Assembly (NCBI RefSeq): GCF_008642295.1
Contig: NZ_CP029190.1
Location: 992,001 to 1,056,000, forward strand
Length of the DNA: 64,000 bases
Source of the DNA: Streptomyces venezuelae
GTDB lineage: Bacteria > Actinomycetota > Actinomycetes > Streptomycetales > Streptomycetaceae
Reading direction: 5' to 3'
Part shown: one piece after another, positions 1-64,000 of the stretch
How positions within the stretch are numbered: position 1 is the first letter of the stretch
Layout of the letters: each line of letters starts with the position of its first letter
Position numbers and translations under genes: made by a program
Notes under the pieces: generated by a model
Databases searched by the model: none
The model's input: only the letters and a program-made list of their open reading frames with translations
What the model was told of the DNA's origin: nothing

Positions 1-84
1 CTCGACGCGGTCCGTTCCGCGGTCGCCCGGGTCACCGACGGCGGCAACGCCTACCGGATGCTGGCCCGCAGGGACGAGGAGTGA
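1..84 (+). CDS. C-terminal end of an unidentified protein (partial)
   Basis: An open frame enters from the left edge and ends at TGA (82-84), giving only 27 residues that end in LARRDEE. Codon use is typical of the neighbours. The stop overlaps the GTG start of the next gene (GTGA, 81-84), so the two are probably translationally coupled. Too little is present to name a family; coupling to a galactokinase-like gene hints at sugar metabolism, but that is only inference. Confidence 0.6.
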   Translation, partial: LDAVRSAVARVTDGGNAYRMLARRDEE

Positions 85-1037
85 GCGCGGTGACCGCGGA
101 TGCGCAGGACCTGGCCCGCCGGGCCACCGCCGACCCCTTGTTCCGGCTGGCCGCGTACGCCCTGGAGGCGGCGCACGGCCGCCCGCCCGCGGCGGTGTGG
201 AGCGCCCCGCACGCCTTCCATCTGGCGCCCGGGCTGGTGGCGGCGGCCGGCTGGCCGGTGGCCGCCGCTGCGGCACCCCGTACGGACGGCCTGGTGCGGC
301 TGAGCTCGCTGAGCCATCCCGCGCACAGCTGCGATCTGCCCCTCGAACCGGCGGGCGGCGGGGACCCCGAGCGGCTTGCCGCGGTCCCGGACTGGGCCGC
401 CCGGCCGTACCGGCTGCTGCGGGCGCTGGCCCGGGCCGGGTACGGAGCCGGGGGGACCGATCTGCATGTGCAGAGCTCGCTCACCCCGGCCGCCGGGCTG
501 GCCACCGCCGAACCGGCGGACTGCGCCATCGCACTGGCCGTGGCCGACGTCCACGGGGCGGCCCTGCCCCGGCCCGAAGACCCGGCCCGCGAGGAACCGG
601 CTCGCGAAGACCCGGCCCGCGAGGAGCTGGCCCGGCTGATGGATGCGGCACTGCCCGGCGGGGACCCTGCGCTGCGCCGGGCCGTGCTGTTCGCCCGCCC
701 CGGCCGGGCGCTGCTGCTCGACCCCGCCGGTCCGGCCCGCCCGGTCGCGTTCGACCCGCCGGCCTCCGGTGCGCGGCTGGTGCTGATGGCCGTACGCGGG
801 GAGCCGTCGGAGTGGGCCGGGGAGCTGGGGCGGGCCATGGAGTGTGCCCGGCGGGCCGGGGCGCTGAGCGCCTGGCCGCCCGGGGAACGGCCCGGGCGCA
901 GCGCGTTGGTGCTGCTCCCGCAGGACCGGGTGCCGGCGGTTCGGGCCGGGGTCTCGGCGGAGTTCCGCGACCGCGGCCGGCCGGTGCCGCGGTTCCTGAA
1001 CATCGCCGTGGCCGGTGCGGCCCGGCGCGCGGAATGA
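81..1037 (+). CDS. Degenerate galactokinase-like (GHMP kinase family) protein
   Basis: This 318-aa protein follows the galactokinase layout. The N-terminal third resembles the segment around the sugar-binding loop (WSAPHAFHLAPG, then GLVRLSSLSHPA). A middle stretch, GGTDLHVQSSLTPAAGLATA, lines up with the GHMP kinase phosphate-binding region. The end (VPAVRAGVSAEFRDRGRPVP) resembles the galactokinase C-terminus. Key elements are missing: no GEHTDY-type sugar-binding motif, and the usual GLSSSAA loop reads GLATAEPA. It is also about 70 aa shorter than typical GalK (around 385-390 aa). Codons 171-181 hold a small PAREEPAREDPARE repeat. The GTG start overlaps the upstream stop. It is probably a catalytically dead relative; homology is by eye. 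Confidence 0.55.
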   Translation: MSAVTADAQDLARRATADPLFRLAAYALEAAHGRPPAAVWSAPHAFHLAPGLVAAAGWPVAAAAAPRTDGLVRLSSLSHPAHSCDLPLEPAGGGDPERLAAVPDWAARPYRLLRALARAGYGAGGTDLHVQSSLTPAAGLATAEPADCAIALAVADVHGAALPRPEDPAREEPAREDPAREELARLMDAALPGGDPALRRAVLFARPGRALLLDPAGPARPVAFDPPASGARLVLMAVRGEPSEWAGELGRAMECARRAGALSAWPPGERPGRSALVLLPQDRVPAVRAGVSAEFRDRGRPVPRFLNIAVAGAARRAE

Positions 1038-1074
1038 CCCGTACCACCCATCACCCTCGAGGAGTACCCCTCTC

Positions 1075-2292
1075 ATGCCAAGAACACCGAAGCGGGCCCG
1101 CTGGTCCGCACTGATCGCCGCGGTGGGCGCCTTCGGCCTGCTGGGCGCGTTCACCGTCGCCAACTCCCAGGCGGCCGACGCCGGTCCGCAGTCCGCGCCC
1201 GCGGCTGCCTCGGCTGCCGCGGCCCTCCCGGCGTACGACCACGTGGTGGTCGTCGTCTACGAGAACAAGCAGTACGGCGAGATCATCGGCAGCGCCAACG
1301 CGCCCTACATCAACCAGCTGGCCAACAACGGCGCCAGCCTGACCGCGATGAAGGCCCTCACCCACCCCAGCCAGCCGAACTACTTCAACCTGTTCTCGGG
1401 CTCCACCCAGGGCATCACGGGCGACGGCTGCTACGTCCCGCAGTCGATGACCGCGGCCAACCTCGGCCAGGAGCTGATCGCGGCGGGCAAGACCTTCGCC
1501 ACCTACAACCAGGGTCTGCCGAGCGAGGGTTCGACGGTCTGCACCAACGGCCAGTACGCGCAGAAGCACAACCCCTGGTTCGCGTTCAAGAACGTCCCGC
1601 TGAACACCGGGAAGACCTGGGCGCAGTTCCCGCAGGGCAACTTCGCGGCGCTGCCGGACTTCTCGTTCATCGTGCCGGACCAGTGCAACGACATGCACTC
1701 CTGCCCGGTGTCCACGGGCGACACCTGGACGAAGAACAACATCGACGCGTACGCGCAGTGGGCGAAGGCCAACAACAGTCTGCTGGTGCTGACCTGGGAC
1801 GAGGACAACTTCCTCGGCTCCAACCAGATCGCGACCGTGTTCTACGGCGCGCATGTGAAGACGGGCAGGTACGGGACCGCCTTCAACCACTACAACCTGC
1901 TGCGCACCTTCGAGGACCTGTTCGGCACCACGCACGCGGGGAACGCCGCGAACGTCCAGCCGATCTCGGAGGTGTTCGGCACCGGCGGCCCCGATCCCAC
2001 GCCGACCCCGACACCCACCCCGACTCCCGGTGATCTGAAGGTCACCGATCCCGGGCCGCACACCTGCAAGTTCAACCAGTCCTGCACGATCCAGATCACC
2101 GCGACCGGTGGCAAGCCGCCGATCCGGTATGCGGCCACCGGTCTGCCCTGGGGTCTGACCATGGACGCCAGCTCGGGCCGGATCAGCGGAAAGCCATGGG
2201 GCAGCGGCACCGTCCAGATCGCCGTCACCGCGACCGACTCGGCCGGAGCCACCGCCAACGCCACCTTCCCGCTCACCATCAACTGGTTCTAG
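1075..2292 (+). CDS. Secreted phosphoesterase (PF04185 type) with C-terminal Ig-like domain
   Basis: The 405-aa protein starts at ATG 1075 behind GAGGAG. A signal peptide (KRAR, then LIAAVGAFGLLGAFTVANSQA) is followed by a phosphoesterase domain of the alkaline-phosphatase superfamily. That family includes bacterial acid phosphatases and phospholipase C-like enzymes. Visible motifs are VVVVYENK, THPSQPNYF, FIVPDQCNDMHS and VLTWDEDN, which carry the expected metal-binding acids, Asn and His. A PTPTPTPTPTP linker near residue 310 leads to a C-terminal putative Ig (He_PIG-like) domain with a Cys pair and GLPWGLTMDASSGRISG. It is exported and probably scavenges phosphate from phosphoesters. The MFS gene starts 8 nt after its stop. 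Confidence 0.82.
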   Translation: MPRTPKRARWSALIAAVGAFGLLGAFTVANSQAADAGPQSAPAAASAAAALPAYDHVVVVVYENKQYGEIIGSANAPYINQLANNGASLTAMKALTHPSQPNYFNLFSGSTQGITGDGCYVPQSMTAANLGQELIAAGKTFATYNQGLPSEGSTVCTNGQYAQKHNPWFAFKNVPLNTGKTWAQFPQGNFAALPDFSFIVPDQCNDMHSCPVSTGDTWTKNNIDAYAQWAKANNSLLVLTWDEDNFLGSNQIATVFYGAHVKTGRYGTAFNHYNLLRTFEDLFGTTHAGNAANVQPISEVFGTGGPDPTPTPTPTPTPGDLKVTDPGPHTCKFNQSCTIQITATGGKPPIRYAATGLPWGLTMDASSGRISGKPWGSGTVQIAVTATDSAGATANATFPLTINWF

Positions 2293-2300
2293 GGGGAGCC

Positions 2301-3566
2301 GTGTACCTGTCTGCCAGCCGGGCCGCGGACGCCGCCAAGGACCTCCCCGCGACCGCGACCGCTGCCCCGGGGCGCCGCGCCGTCCCCGGCACCGTCCTCG
2401 CGCTCGGCCTGGTCAGTCTGGTCACGGACATCTCCGCGGAGATGGTCACCGCCGTCCTGCCGCTGTACCTGATGGCGGGCCTCGGCATGTCTCCGCTCGC
2501 GTTCGGCGCCCTGGACGGGCTTCACCAGGGCGCCACCGCACTGTTCCGGCTGGCCGGCGGACGGATCGCGGACCGCACCCGGCGCCGCAAACTGGTCGCC
2601 GGGGCCGGCTACGGGCTGTCCGCGGCCTGCAAGGCCATCCTGCCGGCCGTCGGCACCCCCTGGTCGGTGGCGGCGGTGCTGGCCGCCGACCGCACCGGCA
2701 AGGGGCTGCGCACCGCCCCGCGTGATGCGCTGATCTCGCTGTCCGCGCCGCCCGACGAGCAGGGCCGGGCCTTCGGTGTGCACCGGGCCATGGACACGGC
2801 CGGTGCGCTGCTGGGCCCGCTGGCCGCGTTCGGGGTGCTGTGGGTGGCGGTGGACGGCTATGACGCCGTGTTCACGGTCAGCTTCTGCTTCGCGGTGCTC
2901 GGGGTGGTGCTGCTCGCGCTGTTCGTACGGGAGGCCCCGGCGCCCGCGGCGGTGCGCGGCGCCCCGCTCCCGCCACTGCGGACCCTGGCCGCCCTGCCGG
3001 GACTGCGCCGGCTGTGCCTGGCCGCCGGTCTGCTGGGGCTGGTCACGGTCAGCGACGCCTTCCTCTTCCTGCTGGTGCAGCGGCGGCTGGAGCTGCCGGC
3101 CGCCTGGTTCCCGCTGCTGCCGGTGGGCACGGCAGCCGCCTTCCTGTTGTGTGCGCTGCCGGCCGGCCGGCTCGCGGACCGGATCGGCCGGGCGCGGGTG
3201 TTCCTCGGCGGCCACGTCCTGCTGCTGATCGCCTGCCTGCTGCTGCTCGGCCCGGTACCGGCCGGTCCGGTCATCGCCGTGGGCGTGCCGGCGCTCCTCG
3301 GGGTCTTCTACGCCGCCACCGACGGGGTGCTGATGGCCGCGGCGGGTCCGCTGCTGCCCGAGGAGCTGCGCACCACCGGCCTCGCCTGTCTCCAGACCGT
3401 CCAGGCGCTGGCCCGCTTCGCCGGGTCCCTGCTGTTCGGTGCCGCCTGGACCCTGTGGGGGCCGCACTCGGCGCTGGCGGTGGCAGCCGCCGGGCTGGCC
3501 GCTGTCCTGATCACACTCTGCCTGCTCGCCTCCGCCGGTAAGCTCCGGATCACTCACCGGAGTTGA
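2301..3566 (+). CDS. MFS transporter
   Basis: A 421-aa membrane protein with about 12 hydrophobic segments. The family loop GGRIADRTRRRK sits between TM2 and TM3, and a similar GRLADRIGRAR follows in the second half. The start is GTG 2301, directly behind AGGGGGAG, which overlaps the stop of the phosphoesterase gene. An N-terminal tail of about 25 residues precedes TM1 (VLALGLVSLVTDISAEM, a phrase common in YajR/quinolone-efflux-like MFS members). The 8-nt spacing suggests co-transcription with the phosphoesterase. Substrate unknown. Confidence 0.85.
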   Translation: MYLSASRAADAAKDLPATATAAPGRRAVPGTVLALGLVSLVTDISAEMVTAVLPLYLMAGLGMSPLAFGALDGLHQGATALFRLAGGRIADRTRRRKLVAGAGYGLSAACKAILPAVGTPWSVAAVLAADRTGKGLRTAPRDALISLSAPPDEQGRAFGVHRAMDTAGALLGPLAAFGVLWVAVDGYDAVFTVSFCFAVLGVVLLALFVREAPAPAAVRGAPLPPLRTLAALPGLRRLCLAAGLLGLVTVSDAFLFLLVQRRLELPAAWFPLLPVGTAAAFLLCALPAGRLADRIGRARVFLGGHVLLLIACLLLLGPVPAGPVIAVGVPALLGVFYAATDGVLMAAAGPLLPEELRTTGLACLQTVQALARFAGSLLFGAAWTLWGPHSALAVAAAGLAAVLITLCLLASAGKLRITHRS

Positions 3567-3586
3567 CCGGAGTCGATCGGAGACCC

Positions 3587-3970
3587 ATGCACGACGCCGA
3601 TGTCTGGAAGACGATCTCCGCCCTGGCCGAGACCTTCGAGGTCCGGGACGCCGGGCGGGGAGTGGCACCGGAGGAGCAGTGGACCCTCCAGGTGCTGAAG
3701 ATCGGGGAGGAGTTCGGCGAGGCGGCGCAGGCCGTGATCGGGGTGCGCGGTACCAACCCGCGCAAGGGCACTTCGCACACCTGGGAGGACGTACAGGCCG
3801 AGGTGGCCGACACCATCATCACCGCCATGGTGGCCCTGACCCGGATGCGGCCCGATGACGCCGCGGAGTACTTCGCCCGGCAACTCGCCCTCAAGTCCGA
3901 CCGCTTCCTGACCCGCCAGGACCCGCCCGGGAAGGCCGTCCTCCCGGCGGACCGCTCGCCCGCACCCTAG
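3587..3970 (+). CDS. MazG-like family protein (nucleotide pyrophosphohydrolase-like)
   Basis: 127 aa starting at ATG 3587, with CGGAG upstream within a small run of CCGGAGT repeats. It shows the all-alpha NTP pyrophosphohydrolase pattern: LKIGEEFGEAAQAVIG supplies an ExxE-type metal site, and VQAEVADTIITAMVAL supplies the later E/D pair. This matches the short MazG-like proteins common in Streptomyces, which are expected to hydrolyse non-canonical NTPs. It starts 20 nt after the MFS stop and ends 10 nt before the SDR start, so all three may share a transcript. Confidence 0.75.
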   Translation: MHDADVWKTISALAETFEVRDAGRGVAPEEQWTLQVLKIGEEFGEAAQAVIGVRGTNPRKGTSHTWEDVQAEVADTIITAMVALTRMRPDDAAEYFARQLALKSDRFLTRQDPPGKAVLPADRSPAP

Positions 3971-3980
3971 GCTCGGTCAT

Positions 3981-4895
3981 ATGGCTGGAACGCTGGAAGG
4001 CAAGGTCGCCCTGGTCGCCGGAGGCACCCGCGGTGCGGGCCGCGGGGTGGCCGTACAGCTGGGCGCGGAGGGCGCGACGGTGTACGTCACCGGGCGCAGC
4101 ACCCGGGGGAAGCGGTCGGAGTACGACCGGCCGGAGACGGTGGAGGAGAGCGCCGCACTGGTGACGGCGGCGGGCGGGCTGGGCATCCCGGTGGTCTGTG
4201 ACCACCTGGTGCCGGAGCAGGTCGAGGCGCTGGTCGGCCGGATCGACTCCGAGCAGGGCCGGCTGGACGTGCTGGTGAACGACATCTGGGGCGGTGAGCT
4301 GCTCTTCGAGTGGGAGAGCACGGTCTGGGAGCACGATCTGGACAACGGGCTGCGGCTGCTGCGGCTCGCGGTGGAGACCCATGCCATCACCAGTCATTTC
4401 GCGCTGCCGCTGCTCCTGCGCACCCCGGGCGGGCTGGTGGTGGAGATGACGGACGGGACCGAGGAGTACAACCGGTCCACCTACCGGGTGTCCTTCTTCT
4501 ACGACATCGCCAAGTCCTCGGTGCTGCGGATGGCGTTCGCGCTGGGGCACGAGCTGGGTCCGCGCGGGGCGACGGCGGTGGCATTGACCCCGGGCTGGCT
4601 GCGCTCGGAGATGATGCTGGACAACTACGGGGTGACGGAGGCGAACTGGCGGGACGCCACGGAACGCTCCCCGCACTTCGCGATCTCCGAGACCCCCTCG
4701 TACGTGGGGCGGGCGGTGGCGGCGCTGGCCGCCGACCCGGAGGTGGCCCGCTGGAACGGCCGGTCGCTGTCCAGCGGGCAGCTGGCCCGGGAGTACGGCT
4801 TCACCGATCTGGACGGAAGCCGGCCGGACGCCTGGCGGTACCTGGTGGAGGTTCAGGACCCGGGCCGGCCGGCCGACACCACCGGCTACCGCTGA
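3981..4895 (+). CDS. SDR family NAD(P)-dependent oxidoreductase
   Basis: A 304-aa short-chain dehydrogenase/reductase. The cofactor motif GGTRGAGRG spans residues 14-22; the usual NAG motif reads VNDIWGG; the catalytic YxxxK is Y174-D-I-A-K178. The C-terminal extension past residue 250 resembles DHRS1-like SDRs. It starts at ATG 3981, 10 nt after the MazG-like gene, and its last 10 nt overlap the convergent TetR gene (4886-4895). Substrate unknown. The adjacent TetR and UvrA-like genes make a role in handling a toxic compound plausible but unproven. Confidence 0.85.
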   Translation: MAGTLEGKVALVAGGTRGAGRGVAVQLGAEGATVYVTGRSTRGKRSEYDRPETVEESAALVTAAGGLGIPVVCDHLVPEQVEALVGRIDSEQGRLDVLVNDIWGGELLFEWESTVWEHDLDNGLRLLRLAVETHAITSHFALPLLLRTPGGLVVEMTDGTEEYNRSTYRVSFFYDIAKSSVLRMAFALGHELGPRGATAVALTPGWLRSEMMLDNYGVTEANWRDATERSPHFAISETPSYVGRAVAALAADPEVARWNGRSLSSGQLAREYGFTDLDGSRPDAWRYLVEVQDPGRPADTTGYR

Positions 4896-5659
4896 TCCGA
4901 GCGGCCGGACACCTCCCCGGGCAGCCGGGCCGCGATCCCGTCCAGGACGCAGCGGAGGCCGAAGGCCCAGGCGGTTTCCGGGCTGTAGGCGCCGACGCTG
5001 CTGCCGACCCGGAAGGCCAGCGGGTAGGCCTCGGCGTCCATGACCCGTTCCAGCAGGGGCGCGGTGGCGTCCCACCACTCGTCGTCGCTCTGCCGCCGGT
5101 TGTGCTCGGCCGCGTCGAGGGCGGCCCTGACGGTCGCGTGCACGAAGGCGAGGAGGTGGGTGAGCCCGGCGTCCATCTCCACGTCGGGCAGTCCCATGCC
5201 CTCGAAGGCGGCGAGCTCGCGCTCGTACTTCCCGATCACGCCGGGACCCATGGGCGGGCGGGTGGCGGCGAGGTCGGCCACCCAGGGGTGCCGGAACAGC
5301 AGGTCGCGGTTGTCGTCGGCGACCGCCGTCAGCCGGGTCCGCCAGTCGGCGTCCGCGGGGACCGGCCGGCGCTCCATCCGGCCCCACACCTGATCGAGCA
5401 TGAGGTCGAGCAGTTCGGTCTTGCCCGGGACGTAGGTGTACAGGGACATCGGGGTGACGCCCAGGGCGGTGGCCAGCGAGCGCATGGTCAGGGCGTTCAG
5501 TCCGTCCCGGTCGGCCAGTTCGACGGCCGCGTCGACCACGGCGTCCACGCTGAGTCCCTGCCGCGGTCCGCGCCGGCCGGCCGGCTCCTGCGCGGACTCG
5601 CGCCACAGCAGCTCCAGCGTGCGGGCGGGGTCTTCCGTACCACTGCGGTCCTTGCTCAT
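4886..5659 (-). CDS. TetR/AcrR family transcriptional regulator (TetR_C type)
   Basis: 257 aa, ATG at 5659. The N-terminal helix-turn-helix spans roughly residues 38-85 (VDAAVELADRDGLNALTMRS, then LGVTPMSLYTYV). The ligand-binding C-terminal half has TetR_C character (LFRHPWVADLAATRPPMGPG). It is transcribed divergently from the UvrA-like gene, and a 29-bp interrupted palindrome lies in the 107-bp gap. The simplest model is a drug-responsive repressor of itself and the UvrA-like gene. The 3' end overlaps the SDR gene on the other strand by 10 nt. Confidence 0.88.
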   Translation of the reverse strand: MSKDRSGTEDPARTLELLWRESAQEPAGRRGPRQGLSVDAVVDAAVELADRDGLNALTMRSLATALGVTPMSLYTYVPGKTELLDLMLDQVWGRMERRPVPADADWRTRLTAVADDNRDLLFRHPWVADLAATRPPMGPGVIGKYERELAAFEGMGLPDVEMDAGLTHLLAFVHATVRAALDAAEHNRRQSDDEWWDATAPLLERVMDAEAYPLAFRVGSSVGAYSPETAWAFGLRCVLDGIAARLPGEVSGRSDQR

Positions 5660-5702
5660 GAGCTGTCCCTCTCCCTCGCTCCGGGTTGCACTCCGGGTTA
5701 TT

Positions 5703-5731
5703 CTCTACGCTGTATACAGTACACTGTAGAG
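5703..5731. promoter_or_regulatory. Probable TetR operator (29-bp palindrome)
   Basis: Between the divergent TetR and UvrA-like starts lies an interrupted palindrome of the form CTCTAC-nn-TGTA-n5-TACA-nn-GTAGAG, with 10 of 14 pairs complementary. It is AT-rich against its surroundings and contains TATAC, so it may overlap a -10 element. Position and symmetry make it the likely binding site of the adjacent TetR protein. Confidence 0.65.
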
Positions 5732-5766
5732 AGTAAGCCCGAAACACCCCCGCCGTGAGGAGTTCC

Positions 5767-8064
5767 GTGCAGATCACCACCGCCACCACCGCCACCGCCG
5801 CAGCACCCACCGCCGCCGACGGCCATCAGGTCATCCAGGTCCGCGGCGCCCGCGAGAACAACCTCGTGGACGTATCCGTCGACATCCCCAAACGCCGGCT
5901 GACGGTCTTCACCGGCGTCTCCGGATCCGGCAAGTCCTCGCTGGTCTTCGGCACCATCGCCGCCGAATCCCAGCGGATGATCAACGAGACCTACACGGCG
6001 TTCATCCAGTCGTTCATGCCCAGCCAGAGCCGGCCCGACGTGGACGCCCTGCACAATCTGAGTGCCGCGATCGTCGTGGACCAGGAGCGGATGGGCGCCA
6101 ACTCCCGTTCCACCGTGGGCACGGCCACCGACGCCTCCACCATGCTGCGGATCGTCTTCAGCCGCCTCGGCACCCCGCACATCGGCACGTCCACGGCCTT
6201 CAGCTTCAACACCCCGGACGGCATGTGCCCGCGCTGCGAGGGCATCGGCCAGGTCTCCGACATCGATGTGGACCAGCTGGTGGACCGCGAACTCTCGCTG
6301 AACGAGGGCGCGATCACCGTGCCCGGGTTCGCCGTCGACTCCTGGTACTGGCAGGTCATGGCCAACTCCGGGTTCTTCTCCCCGGACAAGAAGCTGAAGG
6401 AGTTCACCGAGCAGGAGTGGGCGGACTTCCTGCACCGGCCCGCGGTGAAGGTGAAGGTGGGGTCGGGCAACCAGACCTACGAGGGGCTGATCACCAAGAT
6501 CCAGCGGACGTACCTGTCCAAGGACCGCGAGTCCATGCAGTCCCACATCCGGGCCTTCGTGGACCGGGCGGTGGTCTTCGCCGACTGCCCGGAGTGCGGC
6601 GGCAGCCGGCTCGGCCCGGCCGCGCTCTCCTCCCGCATCGACGGCCTGAACATCGCCGACTGCTCGGCCATGCAGATCAGCGACCTCGCCGAGTTCATCG
6701 GGAAGATCGAGGACCCGGGGGTCGCCCCGCTGCTGGCGAACCTCCGCGGCCTGCTGGACTCCCTGGTGGAGATCGGCCTGGGCTACCTCAGCCTGGACCG
6801 GCCGGCCGGCACCCTCTCCGGCGGCGAGGCCCAGCGGGTCAAGATGGTCCGCCACCTCGGTTCCTCGCTCACCGATGTCACCTATGTCTTCGACGAGCCC
6901 ACCACCGGTCTGCACCCCCATGACATCCGGCGGATGAACGACCTGCTGCTGCGGCTGCGCGACAAGGGCAACACCGTCCTGGTGGTCGAGCACAAGCCGG
7001 AGGTCATAGCGATCGCCGACCACGTGGTGGACCTGGGTCCGGGCGCGGGCACCGCGGGCGGGCACCTCTGCTACAGCGGGGACGTGGCCGGGCTGCGCGC
7101 CTCGGACACCCTGACCGGCCGCCACCTCGGCCACCGGGCCCGGCTGCGCGAGCAGGTGCGGAAGCCGCGCGGTGCCCTCTCCATCAAGGGCGCCGACCTG
7201 CACAACCTCAAGGACGTCCAGGTGGACGTGCCGCTCGGGGTGCTGGCCGTGGTCACCGGGGTGGCGGGCTCGGGCAAGAGCTCGCTGATCCACGGGTACC
7301 TGGCCGGCCGGGACGGGGTGGTGGTGGCCGACCAGTCCCCCATCCGCGGCTCGCGGCGGTCGAACCCGGCGACGTACACCGGACTGCTGAACCCGGTCCG
7401 GACCGCCTTCGCGAAGGCCAACGGGGTCAAGCCGGCCCTGTTCAGCGCCAATTCGGAAGGGGCCTGCCCGAACTGCAACGGCCTCGGCCTGGTGTACACG
7501 GACCTGGCGATGATGGCCGGGGTGGCCTCGGTGTGCGAGGAGTGCGAGGGCAAGCGGTTCACCCCGGAGGTTCTGACGTACCGGCTTCGCGGCAGGAACA
7601 TCAGCGAGGTGCTCGACATGCCGGTGGAGGAGGCGCACGCCTTCTTCCCGACCGGCCAGGCCCGGGCGATCCTGGGCCGGCTGCTCGACGTCGGCCTGCC
7701 CTACCTGCGCCTGGGCCAGCCCCTCAACACCCTCTCGGGAGGCGAGCGGCAGCGCCTCAAGCTGGCGATCAACATGGCCGAGAAGGCCTCCACCTACATT
7801 CTGGACGAGCCGACCACCGGGCTCCACCTGGCCGATGTGGACAAACTGCTGGCCCTGCTGGACCGGCTCGTCGAGAACGGCAACTCGGTGATCGTCATCG
7901 AGCACCACCAGGCCGTGATGGCCCATGCCGACTGGCTGATCGACATCGGCCCGGGCGGCGGCCACGACGGCGGCCGGGTGGTCTTCGAGGGCACCCCGGC
8001 CACCCTGATGGCCGAGGCCGACACCTTGACGGCCCGTCACCTCCGGGAGTACGTCGGCTCCTAG
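5767..8064 (+). CDS. UvrA-like ABC-ATPase, DrrC type (drug-resistance UvrA paralogue)
   Basis: 765 aa from GTG 5767, behind GTGAGGAG. There are two ABC-ATPase halves: Walker A GVSGSGKSS near residue 50 and GVAGSGKSS near residue 498; signatures LSGGEAQR and LSGGERQR; Walker B FDEPTTGLHP and LDEPTTGLHL. UvrA zinc-module cysteines are present (CPRCEG, CPECGG, CPNCNG, CEECEG). Full UvrA is about 950-1000 aa; this length fits the short class typified by S. peucetius DrrC, which protects against daunorubicin without being the housekeeping excinuclease. It probably removes a drug or damaged base from DNA, under control of the divergent TetR. Confidence 0.85.
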   Translation: MQITTATTATAAAPTAADGHQVIQVRGARENNLVDVSVDIPKRRLTVFTGVSGSGKSSLVFGTIAAESQRMINETYTAFIQSFMPSQSRPDVDALHNLSAAIVVDQERMGANSRSTVGTATDASTMLRIVFSRLGTPHIGTSTAFSFNTPDGMCPRCEGIGQVSDIDVDQLVDRELSLNEGAITVPGFAVDSWYWQVMANSGFFSPDKKLKEFTEQEWADFLHRPAVKVKVGSGNQTYEGLITKIQRTYLSKDRESMQSHIRAFVDRAVVFADCPECGGSRLGPAALSSRIDGLNIADCSAMQISDLAEFIGKIEDPGVAPLLANLRGLLDSLVEIGLGYLSLDRPAGTLSGGEAQRVKMVRHLGSSLTDVTYVFDEPTTGLHPHDIRRMNDLLLRLRDKGNTVLVVEHKPEVIAIADHVVDLGPGAGTAGGHLCYSGDVAGLRASDTLTGRHLGHRARLREQVRKPRGALSIKGADLHNLKDVQVDVPLGVLAVVTGVAGSGKSSLIHGYLAGRDGVVVADQSPIRGSRRSNPATYTGLLNPVRTAFAKANGVKPALFSANSEGACPNCNGLGLVYTDLAMMAGVASVCEECEGKRFTPEVLTYRLRGRNISEVLDMPVEEAHAFFPTGQARAILGRLLDVGLPYLRLGQPLNTLSGGERQRLKLAINMAEKASTYILDEPTTGLHLADVDKLLALLDRLVENGNSVIVIEHHQAVMAHADWLIDIGPGGGHDGGRVVFEGTPATLMAEADTLTARHLREYVGS

Positions 8065-8184
8065 AGGGACCGCAGGAAGTCGCGGCGGTCGTCGGGGCGG
8101 TCGAGGCGGTCACGCCGGTCCCCCGGGGTGACCCCACCGGCCCGCCGGGGGTGACCGCACCAGTCCACCGGGGGCGACCGCGCC

Positions 8185-8207
8185 GACCCGGCGCATCGCG
8201 CCGGGTC
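8185..8207 (+). terminator. Hairpin after the UvrA-like gene
   Basis: A perfect 10-bp stem (GACCCGGCGC / GCGCCGGGTC) with a 3-nt loop lies 120 nt past the UvrA-like stop and 38 nt before the next start. There is no U-tract, as is usual for actinomycete terminators. The preceding 100 nt carry imperfect repeats of CCGGGGGTGACC. Confidence 0.4.
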
Positions 8208-8245
8208 CCCGGCCGGCGGGCGGTCCGCCCGTATGCTCGTCCACC

Positions 8246-8812
8246 ATGGGACGGATCATCCTGCCGGTGTCGGTGTCCCTCGACGGTTTCATCGAGGGAC
8301 CCGGCCGCGAGCTCGACTGGCACCTGGTCGACGACGAACTGCACACCCACTTCAACGAACAACTGGCCCCCATGGGCGCCTTTCTCAGCGGCCGGGTCAC
8401 CCACGAGCTGATGGCGGCGTACTGGCCGACCGCCGACGAGAACCCGGCCGCGAGCCGCCCGACCGCGGAGTTCGCCGCGATCTGGCGGGACATGCCGAAG
8501 TACGTGTTCTCCCGGACCCTGGAACCGGCCGAACACACCGCCTGGAACACCACGGTGGTCCGCCGGGTGGACCCGGCGGAGATCGAGGCGCTGAAGGCGG
8601 CCCCCGGCGGCGACCTGGCCCTCGGCGGCGCCGACCTGGCCGCCTCCTTCATGCGGTACGGCCTGATCGACGAATACCGGCTCTATGTCCATCCGGTGCT
8701 GCTCGGCTCCGGCAAGCGGCTCTTCCCGGCCTCGGACACCCGCACCCTGCTGCGCACGGCCGGCACCCACACCTTCGGCAACGGCGTGGTCCTGCTGCGC
8801 CACCTCACCTGA
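8246..8812 (+). CDS. Dihydrofolate reductase family protein (RibD C-terminal-like)
   Basis: 188 aa, ATG 8246. It has the fold signature of the RibD_C/YwjB-type reductases: N-terminal PVSVSLDGFIEG, a central GALxxSGRVTHE-like segment, LALGGADLAASF for the nucleotide-binding loop, and YRLYVHPVLLGSGKRLF near the end. These proteins bind NADPH and are usually distinct from housekeeping DHFR; their substrates are mostly unknown. It lies downstream of the UvrA-like gene but is separated from it by 181 nt and a hairpin, so it may be independent. Confidence 0.82.
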   Translation: MGRIILPVSVSLDGFIEGPGRELDWHLVDDELHTHFNEQLAPMGAFLSGRVTHELMAAYWPTADENPAASRPTAEFAAIWRDMPKYVFSRTLEPAEHTAWNTTVVRRVDPAEIEALKAAPGGDLALGGADLAASFMRYGLIDEYRLYVHPVLLGSGKRLFPASDTRTLLRTAGTHTFGNGVVLLRHLT

Positions 8813-8824
8813 CCGGCCGCCGTG

Positions 8825-9382
8825 TCAGGGGGTCCTGGGCCGCTCCCGGTGCTCCCGCCAGCCCGCCAGGGCCTGCTCGCGCGAGCCCTCCGGATGCCGG
8901 GCGTGCCAGTCCTGCACGAAGCGGTTGAACTCGAACTGGGCACCGGGCCGCCGCGGTTCGGCGGCCTCGGCGCGGGTGGCGTACCAGTGCGCGACCGCGT
9001 CGGCGAGGGTCCGGCCGGCCTGCCGGGCGATGTAGTCCCGCATAGGGGCGTCGAAGTGGAAGCCGGGGCCGATCTCCCGCACGAAGAAGGCCCGCAGCAC
9101 CTGGCTGCACCGCTGGCCCTCGGGAATCACGCTCCGCCCGTCGACAGGCCCGGCCAGCTGCCGCCCGCCCTTCCGCCGGACGACGGCGACCGGTTCGGCC
9201 GGGTGCCCGTCCAGTGCCGCCCGCAGCCGCCCGGCGAGCGCGGTCTTGCCCCCGCCCCGGGGTACGCCCATCTCCCGCGCCAGCCCGGTCAGCTCGGCCA
9301 GCGTCCAGTACCACCGGGCCAGCTCGTCCCCGCTGAGCCGCGGGCTCAACTCCGGCCGCGACTCGCCTTCTCTCGTACTCAC
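8825..9382 (-). CDS. SAP-domain / DUF6434-like protein
   Basis: 185 aa, GTG 9382. A SAP-like helix-extended-helix motif occupies roughly residues 15-60 (LSGDELARWYWTLAELTGLA, then GGGKTALAGRLRAAL), followed by a segment with IGPGFHFDAPMRDYIA. This arrangement matches the DUF6434/SAP proteins found across Streptomyces; SAP motifs often bind nucleic acids, but no function is established. The gene follows the DM13 gene by 23 nt on the same strand and converges on the DHFR-family gene. Confidence 0.7.
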   Translation of the reverse strand: MSTREGESRPELSPRLSGDELARWYWTLAELTGLAREMGVPRGGGKTALAGRLRAALDGHPAEPVAVVRRKGGRQLAGPVDGRSVIPEGQRCSQVLRAFFVREIGPGFHFDAPMRDYIARQAGRTLADAVAHWYATRAEAAEPRRPGAQFEFNRFVQDWHARHPEGSREQALAGWREHRERPRTP

Positions 9383-9405
9383 ATTCGAATTCTAGGGCAC
9401 GGGGA

Positions 9406-9999
9406 TCAGGCCCGGCCCAGCTCCGCCGCACCGAAGGACACGTCGAAGCGGTCGCACCAGATGCTGACGCTGGTGTACTCGTCCAGCTTCACGTCCGCGG
9501 GAATCCCGTAGTTCTGGTCGCCCTTGTTGCCCTTGAGCTTGCCCAGGCTGATGTGCTTGCCGTCGTCGAACACCCGCCAGCCGGCCACCCCCTCCTTCAC
9601 CGGGGCATCGGTCAGCAGGACCCGCAGATCCGGGCCGTTGCTGGTGTCGAGGTTCTCCAGCCGCAGCGTGCGCGAGCCGTCGGGCAGCCGGACGATCTTC
9701 ACCGTGCCCCGGGTGGCGTGCTCGTGGCTGATCAGGCTGCCCTCGGCGATCGTCTCCGGACCCGGCTGCGGGCTTGTCTGCCCGCCGGTCGGCGCACCCG
9801 CGACCGGCGAGGCCGCCGGCAGGGTCTCCTTGACCGTTTCGTCCCGCCACAGCTTCCAGGGCTGGAACCAGTACAGACCGGCACCCAGCAGCAGCGCCCC
9901 CGCGATCAACGCCCCGGTCACCGGCAGTACCCAGCGCCGCCTTGCGTTCCCTGCCACCGCAAAATCCTCTCGTCCGGGCCGTTCGTCCGGGCCGTTCAT
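9406..9999 (-). CDS. DM13 domain membrane-anchored protein
   Basis: 197 aa from ATG 9999. One N-terminal membrane anchor (VLPVTGALIAGALLLGAGLY) precedes a short linker and an extracytoplasmic DM13 domain (GSLISHEHATRGTVKIVRLP, LRLENLDTSNGPDLRVLL, then NYGIPADV, VSIWCDRFDVSFGAAEL). DM13 domains are predicted redox or electron-transfer modules; the conserved Cys before the final strand is present. It is followed by the SAP gene in the same direction. The start is not certain because the region repeats CGTCCGGGCCGTTC. Confidence 0.75.
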   Translation of the reverse strand: MNGPDERPGREDFAVAGNARRRWVLPVTGALIAGALLLGAGLYWFQPWKLWRDETVKETLPAASPVAGAPTGGQTSPQPGPETIAEGSLISHEHATRGTVKIVRLPDGSRTLRLENLDTSNGPDLRVLLTDAPVKEGVAGWRVFDDGKHISLGKLKGNKGDQNYGIPADVKLDEYTSVSIWCDRFDVSFGAAELGRA

Positions 10000-10072
10000 C
10001 CGTGCCCGTCGATTCAAACCCCCAGGCCACCCCGGCCGCCAGGGGTATCGGCATGACGAAAGTCTTACGCGT

Positions 10073-10102
10073 TCCCGCCGGCAGGACGGCCGGCCGGCGG
10101 GA
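10073..10102 (-). terminator. Hairpin downstream of the first P450 gene
   Basis: A perfect 10-bp stem (TCCCGCCGGC / GCCGGCGGGA) with a 10-nt loop, starting 11 nt past the P450 stop on the minus strand. It separates the P450 from the DM13 gene. Confidence 0.5.
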
Positions 10103-10112
10103 CGCGCCGCAC

Positions 10113-11309
10113 TCACACGCGGGTGAGCAGAGGCAAGGTCCTGGCGCCCGTCATGTGGTCGGCCTGCATGAACGTGGGCGGCAGCGCCGGGTCCGTACGC
10201 AGTGCCGGGAACCGGTCGAGGAGGATGTCCAGGACGATCCGGCCCTCCATCCGGGCCAGCGGCGCCCCGAGGCAGTGGTGGATGCCACGGCCGAAGCCGA
10301 GGTGCGAGTTGGAGGCGCGCGAGGGGTCGAACACATCGGGGCGGTCGAAGTGCCGCGGGTCGCGGTTGGCCGCCGAGAGCCAGACGTGGACCATGGTTTT
10401 CGACGGGATCCGCTGCCCGGCGAGCTCCACCTCCTCGGTGGTGGCGCGCAGGGAGAGCGAGAACGGCGTGAGAAAGCGCAGCGTTTCCTCCAGGACGCCC
10501 GGGATCCGCGAGCGGTCGGCGCGCAGCAGCCGGTCCTCCTCGGGGTGGGCGTCGAGGCAGAGCACGGTGTTGCCGATCAGCAGCGTGGTGGTGATGTGCC
10601 CGGCGACCAGCAGGATGTAGGCGAAGTTGACCACCTCGTTGTCGCTGAGCCGCTCTCCGTCGACCGTGGCCTCGACGAGCTTGGTCAGCAGGTCCTCGCG
10701 CGGCTGCCGGCGGCGTTCGAGGACGTGTACGCGCAGGTAGTCGCGGAGCTTCCCGATGCTCTCCAGCTGCTCCTTGAGGGCGCGCTCCTGCTCCTCGGCG
10801 CGCTCGGCCCGCAGGAGTTCTATGGAGGTCTCCATCATCCGTTCCGCCCAGCCCCGGAAGAGGTCCCGGTCGGAGGCGGGCACGCCGAGCAGCTCGGCGA
10901 TGACGATGACGGGCAGCGGGTAGGCCAGGTCGCCCACCAGCTCGATCCGGTCCTGTCCCTGCACCTTGTCGAGCAGCTCGTGGGTGAGCTTGACGATCTT
11001 CGGTTCGAGGTCGGCGACCACCTTCGGGGTGAAGGCGCTGCTGACCAGGTTGCGCAGCTGCCGGTGGCCCGGCGGGTCCATCTGGAGGATGTTCCCCTCC
11101 ATCACCTCCGGGTCGACCTCCACGGCCAGGAGGTCCGCGGTGCCGGAGGAGAAGGTCTTCGGGTGGGCGAGGATCTCCTGCACCGCGTCGAAGCCGTAGA
11201 CGTTCCAGGTCGAGGTCTTCTCGTCGAACACGACCGGGTTCCCGGGCTGTTGACCGCGAAGCCAGAAATGGTGCGGATGGATGCCCCACTGGTCGAAAAG
11301 GGTGGTCAT
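10113..11309 (-). CDS. Cytochrome P450 with altered I-helix (AGHITT)
   Basis: 398 aa, ATG 11309. It has the canonical bacterial P450 elements: the ExxR motif in VLEETLRF, the heme loop FGRGIHHCLG with ligand Cys346, and the N-terminal WNVYGFDAVQEIL seen in CYP107-like enzymes. The I-helix proton-delivery motif, normally AG(x)(E/D)T, reads A236-G-H-I239-T-T: the acidic residue is isoleucine, confirmed at codon level. This could reduce ordinary monooxygenation or favour unusual chemistry. No ferredoxin or scaffold enzyme is adjacent. An inverted repeat lies upstream. Confidence 0.9.
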   Translation of the reverse strand: MTTLFDQWGIHPHHFWLRGQQPGNPVVFDEKTSTWNVYGFDAVQEILAHPKTFSSGTADLLAVEVDPEVMEGNILQMDPPGHRQLRNLVSSAFTPKVVADLEPKIVKLTHELLDKVQGQDRIELVGDLAYPLPVIVIAELLGVPASDRDLFRGWAERMMETSIELLRAERAEEQERALKEQLESIGKLRDYLRVHVLERRRQPREDLLTKLVEATVDGERLSDNEVVNFAYILLVAGHITTTLLIGNTVLCLDAHPEEDRLLRADRSRIPGVLEETLRFLTPFSLSLRATTEEVELAGQRIPSKTMVHVWLSAANRDPRHFDRPDVFDPSRASNSHLGFGRGIHHCLGAPLARMEGRIVLDILLDRFPALRTDPALPPTFMQADHMTGARTLPLLTRV

Positions 11310-11322
11310 CGGGCAGTTCCTT

Positions 11323-11362
11323 TCGTACGGACAGGACGTGATCGACCGGGCACACCGTACGA
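11323..11362. promoter_or_regulatory. Inverted repeat upstream of the first P450 gene
   Basis: TCGTACGG (11323-11330) is repeated in perfect inverted orientation as CCGTACGA (11355-11362), 24 nt apart, in the 92-nt gap before the P450 start. It may be a regulator-binding site or a dimeric operator; no regulator gene is adjacent. Confidence 0.35.
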
Positions 11363-11401
11363 GTCGGTAGGTTCCTGCGCACGCTTCGCAGTGAGGGGAA
11401 G

Positions 11402-12574
11402 TCAGGTTGCGGACCGCGGGGGATCCGGCCGCGGCGGCGGCTGCTCGGCCTCGACCCGGTCGACGAGCAGCATCGCCACGTCGTCGGCGAGCCGGCCGTG
11501 GGTGTGGTCGAGCAGCTCCCGGTGCATGCGGTCCAGGAACTCCCGCGGGGGCCGGTCGTGCATCGCTTCCATGGCCTCGGGGAGCGCGAAGAAGTCGTTG
11601 TGCCGGTTGCGGGCCTCGATCACGCCGTCGGTGAGCAGCAGCAGCCGGTCGCCGGGGACGAACGGATAGCTGTCCGTCGTACCACCGGGCGGGCCGCTGA
11701 CGAGCTCCTCCATGCCGAGCGGCGGCTGCGGGGAGCCGGGCGTCAGGGCGCGGGCCTTGCCGTGGTGCAGCAGCAGCGGGGGCGGATGGCCTCGGTTGAC
11801 CACCTCGACCACGTGTCCGTCCGGGACCTGGGCCACCAGTGCGGTGACGAAGCCCTCCAGGAGCGCTTCCGCGTCGAAGGCCCCGGGTACGGCGGCATCG
11901 CGGCGCAGGGCCTCCCCGCAGTGGTTGATGACCTCCACCAGTTCGTCCTCGTAGTGCACGGCCTCCCGGAACGCGCCCAGGACGACGGCGACCGCCCGGA
12001 CGGCGGGCAGTCCCTTCCCCCGGACGTCCCCCACGATCATGCGGACTCCGTACCGGGTCTGCACCGCCTCGTAGAGATCGCCGCCGATCTGCGCCCCCGT
12101 CTCGGCCGCGAGGTACATGCTGGCGGCGCGTACGGGCCCCAGCCTGGCCGGTACGGGCCGCAGCAGCACCTCCTGCGCCGCCGCCGCGATCCGGCGGACC
12201 TGTCTCAGCTCGTTCTCCCTGCGGGTGCGCACGGCTCTGCTCGTCATAAAGCTCGCCGTGGTGACCAGGAGCAGGGCCAGGAAGTTGCTGTAGACCTGCT
12301 GGCTGCCCCATGCCTGGTTGTAGGTGGCGGTGGTCACGCTGACGGCGACGGCCAGCCCCGCCGCCGCGAGGGTGCCGACGGGCCCCATGGTCACGGCCGC
12401 CAGGGCGGGTGTCGCGACCAGGAAGGGGCCCGTGTACAGAAAGTGCAGGGGCGTGAGTTCGACGGCCACCACCAGCAGGGCGATCGCGAAGGGCAGGCAC
12501 TCGGCGAGGGTGTAGAGGACCGGGTGAGGGGGGTGCTCTCCGGGCCGGGGGGACGAGCGGAAGACCGACCGCAT
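11402..12574 (-). CDS. Membrane PP2C/SpoIIE-family serine phosphatase
   Basis: 390 aa from ATG 12574. Three to four N-terminal membrane segments lie within residues 20-125 (FAIALLVVAVELTPLHFLY; LAAAGLAVAVSVTTATY; SNFLALLLVTTASFM). A SpoIIE-type phosphatase domain follows: ETGAQIGGDLYEAVQ carries the metal-site GGD, then MIVGDVRGKGLPAV, VNRGHPPPLLL, LLLLTDGVIEAR and ADDVAMLLV. Such proteins dephosphorylate anti-sigma-factor antagonists in stress and development pathways. No sensor domain besides the membrane part is seen. It lies 92 nt upstream of the P450 on the same strand and diverges from the cyclase gene. Confidence 0.88.
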   Translation of the reverse strand: MRSVFRSSPRPGEHPPHPVLYTLAECLPFAIALLVVAVELTPLHFLYTGPFLVATPALAAVTMGPVGTLAAAGLAVAVSVTTATYNQAWGSQQVYSNFLALLLVTTASFMTSRAVRTRRENELRQVRRIAAAAQEVLLRPVPARLGPVRAASMYLAAETGAQIGGDLYEAVQTRYGVRMIVGDVRGKGLPAVRAVAVVLGAFREAVHYEDELVEVINHCGEALRRDAAVPGAFDAEALLEGFVTALVAQVPDGHVVEVVNRGHPPPLLLHHGKARALTPGSPQPPLGMEELVSGPPGGTTDSYPFVPGDRLLLLTDGVIEARNRHNDFFALPEAMEAMHDRPPREFLDRMHRELLDHTHGRLADDVAMLLVDRVEAEQPPPRPDPPRSAT

Positions 12575-12693
12575 GGCTCCAGCCTGCCCCCTTGCGGCCC
12601 GTTGTGCCCGCCCGCCGCCTCTCGCGCCTCTCGCCCGCCCGGGGTGCCGTCCCGTACGCATGGGGCACCCGGCTCGCGGGCAGTCGCCTCCCC

Positions 12694-13623
12694 GTGGACA
12701 ACCTGGACGACGACCGGGTCTCCCGTCAGGAGTTCGACGCCCTCTTCGACACAGTGCGTACGTGGGGCCGCTGGACCCCGGCCGACCGCGGAGCCTGGAA
12801 CCGGGTCACCCCGGACCATGTACGGCGGGCTGCCGGGCTGGTCCGGTCCGGGACGGCGGTGCCCCTCGGTCTGCCCTGGGACACCCGGCCCGGGCCGGAC
12901 AACGACAGGCCCGCCCTGCACTACATGTCCGACCTCGGCGACGTCGAGCCTCCGGAACCCGCCGCCCACAAGGACTTCATCGCCGTCGACTACCACGGCA
13001 AGGCCGTCAGCCATCTCGACGCCCTCTCCCATATCGCCTACCGGGGGCAGCTCTACGAAGGCCGGGCGGCCCGGGAGGCCGTCGGCTCCGGCGGGGCCCG
13101 GTTCGGGTCGGTGCAGGCGCTCGGCCCCCTGGTCACCAAGGGGGTGCTGCTGGACCTTCCAGCCGTCCTCGGTGTGGACTGGCTGGAGCCGGCCCGCGCG
13201 GTCCACTCGGCCGATGTGATCGCCGCGGAGCGGGCGCTCGGGGTGGTGGTCGACGACGGCTGTGCGGTGCTGCTGCGCACCGGGCGGTTCCGCCGGCGCC
13301 GGAAGCTGGGCCCCTGGGACGTCGGCGCGGCGAGCGCGGGCTTCCATGTGGACGCCGTGCCGCTGCTGGCCGAGCGGGGGCTCGCGCTGCTGGGCGGGGA
13401 CGGGGACAGCGACGTACGCCCTTCGCCGGTCGAGGGCCTGCACTCGCCCGTGCACGCGCTGGCCATCACCGCCATGGGGGTGCCGCTGCTGGACAACCTG
13501 GAGCTGGAGGCACTCTCCGTGGCCTGCGCCGAGGCGGAGCGTTACGAGTTCATGATCGTGGTCACCCCGCTGAACGTGCCCGGCGGAACGGGTTCGCCGG
13601 TCAATCCGGTGGCGGTCCTGTAA
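12694..13623 (+). CDS. Cyclase family protein (kynurenine-formamidase-like metal hydrolase)
   Basis: 309 aa if started at GTG 12694; GTG 12604 and TTG 12592 are in-frame alternatives that add an Arg/Pro-rich tail. The family start pattern WGRWTPADRGAWNRVTPD follows closely after residue 15, which favours GTG 12694. The metal-binding motif HxDxxxH is present as SHLDALSH, then KGVLLDLP, GAASAGFHVDAVPLL and EGLHSPVHAL. PF04199 proteins hydrolyse amides or lactones using a metal. Substrate unknown. It diverges from the membrane phosphatase. Confidence 0.82.
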   Translation: MDNLDDDRVSRQEFDALFDTVRTWGRWTPADRGAWNRVTPDHVRRAAGLVRSGTAVPLGLPWDTRPGPDNDRPALHYMSDLGDVEPPEPAAHKDFIAVDYHGKAVSHLDALSHIAYRGQLYEGRAAREAVGSGGARFGSVQALGPLVTKGVLLDLPAVLGVDWLEPARAVHSADVIAAERALGVVVDDGCAVLLRTGRFRRRRKLGPWDVGAASAGFHVDAVPLLAERGLALLGGDGDSDVRPSPVEGLHSPVHALAITAMGVPLLDNLELEALSVACAEAERYEFMIVVTPLNVPGGTGSPVNPVAVL

Positions 13624-13728
13624 GGGAAAACAGGATCAAACCGGTAGGAATATACTCAAAAATGCTCCGCTGGCACCTTTCGAAGACACCGGAGCGAGAC
13701 CCGACCGAGGGACCGGTAAGGGGAAGTG

Positions 13729-16488
13729 ATGCAGATGGGGGTCACGGGAGAGCAGGAGGGCCCCGCACGCTCCCGTGAGCGCTTCCTGTCGGGCGAACCG
13801 GTCGAGGGCGGCGTCCGGGATCCGATCCTCGCCTCGTGGCAGCGCAGCCGGCTGCTGGGACTGTCCCCCGACCAGACCGAGCTCCCCTTCAGCGAGGACT
13901 TCGACCCGGACAGCCGGCTCGTCCGCGCGGCCGAACCGGTGCTCGGCCGGCTCCAGTCCCGGTTCGCGGGCAGTGCGATGAACGTCGCGCTCACCGACGA
14001 GAACGGGACGGTGCTGCAGCGCCGCTTCGGCGAGCCCTCGCTGTCCCTGACCCTGCCCCCGATCCAGTCCGTCCCCGGTTTCGTCTTCGCCGAGCGGGTC
14101 GCCGGGACCAACGGCATCGGCCTCGCGCTGGCCGACCGCCGGCTCTGCCAGGTCTACGGCGCAGAGCACTTCGCCGAACGCTCCCAGTCGAACGCCTGCT
14201 CGGCGATCCCCATCCGCAACCAGCTCAGCGGGCACATCGAGGGGGTCCTCTGCTTCGGCTATCCGCGCAGCTACGAGGACCCGGCCCTGCCCGTCCTGAT
14301 CCGCCGGGCAGCCGCCGTCATCGAACGGCGGCTGATGGAGCAGAACTCGGCGCGCGAGCGCGAGCTGCTGCGGACGTACCTCGATGCGCGGCTCCGCGCC
14401 GGGGCCGGCGGCAGCGGGGGGAACGGGCAGCTGGTCGACCTGGACCAGGCGGCCGGGTTCACCCTGGACCTGCGCGAGCAGACGATCCTCAAGGAGAAGG
14501 CCACCGAGCTCATCGGCTCGGCCCTGCACGCCGCCGTCGCGGTGCCCCTGCCGCACGGCCGGGAGGTCACGCTCCTGAGCCATCCGGTCACGAGCCGCTC
14601 CGGAGTGGCGGGGGTGGTCGTCGAGGCCGTCCTGCCCGGCGAACCGCCGCAGCACCACCTCGCCGTCACGCCGTCGGCGTCCGGCTCCGGCGGACCCCCT
14701 GTTCCGGACCCCGTCCCGCGCCCGACCCCGGAAGGTCCTCCCCCGGCACCCCGCGGGCTGGTGCTGGTGGGCGAGCCGGAAGTGGGGAAGTACGCCGTCG
14801 CGGCGCGCCGCCGCCTGGAGCTGCTGGCCGAGGCGAGCACCCGGATCGGGACCACCCTGGACGTCGGCCGCACCGCCCGGGAACTCGCCGAGATGGCGGT
14901 CCCGCGCCTGGCCGACTACGTCACCATCGACCTGCCCGAGGCCGTGCTGCGCGGCGAGGAGTCCGTCGACCCCACGGCCGAGCTGTACCGCACGGAGGTC
15001 CACGGCATCCGCGAGGACTGCCCCTTCTATCCGGCCGGCGGGCGGGTGGACCTCAGCCCCGGCACCCCGCACATGCGGTGCCTGGCCGGCGGGCAGGCCA
15101 TCCTGGAACCCGATCTGAGGTCCGCGGCCGGCTGGATCGCCCAGGACCCCGGGCACGCCGAGCGGATCTTCGCCCGCGGGGTGCACTCCCTGATCACCGT
15201 CCCGCTGCTGGCCCGCGGCGTCCTGCTGGGCATCGTCGCCTTCTACCGCTCGGAGGACCCGGCCCCCTTCGGCGACGACGACCTTTCGCTGGCCCGGGAA
15301 CTCGCCGCCCGTGCCGCCCTCTGCATCGACAACGCCCGCCGCTACACCCACGAACACACCCTGGCCCTCGCGCTCCAGCGCAGCCTGCTGCCGCGCGGCC
15401 TCCCCGAACAGGACGCCGTCGAGGTCGCCCACCGCTACCTGCCCGCCGAATCCGGAGTCGGCGGCGACTGGTTCGACGTCATCCCGCTCGCCGGAACCCG
15501 CGTGGCCCTCCTGGTCGGCGATGTGGTCGGACACGGCCTGCACGCCGCCGCCACCATGGGCCGGCTGCGCACCGCCGCCCGCAACTTCGCCGAACTGGAG
15601 CTCGCCCCCGACGAGCTCCTCACCCACCTGGACAACCTCCTGGTGCGCCTGGACCGGGAGGAGGGCGGCGACGCCGACACCGCCGGCGGTGTCGGCGGCG
15701 TCGGTATCACCGGCATCGCAGGCGCCACCTGCCTCTACGCCATCTACGACCCCACCTCGCAGCTGTGCACCATGGCCCGGGCCGGCCACCCCCCGCCCGC
15801 GATCGTCCACCCCGACCACACCGTGACCTTCCCGGACCTGCCCGCCGGACCCCCGCTCGGCCTGGGCGGCCTGCCCTTCGAAACGGCCGAGGTCAAGCTG
15901 CCGGAAGGAAGCCGGCTGGTCCTCTACACCGACGGGCTCGTCGAGGACCGCCACCGCGACATCGACCTCGCGCTCGAGACGCTCCGCAGCGTCCTGGCCG
16001 AGGCGGACCGGTCACCCGAGGACACCTGCGAAGCGGTCCTCGAGGCCGTGGCGCCCGCCCACCCCGCCGACGACATCGCCCTCCTCGTCGCCCGCACCCG
16101 CGCCCTGCCCGCCGACCGGCTGGCCACCTGGGACCTGCCCGCCGATCCGGCCCAGGTCTGCGACATCCGCGCCGCCGCCACCCGCCGGCTGACCGAATGG
16201 GGTCTGGACGAGCTCGCGTTCGCCGCCGAACTGATGCTCAGCGAGCTGGTGACCAACGCGGTCCGCTACGGCGGCGAGCCCATCCAGGTACGCCTGATCC
16301 GCGACCGCACCCTGATCTGCGAGGTCTCTGACGGCAGCAGCACCGCCCCGCACCTGCGGCGGGCCGCCACCACGGACGAGGGCGGACGCGGCCTCTTCCT
16401 CGTCGCACAGCTCTCGCAGGCCTGGGGCACCCGCTACACCAGCCACGGCAAGGTCATCTGGGCGGAGTGCACCCTGGACGCGGCGTAA
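13729..16488 (+). CDS. AcoR-like GAF / GAF / PP2C-SpoIIE / HATPase signalling protein
   Basis: 919 aa, with ATG 13729 behind AAGGGGAAG (GTG 13726 and ATG 13735 are alternatives). Residues 1-210 resemble the sensory module of AcoR-type sigma-54 activators (DPILASWQRSR, VAGTNGIGLAL, ACSAIPIRNQLSGHIEG). A second GAF lies near 365-545. The SpoIIE phosphatase spans about 555-780 (GVGGDWFDVIPL, LLVGDVVGHGLHA, RAGHPPPAIV, LVLYTDGLVEDR, ADDIALLV). A RsbW-like HATPase follows at 790-915 (LMLSELVTNAVRYGG, EGGRGLFLV). It thus carries both phosphatase and anti-sigma-kinase modules. A TATACT box lies at 13651. The intergenic DNA before it is AT-richer than its surroundings. Confidence 0.88.
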   Translation: MQMGVTGEQEGPARSRERFLSGEPVEGGVRDPILASWQRSRLLGLSPDQTELPFSEDFDPDSRLVRAAEPVLGRLQSRFAGSAMNVALTDENGTVLQRRFGEPSLSLTLPPIQSVPGFVFAERVAGTNGIGLALADRRLCQVYGAEHFAERSQSNACSAIPIRNQLSGHIEGVLCFGYPRSYEDPALPVLIRRAAAVIERRLMEQNSARERELLRTYLDARLRAGAGGSGGNGQLVDLDQAAGFTLDLREQTILKEKATELIGSALHAAVAVPLPHGREVTLLSHPVTSRSGVAGVVVEAVLPGEPPQHHLAVTPSASGSGGPPVPDPVPRPTPEGPPPAPRGLVLVGEPEVGKYAVAARRRLELLAEASTRIGTTLDVGRTARELAEMAVPRLADYVTIDLPEAVLRGEESVDPTAELYRTEVHGIREDCPFYPAGGRVDLSPGTPHMRCLAGGQAILEPDLRSAAGWIAQDPGHAERIFARGVHSLITVPLLARGVLLGIVAFYRSEDPAPFGDDDLSLARELAARAALCIDNARRYTHEHTLALALQRSLLPRGLPEQDAVEVAHRYLPAESGVGGDWFDVIPLAGTRVALLVGDVVGHGLHAAATMGRLRTAARNFAELELAPDELLTHLDNLLVRLDREEGGDADTAGGVGGVGITGIAGATCLYAIYDPTSQLCTMARAGHPPPAIVHPDHTVTFPDLPAGPPLGLGGLPFETAEVKLPEGSRLVLYTDGLVEDRHRDIDLALETLRSVLAEADRSPEDTCEAVLEAVAPAHPADDIALLVARTRALPADRLATWDLPADPAQVCDIRAAATRRLTEWGLDELAFAAELMLSELVTNAVRYGGEPIQVRLIRDRTLICEVSDGSSTAPHLRRAATTDEGGRGLFLVAQLSQAWGTRYTSHGKVIWAECTLDAA

Positions 16489-16507
16489 CCTGCCGCTCGC
16501 GCTCGCC

Positions 16508-16543
16508 GGACTCGGCGCACTCGGCGCACTCGGCGGACTCGCC
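16508..16543 (+). repeat. 9-bp tandem repeat before the sugar ABC operon
   Basis: Four consecutive 9-mers: GGACTCGGC, GCACTCGGC, GCACTCGGC, GGACTCGCC. They start 20 nt after the end of the phosphatase/HATPase gene. The spacing is short of a DNA helical turn; it may be replication slippage. Confidence 0.6.
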
Positions 16544-16567
16544 CATTGGAGCACAACGGGTGCCGAC

Positions 16568-16578
16568 ATGTCAGACAT
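16568..16578. promoter_or_regulatory. Small palindrome upstream of the sugar ABC operon
   Basis: ATGTC-A-GACAT is a perfect inverted repeat 31 nt before the ABC start, followed by the AT-rich ATAGGG. It may be an operator or overlap a -10 element; no sugar-responsive regulator gene is adjacent. Confidence 0.3.
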
Positions 16579-16608
16579 ATAGGGGCAGCGCGCAGTAGCA
16601 TCCCGAGC

Positions 16609-18195
16609 ATGCCCTCCCGCCCCGGTGGCGAACCACTGGTCAGCATCCGCGGTCTCGGCAAGCGGTTCGGCGGCACCGTCGCGCTGGACTCCGTCGACCT
16701 GGACATTCCCGGCGGCAGCGTCCTCGCCCTGCTCGGACCCAACGGTGCCGGGAAGTCCACCCTGATCAAGGTGCTCGCCGGGGTCCACCACGCCGATACG
16801 GGCGAGGTGTCGGTGGCCGGGCACCCGCTCGGCTCGCACGCCGCCTCCCGGAGCATGTCCTTCATCCACCAGGACCTCGGCCTGGTCGGGTGGATGACGG
16901 TCGCCGAGAACATCGCGCTGGGCACCGGGTATCCCCGGCGCCGCGGACTGATCTCCTGGCGGCGGGCCCGGGAGCAGTGCGCCGAGGCCCTGGAGACCGT
17001 CGCGGGGCACCTGGACCCCGGCACCCGCGTCGCCGACCTGGTCCCCGCCGAGCGCGCCCTGGTCGCGATCGCCCGGGCGCTGGCCCGCCGGGCCGGGCTG
17101 TTCGTCCTCGACGAGCCCACGGCCGCCCTGCCCGCCGCGGACTGCGCCCGCCTCTTCGACGTCCTGCACACCCTGCGCGACCGCGGGCACGGCATCCTCT
17201 ACGTCAGCCACCGGCTCGACGAGGTGTACCGGGTCGCCGACCGCTTCGCGGTGCTGCGCGACGGCCGCCTGGTCAGCCGGGGTCCCCTCGCCCCGTACAG
17301 CCCCGCCCAACTGGTGCGCGACATCGTGGGCCCCGAACCGGCCCCCGTACCGGCCCCCGTACCGACCGTCGCGAGGGCCGCCACCGGCACCGGCACCGGC
17401 ACGCGCACCACCACCGGCCGGCCCGCCGCCCGCCGCGCCGCCGGCGCGCCCGTCCTCAGCCTGGACTCCGTGACCACCAGCGGCACCGGTCCGGTCAGTC
17501 TGGACCTGCGCGGCGGCGAGATCCTCGGCATGGTCGGCCTGACCGGCGCCGGCCACGGGCACCTGGGCCGCGCCCTCGCCGGCGCCCACCCCCTGACCGG
17601 CGGGCGGGCCCTGCTGGACGGCCGCCCGTACCACCCGCGCACGGTGGCCGCGGCCGTCGCCTCCGGCGTCGGTTTCGTGGCCGGCAACCGCCAGGAGGAG
17701 GGCCTGGCCGCCGAACTGACCGTACGGGAGAACTTCCTGGCCAACCTCCGGGCCGCCGGTGTGCCGGCCTGGCACCCGATCCGCCCCCGCCGCGAACGCG
17801 CCGAGGCGACCGCCCTGATCGAGCGGGTCCATGTCCGCCCCCGTGACAGCGAGGTCCCGATGGCCACGCTGTCCGGCGGCAACCAGCAGAAGGTCGTGGT
17901 CGGCCGCTGGCTCCCGGTGCCGCTGCGCCTGCTCATCCTGGAGGAGCCGACCGCCAGCGTGGACATCGGCGCCAAGGCCGCCATCCACCGGCTCCTCGAC
18001 GAAGCGGTCACCGCCGGCCTGGCCGTCCTGCTCATCTCCACCGATTTCGAGGAGGTCGCCGACATCTGTGACCGCGCCCTGGTGTTCGTCCGCGGGACGC
18101 TGGCGGCCGAGCAGGCGCCTCCGGACCTGACGGTCACCGGACTCACCCGTACCGCGTCCGCCATGCCCGCGATCACCGGACCCCCGACGAGCTGA
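16609..18195 (+). CDS. Sugar ABC importer ATP-binding protein (RbsA/MglA type)
   Basis: 528 aa, ATG 16609, with two fused ABC domains. The first has Walker A GPNGAGKST (about residue 45) and Walker B LFVLDEPTAAL, but its signature position reads LVPAERALVAIARAL rather than LSGGQ, as is usual for RbsA-type proteins. The second has a degenerate Walker A (GLTGAGHGHLGRAL), LSGGNQQK and LLILEEPTASVD. A Pro/Ala/Thr linker (about 240-280) joins them. It energises uptake of a monosaccharide or nucleoside. Its stop overlaps the permease start (TGATG at 18193). Confidence 0.92.
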   Translation: MPSRPGGEPLVSIRGLGKRFGGTVALDSVDLDIPGGSVLALLGPNGAGKSTLIKVLAGVHHADTGEVSVAGHPLGSHAASRSMSFIHQDLGLVGWMTVAENIALGTGYPRRRGLISWRRAREQCAEALETVAGHLDPGTRVADLVPAERALVAIARALARRAGLFVLDEPTAALPAADCARLFDVLHTLRDRGHGILYVSHRLDEVYRVADRFAVLRDGRLVSRGPLAPYSPAQLVRDIVGPEPAPVPAPVPTVARAATGTGTGTRTTTGRPAARRAAGAPVLSLDSVTTSGTGPVSLDLRGGEILGMVGLTGAGHGHLGRALAGAHPLTGGRALLDGRPYHPRTVAAAVASGVGFVAGNRQEEGLAAELTVRENFLANLRAAGVPAWHPIRPRRERAEATALIERVHVRPRDSEVPMATLSGGNQQKVVVGRWLPVPLRLLILEEPTASVDIGAKAAIHRLLDEAVTAGLAVLLISTDFEEVADICDRALVFVRGTLAAEQAPPDLTVTGLTRTASAMPAITGPPTS

Positions 18196-19226
18196 TGCCC
18201 CACTCCTCCTCGCCGCGATCCCTGCTGGGCCACCTGCGCGGGCATGTCCTCGGCAGCTACGGCCTGACGGCCCTCACCGTCCTGCTCTTCCTGGTCTTCT
18301 CCCTCGTTCTGCCGGACACCTTCCCCACCCGGGACACCGTCTCCGCGATCCTCTCCAACCAGTCGATCCCCGCCCTGCTCGCGCTCGGTGCCACGATCCC
18401 CATCGTCACCCGCAAGTTCGACCTGTCCCTCGGCTACGGTCTCGGGCTCGCCCACGTCCTGGTGATGCAGCTGATCGTCAACGAGGGCTGGCCCTGGCCG
18501 TGGGCCTGCCTCCTGGTCGTCCTGGGCGGGGCGGTGGCGGGCGCCGTCAACGGGGTCCTCGTCGAGTTCGCCCGGATCGACTCCTTCATCGCCACCCTCG
18601 GCACCGGCAGCATGATGTACGCCGTCTCCGGCTGGATCACCGACGGCAGCCGGATCGTCCCCGGCCCGGACGGCCTGCCGGCCGCCTTCACCGGCCTGTA
18701 CGACTCCCGGTTCCTCGGCCTGCCGCTGCCCGCCTTCTACGTCCTCGCCCTGGTCCTCGTCCTGTGGGTGGCGCTGGAACGGCTGCCGCTCGGCCGCCAC
18801 CTGTACGTCATCGGCTCCAGCCCCCGGACCGCCGACATCATCGGCATCCCCACCCACCGGCACATCGTCTACGCCTTCACCGGATCGGGCCTGGTCGTCG
18901 GCTTCGCCGGGGTCCTGCTCGCCGCCCAGCAGCAGACCGGCAACCCGAGCGTGGGCCTGGACTACCTGCTGCCGGCCTTCGTGGGGGCCCTGCTCGGCTC
19001 CACCACCGTCAGACCGGGCCGGGCCAATGCCCTGGGCACCCTGGTGGCCGTGGCCGTCCTCGCCGTGGGCCTGGCCGGCATCGGCCAGCTCGGCGCCCAG
19101 TTCTGGGCGACGCCGCTGTTCAACGGCGCCACGCTGCTCGTCGCGGTCGGCCTGGCCGGTTACACGGCGCGGCGGCGGCTGCGCACGGGGGCACCCGCCG
19201 GTACGTCGCAGCAGGCACCAGCGTGA
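18195..19226 (+). CDS. Sugar ABC importer permease (RbsC type)
   Basis: 343 aa, ATG 18195, overlapping the upstream stop by one base. About eight to ten hydrophobic segments are visible. Family motifs include IPALLALGATIPIVTRKFDLSLG near TM2-3 and the cytoplasmic GRHLYVIGSSPRTADIIGIP, whose equivalent in RbsC contacts the ATPase. It closes with a basic tail. A single permease gene probably forms a homodimer. It is followed by the binding-protein gene with 8 nt between. Confidence 0.92.
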   Translation: MPHSSSPRSLLGHLRGHVLGSYGLTALTVLLFLVFSLVLPDTFPTRDTVSAILSNQSIPALLALGATIPIVTRKFDLSLGYGLGLAHVLVMQLIVNEGWPWPWACLLVVLGGAVAGAVNGVLVEFARIDSFIATLGTGSMMYAVSGWITDGSRIVPGPDGLPAAFTGLYDSRFLGLPLPAFYVLALVLVLWVALERLPLGRHLYVIGSSPRTADIIGIPTHRHIVYAFTGSGLVVGFAGVLLAAQQQTGNPSVGLDYLLPAFVGALLGSTTVRPGRANALGTLVAVAVLAVGLAGIGQLGAQFWATPLFNGATLLVAVGLAGYTARRRLRTGAPAGTSQQAPA

Positions 19227-19234
19227 GGAGCGCC

Positions 19235-20398
19235 GTGAACCCGAAGCACCCGTACCCGGCCCGCCGGACCGGGAAGACCGTCCGTACCGCCGCGGTCCTG
19301 CTGGCGGCGGCGGCCGTCACGGCCCTCGCCGGCTGCGGGAGCGGCCCGTCGAACGGCACCGGGGCCTCGGGCCCGGGCTGCCCGGCGGCCCTGGACGAGG
19401 CGCGGGTGGCCGTGCAACGGGCCCAGAACACCGACATGGCATGGCACGGCCCCACCACCGGTCCCGCGGCGGTGCCCGGCAAGAGCATCGTGTACGTGGC
19501 GCAGACCATGACCAACCCCGGTGTGGCCGGTGTCGCGAAGGGCCTCCGGGAGGCGGCCGGGACCATCGGCTGGAAGGTCCGGGTGATCGACGGGGAGGGC
19601 ACTCCGGCCGGCATCCAGGCAGCCTTCAGCCAGGCCGTCACCCTCAAGCCCTCGGGGATCGTCATCGGCGGCTTCGACCCGCAGCTGACGTCACGGCAGG
19701 TGGCACAGGCCCAGGCGGCGGGCATTCCGCTGATCGGCTGGCACGCGGTGCCCGCCCCCGGCCCGAGCACCAGCCCCCGGCTGTTCACCAACGTCACCAC
19801 GAACGTGGAGGACGTGGCGAGGATCAGTGCGGACTGGGTCATCGCCCGGTCGGGTGGCACCGCGGGAGTGGTCCTGTTCACCGACGACTCGATCCCGTTC
19901 GCCAGGAACAAGGCGCAGCTGATCAAGGACGAACTCGCCGGCTGCGCAAGCGTGAAGCTGCTGGCGTACCAGAACATCCCGATCCCGGACGCGAGTCAGC
20001 GCACCCCCCAGGAGGTCTCCTCCCTGGTGTCCCGGTTCGGGGACGACTGGACGTACTCCGTCGCCATCAACGACCTCTACTTCGCCGATGCCGCCCCGGC
20101 CCTCCGCGCCGCCGGAAAGCCGGGATCCGGGCCGCCCTTCAACATCGGCGCGGGCGACGGCGATCCCTCCGCGTTCCAGCGCATCAACAGCCACCGGTTC
20201 CAGTCCGCCACCGTTCCCGAGCCGCTCTCCCAGCAGGGCTGGCAGATCGTCGACGAGTTCAACCGCGCCTTCGCCGGCCGCCCGGCGAGCGGCTATGTCG
20301 CCCCGGTCCACATCGCCACGGCCGAGAACAGCGCCGGTGCCACGTCCTGGGACCCGCGCGGCTACCGGGCGGGATACGAGAAGATCTGGCACGGGTAA
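19235..20398 (+). CDS. Sugar ABC importer substrate-binding lipoprotein
   Basis: 387 aa from GTG 19235, behind GAGGAG; GTG 19223 overlaps the permease stop and is less likely. The lipobox is LAG-C34. A LacI/RbsB-like periplasmic-binding fold follows (IVYVAQTMTNPGVAGVAKGL, then SGIVIGGFDPQ, GIPLIGWHAV, YSVAINDLYFADAAPALRAA). The N-terminal GP-rich region has an extra Cys before the domain. It delivers an unidentified sugar to the importer. No kinase or regulator gene is linked, so the substrate cannot be deduced. It converges with the exporter gene, only 12 nt apart. Confidence 0.9.
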   Translation: MNPKHPYPARRTGKTVRTAAVLLAAAAVTALAGCGSGPSNGTGASGPGCPAALDEARVAVQRAQNTDMAWHGPTTGPAAVPGKSIVYVAQTMTNPGVAGVAKGLREAAGTIGWKVRVIDGEGTPAGIQAAFSQAVTLKPSGIVIGGFDPQLTSRQVAQAQAAGIPLIGWHAVPAPGPSTSPRLFTNVTTNVEDVARISADWVIARSGGTAGVVLFTDDSIPFARNKAQLIKDELAGCASVKLLAYQNIPIPDASQRTPQEVSSLVSRFGDDWTYSVAINDLYFADAAPALRAAGKPGSGPPFNIGAGDGDPSAFQRINSHRFQSATVPEPLSQQGWQIVDEFNRAFAGRPASGYVAPVHIATAENSAGATSWDPRGYRAGYEKIWHG

Positions 20399-20410
20399 CG
20401 GCAGCGCGGG

Positions 20411-22228
20411 TCAGTGCAGATCGGCGGCCCGCGCGGGGGTGTCGTCCAGGAAGCCGCCCGACTGGTGCTGCCACAGCTTCGCGTAGGCGCCGTCCGCGGC
20501 GAGCAGTTCCTGGTGCGAGCCCTGCTCGACGATCCGGCCGCGGTCCAGGACGACAAGCCGGTCCATGCCGGCGACCGTACTGAGCCGGTGTGCGACCACG
20601 AGCGCGGTCCGCCCGTCCATGAGCCGCCACAGCGCGTCCTGGACGAGGATCTCACTCTCGGAGTCCAGGGCGCTGGTCGCCTCGTCGAGCAGCAGGATCG
20701 GCGCGTCGCGCAGGATCGCCCGGGCCAGGGCCACCCGCTGGCGCTGTCCGCCGGACAGTTTCACCCCGCGCTCGCCCACCAGGGTGTCGAAGCCGTCCGG
20801 AAGGGCATCGGCGAACTCCGTGACGTGCGCCGCCTCGGCCGCGCGGCGGATCTCGGCTTCGGTGGCGTCGGGCCGGGCGAACGCGATGTTGTCCCGCAGG
20901 GTGCGGTGGAACATCGCCGGGTCCTGCGGGACGTAGGCGATCAGGCTGCGCAGGTCGGCCTGGCGCAGCCGGCTGATGTCCCGGCCCCCGATAAGGATCC
21001 GGCCGGCGTCGATGTCCGTCATCCGCAGCAGCAGCCGGGTGAGGGTGGTCTTGCCGCCGCCGGACCGGCCGACCAGACCGATCTTCGTCCCGCTGGGCAC
21101 GGCCAGGTCGAGACCCTCGAAGAGCGGCTTGGCGCCGCCGTGGGTGAAGTTCACCCCTTCGAAGCGTACGTCGGCGGCCCGGGACTTCAGTGGTTCCGGG
21201 GACTCCGGGTCGAGCACGGTCGGCGGTTTCAGCAGCAGTTCGGTGAACTGTGCGGCCTCTGTCATGGAGCTTTCGAGGCGCCGGTAGATCTGGTTGAACT
21301 CGAACATGATCCGCGTCGCATTGGCGTAGTAGGTGAAGGCGACGATGATCGCCTCCACGCCGTGCTCCCCCGCCCCGAGGGTGAGGGCGAGCATCAGACC
21401 CAGCGCGTTGGTCAGTACGGACATCGGCGCGACCAGGGTGTCGATGCGCAGGTTGCCGTAGTCCCAGGAACGAAGCGTCAGCCGCCGCGACTCCGCGACC
21501 CGGGACCGGTGTTCGGCGGCCTCGCGTTCCTCTGCGGCGAACGCGCGGACCGTGTCCATGTTCATCAGGCTGTCGGCGACATGGCCCGAGACCCGGGCGA
21601 TGGCCGCCTCGCGCTGGGCGACGAGGGCCTGGCGGCGCCGGATCAGCGGTACGACGCACAGCGCCGTCAGCGCGATCATCAGCAACAGTCCGACCACGAG
21701 CAGCGGTTCGTACTGCCACAGCACCACGGAGGCGAACAGGAGGGGAACGAAGCTGCCCATGACCGAGAACGTCAGGGTGTCGACGAACTCCTCGAAGCGG
21801 GAGGCGAAGCTCAGGACCCGCTTGGTCAGCGATCCCGCGAAGTTGTCGTGGAAGAACGCGGCGTCCTTGGCGAACAGTTCGTCCATGCCGATCACGTACA
21901 GGTTCTCGATGCCGCGGGCGTCGACCCGGTTCAGGCAGTGCAGTCCGATGCGCCACAGCGTCTCGCCGAGCAGCAGGACGCCGGCGAAGCCGAGGACGTA
22001 GGGGAACATCGCGTCGAAGCCGGTGCCGCCGCCCCCGACGATATGGCCGACCAGTTTCGCGACGACCAGCGGCGCGATGTAGTTGATGCCGATGTTGCCC
22101 AGCGCCGGGAGCAGCATCGCGGGAACCGTCAGCCGGCGGAGCCGGGCCAACTCCCGTCCGTAGTAGCGAAGTGCGAGGAGTACCGCACCTCGACCGGGCG
22201 AACTTTCGTGCGATTCGGGCGATCCCAT
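20411..22228 (-). CDS. ABC exporter, fused permease/ATPase
   Basis: 605 aa from ATG 22228. The N-terminal ABC_membrane domain has six segments (roughly residues 30-310), and the ATPase domain follows: Walker A GRSGGGKTT, the Q-loop as AYVPQDPAMF, signature LSGGQRQR, Walker B LLLDEATSALD and H-loop VAHRLSTV. This is a half-transporter that would work as a homodimer, exporting lipids, drugs or peptides. The upstream P450 gene is on the same strand 81 nt away, so a modify-and-export pair is conceivable but unproven. Confidence 0.92.
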   Translation of the reverse strand: MGSPESHESSPGRGAVLLALRYYGRELARLRRLTVPAMLLPALGNIGINYIAPLVVAKLVGHIVGGGGTGFDAMFPYVLGFAGVLLLGETLWRIGLHCLNRVDARGIENLYVIGMDELFAKDAAFFHDNFAGSLTKRVLSFASRFEEFVDTLTFSVMGSFVPLLFASVVLWQYEPLLVVGLLLMIALTALCVVPLIRRRQALVAQREAAIARVSGHVADSLMNMDTVRAFAAEEREAAEHRSRVAESRRLTLRSWDYGNLRIDTLVAPMSVLTNALGLMLALTLGAGEHGVEAIIVAFTYYANATRIMFEFNQIYRRLESSMTEAAQFTELLLKPPTVLDPESPEPLKSRAADVRFEGVNFTHGGAKPLFEGLDLAVPSGTKIGLVGRSGGGKTTLTRLLLRMTDIDAGRILIGGRDISRLRQADLRSLIAYVPQDPAMFHRTLRDNIAFARPDATEAEIRRAAEAAHVTEFADALPDGFDTLVGERGVKLSGGQRQRVALARAILRDAPILLLDEATSALDSESEILVQDALWRLMDGRTALVVAHRLSTVAGMDRLVVLDRGRIVEQGSHQELLAADGAYAKLWQHQSGGFLDDTPARAADLH

Positions 22229-22309
22229 CCCAACCCTGCTTTGTCGGACCGTAAGGACAAGGTTCGCAGTGTCCCGCGATGCCGCCCGCACCGTCCAAGT
22301 GTTTTTCCG

Positions 22310-23608
22310 CTACCCCAGGGTTGCGGGTGTCGGGCCGTCGGGACGGACGACGAGGCCGTAGGCAGCCTTGGCCGGGGTGGAACGGAAGCGCGGGGTGTGG
22401 GCGGGCAGCAGGTGTTCGAGGAGGACGGTCGACTCGCGGAGGGCGAACTGCAGGCCCAGGCAGGCCCGGGGTCCGATGCCGAACGGGAGGTAGCCGCCCG
22501 GGTGGGCGGGGCGCCGGCCGGGGGTGGTGAAGCGCCCCGGGTCGAACCGTCCGGGGTCCTTCCAGAGGCCGGGGTCGCGGTGGGTGAGGTAGGGGCAGAC
22601 CAGCACGTCGGTGCCGGCCTCGACCTCGTATCCGGCGAGTGTTCCGGCGAGGGTGTCGTCCTCGGCCGCGCAGCGCGGGAGGATCCAGGCGGACGGGTAG
22701 AGGCGCAGCGTTTCGTGGACGAGGGCCTGCACGGCCTGTCGCCGCTCGGGGGAGCCCTCGGCGCCCGCGGCGAGGGCCTGTTCCCGGGCCTGCGGATTCC
22801 CGTCCAGCAGGAGGTAGAGCCAGGTCAGGGTGGTGGCGGTGGTCTCGTGGCCGGCGACCAGCAGGGTGACGAGCTCGTCGCGGATCAGCCGGTCGGTGTA
22901 TTCGGGGCGCGTTCCGGCCGCCTCGACCAGGACGTGCAGCAGACCCGGACCGTCGGGTCCGGTCTCCCCGTCGCGTACGGCGGCAATGGCGCGGCTCGCC
23001 AGCATGTCGATCCGGGCCAGCTCGGCGGCGACGGCCCCTTGGGCGGCGGTGCCGTCGGCGGGCAGGCTGGGCAGTGCGGCCACCACGGCGGGTACGGCGG
23101 CCAGTTCGCGCTCGGTACCGGGGTCGAGGGGGTGTCCGGTCAGGGACCGCCAGATGGTGTCCAGGGCGAACCGGCGCATCTCCTCGCCGACGTCGAGGAG
23201 ATGCCCGGTACGGGCGTACCCGGCCCAGCGCTCGGCGGCGACCCGGGCGGCCCCGGCGATCCGCTGCTCGTAGCGGCGCATGCCCGGGCCGGTGAACTGG
23301 GACTGGAGCAGCCTGCGTTGCCGCTGCCATGCCTCGCCGGTGGCGGCCAGCAGGCCGTCCCCGATCAGCAGGCGGGCGCGGTGGGAGCGCTTGACGTACC
23401 GGTCGGGGCGGAGCGCGAGTACGTGCTGGACGGCCTGGGGGTCGGTGACCAGGACGGTCGGGCGCGGCCCGAGCCGGAACGCCGCCACTCCGCCGAGCCG
23501 GCTCCGCGCCCGGGCGAACAGCTCCACGAGCTCCCCTCCCCCGGCCCGCCACTCCTCGACGAGGCCGGGTTCCAGCTCGGGGACGGGGCGTAAGGCATGG
23601 GTGGCCAC
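22310..23608 (-). CDS. Cytochrome P450 with a TTA codon near its start
   Basis: 432 aa from GTG 23608, which has a clear AGGAG 8 nt upstream. The I-helix LLVAGHETTATTLTW, the ExxR in LVHETLRLYPSAW, and the heme loop FGIGPRACLG (Cys383) are all intact. Overall it resembles the P450s related to eukaryotic CYP4 and CYP102 (LYPSAWILPR; YLTHRDPGLWKDPGRFDPGRF). Codon 6 is TTA (23591-23593), which makes translation dependent on the bldA tRNA in Streptomyces. It precedes the ABC exporter on the same strand. Confidence 0.9.
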   Translation of the reverse strand: MATHALRPVPELEPGLVEEWRAGGGELVELFARARSRLGGVAAFRLGPRPTVLVTDPQAVQHVLALRPDRYVKRSHRARLLIGDGLLAATGEAWQRQRRLLQSQFTGPGMRRYEQRIAGAARVAAERWAGYARTGHLLDVGEEMRRFALDTIWRSLTGHPLDPGTERELAAVPAVVAALPSLPADGTAAQGAVAAELARIDMLASRAIAAVRDGETGPDGPGLLHVLVEAAGTRPEYTDRLIRDELVTLLVAGHETTATTLTWLYLLLDGNPQAREQALAAGAEGSPERRQAVQALVHETLRLYPSAWILPRCAAEDDTLAGTLAGYEVEAGTDVLVCPYLTHRDPGLWKDPGRFDPGRFTTPGRRPAHPGGYLPFGIGPRACLGLQFALRESTVLLEHLLPAHTPRFRSTPAKAAYGLVVRPDGPTPATLG

Positions 23609-23773
23609 GGGGCTGCTCCTGTTCGCTGCGGCACGGTCATCACGCACTGTAGGGGAGCAGCCGCAACGGACGCACCCCACCGTGATCGCCGCGTTTGCGA
23701 TCACCTGGGGGCGCGCGTAGAGAGGAAGAGGGGAGGCTTCTGCCCGGTCCCATGCTCATTGGGGATGGTCCCC

Positions 23774-24478
23774 ATGCCTGACTCAGGGTGGGTTCTGCTC
23801 GGGGTGTTGATGGTGCTCGGTGTTCTCGGCGCGGCCGGTGCGCTCTTCGCCTGGAGGATGGCCGTTAAGGAACCGGAGCGCGAGCCCAGGATCGAGGTAC
23901 TGGCCGGCATCGGGGGCGGATTGATCACCGGCATCGCCGTGGGCGTATCGGCGCTGTTCCTGGAACAGTCCCTCGGAGAGCGCCAGAAGTACTCGGCCTG
24001 GCGCGCCAATGTCGAAATCGCGGAGTCCATACCCGGGTTCACTCCCGGCAGCCGCGATATCCAGGGCATCAACTTCAGCGGCAAGACGCTGCGCAACGCG
24101 GACTTCAGGGGAGCCGATTTGCGGAAGGCGCAGTTGCGGGACACCGACCTGACAGGGGCCGACTTGAGGGGCGCCAGATTGCAGAGGGCGAATCTGGTCG
24201 GGGCCAACTTCTACCAGGCGGATCTGAGGGGCGCGCATCTCGAGGGGGCCGACCTGCACGCCGCGAACTTCACCAGAGCGACGATCTACGATCGTGATCG
24301 TGATCGTGACACCGACTTCACCCGTTCGGTCGTCAACAAGGACACCTGCTGGCCGGTGGGTACCGATGTCCCGAAACTCACACGGCAGGTCGTCAACGAG
24401 CCCCCTCTCCCCGCCCTCCGTTGGGGCGGGCTGGCCCCCGGCTGCGCCCTCTGGGAGAACGGCGACCGCACGGATTGA
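23774..24478 (+). CDS. Pentapeptide-repeat membrane protein
   Basis: 234 aa from ATG 23774 (ATG 23765 adds three residues). GGGGA is 5-9 nt upstream. Two N-terminal membrane segments (LLGVLMVLGVLGAAGALFAW; VLAGIGGGLITGIAVGVSALF) are followed by about ten pentapeptide repeats of the A(D/N)L/Fxx type, from about residue 110 to 180 (NADFRGADLRKAQL; ANLVGANFYQADLRGAHLEG). A short CGTGAT tandem encodes DRDRDRDTD. The repeats should form a right-handed quadrilateral beta-helix on the cytoplasmic or outer face. Its stop abuts the next gene's stop (0 nt). Function unknown. Confidence 0.82.
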   Translation: MPDSGWVLLGVLMVLGVLGAAGALFAWRMAVKEPEREPRIEVLAGIGGGLITGIAVGVSALFLEQSLGERQKYSAWRANVEIAESIPGFTPGSRDIQGINFSGKTLRNADFRGADLRKAQLRDTDLTGADLRGARLQRANLVGANFYQADLRGAHLEGADLHAANFTRATIYDRDRDRDTDFTRSVVNKDTCWPVGTDVPKLTRQVVNEPPLPALRWGGLAPGCALWENGDRTD

Positions 24479-24814
24479 TCAGCGTTCCTTGATCAGTACG
24501 GTGATCTCCCTGTTGCGGATCACGACTCGTTCCACCTCGTCGCTGATCTGGAACTTTTCCTTCTTGACGGGCGTCGGCGTGATGGGCTGGATCGTCGTAC
24601 CGCCGGGTGCCTCTTCGACCAGGTTCAGATGGAGTTCTTCGGGAACCGGCACGATCGGCGGGGACGCGAGCTCCAGGGTCAGTGTGTAGCCCGGGGTGGG
24701 GCACGAGCACGTGCCTTCCACGGTGACCCACCGCTCTCCGTTGCTCCGGTACGCGGTGGCGGTGAAGTCCTGGGCGCCGGCCTCGCAGGCGAATCCGTTC
24801 TCGTATGCGGACAT
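24479..24814 (-). CDS. Small hypothetical protein
   Basis: 111 aa, ATG 24814; a GTG two codons upstream is an alternative. No signal peptide or membrane segment. It has three Cys residues (ACEAG; TCSCP) and a mainly beta pattern, ending in VERVVIRNREITVLIKER. I do not recognise the family. The codon pattern matches the neighbours. It lies 46 nt downstream of the maltokinase-cap-like gene on the same strand and converges stop-to-stop with the pentapeptide gene. Confidence 0.6.
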   Translation of the reverse strand: MSAYENGFACEAGAQDFTATAYRSNGERWVTVEGTCSCPTPGYTLTLELASPPIVPVPEELHLNLVEEAPGGTTIQPITPTPVKKEKFQISDEVERVVIRNREITVLIKER

Positions 24815-24860
24815 GACCACAGTGTCGGCAGCCGTGCCGGCTGCCGCAACTCGGAGTGTG

Positions 24861-25526
24861 CTAGCGCGGGGACTCTGCGTGCAGGACCGCGAACAGCCCC
24901 TGGGCACGGGTGCCGTCCGGCATCCCCCAGGCACCGGCGAGGTGGCCGGCCGCTCCCTGCGGAAGGAGCAGGGCCGGGTCCTCCGCGGCGGGCCGCAGGA
25001 GCCGGTGCACGCGGAGGGTCGCGCCGTCCGGGCCGGCCAGCGCGGTGCCCTCCCCGTCGTCGGCAGCAGCGGTGAAGGCCGTGGCGAGGGAGCCCGCACC
25101 GCTGTAGGACCGGGCGACCTCCCGGTCCGGGGTGTCGCTGGTGTTCTGGTCCTGTGCCTGGACCCGGCCCTCGACCAGAGCGGCGAGCTGGGCGACCGCC
25201 ACCGGGTCCTGGCAGCCGTCGTAGGCCCAGCGCTTCCCCAGCACCCCGTGCTCCATCGTGCCGACGAGGGCGTGCTCCGCCCCGTCGAGCGGGGCACCGC
25301 GATAGGTGAGGGGCAGCAGGTAGGCGTCCGGCCGGTCACCGGAGGTGTCGGTGACCACCATGAACTCGATCCCCACCTCGCCCTGCGGATCGTCCAGCCG
25401 GAAGCCGCCGGCCTTGGCCAACTCCGGTTCGCCCGGGCCGCCGCGGTACCACGGGCGGGAGGGGAGCCAGGAGCCGAGCAGTTCGAGCTTGCCCGGCGTC
25501 AGGACGGTGTGGTGGATGACGGCCAT
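24861..25526 (-). CDS. Maltokinase N-cap-like protein (annotated as 1,4-alpha-glucan branching protein in related genomes)
   Basis: 221 aa, ATG 25526. The N-terminus (MAVIHHTVLTPGKLELLGSW, then AGGFRLDDPQGEVGIEFMVV) is the hallmark of a Streptomyces family resembling the cap domain of maltokinase. YRGAPLDGAEHALVGTMEHG and WAYDGCQDPVAVAQL continue the pattern. The kinase domain itself is absent, so no catalytic function can be assigned; the branching-enzyme name often used is probably misleading. It sits between PAP2 and the small hypothetical gene, all on the minus strand. Confidence 0.7.
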   Translation of the reverse strand: MAVIHHTVLTPGKLELLGSWLPSRPWYRGGPGEPELAKAGGFRLDDPQGEVGIEFMVVTDTSGDRPDAYLLPLTYRGAPLDGAEHALVGTMEHGVLGKRWAYDGCQDPVAVAQLAALVEGRVQAQDQNTSDTPDREVARSYSGAGSLATAFTAAADDGEGTALAGPDGATLRVHRLLRPAAEDPALLLPQGAAGHLAGAWGMPDGTRAQGLFAVLHAESPR

Positions 25527-25567
25527 GCGATCTTCATACCACGCGCCCGGAGCCCCCGGCCCCCGTC

Positions 25568-26938
25568 TCAGACCAGTTCGGGCTGCTGTTCGCGCCGCTG
25601 TCCCGGCAGGTGCACCGCCGGTGCGGCAGCGTCCGTCCGGTCCCACCGCCTGGTGGTCCGTACGTAGCCGTAGATCATCGAGATCATCGACAGCATGACC
25701 AGCGGCCCGAACACCCACGGAAGATCGGCCATCTCCACCGACAGATAGCGGTACGACACCAGGAGCGCGGCGAACACCACGGCGCCGTAGACCGTCAGCC
25801 GGATTCCGGACCGGTCCCAGCCGCGGGCCTGCGCCCGCAGCGCCGTCTCGATCGTGAGCGTGAACACCACGCCGGCGACGATGTCTGCGCCGTAGTGGTA
25901 GCCGAAGCCCAGCGTTGCGCCGAGCGTCGCGATCAGCCAGAACGTTCCCGCCCAGCGCAGGGCCCTCGGGCCGGTGCGGGAATGGATGAAGATCGCGGTG
26001 GCCCAGGCCGTGTGCAGACTGGGCATGCAGTTGCGCGGGGTGACCTCGTCGAACAGCATCGGCTGCGGGATGCCGACCGGCGGCGGCGTGTGCGGCCACA
26101 GGTTGGCCAGCGCCCACTGGCCCCCGTCGGCGCCGTAGGCGTAGATCGGCCCGACCACCGGGAAGATCATGTAGATGCCCGGCCCGAGCAGGCCGATGAC
26201 GAGGAACGTACGCACCAGGTGATGGCGCGGGAAGCGGCGCTCGGCGGCGACGTTGCGCAGCTGGTACAGCGCGACGACGACGGCCATCACCGCAAGCTGG
26301 ATGTAGACGAACTCGAGCACCCGGAAACCGACCACGCCGGTGGCGTCGACGATCCGGCCGGCCACCCACGACGGGTTGCCCAGCGCCTGGTCGGCGGTCG
26401 CCACGTACTGGTCGAGCACCGTGGGCTGGGTCTTCATCGTGAGCATCAGCCAGGTGTAGCCGGTCTTACGGCCGGCCACCAGCAGCAGGGCCAGCCCCAC
26501 GCCCTTCAGCAGCAGGGCGCGCTCCCGGCCGGTGCGGTGCGTGAAGGCGATGACGGCACAGGCCAGCGTCACCCACAGGGCGCCGGTGCCGTACATCATC
26601 TTGGCGTCGACCATCCACCGCACAAGCCAGAAGACGAGGTCGATGCCGATCGCGGCGCCGACCGCGATGAACCGCTGCCGCCAGGTGAGCACCACCAGCA
26701 TCAGCCCCATGGCGGCGTACAGCACGGTCCCCGACTGGGGCGCGAAGATCACCTCGCGCGTCTGGACGGTGATCGGTCCCGGCACCCCGTACCCGCGCGC
26801 GGCAATCTCCAGTGCGACGAGGAACCCGAGGGCCACCACGCTCACCACGGCCCACAGCGCCCGCACTCGCGATTTCGTAGATATCAATTTTTCAGCCGAT
26901 TTGTCATGTTTGCGGATGGTCGTCTCGAGTCCGAACAT
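25568..26938 (-). CDS. PAP2-family membrane phosphatase / inositolphosphotransferase-like
   Basis: 456 aa from ATG 26938, with about ten or more membrane segments. The PAP2 motif region is visible: NCMPSLHTAWATAIF supplies the SxxxH element and FGYHYGADIVAG the second His. FLVIGLLGPGIYMIFPVVGP and the overall arrangement resemble the AUR1/inositol phosphotransferase-type PAP2 proteins of actinomycetes. It acts on lipid phosphates in the membrane. Longer in-frame extension upstream runs through the tRNA and is not credible. The preceding DNA has a terminator for the tRNA gene. Confidence 0.85.
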   Translation of the reverse strand: MFGLETTIRKHDKSAEKLISTKSRVRALWAVVSVVALGFLVALEIAARGYGVPGPITVQTREVIFAPQSGTVLYAAMGLMLVVLTWRQRFIAVGAAIGIDLVFWLVRWMVDAKMMYGTGALWVTLACAVIAFTHRTGRERALLLKGVGLALLLVAGRKTGYTWLMLTMKTQPTVLDQYVATADQALGNPSWVAGRIVDATGVVGFRVLEFVYIQLAVMAVVVALYQLRNVAAERRFPRHHLVRTFLVIGLLGPGIYMIFPVVGPIYAYGADGGQWALANLWPHTPPPVGIPQPMLFDEVTPRNCMPSLHTAWATAIFIHSRTGPRALRWAGTFWLIATLGATLGFGYHYGADIVAGVVFTLTIETALRAQARGWDRSGIRLTVYGAVVFAALLVSYRYLSVEMADLPWVFGPLVMLSMISMIYGYVRTTRRWDRTDAAAPAVHLPGQRREQQPELV

Positions 26939-26994
26939 GTTAACGGAGGGGGTGTGTCTCGTTAATCCCGGGTGGCTGCTCCCGGACACACGAA

Positions 26995-27026
26995 AGGCCG
27001 CCTTCCCATTCCTGAGAAGACGGCCT
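26995..27026 (-). terminator. Rho-independent terminator after tRNA-Pro
   Basis: An AGGCCG-C-CTTC / GAAG-A-CGGCCT stem (10 bp, one mismatch) is followed on the minus strand by TTTCG. It lies 22 nt past the tRNA 3' end and separates the tRNA from the PAP2 gene. Confidence 0.65.
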
Positions 27027-27047
27027 CCGACTTGCGTTTCCGCACAG

Positions 27048-27121
<74 letters not shown>

Positions 27122-27226
27122 ATGCCCCTGTCACCTGGGTGTTACCCCGGGCGGCGGTGCATGAAGAACATTACCTCACGTCGGGGGGTGCCCACGCACC
27201 GGTGATCGGGGAGGGAGGATGGGGGT

Positions 27227-27697
27227 GTGAGCGGACGGGATCGGGATGCGGCGGGGCGGGCGCGGAACGCGCGGCCCCGGGACGGTCTGGGGCGGCCGAT
27301 GCCCTACGGCGAGGCCGGGGTGGAGCGGCAGCCGGAGGGGGTGGTCCGGGCTCCGGCGGAGACGGTGCGGGAAGCGCAGCGGCTGCTGGACGCCGGGATG
27401 CCCTTCCATGCCCACGAGGTGTTCGAGGACGCCTGGAAGTCCGGCCCGGAGGCCGAGGCCCCGCTGTGGCGGGGCCTGGCACAGCTGGCGGTCGGGCTCA
27501 CCCATGCCGCACGCGGCAATGCGGTGGGCGGGGCGCGCCTGTTGCGGCGCGGGGCCGGGCAGATCGCCGGCCTGGGCACCCCGTACGGGATCGACACGGC
27601 CGGGCTGGCCCGCTGGGCCGGGGCGCTGGCCGGACGGGTGGCGGACGGCGACCGGATCGACGCGGCCCGCGAGGCCCCGCGGCTGACCCCCGGCTAG
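27227..27697 (+). CDS. DUF309 family protein
   Basis: 156 aa from GTG 27227 behind GGGAGGAT. The DUF309 core is clear: EAQRLLDAGMPFHAHEVFED, WKSGPEAEAPLWRGLAQLAVGLTHAARGNAVGGARLLRRG. This is a small all-helical domain of unknown function. The TAG stop (27695-27697) overlaps the stop of the convergent VOC pseudogene within the palindrome CTAG. Confidence 0.85.
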   Translation: MSGRDRDAAGRARNARPRDGLGRPMPYGEAGVERQPEGVVRAPAETVREAQRLLDAGMPFHAHEVFEDAWKSGPEAEAPLWRGLAQLAVGLTHAARGNAVGGARLLRRGAGQIAGLGTPYGIDTAGLARWAGALAGRVADGDRIDAAREAPRLTPG

Positions 27698-28133
27698 GGG
27701 GTGTCCGCAGCGGCCGGGGCGGCCGGCTGGAGGAGGTCCCAGCGGTTGCCGTACAGGTCCTCGAAGACGGCCACCGAGCCGTACGGTTCGTGGCGCGGCT
27801 CCTCCAGGAAGCGGACGCCCTCGGCCGTCATCCGGGTGTGATCACCGGCGAAGTCGTCGGTGTAGAGGAAGAAGCCGACCCGCCCGCCCGTCTGGTCGCC
27901 GATCCGGGAGTGCTGGGCCTCGTCCTTGGCGCGGGCCAGCAGCAGTCCGGTTCCGGTGGTGCCGGGCGGGTGGACCACCACCCAGCGGGAGCCTCCCCCA
28001 GCTACCGCTGGGAGGTGCCCCCAGGGCGCGGGGTGTCCTCGGCCAGGTCGAAGCCGAGGGCCCGGACGTAGAAGTCGATGGCCTCGTCGTACTCGCGGAC
28101 GACCAGGGCGGTGAGGGCGATGTGGGAGGGCAT
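27694..28133 (-). pseudogene. VOC (glyoxalase-type) protein gene disrupted by a palindromic element
   Basis: From ATG 28133 the frame gives the N-terminal VOC half (IALTALVVREYDEAIDFYVR, then LGFDLAEDTPRP) and hits TAG at 28004-28002. A different frame from about 27990 continues with RWVVVHPPGTTGTGLLLARA and GRVGFFLYTDDFAGDH to the stop at 27694. Total span is 440 nt (3n+2). Removing 32 or 35 nt around 27990-28024 gives an uninterrupted frame reading DTPRP-(S)-RWVVV, about 134-135 aa. The insert is a small hairpin element. The gene is last after lutABC, 4 nt beyond the lutC stop. Confidence 0.85.
27990..28024. repeat. Short palindromic (REP-like) insertion in the VOC gene
   Basis: CCTCCC-CC-AGC, loop TACC, GCT-GGGAGG (27992-28015) forms a hairpin with a 2-nt bulge, followed by TGCCCCCA. 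I recall very similar sequences scattered through Streptomyces genomes between genes, but this could not be checked here. Its removal restores the reading frame of the host gene, so it behaves as an insertion. The loop carries the premature TAG on the minus strand. Confidence 0.65.
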
Positions 28134-28137
28134 CCGC

Positions 28138-28815
28138 CTATTGTGCGGCGTCCCCGGTGGTGAGCAGGACGACCTCCAGGGTGCGGGGGCCGTGGACGCC
28201 CTCCACCCGGTCGAGTTCGATGTCGCTGGTGGCGGACGGTCCGGAGATCCAGGTCAGCGGGCGGGCCGGGTCGAGGAGCGGCAGGGCCTGCGGGATCGAG
28301 TCCACCACCTGCCCGGGGACGTGGATGACGCAGATGTGGTGGTCGGGGATCAGGGTGATGCGGCGCCGCCCCTGGTCCGGGCCGCCATCCAGGACGATGG
28401 TGCCGGTTTCGGCGATGGCGAGGGCGCACCCGGTGACCACGCTGTCGACCCGGTCGAGTGCGGCGGGGGTGGCGGCGGTGGCGTCGGCGCGGTCGTGGAC
28501 CCGGGTGGCTTCCGTGGCGGCGAGCCAGGCCCCGGGCAGTGCGGGCGGCACCAGGACCGAGGCGGCCCCGCGCCGGGCGAGCAGGTGCGCGAGGAGCTGC
28601 GGAAGTCCCTCCGCGTCCGTGCGGTGGACGATGGCCCGGTACTCGGCGAGGTTCGCCGCCAGCAGGTCCACCCGCTCCTCGGCGGTGCGGGTGCCGTGGA
28701 CCGTGAGGTAGTCGCGCGGGATGTCGGCGTACGCGTCCGGCCCCGCCCCGGGCGGCACCGCCCCGGCCGGCACGGCCCGCCGGATCCGGGCCAGGATGCG
28801 GTCCTTGCTGCTCAT
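28138..28815 (-). CDS. lutC: Lactate utilization protein C (LUD domain)
   Basis: 225 aa, ATG 28815, overlapping the lutB stop (ATGA). The LUD-domain pattern is visible: IAETGTIVLDGGPDQGRRRI, ITLIPDHHICVIHVPGQVVDSI, and ISGPSATSDIELDRVEGVHGPR near the end, the signature shared with LutB. LutC works with LutA and LutB to oxidise L-lactate to pyruvate. It is the third gene of the operon. Product length is near the family norm. Confidence 0.92.
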   Translation of the reverse strand: MSSKDRILARIRRAVPAGAVPPGAGPDAYADIPRDYLTVHGTRTAEERVDLLAANLAEYRAIVHRTDAEGLPQLLAHLLARRGAASVLVPPALPGAWLAATEATRVHDRADATAATPAALDRVDSVVTGCALAIAETGTIVLDGGPDQGRRRITLIPDHHICVIHVPGQVVDSIPQALPLLDPARPLTWISGPSATSDIELDRVEGVHGPRTLEVVLLTTGDAAQ

Positions 28816-30326
28816 CGGGTGCCTCCCCGTTCGCGGGTCCACCAGTCGCGGAAGGATTCCGCCGGGACCGGGGGAAGATCGCGGGTCTCCGTCCAGGCCC
28901 GGCCGGCCGCGCCGGGCAGCCGATGCGGGCGGAAGCGGCGGGTCCGGGCCAGTACGCGTTCGGCGCGGCGCAGCGCGCCCGGGTGGTCGAGCAGCAGGCG
29001 GGCGGCGCGCATGGCCGCACGTTCTGCGGTGTGGCCGGCGGCCGGGCGGATCCGGACCCGCAGGCCCTCGCGGGTGACGGGGCCGCCCTGGACCACCCGT
29101 TCCCGCAGGTGCACCAGGACCTCGGGGATGTCGATGGCCACCGGGCAGACCTCGTAGCAGGCTCCGCACAGGGTGGAGGCGTAGGGCAGGGTGGCGTCGA
29201 TCTCGCTTGCCGTGCCACGTAGTTGGGGGCTGAGGATGGCGCCGATCGGGCCCGGGTAGACGGAGCCGTAGGCGTGCCCGCCGGCCCGCTCGTAGACCGG
29301 GCAGACATTGAGGCAGGCGGAGCAGCGGATGCAGCGCAGGGCCTGCCGGCCGACCTCGTCGGCGAGGGTGTCGGTGCGGCCGTTGTCGAGCAGCACCAGG
29401 TGGAAGGCGGACGGGCCGTCGCCGTCCGCCCCCTTCGACGGTCCCAGCCCGGTCCACATGGTGGTGTAGGGGTTCATGCGCTCGGCGGTGGAGGACCGCG
29501 GCAGGGTCTGGAGGAAGATCTCCAGGTCCCGGAAGGTGGGGATCACCTTCTCGATGCCGACGACCGAGATCAGGGTTTCCGGGAGGGTCAGGCACATCCG
29601 GCCGTTGCCCTCCGATTCCAGGACGACCATGGTGCCGGTCTCCGCCACCATGAAGTTGGCGCCGGACACGGCGACCTTGGCGCGCAGGAACTTCTCCCGC
29701 AGATGCAGCCGGGCGGCCTCGGCGAGCGCGGCCGGGGTGTCGTCGAGGTCCTCCGGGGCGGGTCGCCCCCAGTCGCCCATCCGGGTGCGGAAGATGTCGC
29801 GGATCTCGCCGCGGTTGCGGTGGATGGCGGGGACCAGGATGTGCGAGGGCCGGTCGTCGCCGAGCTGGACGATGAGTTCGGCGAGGTCCGTCTCGTACGC
29901 GGCGATGCCCGCCGCCTCCAGTGCCTCGTTGAGGCCGATCTCCTGGGTGGCCATGGACTTGACCTTCACCACCTCCCGCTCGCCGGTCGCCAGGACCAGG
30001 CCGGTGACGATGCGGTTGGCCTCGGCCGCGTCGGCCGCCCAGTGGACGGTGCCGCCGGCGGCGGTCACGGCCTCCTCCAGGCGGAGCAGGTAGTGGTCGA
30101 GGTGGCGGATGGTGTGGTCCTTCACGGCCCGTCCGGCCTCCCGCAGCCGGTCCCAGTCGGCGAGTTCGGTGACCGCGCGGGCCCGCTTGTCGCGGATGGT
30201 GTGGGTGGCGTGCCGCAGGTTGGCGCGCAGGGTGTCGTCGTGTACGGCTTCCCGGGCGGCGGCGGGAAAGGCCGGCATGCCGAGGTACGTCGTGGCTTCG
30301 GCACGGGCGGCGCGGGTTCCGGTCAC
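28812..30326 (-). CDS. lutB: Lactate utilization protein B (LUD + iron-sulfur)
   Basis: 504 aa, GTG 30326, which overlaps the lutA stop by GTGA. N-terminal LUD domain (SMATQEIGLNEALEAAG; AVSGANFMVAETGTMVVLES). Two ferredoxin-type cysteine clusters follow: CIRCSACLNVCPVYE and CGACYEVCP, for two 4Fe-4S centres. The C-terminal helical tail with RERGGTR is typical. It is the electron-transfer subunit of the lactate oxidation complex. Overlaps at both ends mean the operon is translationally coupled. Confidence 0.93.
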   Translation of the reverse strand: MTGTRAARAEATTYLGMPAFPAAAREAVHDDTLRANLRHATHTIRDKRARAVTELADWDRLREAGRAVKDHTIRHLDHYLLRLEEAVTAAGGTVHWAADAAEANRIVTGLVLATGEREVVKVKSMATQEIGLNEALEAAGIAAYETDLAELIVQLGDDRPSHILVPAIHRNRGEIRDIFRTRMGDWGRPAPEDLDDTPAALAEAARLHLREKFLRAKVAVSGANFMVAETGTMVVLESEGNGRMCLTLPETLISVVGIEKVIPTFRDLEIFLQTLPRSSTAERMNPYTTMWTGLGPSKGADGDGPSAFHLVLLDNGRTDTLADEVGRQALRCIRCSACLNVCPVYERAGGHAYGSVYPGPIGAILSPQLRGTASEIDATLPYASTLCGACYEVCPVAIDIPEVLVHLRERVVQGGPVTREGLRVRIRPAAGHTAERAAMRAARLLLDHPGALRRAERVLARTRRFRPHRLPGAAGRAWTETRDLPPVPAESFRDWWTRERGGTR

Positions 30327-31078
30327 AGCAGTGGCTCCGCTTCGGTGGCGGCCAGGATCTCGGCGAGGTGCAGGGTGCGCAGCGGGGCGCCCTGCCGGCG
30401 CAGGGTGCCGTCGAGGTGGGCGAGGCAGGAGTTGTCCGCCCCGCACAGCACCGCGGCCCCGGTGGCACCGGCGTTCCGGAGCTTGTCGGCGGCCATCGCG
30501 GCGGAGACGTCGGGGTTCTTCACGGCGAAGGTGCCGCCGAATCCGCAGCACTCCTCGGCGCCGGGCAGCTCGACCAGCTCCAGCCCCTTGACGGCGGCGA
30601 GGAGCCGGCGCGGCCGGTCGCCCAGGCCCAGCCCGCGCAGGCCGTGGCAGGAGGGGTGGTAGGTGACGGTGTGCGGGAAGTACGCGCCGACGTCGGTCAC
30701 CCCGAGGACGTCGACCAGGAACTCGGTCAGCTCGTACACGCGCGGTACGAGGTTCTCGGCGAGCCGGGCCAGGTCGGTGCCGCGGCCCTCCGCCGCCGCC
30801 TTCGCACCGATCCGCGGGTAGTGCTCGCGGATCATCGCCGCGCAGGACCCGGAGGGGGTGACCACGTACGGGTAGCCGGCGAAGGCCCCGGCGGTGCGGC
30901 GGACCAGTGGTTCGGTCTCGTACCGGTAGCCGGTGTTGTACTGGGGCTGGCCGCAGCAGCTCTGGCCCGGCGGGAAGTCCACCTCGACGCCCAGCCGCTC
31001 CAGCAGCCGGACCGCGGCGATGCCGGTGGCGGGGTACAGCGCGTCGTTGACGCAGGTGACGAACAGGGCGACACGCAT
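30323..31078 (-). CDS. lutA: Lactate utilization protein A (CCG-domain Fe-S protein)
   Basis: 251 aa, ATG 31078. Two CCG cysteine-rich domains: SCCGQPQYNTG near residue 40 and ECCGFGGTFAVKNPDVSAAM near 185, with partner cysteines in PSGSCAAM and YHPSCHGLRGLG. This is the first gene of lutABC. It faces cobF head-to-head with only 18 nt between start codons, so its promoter must lie within cobF coding sequence or the transcript must be almost leaderless. No LutR-type regulator gene is present. Confidence 0.92.
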   Translation of the reverse strand: MRVALFVTCVNDALYPATGIAAVRLLERLGVEVDFPPGQSCCGQPQYNTGYRYETEPLVRRTAGAFAGYPYVVTPSGSCAAMIREHYPRIGAKAAAEGRGTDLARLAENLVPRVYELTEFLVDVLGVTDVGAYFPHTVTYHPSCHGLRGLGLGDRPRRLLAAVKGLELVELPGAEECCGFGGTFAVKNPDVSAAMAADKLRNAGATGAAVLCGADNSCLAHLDGTLRRQGAPLRTLHLAEILAATEAEPLL

Positions 31079-31096
31079 GACCGGCAGAATAGCCGG

Positions 31097-31849
31097 GTGA
31101 AGAAGTTCTCAGTGATCGGAATCGGCGCGGGCGACCCGGACCACCTCACCCTCCAGGCGGTCAGGGCCATCGGCGCGGCGGACGCCTTCCTCATCCTGGA
31201 GAAGGGCGAGGAGAAGTCGGATCTGACGGGGCTGCGGCGGGCCATGCTCGAGGAGTACGCCCGGCCGGGCCACCGGCTCGTCGAGGGCCGGGACCCGGAC
31301 CGGGACCGGACCCCGGCGGAGTACGCACCCACGGTGGACGGCTGGCGCAGTGCGCGCGCCGAGATCTTCGAGAGGTTCCTCGCCGAGGATCTTGCCGAGG
31401 GCGAGACGGGGGCGTTCCTGGTGTGGGGGGACCCGTCCCTGTACGACTCCACCCTCGCGATCCTGGAGGAGGTGCGGGAGCGGGGCGCGGTGGAGTTCGA
31501 GTACTCCGTGGTGCCCGGGATCAGCAGTGTGTCCGCGCTGCTGGCGCGGCACCGGACCAACCTCAACCGGGTGGGCCGGCCGGTGCAGATCACCACGGGC
31601 CGGAGGCTGGCCGAGGGCTGGCCGGAGGGCGTGGACGACGTGGTGGTGATGCTGGACGCCCGGCACGCCTTCACCCGCCACCTCGACCAGGACCTGTACA
31701 TCTACTGGGGTGCGTACGTGGGCACGCCGGACGAGATCCTGGTGCAGGGCAGACTGGCGGAGGTCTCCGAGCGCATCGAGCAGCTCCGCACCGAGGCCCG
31801 CGCCCGCAAGGGCTGGATCATGGACACCTACCTGCTGCGCCGGCCCTGA
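31097..31849 (+). CDS. cobF: Precorrin-6A synthase (deacetylating)
   Basis: 250 aa, GTG 31097. SAM-dependent tetrapyrrole methyltransferase fold: VIGIGAGDPDHLTLQAV at the N-terminus, FLVWGDPSLYDST for the SAM loop, and VPGISSVSALLARH. The length and the region EDLAEGETG match CobF, the C1-methylating and deacetylating step of aerobic cobalamin synthesis. The other cob genes are not in the window. The upstream gap is too short for a cobalamin riboswitch. No good Shine-Dalgarno sequence precedes the GTG, consistent with a leaderless message. Confidence 0.88.
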   Translation: MKKFSVIGIGAGDPDHLTLQAVRAIGAADAFLILEKGEEKSDLTGLRRAMLEEYARPGHRLVEGRDPDRDRTPAEYAPTVDGWRSARAEIFERFLAEDLAEGETGAFLVWGDPSLYDSTLAILEEVRERGAVEFEYSVVPGISSVSALLARHRTNLNRVGRPVQITTGRRLAEGWPEGVDDVVVMLDARHAFTRHLDQDLYIYWGAYVGTPDEILVQGRLAEVSERIEQLRTEARARKGWIMDTYLLRRP

Positions 31850-31883
31850 CCCCGGCCGGGGCCGGGGCCGGGGCACGTCCGGG

Positions 31884-33053
31884 TCAGATGCCCCGGCCGC
31901 CGTCGTGCCGGGCCAGGAACTCCGGCAGGTCCGCGGCCAGTCGTTCGTATTCCTCGGCCCGGTTGTAGATCTGGCCGCAGACACGGATACCGCCGCCGCC
32001 CGGCCAGGGCCAGATCAGGACCCGGGTGCCGTGGCGGGCCGCGATGTCCTCGCGGAGCGCCGCCGCCGCCTCGCGGGTCTCGGCGATACCGGGCGGCAGC
32101 CGCAGGGAGCGCATCGCCAGCCCTTCGCTGTGCGGCAGCGGGCGGATGCCCGGAATCCGGGCCAGCAGGGCGGAACCGTACGCCGCCAGGGCGCTGTTGT
32201 GGGCACGGACCTTCGCCGCGTCCAGGCGGGCCAGCAGGTCGAGGCCCTCGGGGGCGGCGAGCCAGCCGGTGTAGTCGGTGGTGGCCCGGTACTCGACCGC
32301 CCGGGGGAATCCGTGGTGGTCCTCCCAGGAGCGGACCGGGGCGGCGACCTTGGCGCGGTGCGCGGGGGCGACGGCGAGCACGGCGCTGCCGGGCGGCGCG
32401 TATCCCCACTTGTGCAGGTTTCCGAACCAGAAGTCGGCCTTGCCGGCGAGCGGTTCGGCGAGCATGCCGGGGGCGTGGGCGCCGTCGACGACCGTGGTGA
32501 CGCCCCGGTCGGCGAGCTCGGCGAGGAGCTGCGGCGAGGCGATGATCCGGGCGGTGGGCGAGCTGATGTGGTCGAGCAGGGCCACCTTGGTACGCGGGGT
32601 GACGGCGGCGAGGATCTGCTCGCGGACGGCCGCCTCGTCGGGCAGTTCCGGGTCGAGGGTGACCGTGGTGAGGGGGGCGAGCCGGGCGGCGGCTGCGACG
32701 ACCGTGCCATAGCCGTGGTCGGTGACGAGGATCTCGTCACCGGGGGCGAAGTCGATCGCGTTCAGAGCGAGTTGGGCGGCCTCGGTGGCGTTGGAGACGA
32801 AGGCGAGCCCGTCGGGGTCCGCGCCGAGGTGGCCGGCGATACGGGCGCGGGCCTCGGCGACGAGTTCCGGGACCGCGAGGAAGAACGCGTCGGGGTCGGT
32901 GTGGAGCTGCTGGAGCAGGGCGGTCTGGGCGTCCTGCACGGGCAGGGGTACCGCCCCGAAGGAACCGTGGTTGAGGTGGGCGACCGCCGGGGTGAGGCGG
33001 AAGAGGGCGGTGCCTCCGGGGAACGCGGCCGGCGGGTTGGGGGCGGCGGTCAC
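31884..33053 (-). CDS. Aminotransferase class V (isopenicillin-N-epimerase-like)
   Basis: 389 aa, GTG 33053. The PLP fold type I pattern is clear: HLNHGSFGAVP at the N-terminus, FVSNATEAAQLAL, the Asp-containing TTVVDGAHAPGML, and the Schiff-base lysine in NLHKWGYAPPG. Closest in general appearance to CefD-like racemase/aminotransferase proteins. No beta-lactam genes are nearby, so a role in cephamycin synthesis is unlikely. It converges with cobF, 34 nt apart. Substrate unknown. Confidence 0.85.
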   Translation of the reverse strand: MTAAPNPPAAFPGGTALFRLTPAVAHLNHGSFGAVPLPVQDAQTALLQQLHTDPDAFFLAVPELVAEARARIAGHLGADPDGLAFVSNATEAAQLALNAIDFAPGDEILVTDHGYGTVVAAAARLAPLTTVTLDPELPDEAAVREQILAAVTPRTKVALLDHISSPTARIIASPQLLAELADRGVTTVVDGAHAPGMLAEPLAGKADFWFGNLHKWGYAPPGSAVLAVAPAHRAKVAAPVRSWEDHHGFPRAVEYRATTDYTGWLAAPEGLDLLARLDAAKVRAHNSALAAYGSALLARIPGIRPLPHSEGLAMRSLRLPPGIAETREAAAALREDIAARHGTRVLIWPWPGGGGIRVCGQIYNRAEEYERLAADLPEFLARHDGGRGI

Positions 33054-33145
33054 AGTACGGTGTCTCCTCGCGTGCGGGCGGGGGTTCGGGGCGGGCGGAA
33101 CTCAGGGCTCGGCGGGATGGGCCGAAGGGGCGGGTCGGCGGGGTG

Positions 33146-34873
33146 TTACGAGCCGCGCCCGCTGGTGGCCGCGTAGTACTGGAGGTCCTGCACTTCCACC
33201 GTGCGGTCCACCCGGTAGGGCAGCTCCACCTCCACCCCGTTCTTCCCGCCGCGCACGACCGTGGCCGCGCTGGTCCCCGGGCGCAGCGGGAGCAGCTTGG
33301 CGTGCAGACCGGCCGGCGCCTCGTGCCCGGTGACGGCCGATCCGACGGTGCTGCGGACGGTTGCCGGGGCGGTCAGGAAGCTGAGTACCTCCACGGTGTC
33401 CCGGGGTGCGGCACTGCCCCGGCGCAGCGACATGACCAGCGACTGGTCGCCGGTCGGGTCGGCGGCGGCGAACTGGGTGCGGGAGGTCAGGTAGAGGGTG
33501 TCCCGGACGATCTTCGGCCACTTCCCGGTCTTGAACCGGGTGACGTAGTAGGAGCTGAGGTCCAGATAAGTGTGGCCGTTGTGCATCGAGGGGGCGAACT
33601 GGCTGCCCTCGGAGTAGTCGTTCCAGGTGGTGAGCTGTACCCAGTCGGCGCCGTCCTCGATGGCCCGGGTCCAGGTGGCCCGCAGGGTCGCGGTGTTGCC
33701 GGCCTCGTCGTAGATGCCCTGGTTGGGGCGGGCGTCCTGGACGGACACCGGCTGCATCCAGATCTTGCCCATCGCGTGGGCGCGCTTGACGTCCCGGGTG
33801 GAGCTCTCCTGGCCGGTGTAGCTGCGGCTGCCCCATTCGGAGAAGCCGTGGCTGATCGGGGCGAACGCGCCGCTGTGCGCGCCGAAGTCGAGGAACAGCG
33901 GGACGAAGGCCGTACGGATGCCGTGCCGGGACTTCAGCAGGTCCAGGACCTGGGTCCACCAGGCCACGCTCTTCGCCTCCGCCTTGAAGGGGGAGATGAC
34001 GAGCCGGCCGTCGGGGAGCCGGTGGGCGGCGGGGGCCTGGCCGATCCGGGCGAGGGTGTCGGCGAGGACCGCCGGGTCGTCCGTCTTCAGCGAGGTCATG
34101 TCCGGCATCAGCATGATCCGGAAGCCGGGGTCCACCGAGTGGGCCGCCTCCATCAGGAGGTTGGACCGCTCCCAGTTCTTCCCGGAGAGGGACAGCAGGT
34201 CGAGGGTGAACCCGTCGAGTCCGGCCGCGCGGGCGGTGCGGACCTCCTGCTGGAGGTTGGCCAGCTCCCAGTTGCCGTCCTTGGGCGGCACGGGCAGCGG
34301 CCGATCGCGCAGCAGGCCGCCGTAGGCGCCGTGCTTGCCGTTCTCGCCGTCCGGGTTCAGGTAGTTGCGGGTGTAGTAGTCCCGGTCCGCGCTCGCGTTG
34401 TCGAGGGAGAGCGGGTAGGGGGTGAAGTAGTGCGCGAAGACCAGCTTCCGGCTGGACCGCAGGGTGGCGGTGGAGGGCATGTCGAAGGGCAGGGCGCCGG
34501 CCGGCCGCGCCGTGCTCGCGTCCCCGCCGCCGTTCCCGCCCTGTCCTGCCGTGCTGCCGCTGCCGCCGCCGTTCCCGCCGGGTTTGCCCTTTGCCGGATT
34601 GCCGCCGCTCGCTCCCGGAGCGGGGGCGGTGCCGGGTGCCGGGCCGCCGGAGGCGGTGTCGTCCGCGGGTGCCACCGGTTCCGGGTCGCGGGGGCCGGCG
34701 GCGGAGCCGACCGGCCCCGCGTCGGCCCGGAAGGGGTCCCAGACAATGCCCGCCGCGAGGCATGCGCCCACCAGGAGGCAGGCCGTGACCAGGAAGGAAA
34801 GCAACGGACGACGTCCGCGGAAGCCCGCGCGGCGCCGATGCGTTAACGGCCTCTGCCGCTGATGCGCTCTCAT
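33146..34873 (-). CDS. Secreted alpha-1,3-glucanase-like glycoside hydrolase (GH71) with TTA codon
   Basis: 575 aa from ATG 34873. Basic N-terminus and one export segment (LLSFLVTACLLVGACLAAGI), then a low-complexity Gly/Pro/Ser linker (about residues 50-125). The catalytic region begins KLVFAHYFTPYPLSLDNASA and contains DGFTLDLLS, IMLMPDMTS, and WVQLTTWNDYSEGS, matching GH71 mutanase-like enzymes. A beta-rich C-terminal domain follows. Codon 10 is TTA (34844-34846), so bldA control is likely. It probably digests fungal alpha-1,3-glucan outside the cell. Confidence 0.85.
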   Translation of the reverse strand: MRAHQRQRPLTHRRRAGFRGRRPLLSFLVTACLLVGACLAAGIVWDPFRADAGPVGSAAGPRDPEPVAPADDTASGGPAPGTAPAPGASGGNPAKGKPGGNGGGSGSTAGQGGNGGGDASTARPAGALPFDMPSTATLRSSRKLVFAHYFTPYPLSLDNASADRDYYTRNYLNPDGENGKHGAYGGLLRDRPLPVPPKDGNWELANLQQEVRTARAAGLDGFTLDLLSLSGKNWERSNLLMEAAHSVDPGFRIMLMPDMTSLKTDDPAVLADTLARIGQAPAAHRLPDGRLVISPFKAEAKSVAWWTQVLDLLKSRHGIRTAFVPLFLDFGAHSGAFAPISHGFSEWGSRSYTGQESSTRDVKRAHAMGKIWMQPVSVQDARPNQGIYDEAGNTATLRATWTRAIEDGADWVQLTTWNDYSEGSQFAPSMHNGHTYLDLSSYYVTRFKTGKWPKIVRDTLYLTSRTQFAAADPTGDQSLVMSLRRGSAAPRDTVEVLSFLTAPATVRSTVGSAVTGHEAPAGLHAKLLPLRPGTSAATVVRGGKNGVEVELPYRVDRTVEVQDLQYYAATSGRGS

Positions 34874-34919
34874 CCTCCGGCCCCTCCCTGGAATATGCCC
34901 GCGTATGGGGCTGGACAGA

Positions 34920-34948
34920 AGTAGAGCGGATTCCCGCCCTACGGACAA
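34920..34948 (-). promoter_or_regulatory. Candidate promoter for the GH71 gene
   Basis: On the minus strand TTGTCC (34948-34943) and TCTACT (34925-34920) are separated by 17 nt, 47 nt before the GH71 ATG. The fit to sigma-70-like consensus is moderate. Further upstream lies ACGTACGT. Confidence 0.35.
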
Positions 34949-35022
34949 CCGTTCGCCGGGTCGGCGGCCTTGACACGTACGTCACACGCACCACGGGAAC
35001 TACGCCGGGCCGTTTGCCGCGG

Positions 35023-35988
35023 CTAATTCGACCCTGCCGGGGAGTCTGGGGAGTCTGTCGGCGTGTACACACTGAGCACCGCGCCGCCGAGCAGGATCGC
35101 ACCGCCGGCCAGCTGGAGGAGGGTCACGCTCTCCCCGAGGAGGGCCCAGGCCGCCAGCACTCCCACGACGGGCTCCAGCATGCTGAGGATGGAGGCCCCG
35201 GTGGCGCCGAGCTTCTTGGCGCCGACGAAGAACAGGGCGATCGGCATGGCGGTGGAGAGGACCGCGATGGCGGCGACGGCCGCCCAGCCGGAGGGCTCGA
35301 ATCCGAGGTCGAACCTCCCGGCGGGCACGGCAACGGCCGCCAGCGAGACGGCGGACCAGAGGACCACGTAGAGGGTGAGCTGCTGGGGCCCGATCCGGCC
35401 GGAGAGCCGGGTGCCCAGGACGACGTAGAGCGCGTACACCAGGGCGCAGCCCAGCGCGCAGAGCACCCCGACGGTGTCGGCCTCGCCGGGGCTGCCGACG
35501 GTCAGGGCCAGGCCGGCCAGCGCCACGCCGAGCGGGAGCAGCAGACGGGGCCTGGCCGTGTCGTGCCGCAGGGCGACGCCGAGGACGAGGACGAACACCG
35601 GGTAGATGTAGTGGAGGAGCACGGCCAGGCCGGGGGTGATCCGTTCCACGGCCAGCAGGTACAGCACCGACTGCAGGGCGAAGAGCAGGCCGAGGAGGAA
35701 GAGCCCGCCGAGGTCGCGCGGGGCGGGCCGGCTGCGTTCGTGCCGGGGCGTCCGGGGCATGAGCAGCGGCAGCAGGGCGGCGGTGAGGGCGAACCGGAGG
35801 ATCAGCAGGGTCATCACGTTCAGGCCCGTGTCGGCACCCCACACGGCGAGGACGGGCAGTAGGCCGAATCCGACCGCCGAGGCTCCCACGGCGGCGACCC
35901 CGCGGATCCTCGCGGTGGCGACGGCCGTGGTGGTGGCATTCGCGGCGGACAGTCGAACCTCCGTGATCGGCAGGTGAGTTGCCTGCAA
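35023..35988 (-). CDS. EamA/DMT family transporter
   Basis: About 321 aa with ten hydrophobic segments in two EamA repeats (VLLHYIYPVFVLVLGVAL; ILSMLEPVVGVLAAWALLGE), the family's repeat hallmark. No ATG or GTG precedes the first membrane segment in frame; TTG 35988 is the earliest start, but CTG codons downstream of GGAGG (about 35950) are possible. DMT transporters export small metabolites or amino acids. It diverges from the CorA-like-topology gene. Confidence 0.85.
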   Translation of the reverse strand: MQATHLPITEVRLSAANATTTAVATARIRGVAAVGASAVGFGLLPVLAVWGADTGLNVMTLLILRFALTAALLPLLMPRTPRHERSRPAPRDLGGLFLLGLLFALQSVLYLLAVERITPGLAVLLHYIYPVFVLVLGVALRHDTARPRLLLPLGVALAGLALTVGSPGEADTVGVLCALGCALVYALYVVLGTRLSGRIGPQQLTLYVVLWSAVSLAAVAVPAGRFDLGFEPSGWAAVAAIAVLSTAMPIALFFVGAKKLGATGASILSMLEPVVGVLAAWALLGESVTLLQLAGGAILLGGAVLSVYTPTDSPDSPAGSN

Positions 35989-36054
35989 AGTTACTGCTAC
36001 TGTCCTATCGGCCCGGACCGTTTGCTGTCCACTTCTGCCCAGTCGGGAGACTCG

Positions 36055-37410
36055 GTGCGCATCATCTCGGTTGTCACGTTCTCACTGCCGGTCGATTTCT
36101 CGCTCAGCAGCCTGATCGAGGACCGCGCGGCGGTCGTGGGACCGCTGCGGTCCTGTTTCCCGGGACTGCGGCTGCCGCCGCCGGCCGACGGGTACACCGG
36201 CGAGGGCGAGCCGGCCGACGAGGACATCGTGCTGGATTATCCGGAGCCGAACCACGCGGCGCGCATAGAGAACGCTCTGCTCGACGGCACGCTCCGGATC
36301 CAGGACGCCGAGCTCGGGGTGGACTTCACGGCGCGCGTCTATGTGAGCAGCCTGTCGATCGGCTTCGTGGTGTTCGAACTGCCCGCCTGTCCGGACGACA
36401 TCGACCTGCACATCGACAAGCCGGGCCGCGGCCAGGAGCTCCGCGACCTGGAGGCGCCGTACCGGAAGGCCCTGGGCCGTCAGATCCGCACCTGGTGCGC
36501 GGGCATGAAGCAGGCGCTGGTGCCGCTCGGCTCGGTCGGCGAGCGGACGGCGGAGGACGGGATGCTGCCGGCGGCGCGGATGCTGTGGTGGCACCGGGTC
36601 CTGATCGAACCGGGCGACAACGTTCCGGTGAGTGTGCGGGTGGGGGTGACCTGCACCCTCGGGGAGACCTCCTGCACCGTGGGCTACCTCTTCTCCCGGG
36701 TCACCGGCGCGGACGAGGAATCCCTCCAGGAGTATGTGAACGGGCTGATCCTGGCCTCGCAGAACTGGCTGATCATCGACGATGCCACCCGGCTGACCTC
36801 CACCCAGCTGATGCGCATCGAAACGGACGGCCCGCACAACCAGGCCGAGATCGACCGGCAGTACGACGAGATCCTCGATCTCACGGACAAGGCGACCTTC
36901 CGCAGCGTGATCTTCAGCGAGAGCATCCGCTACGTCTCCAACTCGCAGCTGACCGTGAAGAACACGGTCGACCAGGCGTGGGGCATCTCGGAGGAGGGCC
37001 GCACCCTCACCGACCGGATGGCCGCGCTGCGCGAGATCTTCAATCTGCGGCGCGAGCGGGTGGCCAACCGGCGCGATGAGTTCCGCAACAAGGTGATCGT
37101 GGCGCTGACCTCGCTCGCCATCGTGCAGTGCGTGTTCGTCTGGTACGACTTCTACACCGAGGACAAGGTCAAGACCGCCCCGCAGCCTCGGCCCCTGATC
37201 GCCTACGCGGTGCTGATCGTGTTCATCCTCGGTCTGCTGGTGGTTCCCCTGGCCGCCTCGCTCTGGCGGCGGCTGGCCGCACGGCTGCGGCGGAACGCCG
37301 GGCGCCGGTCACCGCAGTCGCCGCCGAGGCCGCCCGTCCAGGGCATTCCCGGCCCGCGTACCGGCTCGGACCACACCCCCCGCACCAGCGAATTCGGCCG
37401 GGCCGGTTGA
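36055..37410 (+). CDS. Membrane protein with CorA-like topology, unknown function
   Basis: 451 aa from GTG 36055, behind GGGAGA. About 330 soluble residues lead to a helical region (ALREIFNLRRERVANRRDEF), two membrane segments (VIVALTSLAIVQCVFVWYDF; AYAVLIVFILGLLVVPLAAS) and a basic, Pro-rich tail. A large soluble N-terminus, a coiled helix and a C-terminal TM pair is the layout of CorA, but the GMN motif that defines CorA is absent. I do not recognise the family. A TTA gene with degenerate STAND-like features follows 123 nt later. Confidence 0.7.
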   Translation: MRIISVVTFSLPVDFSLSSLIEDRAAVVGPLRSCFPGLRLPPPADGYTGEGEPADEDIVLDYPEPNHAARIENALLDGTLRIQDAELGVDFTARVYVSSLSIGFVVFELPACPDDIDLHIDKPGRGQELRDLEAPYRKALGRQIRTWCAGMKQALVPLGSVGERTAEDGMLPAARMLWWHRVLIEPGDNVPVSVRVGVTCTLGETSCTVGYLFSRVTGADEESLQEYVNGLILASQNWLIIDDATRLTSTQLMRIETDGPHNQAEIDRQYDEILDLTDKATFRSVIFSESIRYVSNSQLTVKNTVDQAWGISEEGRTLTDRMAALREIFNLRRERVANRRDEFRNKVIVALTSLAIVQCVFVWYDFYTEDKVKTAPQPRPLIAYAVLIVFILGLLVVPLAASLWRRLAARLRRNAGRRSPQSPPRPPVQGIPGPRTGSDHTPRTSEFGRAG

Positions 37411-37533
37411 ACATTCGACGGAATATGGCATTCCCCTGGCCATCCTGTGGAACTGGCGCATAATCGTCCTACCGCGGCCAAAATGAGCGTCTTGCCGCGC
37501 CTTGGACACGCATGCATGGGGGGCATCGTGCCG

Positions 37534-37968
37534 ATGACGACGTTACCGGTCAGCACCGACCGCCTTTCGGGACTGCTCACCGCCGTGCGCCGGGGCCGGG
37601 TGGTCACGCTCACCGGCCGGTTCCGGGAACCGCGCAGCCGGCTCGCCCGGGAGATCGCCCAGCGGCTCGCCTCGAACTACTGCGACGGCGTGGCGGTGGT
37701 CACCGTGGAACACGGCTTCGGAGTGCGCCGGCTCACCGCCGCGCTGGGCGGGCTGCCCGGCATGCCGTTCCTGCCGTGCGGCACCGCGAACCCGGCCTCG
37801 TACCTCGCCGAACGGGACATGCTGCTGGTCCTGGACGGCTGCGACCGGCTCACCCCGCAGGCAGTGCAGTGGCTGGGCGAACTACTCACCGCCGCTCCGG
37901 GGCTGCGCATCCTGGCGGCGGGCCGGTTCCCGCTGGCCCTGGAACACGAGCAGGTCCACCGCCTCTGA
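37534..37968 (+). CDS. Small STAND/NB-ARC-like protein lacking a P-loop, with TTA codon
   Basis: 144 aa from ATG 37534, with GGGGGG upstream; ATG 37516 or 37483 are alternatives. It follows the order of the NB-ARC part of LuxR/AfsR-type regulators: [43 protein letters not shown] for Walker [19 protein letters not shown] for the sensor region. The expected GPGGVGKT reads GRFREPRS, so ATP binding is doubtful. No HTH or TPR region. Codon 4 is TTA (37543-37545). Either a truncated regulator or a small adaptor; it encodes a complete frame. Confidence 0.6.
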
Positions 37969-38119
37969 CGGCGCCCGGACACCGTCGGCCGAGGCACCCG
38001 CCCGGTCCCGAACTCCCCTTCGTCAGCCCGCATTTGACCCACCGCTCGTTGGAGTGGATCTCTGCCGGTCTACGCGCGTCCGGTACCGGCGGGCACCGGA
38101 CTGCCCCGAGGGTGAGTTC

Positions 38120-40057
38120 ATGATCACTGAGCCCACCACTCCTCACACGGCCGGCGGACCCACCCGGCGCACCCTGCTCGCCGGAGCCGGCGTCGGAGCC
38201 CTGGCCGTGGCCGGCGGGGTCGCCGCGGCGGCTCCGGCCGGCACCCCCACCACCGCCGTCTCGGCCGCCCCGTCCGCCGACTGGGAGACCTGCCTGTCGG
38301 TGGCCCGCGCCGTCCTGGTCCGGGACGAGAACGACGAGTCGCTGGTACCCCGCTACTCCGACATCCTGCTCGGCTCCGGACTCCCCCGGTCCCGCCGGCC
38401 GGGGAAGAGGGTACTGATCATCGGCGCCGGGCCGGCCGGACTGACCGCCGCCCACCTGCTGCGCTCGGCGGGCCACCGGGTGACCGTGATCGAGGCCAAC
38501 GCGAACCGGGTCGGCGGCCGGATCAAGACCTTCCGGGCGGGCGGCCACGAGCAGTCCCCGCCCCCGTTCGCCGACCCCAGGCAGTACGCCGAGGCCGGCG
38601 CGATGCGCATCCCCGACAGCCACCCGCTGGTCACCGGCCTCATCGACAGCCTCGGCCTCAAGCGCCGGAAGTTCCACCTGGTGGACGTGGACGCCTCCGG
38701 CCGCCCGGCCCACCGCACCTGGATCCTGGTCAACGGAATCCGGGTGCGCCGCGCCGACTACGCCCGCGATCCGCGCGCCGTGAACCGCTCCTTCGGGGTT
38801 CCGGCCGCGTACGAGACGGTCCCCGCGGCGCAGATCGTCCGTACCGCCCTCGCGCCCGTACGCAAGGAGGTCGACGGCAAGCAGGGCCGCGCCCTGGTCG
38901 AGGGCTGGGCGCGGGTGATCCGGCGCTACGGCCACATGTCGATGTACCGCTACCTCACCGACGAGGCCCGGCTCGACGAGCAGACGGTCGACCTGATCGG
39001 GACGGTGGAGAACCTCACCTCCCGGTTGCACCTCACCTTCCTGCACTCCTTTATCTCCGCCGCCCTGATCAGCCCGGACACCGCGTTCTTCGAACTCCCC
39101 GACGGCACCGGCACCCTGGCCGATGCCATGTACGAGCGTGTGAAGGACCTGGTGCGGCTGGACCGGCGGGCCACCCGGATCGCCCAGGACCCGGAGCGCA
39201 AGACCGTCACCGTCGAGACCGTCTCGGAGGGCCGCGGCAACCGGCGGGTGGTCCGGGAGACCTTCACCGGGGACATCGCGATCGTCACCGTCCCGTTCTC
39301 CGGGCTGCGGCACATTCCGGTCTCGCCCCCGTTCTCGTACGGGAAGCGGCGCGCGGTGACCGAGCTCCACTACGACGCGGCGACCAAGGTGCTGCTCGAA
39401 TTCAGCCGCCGCTGGTGGGAGTTCGACGAGGCCGACTGGAAGCGGGAGCTGGAGGCCGTACGCCCGGGGCTGTACGCCGCCTACCAGCTGGGCCGTACCC
39501 CGGCCGACGGGTCCCTGCTGGGCGCCCACCGGTCCGTACCGCGCGGCCATGTCACCGAGGCCCAGCGCTCGCACTACGCGGCCAGCCGGATCGTGGCCCG
39601 GGACCAGCCCGAGGCGGCGAACGTGATCGGCGGCGGCTCCACCACCGACAACCCCAACCGCTTCATGTTCCAGCCCTCCCACCCGGTGGAGGGCAGCGCC
39701 GGCGGGGTCGTGCTGGCCGCGTACAGCTGGGCCGACGATGCGCTGAAGTGGGACTCCTTCGACGATGCGGAGCGCTATCCGCGGGCACTGGCCGGGGTGC
39801 AGGAGGTGTACGGGCAGCGGATCGAGGTCTTCTACACCGGGGTCGGCCGCACCCAGTCGTGGATGCGGGACCCGTACGCGTTCGGCGAGGCCTCGGTGCT
39901 GCTGCCGGGCCAGCACACCGAACTGTTCCCGCACGTGCGGCGGCCGGAGGGCCGGCTGCACTTCGCGGGCTGCCACACCTCGGTCAAGCCGGCCTGGATC
40001 GAGGGCGCGCTGGAATCGGCGGTCCGCACGGCGCTGGAGGTCCATCTGGCGGACTGA
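38120..40057 (+). CDS. Tat-exported flavin amine oxidase, L-glutamate-oxidase-like
   Basis: 645 aa, ATG 38120. Twin-arginine signal R16-R17-[12 protein letters not shown]-binding [13 protein letters not shown] with the GG doublet [10 protein letters not shown]. Long stretches resemble L-glutamate oxidase of Streptomyces: [84 protein letters not shown], and the C-terminal [14 protein letters not shown]. The Arg and His of SRLHLxFxHSF, which I believe contact the substrate side chain, are kept. It is about 55 aa shorter than LGOX, missing an insert before HRTW. Probably makes an oxo-acid, ammonia and peroxide outside the cell. Confidence 0.85.
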
Positions 40058-40114
40058 CCCGTCGTCGCCGGCCGGCTCCGGCGCCCGGCGCCCGGCGCCC
40101 GGTGGCCGGTGGCC

Positions 40115-40933
40115 TCAGGTCCGGGCGGCGGGGCGGCCGGACCGGAGCTGCTGCCAGGCGGGGGTGGGGCAGCGGCCCTGCGGGCGGTTCGCAAGGAAGC
40201 GGGTGTACTTGACCTTGCGGGGCTGCTGTCCGAACTCCACCCAGTGCGCCTTGTCCTTGTTCTTGTGCCAGCCGTCGTTGGGCAGCCGGATGAAGTCCCG
40301 CCGGCCGTCCTTGTTCTTGCTGGTGATCTGGAGCACCTCGGCGTGCAGGAGGCGCGGCTTGACGATCACGCAGTAGTGGCGGAGCTCCTGGGTGGGGTCC
40401 TCGCGCAGCGGGACCATGGCCACCCAGATCTGGCCGGCCAGCGGCGGGCGGCCGAAGCGGTTGCCGTTGCGCCGGGCCAGGCCGGGGGTGCGGCTGCCGG
40501 CGCCGCGCTTCTGGTCCCAGGCCCGGACCCCGCGCAGGAAGAGCAGCGCGGCCAGCCCGGCCGCGCCGCAGATGGCCATGGCCCAGGGGGTCCAGTGCTC
40601 CGGGGCCGCCTCGATGCGGCTGTCCGCCCAGCGGGCGGCGACCTGTACGAGGGCGTACAGGCCGGCCGCGCGGGCGGCCACCAGCCACCAGATCAGCGGG
40701 CGCTGCTTGCTCGCGACCGTGGCCACGGTGAGGGTCGCGGCCACCGCAATGCCGTACACCACGGCGTACTCACCGGGTCCCGAAAGCTCCTGCGGCGGTG
40801 TCTGGGCGGCGAGGAGACGCTCCATCAGCATCGGGAGGGTGAGCAGATAGCCGGCCGTCAGCCAGCCGAGGACGAGGGCGATGCCCGCGCCGGCCACCCC
40901 GGTGCACGATGTGTTCTGATGCCGACGCGCCAC
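40115..40933 (-). CDS. Membrane protein with a C-terminal MazF/PemK-like domain
   Basis: 272 aa, GTG 40933, behind GGGGGAGGG. Three to four membrane segments occupy residues 12-135. A soluble C-terminal domain (about 160-262) reads PPLAGQIWVAMVPLRED, HYCVIVKPRLLHAEVLQITS, HWVEFGQQPRKVKYTRF, which follows the PemK/MazF order: G-x-IW near the start, CVIV for the RPxVVVS strand, a PITSK-like ITSK, and a late V-x-x-x-R. A membrane-tethered PemK-type protein of this kind exists in other Streptomyces by my memory. No antitoxin gene is evident. The domain call is by eye. Confidence 0.55.
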   Translation of the reverse strand: MARRHQNTSCTGVAGAGIALVLGWLTAGYLLTLPMLMERLLAAQTPPQELSGPGEYAVVYGIAVAATLTVATVASKQRPLIWWLVAARAAGLYALVQVAARWADSRIEAAPEHWTPWAMAICGAAGLAALLFLRGVRAWDQKRGAGSRTPGLARRNGNRFGRPPLAGQIWVAMVPLREDPTQELRHYCVIVKPRLLHAEVLQITSKNKDGRRDFIRLPNDGWHKNKDKAHWVEFGQQPRKVKYTRFLANRPQGRCPTPAWQQLRSGRPAART

Positions 40934-41001
40934 TGATGTCCCGCCCTCCCCCGACGACCCTGGGCGCACGCTAGCGCACGCTCCGGTCCGCCGGCGGGGT
41001 T

Positions 41002-41709
41002 TCACGCCTGCCGGGCAGGTGAGGTCCATTCCTCGTGGAGCAGGCCGAGGAGCACCTCGTCGGCGAAGGCCCCGTACACCCAGGCGGAGCGGCGCAGGGT
41101 GCCTTCCAGGGTGAAGCCGGCCGAGGTGGCGGCGGCGATCATCGCCGCGTTGTCGGCGAGGGTGTCGACCTGGAGCCGCCGGAGGCCGCGGACGGTGAAC
41201 CCGTAGTGGCAGAGCAGCTGCACCACCTCGCGCCCGAGGCCGCGTCCGCGGCAGCCGGGGCGCAGCGAAATGCCCAGGTGGGCACCGCGGTTGTGGGTGT
41301 CGATGCCCCAGAGCAGGGCTTCCCCGGCGAGTTCGCCGGTGGCGAGTTCCACGACGGAGAACACGGCTGCGTCCTCGGCGGGGCCGCCGGGCTCGTAGGG
41401 CGAGTGCCCGCCGGCGGCGGCCAGGGCCTGTCTTTTGGATCAGGCCGGATCAGCCCGCGGCGTCTGGCGCCGTGCATCGCAAGGCCGAGGAGGGAGCCAC
41501 TGCGGAGCATTGGCGACCGACGAGAACGCAGCGAGGTGCGGTGCCAGACGCCGCGGGCCCGGCGTGATCCGAAAGACAGGCCCTACGGGCCGCCAGGGCC
41601 GGGAGTCGGCCCGCGAGCGGGTCGCCACGTCCTCGTACAGCTCGGCGTGGAGTACGGCCACGTCTTCGGGGAGCCGGGCGCGCAGCCCGGTCGTCTGTCC
41701 TTGGATCAC
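41002..41709 (-). pseudogene. GNAT acetyltransferase gene split by a MITE-like element
   Basis: The start is GTG 41709. The first part ([20 protein letters not shown], then AELYEDVATRSRADSRPWRP) runs into an inverted-repeat element at 41584-41423 that carries a stop. Beyond it the gene resumes (AAAGGHSPYEPGGP, VFSVVELATGELAGEALLWG, THNRGAHLGISLRPGCRGRG for acetyl-CoA binding) and ends at 41002. Cutting out 41423-41584 (162 nt) joins CCC-GT to G-GCC in frame and gives a 181-aa GNAT. No full product can be made from the present sequence. A later start at 41364 would leave a C-terminal fragment. Confidence 0.88.
41423..41584. mobile_element. MITE-like inverted-repeat element (162 bp)
   Basis: Ends AGGGCCTGTCTTTTGGATCA and TGATCCGAAAGACAGGCCCT are imperfect inverted repeats. 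The match extends inward through CCCGCGGCGTCTGGC to give about 45 bp at each end with a few mismatches and one 4-nt gap. The core has no credible gene. It interrupts a GNAT gene in frame-preserving length (162 = 54 codons). No clear target-site duplication is seen. This resembles non-autonomous IS-derived elements in Streptomyces that I recall; the parent transposase is not in the window. Confidence 0.75.
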
Positions 41710-41755
41710 CGGCCATTCCCAGCCGGTGCGCTGCCGCTGCACCACACCATTACGG

Positions 41756-41791
41756 GTCCGCCCCGGCCGGCGAATGCCGGCCGGGGCGGAC
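41756..41791 (-). terminator. Strong hairpin downstream of icd
   Basis: A perfect 16-bp stem (GTCCGCCCCGGCCGGC / GCCGGCCGGGGCGGAC) with loop GAAT, extended by flanking CACCAC ... GTGGTG. It lies 112 nt past the icd stop on the minus strand and 47 nt before the GNAT start; it would act in both orientations. Confidence 0.65.
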
Positions 41792-41902
41792 CGTGGTGGT
41801 GCAGGCGAGCCGGACCAGGCCGCCAAGCCAGGCAAAGCCAGGGCTTGCCGGCCCAGACGGGGCCTTCGGACCAGCCCGGGCTCAGGCCCGGCTTGACCGG
41901 GC

Positions 41903-44185
<2,283 letters not shown>

Positions 44186-44204
44186 TCAGCCTGAGGACAA
44201 CGAA

Positions 44205-44241
44205 GGCGCCGGTCCCGACGGGATCCGTCGGGACCGGCGCC
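44205..44241 (-). terminator. Hairpin downstream of the DUF805 gene
   Basis: A perfect 17-bp stem (GGCGCCGGTCCCGACGG / CCGTCGGGACCGGCGCC) with a 3-nt loop GAT, 32 nt past the DUF805 stop; it separates that transcript from icd. Confidence 0.65.
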
Positions 44242-44273
44242 GGACAGGCTGCGGTGTCTTGCCGGGGCGGGGC

Positions 44274-44630
44274 TCAGTAGGCCTGGACGGCCTTCGGGCT
44301 GGGGCCGTACTCGTTGGCCTGGGGCTGGCCCTCGGTGGCCATGAAGACGAGCCCGATGATGAAGCCGACGAAGGGGATGAACGTCAGCAGGATGAACCAG
44401 CCGGACTTGCCGGTGTCGTGCAGGCGGCGGACGGTGAGGCCCAGGTTGGGCAGCAGGGTGGCCAGGCTGTAGAGGCCGAAGAAGAGGGGGTAGGTGCCCA
44501 GCGTGAAGTCGAGGATCATCAGCGGGATCAGGATGATCGTGTTGACCAGGAAGAAGATCCAGAACTCCTGGCGGCGGGCCCGGCCGCTGAAGACGGCGTA
44601 CTTCTTGAGCACCTCTATGTAGATCTTCAC
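44274..44630 (-). CDS. DUF805 membrane protein
   Basis: 118 aa, GTG 44630, behind AGGGGGAAG. DUF805 signature: YAVFSGRARRQEFWIFFL at the N-terminus, LTVRRLHDTGKSGWFIL in the middle. Four hydrophobic segments. Function unknown. The transcript ends at a strong hairpin and is independent of icd. Confidence 0.88.
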   Translation of the reverse strand: MKIYIEVLKKYAVFSGRARRQEFWIFFLVNTIILIPLMILDFTLGTYPLFFGLYSLATLLPNLGLTVRRLHDTGKSGWFILLTFIPFVGFIIGLVFMATEGQPQANEYGPSPKAVQAY

Positions 44631-44807
44631 GCTTCCCCCTGAGAACGGTTGCGGCGCCCGTCCACCACGGACCGGGCGGGGCAGAATTTATGCCGCGCAT
44701 ATCGTGCGGTCAAGGGACTTCGCAAGACCCTCCAAGAACTGCCTTCACCCGCCAAAACACCATTTCCCCCTACGGTTTGGGGGCACGGCACCGCCGATGG
44801 GGGGACC

Positions 44808-45839
44808 GTGCGGCGGCGGCTGCGCGGGGCGGCGCGGGCGGCGGCCGAGACTGGCCGGATGCGCCTGCTCCGAACCCTTCTCGCGACCGCGGTGGCGGCA
44901 GCGGCGGTGGCGGCTGCCGCCGCCACGCCCTTTCCCGAGCCCGTTCCCGATGCCGTCCCCGCCGCCGGCACGGCCGCCGTCTGGTCCGCCCGCCGGGCCG
45001 AGGCCTTCTGGACACCGGAGCGGATGGCCGCCGCCCGGCCGGTTCCGGACGGCCGGGCCGAGGCCATCGCCGCGGACCGGACGGGCGTGGCCGCAGGCCC
45101 CGGCATCGGGCAGGACTTCGGCGGCATCCCCGTCGTCGGCCGGATGTTCGCCGTACAGGGAGGCGGGAGCGGCGGGGCCTACTTCTGCACCGCCAGCGCC
45201 GTCGCCTCCCCCGGCCGCGACCTGGTGCTGACCGCCGCGCACTGCCTGACCGGCGGCGACACCCGGCAGATCGCGTTCGTCCCCCGGTACACCGCCGCGC
45301 ACCCCCGGCCGTACGGGATCTTCCCGGTCCGGCGGATCTGGATCGACCCCCGGTACCGGCAGCAGGGGCCCGCCCGGGCCGCCGTCCTCGACGTCGCCTT
45401 CGCCCGGGTGGGCCCGGGCCCGGACGGCCGGGCGCTGCAGGACGTGGTCGGCGCCAACCGGCTGGTCACCGGGCCCGGCTACGCCCACCCCGCCGTACGC
45501 CTCATCGGCCACCCGGCGCGCGCCCCGCGCCCCCGGGTCTGCGTCAACCGGACCACCCGCTTCACCAGCACCGACCCCGGCAGCCCCGGCTCCTTCCTGC
45601 GGATCGCCTGTACCGGCTACCCCGGCGGAACCAGCGGTGGCCCCTTCCTCACCGGCTACGACCCGCACACCCGCACCGGCCGGGTGATTGGCATCATCGG
45701 CGGCTACCAGACCGGCGGCGACAGCCCCGACACCTCGTACAGCCCCTACTTCGGCCCGGACGTCCGCCGGCTGTACGAACAGGCCGTCCGGCCCTCGGCG
45801 CCCCCCGCGGTCGTCTTCCGCGAGGACATCGTGTCCTGA
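44808..45839 (+). CDS. Secreted trypsin-like serine protease
   Basis: 343 aa from GTG 44808, behind GATGGGGGGA; ATG 44859 is an alternative that would start closer to the signal segment (LLRTLLATAVAAAAVAAAAA). Catalytic triad regions: LVLTAAHCLTGG (His), LDVAFARVGP (Asp), and YPGGTSGGPFLTGYD (Ser). It resembles glutamyl-endopeptidase or V8-like trypsin-fold proteases of actinomycetes. It is exported; a propeptide is likely between the signal and FGGIPVVGRMF. It is followed by the VWA lipoprotein gene, with a 9-bp tandem repeat between. Confidence 0.85.
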   Translation: MRRRLRGAARAAAETGRMRLLRTLLATAVAAAAVAAAAATPFPEPVPDAVPAAGTAAVWSARRAEAFWTPERMAAARPVPDGRAEAIAADRTGVAAGPGIGQDFGGIPVVGRMFAVQGGGSGGAYFCTASAVASPGRDLVLTAAHCLTGGDTRQIAFVPRYTAAHPRPYGIFPVRRIWIDPRYRQQGPARAAVLDVAFARVGPGPDGRALQDVVGANRLVTGPGYAHPAVRLIGHPARAPRPRVCVNRTTRFTSTDPGSPGSFLRIACTGYPGGTSGGPFLTGYDPHTRTGRVIGIIGGYQTGGDSPDTSYSPYFGPDVRRLYEQAVRPSAPPAVVFREDIVS

Positions 45840-45860
45840 CACCGCCGCCAGACCCCGGCC

Positions 45861-45900
45861 TTCCGGCCCTTCCGGCCCTTCCGGCCCTTCCGGCCCTTCC
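45861..45900 (+). repeat. 9-bp tandem repeat (TTCCGGCCC) x 4.4
   Basis: TTCCGGCCC repeats four times plus TTCC, immediately past the protease stop in the 167-nt gap before the VWA gene. The repeat is not coding in a plausible frame. It is likely variable between strains. Confidence 0.7.
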
Positions 45901-46006
45901 GCCCCGTCGTTGTCTCTTCGAGACCCATCCGCAACTCTTTCGCCGGTTCCGACTCGCCCTCCCGGACGTCACATTCACAGACACGGACCGTCCGAAGGGG
46001 GACACG

Positions 46007-47602
46007 ATGACGCCGCGTGCAGGAAGTCGGGCGCCGAGAGGCACGACGTACGGGAGGGTGCTCGCCGCGGTTGCGGCGGGCGCGGTACTGCTCACCGGGT
46101 GCGGGTACGACGGCGGGTCCGACCGGGGCGGCGTCGCGCCCGACTCCGGCCGCCGGAACGGCAATCCGGCGCCGGCGCCGGTGCCGGCACCGGCCGGGCC
46201 CTCCCACCCGGCACCGCCCGACGGCGGCTCCGCCGCACCGCAGGGCGAGGACGACGGGCGGCGGCCGAGTGCCCCGCCCGCCGACTACCTGTCCACCTTC
46301 GCGCTGGACGTGGACACCGCGAGCTACGGCTACGCACGCCGGACGCTCGCCGACGGCAAACTGCCGGACCCGGCCACGATCCGGCCGGAGGAGTTCGTCA
46401 ACAGCTTCCGGCAGGACTACCCGCAGCCGACGGGCAACGGATTCTCCGTCACCGTCGACGGTGCCCGTACCAGGGAGGCGAACTGGTCGCTGATGCGGGT
46501 CGGGCTGGCCACCCGGGCGGGGAAGAGCAGCGCCGACCGGCCGCCGGCCGCCCTCACCTTCGTGGTCGACATCTCCGGCTCGATGGCCGAGCCCGGACGG
46601 CTGGACCTGGTCCGCAACTCCCTGGACCTGATGACGGACCGGCTGCGCGGCGACGATGCGGTGGCGATCGTGGCCTTCAGCGACAAGGCCGAGACCCGGC
46701 TGCCGATGACCCGGCTGGACGGGAACCGGCGCCGGGTGCACGAGGTCGTGGACCGGCTCCGCCCCACCGACTCGACCAATGTGGAGGCCGGGGTCAGGCG
46801 CGGCTACGACGTGGCCGTCGAGGGGCGGCGGGAGGGCGCCACCAACCGGGTGGTGCTGCTCTCCGACGCGCTCGCCAACACCGGCGCCACCTCGGCCGAC
46901 ACCCTGCTGGAGCGGATCGGGGCGGCGCGCCGTACGCACGGGATCACCCTGTTCGGGGTGGGTGTGGGCAGCCAGTACAACGACGCGTTCATGGAGCGGC
47001 TGGTGGACCGGGGCGACGGCCACACGGTGTACGTCTCGGATGAGGAGGAGGCGCGCCGGGTGTTCTGCGACGACCTGCCCGCGCAGATCGAGCTGCGGGC
47101 CCGGGACGCCAAGGCCCAGGTCTCCTTCGACCCGCGCAACGTCGAGAGCTTCCGCCTGATCGGCTACGACAACCGGAAGGTGGCCGACGGGGACTTCCGG
47201 AACGATGCGGTGGACGGCGGCGAGGTCGGGCCGGGCCATTCGGTGACCGCGCTGTACGCGGTACGCCTGCGGCCGGGCGCGGCCGGGCACGTGGCCACGG
47301 CAACCGTCCGCTGGCTCGACCCGGAGGGCCGGGCCCCGCACGAGGAGTCGGGCCGGATCGAGGCGGGCGCGCTGACCGAGGTGGACTGGTCCGAGGCGGG
47401 CTCCCGGTTCCAGGTCACGGCGACGGCGGCGTACCTGGCCTCGGAACTCCGCGGCCGTGGCGGTGGCTGGGCCCCGGTCCCGGGCGCGGTCCCCCTCGCC
47501 CGCCTGTCGGAAATCGCCACCGCACTGGCCACCCGCACGGAAGACCCGGAGGTCCGCGCCCTGGCGACCGCAACCCACCAGGCCGCCCGCCTCCTGTACT
47601 GA
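46007..47602 (+). CDS. VWA-domain lipoprotein (YfbK-like)
   Basis: 531 aa, ATG 46007, with AAGGGGG upstream. The lipobox is LTG-C32, followed by a Pro/Gly/Ala linker. An N-terminal VWA-associated region has YLSTFALDVDTASYGYARRT and FVNSFRQDYPQP; a von Willebrand A domain carries the MIDAS DISGS within ALTFVVDISGSMAEPG and LLSDALANTG; and a C-terminal domain ends RLSEIATALATRTEDPEV. It is the YfbK/VWA_N/DUF3520 arrangement seen in many bacteria; exact function is unknown, but it probably binds metal-dependent ligands at the cell surface. Confidence 0.88.
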   Translation: MTPRAGSRAPRGTTYGRVLAAVAAGAVLLTGCGYDGGSDRGGVAPDSGRRNGNPAPAPVPAPAGPSHPAPPDGGSAAPQGEDDGRRPSAPPADYLSTFALDVDTASYGYARRTLADGKLPDPATIRPEEFVNSFRQDYPQPTGNGFSVTVDGARTREANWSLMRVGLATRAGKSSADRPPAALTFVVDISGSMAEPGRLDLVRNSLDLMTDRLRGDDAVAIVAFSDKAETRLPMTRLDGNRRRVHEVVDRLRPTDSTNVEAGVRRGYDVAVEGRREGATNRVVLLSDALANTGATSADTLLERIGAARRTHGITLFGVGVGSQYNDAFMERLVDRGDGHTVYVSDEEEARRVFCDDLPAQIELRARDAKAQVSFDPRNVESFRLIGYDNRKVADGDFRNDAVDGGEVGPGHSVTALYAVRLRPGAAGHVATATVRWLDPEGRAPHEESGRIEAGALTEVDWSEAGSRFQVTATAAYLASELRGRGGGWAPVPGAVPLARLSEIATALATRTEDPEVRALATATHQAARLLY

Positions 47603-47658
47603 CCTGGCCGGAGCGGTGTGGGGGCGGGGCGGGCCGGGGCGGTGCCGGCACGGCATCC

Positions 47659-47757
47659 ATGACCGACAACCGCCGGATCGAGGCGGCCCTGCTCGCCGCC
47701 CCCGAGGGCCCCGCAGCCAAGGATCCCGGCCACGAGGCCACCCCCGCCTCGCTGTGA
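47659..47757 (+). CDS. Possible 32-aa small ORF
   Basis: ATG 47659 to TGA 47757 encodes a 32-residue peptide (MTDNRRIEAALLAAPEGP...). No Shine-Dalgarno-like sequence within 12 nt and no similarity recognised. It may be the start of a decayed gene between the VWA and MBL genes. Weak case. Confidence 0.2.
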   Translation: MTDNRRIEAALLAAPEGPAAKDPGHEATPASL

Positions 47758-47792
47758 CACCCACCGCGAAGTCGCCGCGACAAGCTGCCGGT

Positions 47793-48554
47793 TCAGCGGG
47801 TCCCGCCCCAGTCGAGGCGGTCGGCCAGGGCGGCGGCTGCGAAGGCCGTCTCAAGCGTGTCCCGGTCCTCGTAGTGCACGGGGATGACGCGTCGGGCGTC
47901 CAGGAGCCGGGCCGCTTCGGCGGCCTGGCCGCTGTCCAGTACGAGACACTGGTCGCCGGAGGGGACGGGGCCGTGCGGTGCACCCGCGTGGATGATCGCG
48001 GTGTCCACGGAACCCAGGGCCTCGGCGAAGCTCTTGACCTCGTCGAGGGAGGAGTTGTCGCCGCTGATGTAGACCGTCGGCAGGTCCTCGGCGCTGAGGA
48101 CGAAGCCGGTGACGCGGGCCGGCGATCGTACGTCGTGCACGCCCGAACCCGAGCCGTGGACGGCGGGGACGGCGGTGACGGTGAGCGTGCCGCCTGCGGG
48201 GCGGGGGAGTTCCACGGAATCGAAGTCGGTCAGTCCTCGGGCACCGCCGCCGAGGCGGGACGCGGCGTCGTGCGTGGTGAGGGTGACGGCGATGTCGGGG
48301 AGCAGGGCGCGCGCGGACGCATCGAGGTGGTGGGGGTGGTCGCGGGAGAGGAGCACCGCGTCGACCGGGCCGAGTTCGGAGGGGCGCACCAAGCGTCGTT
48401 CGCTCCCGGCCAGGGCCGGGTCGCGGAGGGCGGCAAGGCCGGCGGGGGCGTCGAAGGTCGGGTCGGTGAGCAGCCGCAGGCCGCCGTATTCGAGGAGGAG
48501 GGTGGAGCCGCCGAGGTATCGGACCGGGAACGGTTCGACGGTTGGGCGGAGCAT
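47793..48554 (-). CDS. Metallo-beta-lactamase fold protein with altered metal motif
   Basis: 253 aa, ATG 48554. The MBL fold is recognisable: RYLGGSTLLLEYGGLRLLTD, VPAVHGSG, VTGFVLSAEDLPTVYISGDN and DTAIIHAGAPHGP. The expected HxHxDH reads S-R-DHPHHLD, so the first His is Arg. Relatives in Streptomyces generally read SHDHH or similar, so this protein may bind one metal or none. Cytoplasmic; no signal peptide. A good sigma-70-like promoter (48628-48656) lies upstream. Confidence 0.8.
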   Translation of the reverse strand: MLRPTVEPFPVRYLGGSTLLLEYGGLRLLTDPTFDAPAGLAALRDPALAGSERRLVRPSELGPVDAVLLSRDHPHHLDASARALLPDIAVTLTTHDAASRLGGGARGLTDFDSVELPRPAGGTLTVTAVPAVHGSGSGVHDVRSPARVTGFVLSAEDLPTVYISGDNSSLDEVKSFAEALGSVDTAIIHAGAPHGPVPSGDQCLVLDSGQAAEAARLLDARRVIPVHYEDRDTLETAFAAAALADRLDWGGTR

Positions 48555-48627
48555 GACAGGCCTCTTTTCCGGGGGCGGTGGGCGACGTCGAGCATGTCAC
48601 ATGCCTTCCGATGGAGATGATGCATTA

Positions 48628-48656
48628 GTTATAGCGGGCTTTCCCTAATGGGACAA
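48628..48656 (-). promoter_or_regulatory. Promoter of the MBL gene
   Basis: Reading the minus strand: -35 TTGTCC (48656-48651), a 17-nt spacer, -10 TATAAC (48633-48628). The predicted start is near 48620, leaving a leader of about 65 nt. This is one of the best sigma-70-like promoters in the window. Confidence 0.55.
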
Positions 48657-49032
48657 TGGATTGAAGTAGCGTTAGATCCATGGATGGGCGCATGGATCCG
48701 ATCGACAGCGCCGATCGACAGCGCCGCCCGACTCGCCGCGCGCCACACCCTCACCAACTTGCAATGAAGTGAAAACGCGTGGGCGCACTCAGGCCGAGCG
48801 ACAACCCCATCTCTCTTTAAATCACCCACACATGCCCGTGATCAGGCATCAAGGCGACGACCGATTCATTCCGGTTTTCAATACATGTTGACTGGATCCG
48901 ATCTCCGCATGCATGCTCTCCCCATCTGACCCGGAGTCACAGCACCACCAGAGGGCCCTCGTTCACCACGAGTCCTCTCCTTCCGGGTCGGTCCACACCC
49001 GAACGCCTTCGTTCCTTGGGGGGACACGTTTC
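48657..49032. other. AT-richer intergenic region, no gene seen
   Basis: This gap (from the MBL promoter to the NlpC/P60 start) has lower GC than its surroundings and no plausible frame with a ribosome-binding site. It contains a 13-bp direct repeat, CTCTCTTTAAATCACC, and TTGACT at 48898-48903, which could be the -35 of the downstream gene, though no good -10 follows. I looked for conserved c-di-AMP (ydaO) riboswitch blocks and found none. Confidence 0.5.
48698..48723 (+). repeat. 13-bp tandem direct repeat
   Basis: CCGATCGACAGCG occurs twice with no gap. It lies 42 nt upstream of the MBL -35 element and could be a regulator-binding site or a slippage product. Confidence 0.5.
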
Positions 49033-50307
49033 ATGCTGAGCACGCGCACCCTGAACCGCGGGCTGGCCGGCGCGGCCACCGGCGGACTGATCCTCGGCCT
49101 GCTGGCCGCCGTACCTGCCCAGGCCGCCGAACCCGCCCCGCCGTCCGCCACCGCCGTCGCCACGAAGGACAAGGGCGGCGCCGGTCAGGGCCGATCCGTC
49201 GCCGCGGCCGAGACCTCTGCCGCCGCCCGGTCCATCACCCGCAGTGAGGTCATCGAGCGAGCCGCCTCGTGGGTCGGGATCGGCCTCAAGTACAGCTGGA
49301 CCAACACCTACCAGGGCTACCGGACGGACTGTTCCGGCTTCGTCTCGATGGCCTGGGGTCTCTCCACGCCGGGCCTGGACACCACCAGCTTCGTCCCCGC
49401 CGGCGTCGCCTCATGGATCGGCAAGAGCGACCTGAAGCCGGGCGACGCCCTGCTCAACGACGCCGCCGGGGCCAACGGCCACATCGTCGTCTTCGGCGGC
49501 TGGGCCAACTCCGCGCGCACCTCGTACATGGGCTACGAGTTCACGGGCAGCGGGATGCACTACCGCGAGATCCCGTACCCCTACTACTCCGGCCACGGCA
49601 CGTTCCGCCCCGTCCGCAACAACAGCATCGTCGACGACAACCCCGGCGACCAGCCGATCGCCGGCAACTGGGACGGCGGCGCTGCCTCGAACGTGGGCGT
49701 CTGGCGCAACGGCATGTTCCATCTCCGCAATGACGACGGTTCGACGACGTTCGTCGACTGGGGTGGCGGCACGGACCTGCCGGTCTCGGCGAACTGGGAC
49801 GGCACCGGACCCGACAACGTGGGCATCTTCCGCCCCTCCACGGGCCAGTTCCACCTCCGCATGGACGACGGCAGCCTCGCCCTCATCGACTGGGGCGGCG
49901 GCACGGACCAGCCGGTGGCCGGCAACTGGGACGGCGGCGCAGCCGCCAACGTGGGCATCTGGCGTGACGGCAAGTTCCATCTCCGCAACGACGACGGCAC
50001 CCCCACCTACATCGACTGGGGCCAGGCAGGCGACCGCGCGGTCTCCGGCAACTGGGACGGCACCGGACCCGACAACGTGGGCATCTTCCGCCCCTCCACC
50101 GGTCAGTTCCACCTCCGCATGGACGACGGCAGCCTCGTCGTCCTCGACTGGGGCGGCGGCAACGACATCCCCGTCGCCGGGAACTGGGACGGCGGCAACG
50201 GCGGACCCGCCGCCAACATCGGCATCTGGCGCCCCTCCCAGGCCCGCTTCCACCTCCGCAACGACGACGGCACCCCCACCTACATCGACTGGGGCCAGCC
50301 CAGGTAG
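49033..50307 (+). CDS. Secreted NlpC/P60-like cell-wall peptidase with five-repeat C-terminal module
   Basis: 424 aa, ATG 49033, behind GGGGGGA. Signal peptide (AATGGLILGLLAAVPAQA), a linker, then an NlpC/P60-type domain (residues 67-190): catalytic Cys in RTDCSGFVSMAW, His in NGHIVVFGG. The C-terminal 210 residues are five tandem repeats of about 41 residues with core GNWDG..NVGIW/F..FHLR.DDG....DWG, similar to FG-GAP/VCBS beta-propeller units. Repeats 1 and 3 resemble each other, as do 2 and 4. The module probably binds wall or surface glycan. It is nearly identical to the tail of the next gene. Confidence 0.85.
   Translation: MLSTRTLNRGLAGAATGGLILGLLAAVPAQAAEPAPPSATAVATKDKGGAGQGRSVAAAETSAAARSITRSEVIERAASWVGIGLKYSWTNTYQGYRTDCSGFVSMAWGLSTPGLDTTSFVPAGVASWIGKSDLKPGDALLNDAAGANGHIVVFGGWANSARTSYMGYEFTGSGMHYREIPYPYYSGHGTFRPVRNNSIVDDNPGDQPIAGNWDGGAASNVGVWRNGMFHLRNDDGSTTFVDWGGGTDLPVSANWDGTGPDNVGIFRPSTGQFHLRMDDGSLALIDWGGGTDQPVAGNWDGGAAANVGIWRDGKFHLRNDDGTPTYIDWGQAGDRAVSGNWDGTGPDNVGIFRPSTGQFHLRMDDGSLVVLDWGGGNDIPVAGNWDGGNGGPAANIGIWRPSQARFHLRNDDGTPTYIDWGQPR
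49663..50306 (+). repeat. 644-bp near-identical repeat, copy 1
   Basis: This stretch, coding for the C-terminal repeat module of the NlpC/P60 gene, matches 51052-51695 with one visible mismatch (A at 49809 versus C). The identity begins at GGCAACTGGGACGGCGG and stops at the termination codons, TAG here and TAA in the second copy. Confidence 0.95.
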
Positions 50308-50421
50308 GCACCAGTACCAGCGCTTCCCCGGTGCGCCGCGATCGGCGGCGCACCGGGGCACCGGGCCGCGAACTGCCCTTCCATCACACCCTCGCGCAAC
50401 GAACAGGACCAGGACACCTAC

Positions 50422-51696
50422 GTGAACCGCACCTCCCGCCGGCGCATATCCGCCGTCGCCACCACCACCGCTCTCGCGGCCACGACACTGCTCGCCTCGG
50501 CCGTCACCGCCCAGGCGAAGGGCGTCGACCTCTCCAACCCGGCGGCCGTCGCCGCCGCCCCGGACCACTCCTGCGGAGGGGTCACCGACTCCGACCGCGC
50601 CGTGGCCGACCGGCTCAACTACCAGCTCACCGGGACCCTTCGGGGATACCTCACCGCGTACCGGGTCTCCTGCGCCCGCGCGATCACCGAGGCCGTCCGC
50701 GCCCGCGGCCTGTCGGAGCGGGCCGGCGTCATCGCGGTAACGACCGCGATCGTGGAGACCACCCTGCGCAACAACCCCAACGAAGAGGACCACGACAGCG
50801 TCGGCCTCTTCCAACAGCGCGCCTTCTGGGGCTCCTTCGAGCAGCGCATGGACCCGACCTGGTCGACCAACGCCTTCCTCGCGGAGATGCTGAAGATCTC
50901 CAACTGGCAGACCCGGCCCATCGGTGAGGTCTGCCAGGCGGTGCAGCGGTCCGCCTACCCCAGCAAGTACCAGCCGCAGTCCCCCGACGCCCAGCGCATC
51001 GTCGACGCCCTCTGGAACGGTTCCACCACCGGCGGCGATCTCCCGGTGTCGGGCAACTGGGACGGCGGCGCTGCCTCGAACGTGGGCGTCTGGCGCAACG
51101 GCATGTTCCATCTCCGCAATGACGACGGTTCGACGACGTTCGTCGACTGGGGTGGCGGCACGGACCTGCCGGTCTCGGCGAACTGGGACGGCACCGGCCC
51201 CGACAACGTGGGCATCTTCCGCCCCTCCACGGGCCAGTTCCACCTCCGCATGGACGACGGCAGCCTCGCCCTCATCGACTGGGGCGGCGGCACGGACCAG
51301 CCGGTGGCCGGCAACTGGGACGGCGGCGCAGCCGCCAACGTGGGCATCTGGCGTGACGGCAAGTTCCATCTCCGCAACGACGACGGCACCCCCACCTACA
51401 TCGACTGGGGCCAGGCAGGCGACCGCGCGGTCTCCGGCAACTGGGACGGCACCGGACCCGACAACGTGGGCATCTTCCGCCCCTCCACCGGTCAGTTCCA
51501 CCTCCGCATGGACGACGGCAGCCTCGTCGTCCTCGACTGGGGCGGCGGCAACGACATCCCCGTCGCCGGGAACTGGGACGGCGGCAACGGCGGACCCGCC
51601 GCCAACATCGGCATCTGGCGCCCCTCCCAGGCCCGCTTCCACCTCCGCAACGACGACGGCACCCCCACCTACATCGACTGGGGCCAGCCCAGGTAA
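50422..51696 (+). CDS. Secreted transglycosylase/lysozyme-like protein with the same five-repeat module
   Basis: 424 aa, GTG 50422. Signal peptide (ALAATTLLASAVTAQA) then a lysozyme-like helical domain (about residues 50-205): ARGLSERAGVIAVTTAIVET with a Glu at the expected catalytic place, DHDSVGLFQQRAFWGSFEQR, MDPTWSTNAFLAEML, and VCQAVQRSAYPSKYQPQSPD. This is the pattern of Streptomyces proteins predicted to be SLT-type muramidases. The C-terminal module is identical at protein level to that of the preceding gene. It probably cuts the glycan strand. Confidence 0.8.
   Translation: MNRTSRRRISAVATTTALAATTLLASAVTAQAKGVDLSNPAAVAAAPDHSCGGVTDSDRAVADRLNYQLTGTLRGYLTAYRVSCARAITEAVRARGLSERAGVIAVTTAIVETTLRNNPNEEDHDSVGLFQQRAFWGSFEQRMDPTWSTNAFLAEMLKISNWQTRPIGEVCQAVQRSAYPSKYQPQSPDAQRIVDALWNGSTTGGDLPVSGNWDGGAASNVGVWRNGMFHLRNDDGSTTFVDWGGGTDLPVSANWDGTGPDNVGIFRPSTGQFHLRMDDGSLALIDWGGGTDQPVAGNWDGGAAANVGIWRDGKFHLRNDDGTPTYIDWGQAGDRAVSGNWDGTGPDNVGIFRPSTGQFHLRMDDGSLVVLDWGGGNDIPVAGNWDGGNGGPAANIGIWRPSQARFHLRNDDGTPTYIDWGQPR
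51052..51695 (+). repeat. 644-bp near-identical repeat, copy 2
   Basis: Second copy of the block at 49663-50306, offset by 1389 bp in direct orientation, with one mismatch. Flanking sequences (catalytic domains and intergenic DNA) are unrelated, so the block has been copied or homogenised as a unit. Confidence 0.95.
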
Positions 51697-51723
51697 CCGA
51701 CCCACGAGACGCGGGGGAACGTA

Positions 51724-53214
51724 ATGTCCAGCACCCTGACCCGGCGCGCCCTCACGAGGGCGTCGGCCCTGGCACTCGCGGCGTCCGCGGTGACCACCAT
51801 CCTCGCGGCCCCGTCCCATGCCGCGACGCCGTCCTACCAACTGCCGTTCACCTGCGGCCAGGTGTGGTACGGCGGCACGTACACCGACCACAGCCCATCC
51901 GAACTGGCCATCGACTTCACCCGTGACGCCGGCACCGTCAACCAGCCGGTGCTCGCGAGCGCCGACGGCGTCGTCTCCGTCGCGACGACCCTCACCAACC
52001 CCGACGGCTCCTACCGCAGCTACGGAAAGTACGTCGTCATCGACCACGGAGGAGGCCGCAGAACCCTGTACGCCCACCTCAACGACTACCAGGTGGCCGC
52101 CGGCCAGCCCGTGGTGCGCGGCCAGCGCATCGGAATCGTCGGCAGCACCGGCCGATCCACCGGACCGCACCTGCACTACGAGCAGTGGAACGGCGGCGCG
52201 GTCGAACGAGCCGTCTTCGACGGCACCCCCTTCCGCATGGGATCGACCCTCGCCAGCGCCAACTGCGGAAACGTTCCCCCGCAGCCGGTCAAACACTGGC
52301 GCACCCACGTGACGGTGGAGGCATCGGGCCAGGCCTTCCACTCGGTACGGGCCGAGGACGGGACCTGGACCCCGTTCGGGAACATCGGCACCGAAGGCGG
52401 AGCGGGCGCGGTCCCGGGCGGCGTGCGGAGCACCGCCGAGGCCGGCGTGGACGGAGACACGCACGTACTCGCGGTGAGCGGCGCGGGCGGTCTTTTCCAC
52501 ACCGTCCGCTCCACATCGGGCGAATGGACGGGCTTCGGCGACGTCCGGGACGCCACCGGGGCCTCCCTGCCGGCGGCCGTGACCCAGGTCGCGGCGGCAT
52601 CCATCGGCGCGGAGCTGCACGTCGCGGTCGTCGCCGACGGCACCATCCACCACACCGTGCGCAAGGCGGACGGCACCTGGCTCCCGTTCGGCGAGGTCGG
52701 CCGACCGAGTGGCAAGGCGGTGTCCAAGGTCGCCGTCGCACGGGTCGGCGGTGAACTGCAGATCATGGCACTGAGCGATGGCACGCTCCAGCACGCGATC
52801 CGCAAGGCCGACGGCCACTGGACGGAATTCGGTGACGCCGGCGCCGAGATGGGAGCGAGCGGAGCCGGCATCACCCGGATCGACGACCTCGCTGTCGCCG
52901 GCACCGGCCCGGGCGACCTGCAGGTGGTGCTCTCCGCCGACGGCGGCACCCGACAGTTCCACGGTGCCCGCTACGCCGACGGCTCCTGGGCCCCCGTCGG
53001 CGATCTCGGCTTCGTGCTGGGGAACGTGAGCGTGACCGACGTATCGGTCGCCGCCGTGGCCGACGAACTGCACGCCGCCCTGGTCACCACCGACGGCCGG
53101 GTCCTGCACACGATCCGTCGCCAGAACGCCTCCTGGACCGCCGCCGGCTCGGTGGACCTGGCAGGAATCGCGGGTGCTCCCACCGGTGTCGCGGTCACCG
53201 GCACCTACAACTGA
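51724..53214 (+). CDS. Secreted M23 (LytM) peptidase with lectin-like WxxFG repeats
   Basis: 496 aa, ATG 51724, 27 nt after the previous stop. Twin-arginine-like start then signal (ALALAASAVTTILAAPSHA). The M23 domain spans about residues 40-175: DHSPSELAIDF for the His/Asp metal ligands, YAHLNDYQVAAGQPV, and GPHLHYEQW for the second metal His. The remaining 310 residues contain about six repeats ending in WxxFG (HSVRAEDGTWTPFG; HTVRSTSGEWTGFG; HTVRKADGTWLPFG; HAIRKADGHWTEFG), like PLL/tectonin-type lectins. It is a wall endopeptidase and third in the exported set. Confidence 0.88.
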   Translation: MSSTLTRRALTRASALALAASAVTTILAAPSHAATPSYQLPFTCGQVWYGGTYTDHSPSELAIDFTRDAGTVNQPVLASADGVVSVATTLTNPDGSYRSYGKYVVIDHGGGRRTLYAHLNDYQVAAGQPVVRGQRIGIVGSTGRSTGPHLHYEQWNGGAVERAVFDGTPFRMGSTLASANCGNVPPQPVKHWRTHVTVEASGQAFHSVRAEDGTWTPFGNIGTEGGAGAVPGGVRSTAEAGVDGDTHVLAVSGAGGLFHTVRSTSGEWTGFGDVRDATGASLPAAVTQVAAASIGAELHVAVVADGTIHHTVRKADGTWLPFGEVGRPSGKAVSKVAVARVGGELQIMALSDGTLQHAIRKADGHWTEFGDAGAEMGASGAGITRIDDLAVAGTGPGDLQVVLSADGGTRQFHGARYADGSWAPVGDLGFVLGNVSVTDVSVAAVADELHAALVTTDGRVLHTIRRQNASWTAAGSVDLAGIAGAPTGVAVTGTYN

Positions 53215-53370
53215 CCGACCGACGCCGACCGGGCCCGGGAGACCACACGTTCTCCCGGGCCCATCCGTCTTTCAGCCCCTGACCCCCTCACCCCCTGACC
53301 CCCGCCCGCCGCGATCGGTCCGCCCGCGCCCCCACTAGAATGCCTCCAGCCGGTGTGAGGAGAGCGAGAG

Positions 53371-53877
53371 ATGACCGACGAGGACACGGCGCGGTCCGAA
53401 CACCGCGAGCCGGACGTCCCCACCGATCCCGAGGCGGAGTTGTTGGGCCGGCGGATCGAGTACCTCTTCACGTACGTGCAGCCGCTGGGCCGTCGTTACA
53501 CGCTCCAGGAGGTGGTCGACGGCATCAAGAAGTCGGCCGGGGCCAACGACCCCAAGCTCTCCGTCGGCCGTCTGTGGTCACTGGTCAAGGGCAGGGCCTC
53601 CAATCCGACCGTCGGCACCCTGCGGGTCCTCGGGGAGTTCTTCGGCGTGCCCCTGGCCTACTTCATCGACGACGAGGTGGCGGAACGGGTCTCCGCGCAG
53701 CTCTCCCTCATCGCGGCCATGCGGGCCAACGACGTGCGATCGGTCGCCCTGCGCGCCGCCGCCGTGGCGACGATGTCCGCGCAGGGCATCGAAGCCGTGC
53801 GCTCCCTCATCGAGCAGGGCGGGAAAGGGGACGACGACGCCCCGCCTGCCGGGGAGGATCCGTCGACCGGGCGCTGA
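53371..53877 (+). CDS. XRE family transcriptional regulator
   Basis: 168 aa, ATG 53371. An HTH of Cro/CI type spans about residues 25-95: YTLQEVVDGIKK, LSVGRLWSLVKGRASNPTVG, TLRVLGEFFGVPLAYFID. It is followed by a helical tail. TAGAAT at 53336-53341 is a possible -10 for the operon. The gene starts the set XRE - ImmA/IrrE - MAB_1171c; ImmA-like proteases often cleave XRE repressors, so the next gene may act on this one. Confidence 0.87.
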   Translation: MTDEDTARSEHREPDVPTDPEAELLGRRIEYLFTYVQPLGRRYTLQEVVDGIKKSAGANDPKLSVGRLWSLVKGRASNPTVGTLRVLGEFFGVPLAYFIDDEVAERVSAQLSLIAAMRANDVRSVALRAAAVATMSAQGIEAVRSLIEQGGKGDDDAPPAGEDPSTGR

Positions 53878-53962
53878 CCCGCTCCCTGTACAGTCGACCG
53901 GGCAAGATCATTAGCGGTCTGACCGCAGGCCGCGTGACCGGTCGACATGACGGAGCGGGGCC

Positions 53963-54520
53963 ATGCAGCGTGAGGACTGGCGGCGACTGAGAGCACAGTA
54001 CGAAGAGTTACTGCGGCGCTACCAGGTGCCCCACCCCTTCAGGGTCGAGGACCTGAGCGCGGCCGTCGCCGCCGAACGTGGCCGCCCGCTGAGCCTGCTG
54101 CCGATGCCGGACGGTCTGCCCACGAACACCGGCATCTGCGGCATGTGGGTCTCCATGGGAGCCCGCGACCTCGTGTACTACACCCCGGTGACGAGCCGGA
54201 CCCATCAGACACACATCATCCTGCACGAGCTGGCCCACATACTCCTCGACCACCGGGAACCCAGTGTTCCGCAGCCCGAGATGCTGGCCCAGCTGTTCCC
54301 CGACCTGGATCCGGCGATGGCCACCCGGCTCCTGGGCCGCGGCCGGACCAAGGCCGGCACCCGCCAGGAACAGGAGGCGGAGCTGCTGGCCTCGGTCATG
54401 TGGCAGCACTTCAACGTCGCTCCGGTCGCGGTTCCGACGGCCACGACCGACACCGCCGACGTCCTCGGACGAGTGCTGGGTTCGTTCACCGGGCGTGGCG
54501 GGCGGGGGCGGCGCCGATGA
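53963..54520 (+). CDS. ImmA/IrrE-type metallopeptidase with TTA codon
   Basis: 185 aa, ATG 53963. Metal-binding motif in IILHELAHILLDH (His88-Glu-x-x-His92), then a later acidic helix (RQEQEAELLASVMWQHF) that would supply the third ligand. It starts near the XRE stop (85 nt) and its stop overlaps the next start (ATGA). Codon 16 is TTA (54008-54010), making its synthesis bldA-dependent. Proteases of this type cleave XRE or DdrO-like repressors after a signal. Confidence 0.85.
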   Translation: MQREDWRRLRAQYEELLRRYQVPHPFRVEDLSAAVAAERGRPLSLLPMPDGLPTNTGICGMWVSMGARDLVYYTPVTSRTHQTHIILHELAHILLDHREPSVPQPEMLAQLFPDLDPAMATRLLGRGRTKAGTRQEQEAELLASVMWQHFNVAPVAVPTATTDTADVLGRVLGSFTGRGGRGRRR

Positions 54521-55692
54521 GATTGTTCGACATCCTGCTCGTGCCGCCGCTGTGGCTGTACGTGCTGGGCAGGGCAAGGTCGTTACGCGTGGTGCCCCGA
54601 CGCGCCCGGATCCTGTGGATCATGTGGCTCATCTGGGCCGTGACCGTCACGATGGGGGTGCCGGCCGTCCGAAGGATCCTGGACTCCGCGGTCGGACTGC
54701 AGAGCTTCACCAATCTGCCGGTGCACATGCTGTCCCTGTGCGCCATGGCCGCCTTCTTCGAGTTCGTCCGTGAGTCCACCGGCGGAAGGCACCCCTCCGG
54801 GGCGTGGCCCCGCTGGACGCTCCTGGGGATCGCCGAGGTGGGCCTGGCCGCCACCTTCCTCAACGCGCCGCTCCCGGACGGCGAGACCGACCTCGTCACG
54901 CAGACGCATGTGCCGATGCTCCAGGCGTACTGGACGTTCTTCCTCTCCTACATCGTGTTCGGTGTGGTCAGCGCCCTCCGCCTGTGCTGGAGGTACGGCC
55001 GTCTGGCCTCTCCCGGCCCCTCCCGCACCTCGATGACCCTGCTGGGAATCGGCAGTTGCCTCGGCCTGCTCTACGTCCTGCATCGCCTGGCGTACCTGGT
55101 GGCGGCCATCGCCGGGTGGCACAACACCGCCGGGGTCACCGCCACCACGCAGGTCCTGCTGGGCTGCACCCTGGCGGCGTTGATGGCGGGCATGTCCTGG
55201 CCGACGCTCGCGGATCGCCTCCGCAGGCGCCGGCTGCGCCGGGACGCGCGGGCGCTGCGGCCCCTGTGGGAACGGCTCACCGAGGTGACGCCCGAGGTCG
55301 TACTGCCGCTTCCCACCGGCCTGGACCGGGACGACGAGTTCGTCCGCTACCGGCTCCTCATCGAGATGCGCGACGCCGCCCTGGCGCTGTCCGCGCACAT
55401 ACGACCGGAACACGAAGCCAGAGTACGAAGCGAACTGGCCGCCGCCACACCACCCCCGGCGGACCTCGACGCGTCGACGGAGGCGGCCCTGCTCCTCTTC
55501 GCCGTGGCGACCGAACGGGCCGGAGTGAACGCGGTCGCCCCGCCCCGGACCTGCCGGCGCCCGCTGCTCAGCGAGGGCGCGGACCTGGAATCGGAGACGG
55601 CCTGGCTCCGCCGGGTCACGACCGCCATGACGACCCGGCCCGTCCAGTCCGCCGCCCATACACTCGCCTCGACCCGCCTGGAGCCCACGTAA
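54517..55692 (+). CDS. MAB_1171c family putative transporter (DUF6545-like) with TTA codon
   Basis: 391 aa, ATG 54517, overlapping the ImmA/IrrE stop. Six to seven N-terminal membrane segments (about residues 1-230: ARILWIMWLIWAVTVTMGVP; LSYIVFGVVSALRLCWRYG) are followed by a cytoplasmic half containing LRPLWERLTEVTPEVVLPLP and VRYRLLIEMRDAALAL, the pattern of the MAB_1171c proteins. Codon 23 is TTA (54583-54585). The three-gene arrangement with XRE and ImmA/IrrE recurs in Streptomyces; what it transports or senses is unknown. Confidence 0.82.
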   Translation: MRLFDILLVPPLWLYVLGRARSLRVVPRRARILWIMWLIWAVTVTMGVPAVRRILDSAVGLQSFTNLPVHMLSLCAMAAFFEFVRESTGGRHPSGAWPRWTLLGIAEVGLAATFLNAPLPDGETDLVTQTHVPMLQAYWTFFLSYIVFGVVSALRLCWRYGRLASPGPSRTSMTLLGIGSCLGLLYVLHRLAYLVAAIAGWHNTAGVTATTQVLLGCTLAALMAGMSWPTLADRLRRRRLRRDARALRPLWERLTEVTPEVVLPLPTGLDRDDEFVRYRLLIEMRDAALALSAHIRPEHEARVRSELAAATPPPADLDASTEAALLLFAVATERAGVNAVAPPRTCRRPLLSEGADLESETAWLRRVTTAMTTRPVQSAAHTLASTRLEPT

Positions 55693-56033
55693 CGGACCCG
55701 CCAGGCCCGCCACCGCCGCCGGACCCCCAACTGCGGGAGCTGCTGCAGACTCGCCAGTTCGGCGGCCTGCACGTAGGCCGGACGGTCTCTTCGACGTACT
55801 TCAGGGTCATGGATCAGCTCCGCGTGCCCCGGCCTGGGCGGCCCTGCCCCGGCATCGGGCCTGGGCGGCCCGGCCAAGCGGGGCCTCCCCGAACGAGCCG
55901 AGCCCGGCCGGCGGCTCGGGCCGGGGCCCGGACCCAGGGGCCGGCCGGGGTGCGGTGAACGGCGTCCGGGCGCGAGCCGGGAACCCTGGCACCGGGCCGG
56001 GACGGCCGGCCCACGGCCGGAACCCCGGCCGGG
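55693..56033. other. GC-rich intergenic region, no gene supported
   Basis: A 341-nt gap between convergent transcripts. The first 130 nt keep an open frame (RELLQTRQFGGLHVGRTVSS) in plus frame with no start codon, which could be a remnant. The rest is extremely GC-rich with repeated CCGGGGC/CCGGCC blocks and several hairpins (for example CGAGCCGAGCCCGGCCGGCGGCTCG around 55890-55920) that may terminate either transcript. Confidence 0.5.
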
Positions 56034-57215
56034 TCAGGGTGCCGGGTCCGGTGGGGTGGCGGGGTGGCGGGCGCGGGGGCGGGCTGCCAGGACTGCTACG
56101 TCGTCTTCCGCATGGCGTGCGTCCAGGCCCGACACCACCGCGTCCACCACCTCCGGAACCGTGGCCCCCGGCGGCAGCCGCAGCCGGGCCAGCCGGGCCA
56201 GCGAGACGTCGATGTCCTCGCCCCGGCGTTCCACCAGCCCGTCCGTGAACAGCAGCAGGGTCTCCCCCGGAGCCAGCTCCCGGCTGACCGCCTCATAGCC
56301 GCCCACCCCCGTGCCCAGCGGAGGGCCGACCGGAACCTCCGGCAGGGTGCCGGTGCCCTCGGCCGTGAACACCGCCGGAGGCAAATGGCCCGCGCTGGCG
56401 AACATCGCGACCCCCCGCGCCGGGTCCACCCGTACCAGCAGGCAGGTCGCCGGCCGCCGCCCGCCGTCCTCGGCGACCAGCGCGTCCAGCTGCCGCAGCA
56501 CCCGGTGCGGGGCCAGGTCCGTCGAAGCGACGTCGCGCAGCGTCGAACGGTAGGCGTTCATGTCCACCGCCGCGTCCAGCCCGTGTCCCATCACGTCCCC
56601 GACCACCAGCAGGGTCCGCCCGAAGTGCAGCCGGACGGTCTCGAACCAGTCCCCGCCGACCAGGGCGCGCGGCCCCACCGGCAGGTACCGGCTGGCGATC
56701 TCCAGGTTCGGGTGCGGCCGGCCGGGCTCCGCGATCAGGGCGCGCTGCAGGTTGAGCGCGGTCTGCTCGGTCGCCGCCATCCGCCGCGCATGCCCCAGGT
56801 GCACCGCCGCCAGCCGGGCGGCGAAGTGCACCGTTGCCGTCTCGTGGTCCGTGAAGCCGCCCTGCGCCCGTACCGCGAGCAGCGTCCCGTACAAGTCCTC
56901 CCCCGCCATCAGCGGCACCGAGAGCCGGCTTGCCGCGGCCCCTGCCGCCGTCAGCAGCACCGGCGGGCCGGCCATCGCCACCCAGCCCCCGGCCCGGTCC
57001 GCCTCACGGTCCCCGCCGGGCTCCGCCCCGTCACCACCGGCCACCGGCTCCACCGCCGCGGCATCGCACAGGTTCCGGAAGAGGAATCCGACCAGTTCAC
57101 GGCAGGTCGCAGCCTCGTCGAGGGTGGTCCCGATCCGCTCGGCGGCATCCTCCATCGCCCGCAGCCGGGCGCGCAGCGCCTCGCACTCCCGGTCCACGCC
57201 GCCCCTGTCCGCCAA
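56034..57215 (-). CDS. GAF-PP2C/SpoIIE-family phosphatase
   Basis: 393 aa if started at TTG 57215, which has GGAGG 7 nt upstream; ATG 57272 would add a low-complexity RVRVRVRV tail. An N-terminal coiled helix (ECEALRARLRAMEDAAERIG) precedes a GAF domain (about 25-170: AVEPVAG; LSVPLMAGEDLYGTLLAVRA). The SpoIIE phosphatase follows: VGGDWFETVRLH, VVGDVMGHGLDAAV, SAGHLPPAVF, LLLFTDGLVERR, AEDDVAVLAA. Single-domain relatives regulate sigma-factor antagonists. It diverges from the ATP-grasp-like gene. Confidence 0.88.
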   Translation of the reverse strand: MADRGGVDRECEALRARLRAMEDAAERIGTTLDEAATCRELVGFLFRNLCDAAAVEPVAGGDGAEPGGDREADRAGGWVAMAGPPVLLTAAGAAASRLSVPLMAGEDLYGTLLAVRAQGGFTDHETATVHFAARLAAVHLGHARRMAATEQTALNLQRALIAEPGRPHPNLEIASRYLPVGPRALVGGDWFETVRLHFGRTLLVVGDVMGHGLDAAVDMNAYRSTLRDVASTDLAPHRVLRQLDALVAEDGGRRPATCLLVRVDPARGVAMFASAGHLPPAVFTAEGTGTLPEVPVGPPLGTGVGGYEAVSRELAPGETLLLFTDGLVERRGEDIDVSLARLARLRLPPGATVPEVVDAVVSGLDARHAEDDVAVLAARPRARHPATPPDPAP

Positions 57216-57355
57216 GACACCACCTCCGTCACCGAGCACCCGCACCCGCACCCGCACCCGTCGAGGAGCCATTCCACCAGCCCGCCCCCCACCCGCACGC
57301 CAGCCGCGCGGCGATCACCGGATAGCGTGGCCGCACCCCCGGCGGAAGAGGACCG

Positions 57356-58192
57356 ATGCCCGCACAACCCAGCCTCCTTTATGTCACCGACCTGGCCTAT
57401 CCCGCGCGCGGGCGCCGGTACTGCGACGAGGACATCTTCCTGGCCTCGCGGCTGCGCGAGCAGTTCGACATCGCCCTGTGCCATCCGCTGGACGCGGCGG
57501 CGCTGATGGACTCCTTCGATGCGGTCGTGGTCCGCAACAGCGGCCCGGTGATCCACTACCAGGCCCGGTACGACGCGTTCCGCGACCGCGCCCTCGCGCG
57601 CGGCACCCGGGTCTACAACGAGCTGACCGGCCGGGCCGACATGGCCGGCAAGCAGTACCTGACGGACCTGACCGCCGCCGGCCGGCCGGTGATCCCCACC
57701 GTCGACCGGGCCGAGGACCTCTTCCGTCTGCCGGAGACGGACGAGTACGCGGTCAAGCCCAAGCTCGGCGCGGACTCCATAGGCCTGCGGTTCCTGCCGT
57801 ACGAGGGCCTGGCCGCGGCCCTCGGCGAGGCCGCCCCGGGCACCCTGCTGGTCCAGCCGCGCATCCGGTTCCGCTACGAGGTGTCCTTCCATTTCGTCGA
57901 CGCCGTGTTCCAGTACGCCCTGTACGCGCCCCGGCCGGAGCAGCGCTGGGTGCTGGAGCCGTACGAGCCCACGCCGGAGGACCTGCGGTTCGCTCAGGGG
58001 TTCGCCGACTGGAACACCATCGGGCACGGCATCCAGCGGGTGGACGCCTGCCGCACCCCGGCCGGGGAGCTCCTCCTCGTCGAGCTGGAGGACCTCAACC
58101 CGTACCTCTCCCTCGACCTGCTGGCCGAACCGGCCCGCGAGTCCTTCGTCACGGCCTTCGCCGCGGCCCTCCACCGCCTGCTGGCCACCTAG
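57356..58192 (+). CDS. ATP-grasp-like protein
   Basis: 278 aa, ATG 57356. The order fits the ATP-grasp fold: N-terminal Rossmann-like part (LLYVTDLAYPA; DAVVVRNSGPVIHY), then YAVKPKLGADSIGL with the ATP-binding lysine, LVQPRIRFRYEVSFHFVD, and VELEDLNPYLSLDLL with the Glu/Asn that hold magnesium. Resembles glutathione-synthetase/RimK-type ligases. It joins a carboxylate to an amine or thiol; neither substrate is known. It stands alone between the phosphatase and the stress protein. Stop at 58192 is 65 nt before the next start. Confidence 0.7.
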   Translation: MPAQPSLLYVTDLAYPARGRRYCDEDIFLASRLREQFDIALCHPLDAAALMDSFDAVVVRNSGPVIHYQARYDAFRDRALARGTRVYNELTGRADMAGKQYLTDLTAAGRPVIPTVDRAEDLFRLPETDEYAVKPKLGADSIGLRFLPYEGLAAALGEAAPGTLLVQPRIRFRYEVSFHFVDAVFQYALYAPRPEQRWVLEPYEPTPEDLRFAQGFADWNTIGHGIQRVDACRTPAGELLLVELEDLNPYLSLDLLAEPARESFVTAFAAALHRLLAT

Positions 58193-58257
58193 CCGGTGTC
58201 CGGGCCGCGGCGGCCTACCGTCGCGCGGGCTGCCGGGGTCGGTGCAATCCTGGACGC

Positions 58258-59178
58258 ATGATCACCCATGGTAAGGACGACGGCCCGATCGTCGTTGCGG
58301 TGGACGGTTCCGAGCACAGCCTCAAGGCACTGGAGTGGGCGCTCCCGGTCGCTCGTACGGCCGGAGCCGAGGTGCTGATCGCCCATGTGAAGCCCGACCA
58401 CGCCCAGTTGTGGCAGGCCCGCCGCGAGGCGGTGCTCGGCGATCCGGCCCCCGGCGGGAAGGCCCCGGACCCGGTCGCGGATCATGTCCGCGGGGTCCTG
58501 GAGGGCCGGGAGGGACTCCCGTCGATCCGGTACGCCTCCCTGGAGGGCGCGGTGCCGCAGGCGCTGAACACCCAGGCGGAGCAGGCCCGGATGCTGGTGC
58601 TCGGCTCGCGCGGCCGGGGCGGGTTCGCCAGCCTGCTGCTCGGCTCCACCAGCCGGGCCTGCGCGACCACGGCCCCCTGTCCCGTGGTGGTCGTCCCGCA
58701 CTCGGCGCGCGACCGGCGCGAGGGCAGCGAGGCCGCCGGCCGGGTGGTGCTGGGCCTGGACCCGTCCGAGACCGGGGACCGGGCCATCGAGTTCGCGTTC
58801 CGGCAGGCGGAGCTCTTCGGTGCCACCCTGGTCGCGCTGACCGCCTTCGCCGACCCGGTCGCGCCGTTCCCGCTGATCGGGGCCCCGATGCCCGCCGCCC
58901 CGGACCAGGACATGGCGCCGCTGCTCCGGGAGATCGGGCGGGCCCAGCAGGAGCGGCTGGCCCCGCTCGCCGACGGCCACCGGGACGTCACCGTGGAGAG
59001 CGTGGTCGGGCCCGGGGATCCGGCCGGGCAGCTGGTCGACCAGTCGGAGACGGCCGATCTGCTGGTCGTCGGCCGCCACCGCCGCCGGCTGCGCAAGGAC
59101 TCCCTGCTGATGGGCTCCGTGGCCAATGCGGCCCTGCTGCACGCGGAATGCCCGGTCGCGGTGGTTCCCGCGGAGTAG
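58258..59178 (+). CDS. Universal stress protein, two tandem UspA domains
   Basis: 306 aa, ATG 58258. First UspA domain (about 9-145): IVVAVDGSEHSLKALEWAL, MLVLGSRGRGGFASLLLGS for nucleotide binding, PVVVVP. Second (about 160-305): VVLGLDPSETGDRAIEFAF, LLVVGRHRRRLRKDSLLMGS, PVAVVP. The second domain's G-x2-G-x9-G motif is altered (GRHRRRLRK), which suggests weaker nucleotide binding. Such tandem proteins are induced by starvation or redox stress. It converges on the methyltransferase gene. Confidence 0.92.
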   Translation: MITHGKDDGPIVVAVDGSEHSLKALEWALPVARTAGAEVLIAHVKPDHAQLWQARREAVLGDPAPGGKAPDPVADHVRGVLEGREGLPSIRYASLEGAVPQALNTQAEQARMLVLGSRGRGGFASLLLGSTSRACATTAPCPVVVVPHSARDRREGSEAAGRVVLGLDPSETGDRAIEFAFRQAELFGATLVALTAFADPVAPFPLIGAPMPAAPDQDMAPLLREIGRAQQERLAPLADGHRDVTVESVVGPGDPAGQLVDQSETADLLVVGRHRRRLRKDSLLMGSVANAALLHAECPVAVVPAE

Positions 59179-59190
59179 CCGCGGACCCGG

Positions 59191-59847
59191 TCAGGCGGAG
59201 CTAGGGGCGGGCCGGCGGGCGTAGCAGAACAGGTGGTCCTCCGGTCCGGCGAGTGGGCTGGTGGGCTGGAAGACGGAGGTGGAGTGGTGCAGCACCTCCA
59301 GCCCGCAGTCCTCCCGGAGCCGGCGCAGGTACTCCTCGGTGGAGTAGCTGGAGACCCGGACCCGCCGGCCCATCCACTCCACCTCCACCCCGTCCACATC
59401 CGCCGGCACGGTGGCCATCACGAAGTATCCGCCGGGGGCCAGCCATCCGGCCATGCGCTCCAGGGCGTCGCCGACCTCGTCCCGGCTCATCACCAGCAGC
59501 GGGAAGAACGCGCACACCGCGTCGAAACCGCCGGCCGGCGCCCGGTAGTCGCGTACGTCCCCCTGCTCGAACCGGGCGCCCGGCACCTGCGAGCGGGCCA
59601 GCTCGACCATGGCCGCGGACACGTCGATGCCGGTGACCTCGTGGCCGGCCCGGACCAGCGTGTCGGCCACCGGCCGCCCGGTGCCACTGCCGACGTCCAG
59701 CACCCGCGCCCGTCCGGGCAGCCGGGCGGTGAGCCATTGCAGGGCGGCGAGCTGGCCGGGGAGGTGCCCGAAGGCCTCCTCGTACTCGGCACCCATCCCG
59801 TCGAACAGTTCCGCCGCCGATTCCACCGCTCGCAGCCGATCGTCCAC
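59191..59847 (-). CDS. Class I SAM-dependent methyltransferase
   Basis: 218 aa, GTG 59847. Motif I VLDVGSGTGRPVAD, motif II GIDVSAAMVELAR, then FEQGDVRDYRAP and the post-motif region FDAVCAFFPLLVMSRDEVGD. C-terminal YSTEEYLRRLREDCGLEVLH resembles a broad family of small-molecule methyltransferases. The region just upstream carries a CCCGGAGCTCCGGG palindrome (59872-59885). It is last in a minus-strand run with the Mop-type regulator and dehydrogenase. Substrate unknown. Confidence 0.87.
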   Translation of the reverse strand: MDDRLRAVESAAELFDGMGAEYEEAFGHLPGQLAALQWLTARLPGRARVLDVGSGTGRPVADTLVRAGHEVTGIDVSAAMVELARSQVPGARFEQGDVRDYRAPAGGFDAVCAFFPLLVMSRDEVGDALERMAGWLAPGGYFVMATVPADVDGVEVEWMGRRVRVSSYSTEEYLRRLREDCGLEVLHHSTSVFQPTSPLAGPEDHLFCYARRPAPSSA

Positions 59848-59917
59848 CGCAGTCCCCTTCCGGCCGGCCCCCCGGAGCTCCGGGCGCCCGGTTCCAGGCT
59901 AGGGGGTGTCCGGTGGC

Positions 59918-60310
59918 TCAGGTCCGGTCGATGAAGACGCTGGTGGATTTCACCCGTGCGGTGGCCTGGGCGCCGACTTCCAGGCCGAGTTCCTCCACCG
60001 CCTCGCGGGTCAGCAGGGAGACGATCCGGTGCGGACCGGCCTGGATCTCCACCTGGGCCTCGACGGTGCCGAGCTTGACGGCGGTGACGATGCCGGGGAA
60101 GGCGTTGCGGGCCGAGGTGTACGGCGCTTCGGCGCCCTCCGCCGCCTCCTGGGCGACGGCCACGCAGAAGGCCGCCAGATCCGGTCCGTCGACGATCCGG
60201 CGGTTGCCCTCGCGGCGGGTGGGGAAGCGGTCGGCGTCCGCCCAGCGGCGTGCCGTGTCGGCGCTCACGCCGAGCAGCCGCGCCGCCTGACCGATGGTGT
60301 ACGACTCCAT
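59918..60310 (-). CDS. MerR-type HTH plus molybdate-binding TOBE (Mop) protein
   Basis: 130 aa, ATG 60310. N-terminal MerR-like HTH (YTIGQAARLLGVSADTARRW, then RFPTRREGNRRIVDGPDLAA) and a C-terminal TOBE domain (ARNAFPGIVTAVKLGTVEAQ, HRIVSLLTREAVEELGLEVG, ARVKSTSVFIDR). This is the combination known in molybdate-responsive proteins, which sense molybdate or store it. No modABC or molybdoenzyme gene is linked. It lies 47 nt downstream of the dehydrogenase gene. Confidence 0.9.
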   Translation of the reverse strand: MESYTIGQAARLLGVSADTARRWADADRFPTRREGNRRIVDGPDLAAFCVAVAQEAAEGAEAPYTSARNAFPGIVTAVKLGTVEAQVEIQAGPHRIVSLLTREAVEELGLEVGAQATARVKSTSVFIDRT

Positions 60311-60357
60311 GCCGCCACCCTATAGAGCGCCCCGCCGCGCGTGCCGGGCGGCGGTGG

Positions 60358-61416
60358 CTACCGGCCCACCACGGGGACGCCCTCGGGGCGGCCGTGGAGC
60401 AGGGCCGCGATGTGGTCCGCGCAGCGGAGGGCCGCCGTGGCCATGCCGGTCCGGGTCATCCCGGCGACATGCGGGGTCAGCAGGGCACGGGGAACGCCGA
60501 ACAGCGGTGAGGCGAACGCGGCGTGCTCGTGCGCGAAGGTGTCGACGGCCGCTGCCGCGAGCGGGTGCGCGGGGTCGCGCAGCGCGTCGGCCAGCGCCTG
60601 CTCGTCGACGATGCCTCCCCGGGCGGTGTTCAGCAGGATCGCCCCGGGGCGCATCAGCGCCAGCTCGGCCCGGCCGATCAGGCCGCGGGTCTGCGGAGTG
60701 AGGGGCAGGTGCAGGGAGACCACGTCACTGGTCGCGAGCAGGTCGGCGAGGGAGCCGGCCGGCTGCACCGGGCCCTCGGAGGGGCGCCGGGAGAGCCCCT
60801 GGACGGCCATGCCCAGGGCGGTCGCCCGCTCGGCGAGGGCCAGTCCGATGCGGCCCAGTCCGACGATGCCCAGGGTCAGCTCCGACAGCTCGCCCGGCGG
60901 CGCGGCCGGTGCCCGCCAACTTCCCTGATGGGAGGATTCGTTGTACGCCGTGAGATCGCGGCTCAGGGTCAGCAGCTGGGCCAGCGCGAACTCGGCGACC
61001 GCGGTCGCGTTGGAACCGGGTGTGTGGGTGACGGCGACCCCGTGCCGGGCGGCGGCCGGCAGGTCGACGTGGTCGGTGCCCGCGCCGGCCCGCCCGACCA
61101 CCCGGAGCCGGTGTGTCAGGCCGGGGCCGGTGGCAGCGGCGAGGAAGGTCTCGCGCAGGGGCACGCCGGCCCGTGACTTGACGGCGTCGTGGCCGAGCCC
61201 GTCCCGGACGGTCTCGGCAAGCAGCGCGGACTCGTCGAAGGGGTCGAATTCGGTGAACTCCACGCGGCCGGCCCAGGCGGCCCGGGTCCCCGCGGGGTCG
61301 GTCACCCGGCGCAGGTTGAGGGTGAGGTCCAGCCCGTGCCCGAGCAGCCGTTCCAGCTCCCGGCCGAGCAGCTCACCGGGAGCCGCGTCCAACAACAGAA
61401 CCCGGGCCCGCCCCAT
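60358..61416 (-). CDS. D-isomer-specific 2-hydroxyacid dehydrogenase
   Basis: 352 aa, ATG 61416. NAD-binding loop in LGIVGLGRIGLALAERA; substrate/NAD region VGRAGAGTDHVDL, PGSNATAVAEFALA; the catalytic Arg in NTARGGIVDEQAL; the Glu/His region ending LLTPHVAGMTRTGM. Matches the phosphoglycerate-dehydrogenase/hydroxyacid superfamily; length is typical of short members without an ACT domain. It follows YihY by 30 nt. Substrate unknown. Confidence 0.88.
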   Translation of the reverse strand: MGRARVLLLDAAPGELLGRELERLLGHGLDLTLNLRRVTDPAGTRAAWAGRVEFTEFDPFDESALLAETVRDGLGHDAVKSRAGVPLRETFLAAATGPGLTHRLRVVGRAGAGTDHVDLPAAARHGVAVTHTPGSNATAVAEFALAQLLTLSRDLTAYNESSHQGSWRAPAAPPGELSELTLGIVGLGRIGLALAERATALGMAVQGLSRRPSEGPVQPAGSLADLLATSDVVSLHLPLTPQTRGLIGRAELALMRPGAILLNTARGGIVDEQALADALRDPAHPLAAAAVDTFAHEHAAFASPLFGVPRALLTPHVAGMTRTGMATAALRCADHIAALLHGRPEGVPVVGR

Positions 61417-61446
61417 TCAAGATCCCCCCTCGTCCCGGACCGGACC

Positions 61447-62364
61447 CTACCGCGCCCGGCCGGACGGCTGGTGGCGCGGGGGGCTGCCGAGGCGGCCGGA
61501 CAGAAAGGGTTCCTGGGCCAGCACGGCGCCCGCGCTGATGGCGATGGCCACCGCCACGCAGAGCACGATCAGCCACGAGAGCAGTACGAAGGTGGAGCCG
61601 ACGGAGCCGTATTCGGCCAGGGCGCGGTTGAGCGCCCGGGGCATGTAGAAGCGTGCGCCGATGGACAGGGCGGTGGTGGCGGCTGCTGCCAGGAGGGCTC
61701 CGGGCAGCAGCGGCGCCCACCCGATCAGGCCGCCCAGCAGCAGGTGCTGGGTCCACCACCACAGGAGCGTCTGGGCCAGCAGGGTGCACGGGACGGCCAG
61801 CCACAGCCCGAGGCCGAACCCCTGGCGCACGGGCGCCTGGAAGAGCATGAAGCCCAGCCAGACCGCGATCCAGGCCGGCCAGCGCCAGACCGCGATCCTG
61901 GTCTTGACCCGCGGAATCCCCCAGGCCCGCTTGCACAGGCGTTGCATGGCCCGGCTGACGGCGGTGGCGGCGAGCAGCGTCATCACAGCGCCCACCACCC
62001 CGGTGGCCTGCTGCAACTGCTCCGACGTGGGCCGGAACACCGCCTCCAGTTCGGCGTTCGCGGGGCCGGTCAGGCCGAAGACCGCACGGACGGAACGGAC
62101 CAGCTGCTCGCGCAGCGAGGCCGGTGCGAACGAGGCGAAGACAAAGAGCAGGGGGATCGCGGTCAGGAAGCACTGCGCCGCCAGCCGGGTGGCGGAGTCG
62201 AAGATGTTCACCGAGACCATCCGCGCCACGAGGCGCGTGATGACCGGGAAGCGGGATTCGGCCCGGCCCGCGTGCCGCTTCGCGGTGGCGGTCAGGTCAC
62301 GGGACCGTCCCCGCCACCGGGCCAGCCGGCCCGCGGCAGGCGCCTTGGGCTGCTCCTGCTGCAA
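61447..62364 (-). CDS. YihY/virulence factor BrkB family membrane protein
   Basis: 305 aa from TTG 62364, which has GGAAGGAGC 8 nt upstream. Six membrane segments follow a basic tail. Family region: FDSATRLAAQCFLTAIPLLF, and GWAPLLPGALLAAAATTALS, with the pattern YGSVGSTFVLLSWLIVLC near the end. BrkB proteins are of uncertain function; some were once called RNase BN. It is the first of a four-gene minus-strand run. Confidence 0.85.
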   Translation of the reverse strand: MQQEQPKAPAAGRLARWRGRSRDLTATAKRHAGRAESRFPVITRLVARMVSVNIFDSATRLAAQCFLTAIPLLFVFASFAPASLREQLVRSVRAVFGLTGPANAELEAVFRPTSEQLQQATGVVGAVMTLLAATAVSRAMQRLCKRAWGIPRVKTRIAVWRWPAWIAVWLGFMLFQAPVRQGFGLGLWLAVPCTLLAQTLLWWWTQHLLLGGLIGWAPLLPGALLAAAATTALSIGARFYMPRALNRALAEYGSVGSTFVLLSWLIVLCVAVAIAISAGAVLAQEPFLSGRLGSPPRHQPSGRAR

Positions 62365-62452
62365 TGGCGCTGCTCCTTCCCTGGGACCAGGGTGGCGGAC
62401 GGCCGACCGGGCGGCATCTCGGCCACCGGCGTCCCGGCGACCGGGCGCGTCC

Positions 62453-62488
62453 GGCGGTCCGGCGGTCCGGCGGTCCGGCGGTCCGGCG
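62453..62488 (+). repeat. 8-bp tandem repeat (GGCGGTCC) x 4.5
   Basis: GGCGGTCC is repeated four times plus GGCG in the 260-nt gap between YihY and the DUF6325 gene. It sits about 90 nt before YihY's start and 135 nt before the next gene. Confidence 0.65.
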
Positions 62489-62624
62489 CACGAGGTGCGG
62501 TACCCCGTACCGGGTGCTGCAATGGTGAGCAGGGCCGTACGCCGCCGTCTGCGCGGCGTGACGCACCGTCGGCATCAGCCGCGGCAGCCGCGGCCCGTCC
62601 CCGATGCGCTCGTGAGGAGTGGCC

Positions 62625-63089
62625 ATGGGCGAGGACCTGACGGAGCTGGAAGAGATGGGCCCCGTCGACTACCTGGTCGTCGAGTTCCCCGGCAACCGGA
62701 TGACGGGCGAGGGTTTCCCCCTGCTCCTCGATCTGGTCGAACGCAATGTCATCCGCATCCTCGATCTGCTCTTCGTCCGCAAGGACGAGGACGGCACGGT
62801 CACCGCACTCGAACTGCAGGACCTCGGGGACGAGGTGGACCTCTCCGTCTTTGCGGGTGCCTCGTCCGGGCTGCTGGACCAGGGTGACATCGATGAGGCC
62901 GGCGCCGCGCTGGAGCCCAACAGCTCCGCGGGAATCCTGGTGTACGAGAACGTCTGGGCGGCACCGTTCGCCCGGGCCATGCGGCGCAGCGGTGCGCAGC
63001 TGGTGGCCAACGGACGCATTCCCGTCCAGGCGCTGCTGGCCTCGCTGGACGCCGTGGAGGGCACGACCCCGGGTGGTCGGGCCGCCTGA
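62625..63089 (+). CDS. DUF6325 family protein
   Basis: 154 aa from ATG 62625, with GAGGAG 6-11 nt upstream; GTG 62619 is an in-frame alternative. Family pattern: GPVDYLVVEFPGNRMTGEG, RILDLLFVRKDEDGTV, AGASSGLLDQGDIDEAG, NSSAGILVYENVWAAPFARA and LVANGRIPVQALL. Soluble; unknown function. It starts a three-gene set with SHOCT and DUF7144 proteins, 40 and 19 nt apart, repeated in many Streptomyces genomes. Confidence 0.85.
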   Translation: MGEDLTELEEMGPVDYLVVEFPGNRMTGEGFPLLLDLVERNVIRILDLLFVRKDEDGTVTALELQDLGDEVDLSVFAGASSGLLDQGDIDEAGAALEPNSSAGILVYENVWAAPFARAMRRSGAQLVANGRIPVQALLASLDAVEGTTPGGRAA

Positions 63090-63129
63090 TTCCGGGCTCC
63101 GCCCGCACACCCCTTGGGAGTTGATTGAC

Positions 63130-63417
63130 ATGGGACTTCTCCGTGGCGTCGCCCGCACCGCTGCGGTGGCCGGAACGGCCACCGCCGTGTCCAACCGGGT
63201 ATCGCGGCGGCAGGCGGGCCGCTGGGCCCAGCAGGAGGAGCAGCAGCAGGTGCAGCAACAGCAGCAGTACGCCCCTCCGCCGGCCGCGCCCCCTCCCCCG
63301 CCCGCCGACGACATGACCGTCAAGATGGACCAGCTCAAGCAGCTGGGGGACCTGAAGGCCCAAGGCGTGCTGACCGAGGAGGAGTTCGAGGCCCAGAAGC
63401 GCAAGATCCTCGGCTGA
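63130..63417 (+). CDS. SHOCT-domain protein
   Basis: 95 aa, ATG 63130. N-terminal short helix (VARTAAVAGTATAVSNRVSR), a Gln/Pro-rich linker (QQQVQQQQQYAPPPA), and the C-terminal SHOCT motif: MDQLKQLGDLKAQGVLTEEE then FEAQKRKILG. SHOCT is a short oligomerisation or membrane-associated domain. It probably works with DUF6325 and DUF7144 partners. Family function unknown. Confidence 0.88.
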   Translation: MGLLRGVARTAAVAGTATAVSNRVSRRQAGRWAQQEEQQQVQQQQQYAPPPAAPPPPPADDMTVKMDQLKQLGDLKAQGVLTEEEFEAQKRKILG

Positions 63418-63436
63418 TCCCCGGAAGGAGCCTGTC

Positions 63437-63874
63437 ATGAGCAGCAACGTGGGCGCAGCCCACCCCGGTGCCGGTGGGAAGAGCACGGCGAACGCAGGCG
63501 GCATGGGCAGCGGCTGGCTGCTGTTCGCGGGCGCCATGATGATCATCGGTGGCTGTATGGGCATCGTCGAGGGCATCGCCGCCCTCGTCAACGACGAGGT
63601 GTTCATCTACACCCGCAACTACATCTACGCCTTCGACCTCACCGGCTGGGGCTGGATCCACGTGATCCTGGGCGCCTTCGTCGTCTGTGCCGGCGCGGCG
63701 GTGCTCCAGGGGGCCAGGTGGGCCAGGATCACCGGTGTGGTGCTGGCCTCGCTGGTCATGATCGTGAACTTTATGTGGCTGCCGTACGCGCCGTTCTGGG
63801 CGCTGGTGCTGATCGCCCTCGACGTGATCATCATCTGGGCCCTGTGCAAGGCTCCCCACCCCGAGGAGCTCTGA
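63437..63874 (+). CDS. DUF7144-like membrane protein
   Basis: 145 aa, ATG 63437, with GGAAGGAG upstream. Four membrane segments: LLFAGAMMIIGGCMGIVEGI, GWIHVILGAFVVCAGAAVLQ, ITGVVLASLVMIVNFMWL and FWALVLIALDVIIIWALC. The segment NYIYAFDLTGWGWIH is typical. Small integral membrane protein of unknown function, in the SHOCT cluster. Confidence 0.85.
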   Translation: MSSNVGAAHPGAGGKSTANAGGMGSGWLLFAGAMMIIGGCMGIVEGIAALVNDEVFIYTRNYIYAFDLTGWGWIHVILGAFVVCAGAAVLQGARWARITGVVLASLVMIVNFMWLPYAPFWALVLIALDVIIIWALCKAPHPEEL

Positions 63875-63880
63875 CCCGCC

Positions 63881-64000
63881 ATGACGGGTGAAGGCGGCGC
63901 AGGCGCAGTGGGCCCCGGTCCGGATCCCGCCCGTACGCCGGGCGGCGCGGGCGGCGCGGGTGACGAGCACTCCGAACTCGTGGAGCTCCGCGCCCGGGTC
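63881..64000 (+). CDS. N-terminus of an unidentified protein (partial)
   Basis: ATG 63881, six nt after the previous stop, begins a frame that runs off the window. It encodes a flexible Gly/Ala-rich lead and then EHSELVELRARV, a coiled-coil-like start seen in Streptomyces membrane proteins. Too short to classify. Confidence 0.5.
   Translation, partial: MTGEGGAGAVGPGPDPARTPGGAGGAGDEHSELVELRARV

Follow-up and report, generated by a model that had tools for sequence, protein, structure and literature searches.

Concerted evolution of a C-terminal module shared by neighbouring genes for unrelated wall enzymes in Streptomyces

When propellers are considered at the level of the single protein, VCBS, FG-GAP and tachylectin-like β-propellers are common in Actinobacteria, with blades of four strands and high identity between blades, and VCBS-like propellers have been linked to carbohydrate recognition (PMC9218822). 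In that work the blades are amplified inside one protein and the term “gene conversion” does not occur in the main text, whereas the case described here concerns sequence shared between neighbouring genes that encode different enzymes. Long-lasting concerted evolution is rare in prokaryotes, with 26 genes listed (PMC6053082). One of these, mtrA, is a tandem pair showing fusion and domain shuffling, for which independent duplication was argued against (PMC6053082). As in those paralogues, the same-genome copies described below are closer to each other than to their orthologues, mostly at synonymous sites too, a pattern ascribed there to recurrent gene conversion; unlike in those paralogues, the C-terminal domain alone is homogenised here, while the rest of the two genes is non-homologous (PMC6053082). 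Conversion has likewise left the extracellular-domain region of SIGLEC11 and SIGLEC16 extremely similar in primates, although these are receptors of one family, whereas our genes encode bacterial enzymes of different families (PMC5701461). A further likeness is found in the GH184 muramidases with their module walking, which share the catalytic domain type of one of our genes and carry a wall-binding module common to different catalytic families; that module, however, is SH3-like and belongs to fungal enzymes, with homologues across proteins, whereas here the near-identical copies are neighbours (PMC10394673). Among the literature matches listed, all of open licence, none reports the same pattern in its title or the start of its abstract. 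The present case is a clean and recurrent instance of domain-limited concerted evolution between unrelated enzymes, put together from known ingredients.

The window, that is, the whole stretch of 64,000 nucleotides analysed (G000:C1:992001-1056000), comes from Streptomyces venezuelae, and the closest named homologues of its genes are from Streptomyces. Three consecutive genes for secreted wall enzymes, here called A, B and C, lie on its plus strand (Table 1); the start of A was picked from homologues, the listed open reading frame beginning further upstream, at 48913. Genes A and B end in a direct repeat of 644 nt, for which the initial annotation had given the coordinates and a single mismatch, both of which proved exact on recount by direct comparison. 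The sole difference between the copies (A at 49809, C at 51198) changes GGA to GGC, both of which encode Gly, and is thus synonymous. Identity begins at the GNWDG codons, and the six residues preceding it, GDQPIA in A and GDLPVS in B, are alike as protein and different as DNA. At the other edge it ends inside the stop codons, TAG (50305-50307) in A and TAA (51694-51696) in B, and no sustained similarity beyond them was found in the window DNA comparison; the reported end of identity at the stop codons was thereby borne out, and so was the count of five repeats encoded by each module. Within the 7.5-Mb single-contig genome, a whole-genome DNA search locates copies of the block at these two places only, and a profile-based one, at E<=1e-15, returns the same two and no others. 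GC3 is 0.94 in A and in B, for the catalytic part and the module alike, and lends no support to a foreign origin of the block. On the minus strand, an antisense open frame of 1232 aa (49411-53109) spans A, B and C and is most likely a by-product of high GC.

Table 1. Features of the three-gene locus, in positions of the window.
Feature	Position	Strand	Basis or remark
Gene A (424 aa), encoding a secreted cysteine peptidase of NlpC/P60-like (C40) type that ends in the module	49033..50307	+	ORF, homologue-based start
Signal peptide (by eye) and catalytic part of gene A	49033..49662	+	No clear resemblance to gene B
Shared block, copy 1 (five FG-GAP/VCBS-like repeats)	49663..50306	+	644 nt, differing from copy 2 at one synonymous site
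Gap between A and B, 114 bp, outside the repeat	50308..50421	+	Sequence comparison
Gene B (424 aa, GTG start), encoding a secreted GH184-like muramidase that ends in the same module	50422..51696	+	
Signal peptide (by eye) and GH184-like catalytic part of gene B	50422..51051	+	Glu112 invariant in 21/21 homologues
Shared block, copy 2	51052..51695	+	644 nt, differing from copy 1 at one synonymous site
Gene C, encoding a secreted M23 peptidase whose C-terminal part is different and lectin-like	51724..53214	+	Pfam M23

The catalytic parts of A and B had been described as unrelated, one NlpC/P60 and the other transglycosylase-like. They are indeed unrelated, the best local N-terminal alignment reaching 35% over 54 aa (score 45), but the individual labels need adjustment. 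Gene A gives only a weak match to the Pfam model NLPC_P60 (PF00877; E=0.0025, 18.2 bits, under the cut-off of 23) and is for that reason named “NlpC/P60-like”; matches to MepS/Spr in the PDB have E-values of 0.01 and 0.015. Its residues Cys100, His150 and Glu169 are invariant in 8/8 aligned homologues, and we take them to be the active-site Cys, His and third polar residue. The active-site pattern of RipA is Cys-His-Glu. The catalytic domain of gene B is closest, by sequence and by fold, to GH184 muramidases (PDB 8b2h/8b2e) and not to a named transglycosylase family. The catalytic Glu of this family is Glu41 in the Kionochaeta enzyme (PMC10394673), and in the pairwise alignment it pairs with Glu99 of gene B, a position occupied by E, Q, H or D in the 21 homologues; the invariant Glu112 is, by eye, the better fit to the motif. 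B-type catalytic domains with more than 60% identity are rare, being present in 2/198 other Streptomyces genomes searched.

The five FG-GAP/VCBS-like repeats of the module are predicted, with moderate confidence, to form a β-propeller. In the structural model (mean pLDDT 72) four-stranded repeats are set out as a propeller, and a number of the listed module homologues carry PF01839/PF13517 labels. The FG-GAP and VCBS models gave no match to the window proteins, FG-GAP_3 matches two related module genes under its cut-off, and a PDB profile search with the module returned nothing credible, no solved structure being matched by sequence. Tachylectin-2, which was considered, is not named among the matches listed and could still be a relative. 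In the alignment the modules occur in two phases, one starting at GNWDG and ending at WGQPR, the other starting at GPDN and ending near GNWDAR, and the point at which the propeller ring closes may differ between species. Blades within one A protein are on average 81% identical (ten genomes; S. chryseus was left out and the A protein of NPDC056184 gave four blades), against 69% for same-position blades between genomes. This within-protein identity is uneven, ranging from 66 to 93%, and the window's own blades, at 66%, are not homogenised. High blade identity is known for other VCBS propellers (PMC9218822).

Neighbouring copies of the module evolve in concert. At the protein level, the modules of A and B are 89.7-100% identical in 11 of the 12 genomes compared, each pair lying above the best between-genome value of its genome. 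Both proteins sit on same-sized contigs in these 11 genomes, eight of which are known from proteins alone; among the eight, adjacency is indicated by neighbouring locus tags in YST-16 and NPDC006487 and by equal contig size in the others. In the twelfth, S. virginiae ACFQ77, which entered the protein comparison and was left out of the module tree, A and B lie on different contigs (68,010 and 12,042 bases) and may be unlinked; their modules are 73.9% identical. The highest between-genome protein value, 95.8%, is that of S. virginiae P0023 with the partial module of S. chryseus P0020. Rather than having diverged independently in the pairs of other species, which according to the initial annotation would have disproved recent homogenisation, the copies of each genome group together in a tree of 23 modules (11/11 genomes, supports 85/80 to 100/100, one set identical). 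The genome labels require 10 changes on this tree, which is the minimum, and an A-only module clade is rejected (p-AU 1.15e-06). The A protein is of the same catalytic type in 9/11 of these genomes, where the module follows the same NNS[IV]VDD end, while the “A” partner in S. subrutilus and S. chryseus is another type of C40 protein that shares the module of B. The catalytic-domain tree was also set against the module tree for signs of coordinated cassette replacement; its resolution is poor, and the conflict between the two is not significant (p-AU 0.0747).

The same picture emerges at the DNA level, where 15 of 18 same-locus pairs (13 loci, 12 genomes) are 86.7-99.7% identical and exceed every one of the 788 between-genome pairs, whose maximum is 85.4%. 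The three remaining pairs stand at 62-63% and all involve one gene of G486. Immediate neighbours are homogenised in 14/15 cases, whereas unlinked pairs within the same genome (n=14, in four genomes) reach 45-80%. Module ends are profile-defined in this comparison, so that the window pair scores 97.7% here against 99.8% for the exact block. The comparison includes the G362 pair and a gene B module in L146 whose start was set by motif, and leaves out the truncated A of L036, the B at a contig end of L152, the second copies L222 and L223 and pairs with fewer than 150 aligned codons. Synonymous divergence, which the initial annotation had proposed to compare between catalytic domains and modules across species, agrees: in five genomes the dS between the modules of A and B is 0.007 (window), 0.284, 0, 0.492 and 0, whereas between those genomes it is 0.40-1.40 for modules, 0.38-0.78 for the A catalytic part and 0.42-0.99 for that of B. 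The nearest fetched relative with A, G227, differs from the window by a dS of 0.28 in the A catalytic part, which brings the range between species for this part to 0.28-0.78, and of 0.60 in the module. With dS high between species and near zero between the neighbours in the window, synonymous positions are free to change, yet hardly differ between neighbours. It is this near-identity of neighbours, synonymous sites included, with orthologous modules and unlinked modules of the same genome far apart, that amounts to concerted evolution.

Within the genus, A-type domains are found at E<=1e-40 in 17/392 genomes, a count that takes in the genome of the window; in a sister genus, which includes Kitasatospora records, 7/70 genomes have them at E<=1e-60. 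Modules (E<=1e-30) occur in 12/392 and 19/70, respectively, the own genome again counted in the former. Wherever DNA is available for both genes (7/7 loci, from a listing that left out module matches shorter than 60 aa), A lies upstream of B on one strand, so that this order predates the identity. In G227 and G345, a single module-bearing A gene stands without a B beside it. Since loci were picked by module matches and diverged neighbours could thus be under-sampled, the flanks of 23 apparent single-module loci were scanned up to about 7 kb at a looser threshold, with at least one further locus (G351) outside the scan. No further module was found in these flanks in 21/23 loci; G362 revealed an adjacent module gene that is 98.7% identical, and G428, on the opposite strand, a partial module relative (76.7% over 283 nt).

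In the register anchored at the stop codon, at least one pair stays matched as far as that codon in 11/12 loci, and sustained matching does not extend past it; in G074 the copies end differently, their block breaking off some 11-14 nt short of the stop codon's end. Upstream, the block reaches about 650-700 nt from the stop, near the module start, in most loci, while the G496 pair drops out of the register at about 530 nt. Edges at the module start and the stop codon are what homology-limited conversion predicts, whereas a fresh duplication has no reason to stop there each time. A mosaic test of eight pairs, based on the longest identical run, detects clustered differences in G074 (p=0.003) and G496 (p=0.0008), with G120 borderline and five pairs without clustering; as clustering is clear in only 2/8 pairs, positive tract evidence is limited. 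Gene conversion is the most likely cause of the homogenisation, and we consider it probable that the modules undergo domain-limited concerted evolution through repeated gene conversion, within one chromosome, of direct repeats that lie close together.

The main competitor of this reading is an independent recent duplication, in which the module is copied anew onto the neighbouring gene in each lineage and no existing module is converted. Repeated re-duplication could yield the same tree, and the variable identity of the partner fits it, given that other C40 types share the module of B in S. chryseus and S. subrutilus and that the module is found on a likely gene C orthologue where the window has another domain, which implies gain or exchange of modules at loci of this kind. 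For sets other than A/B this explanation may hold. Applied to A and B, it has to assume that each new duplication replaces the old module and stops at the domain edge every time, and it has to accommodate the catalytic type of A, the same in 9/11 genomes, with its NNS[IV]VDD end, the constant A-B order and the clustering of divergence in the G074 and G496 pairs; we judge it unlikely. The initial annotation had left the choice between a cassette moved by gene conversion and one duplicated recently. Homogenisation does recur across species, but a one-off recent duplication is not supported for A and B, because distant relatives share the A-B order and have each homogenised modules of their own.

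An assembly or polishing artefact, by which one copy was duplicated or corrected to match the other, deserves mention as near-identical repeats are prone to such errors, and a contig of S. hainanensis does end inside the module of B, as contigs do at repeats. The window nevertheless belongs to a genome in a single contig, its copies differ in their flanks, in their stop codons and at one base, and the same pattern recurs, at 86.7-99.7%, in 12 other loci of 11 other genomes, which makes an artefact very improbable. Even less credit can be given to plain purifying selection on a shared target with no exchange of DNA: although A and B both look like secreted wall hydrolases and the module has a low dN/dS between G000 and G227 (0.068/0.60), the copies agree at synonymous sites (dS at most 0.03 in 7/18 same-locus pairs) that diverge freely between species, and the comparison of these sites rules out purifying selection as the sole cause.

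Under recurrent gene conversion, the process could be pictured as follows. The predicted five-bladed propeller domain is probably what keeps the enzyme attached to the cell wall, and close direct repeats in neighbouring genes would be converted repeatedly within one chromosome, each tract halting where homology halts, at the module start and at the stop codon. Homogenisation may then be useful, although this step is less certain, by keeping enzymes of different bond specificity directed at a single wall target as it changes. Selection for a common target of both enzymes, suggested by the initial annotation, is plausible, although proximity alone could drive conversion. In NRRL WC-3742 (L036:4881-5744), gene A holds a module stub only, apparently through an internal deletion, next to a B with a longer module, so deletion probably occurs too.

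A search for the module on other catalytic domains, suggested at the outset, found it with M23 peptidases, PF06737 transglycosylases and Rv2525c-like hydrolases. Same-locus sets combine M23 with Rv2525c-like hydrolases in G453 and G577, and PF06737 transglycosylase domains with partners lacking a Pfam family at E<=0.01 in G536, G181, G492 and G078. In G486 (Kitasatospora sp. SUK 42; L216, also L037), four adjacent module genes encode an A-like protein (57% to A), an Rv2525c-like hydrolase, a PF06737 protein and a protein of 1003 aa. Across the full module, three of these copies agree at 92-97%, while the fourth, that of the 1003-aa protein without a Pfam match, stays at 62-63% and escapes homogenisation despite being an immediate neighbour. 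Gene C of the window adds another variant. Its C-terminal half matches NF052348 (beta propeller lectin) with E=4.9e-10 and 39 bits, below the cut-off of 200. Its likely orthologue P0026 in Streptomyces sp. NPDC012888 is 71% identical over 183 aa, with no meaningful match beyond, and ends in the A/B module where the window has the lectin-like part, so the module is also swapped at such loci.

A broader reading, which we put forward tentatively and lean somewhat against, is that of a targeting cassette in Streptomycetaceae: clustered hydrolases cutting different bonds would be kept by gene conversion on one fast-changing lectin-like propeller, a change of target would spread across the cluster as coordinated retargeting, and homogenisation would be nested, blade-to-blade and gene-to-gene, in some genomes. 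Domain-confined concerted evolution between otherwise unrelated neighbours would show how bacteria can keep a set of wall hydrolases on one changing target. Species with different module versions provide a ready comparative set, and neighbouring versus unlinked copies within one genome a built-in control. On the practical side, domain trees of such proteins do not track the enzymes, and assemblies can break at these loci.

Two genomes carry a module-gene pair twice, in opposite orientation. In G536 the two pairs (L211, L223) lie about 39 kb from each chromosome end, and in G453 (L210, L222) they lie about 418 kb from one chromosome end and 54 kb from the opposite one. Elsewhere in the window, at 5755-8064, a UvrA-like protein of 769 aa falls short of the 924 and 943 positions of the UvrA models and scores below their cut-offs.
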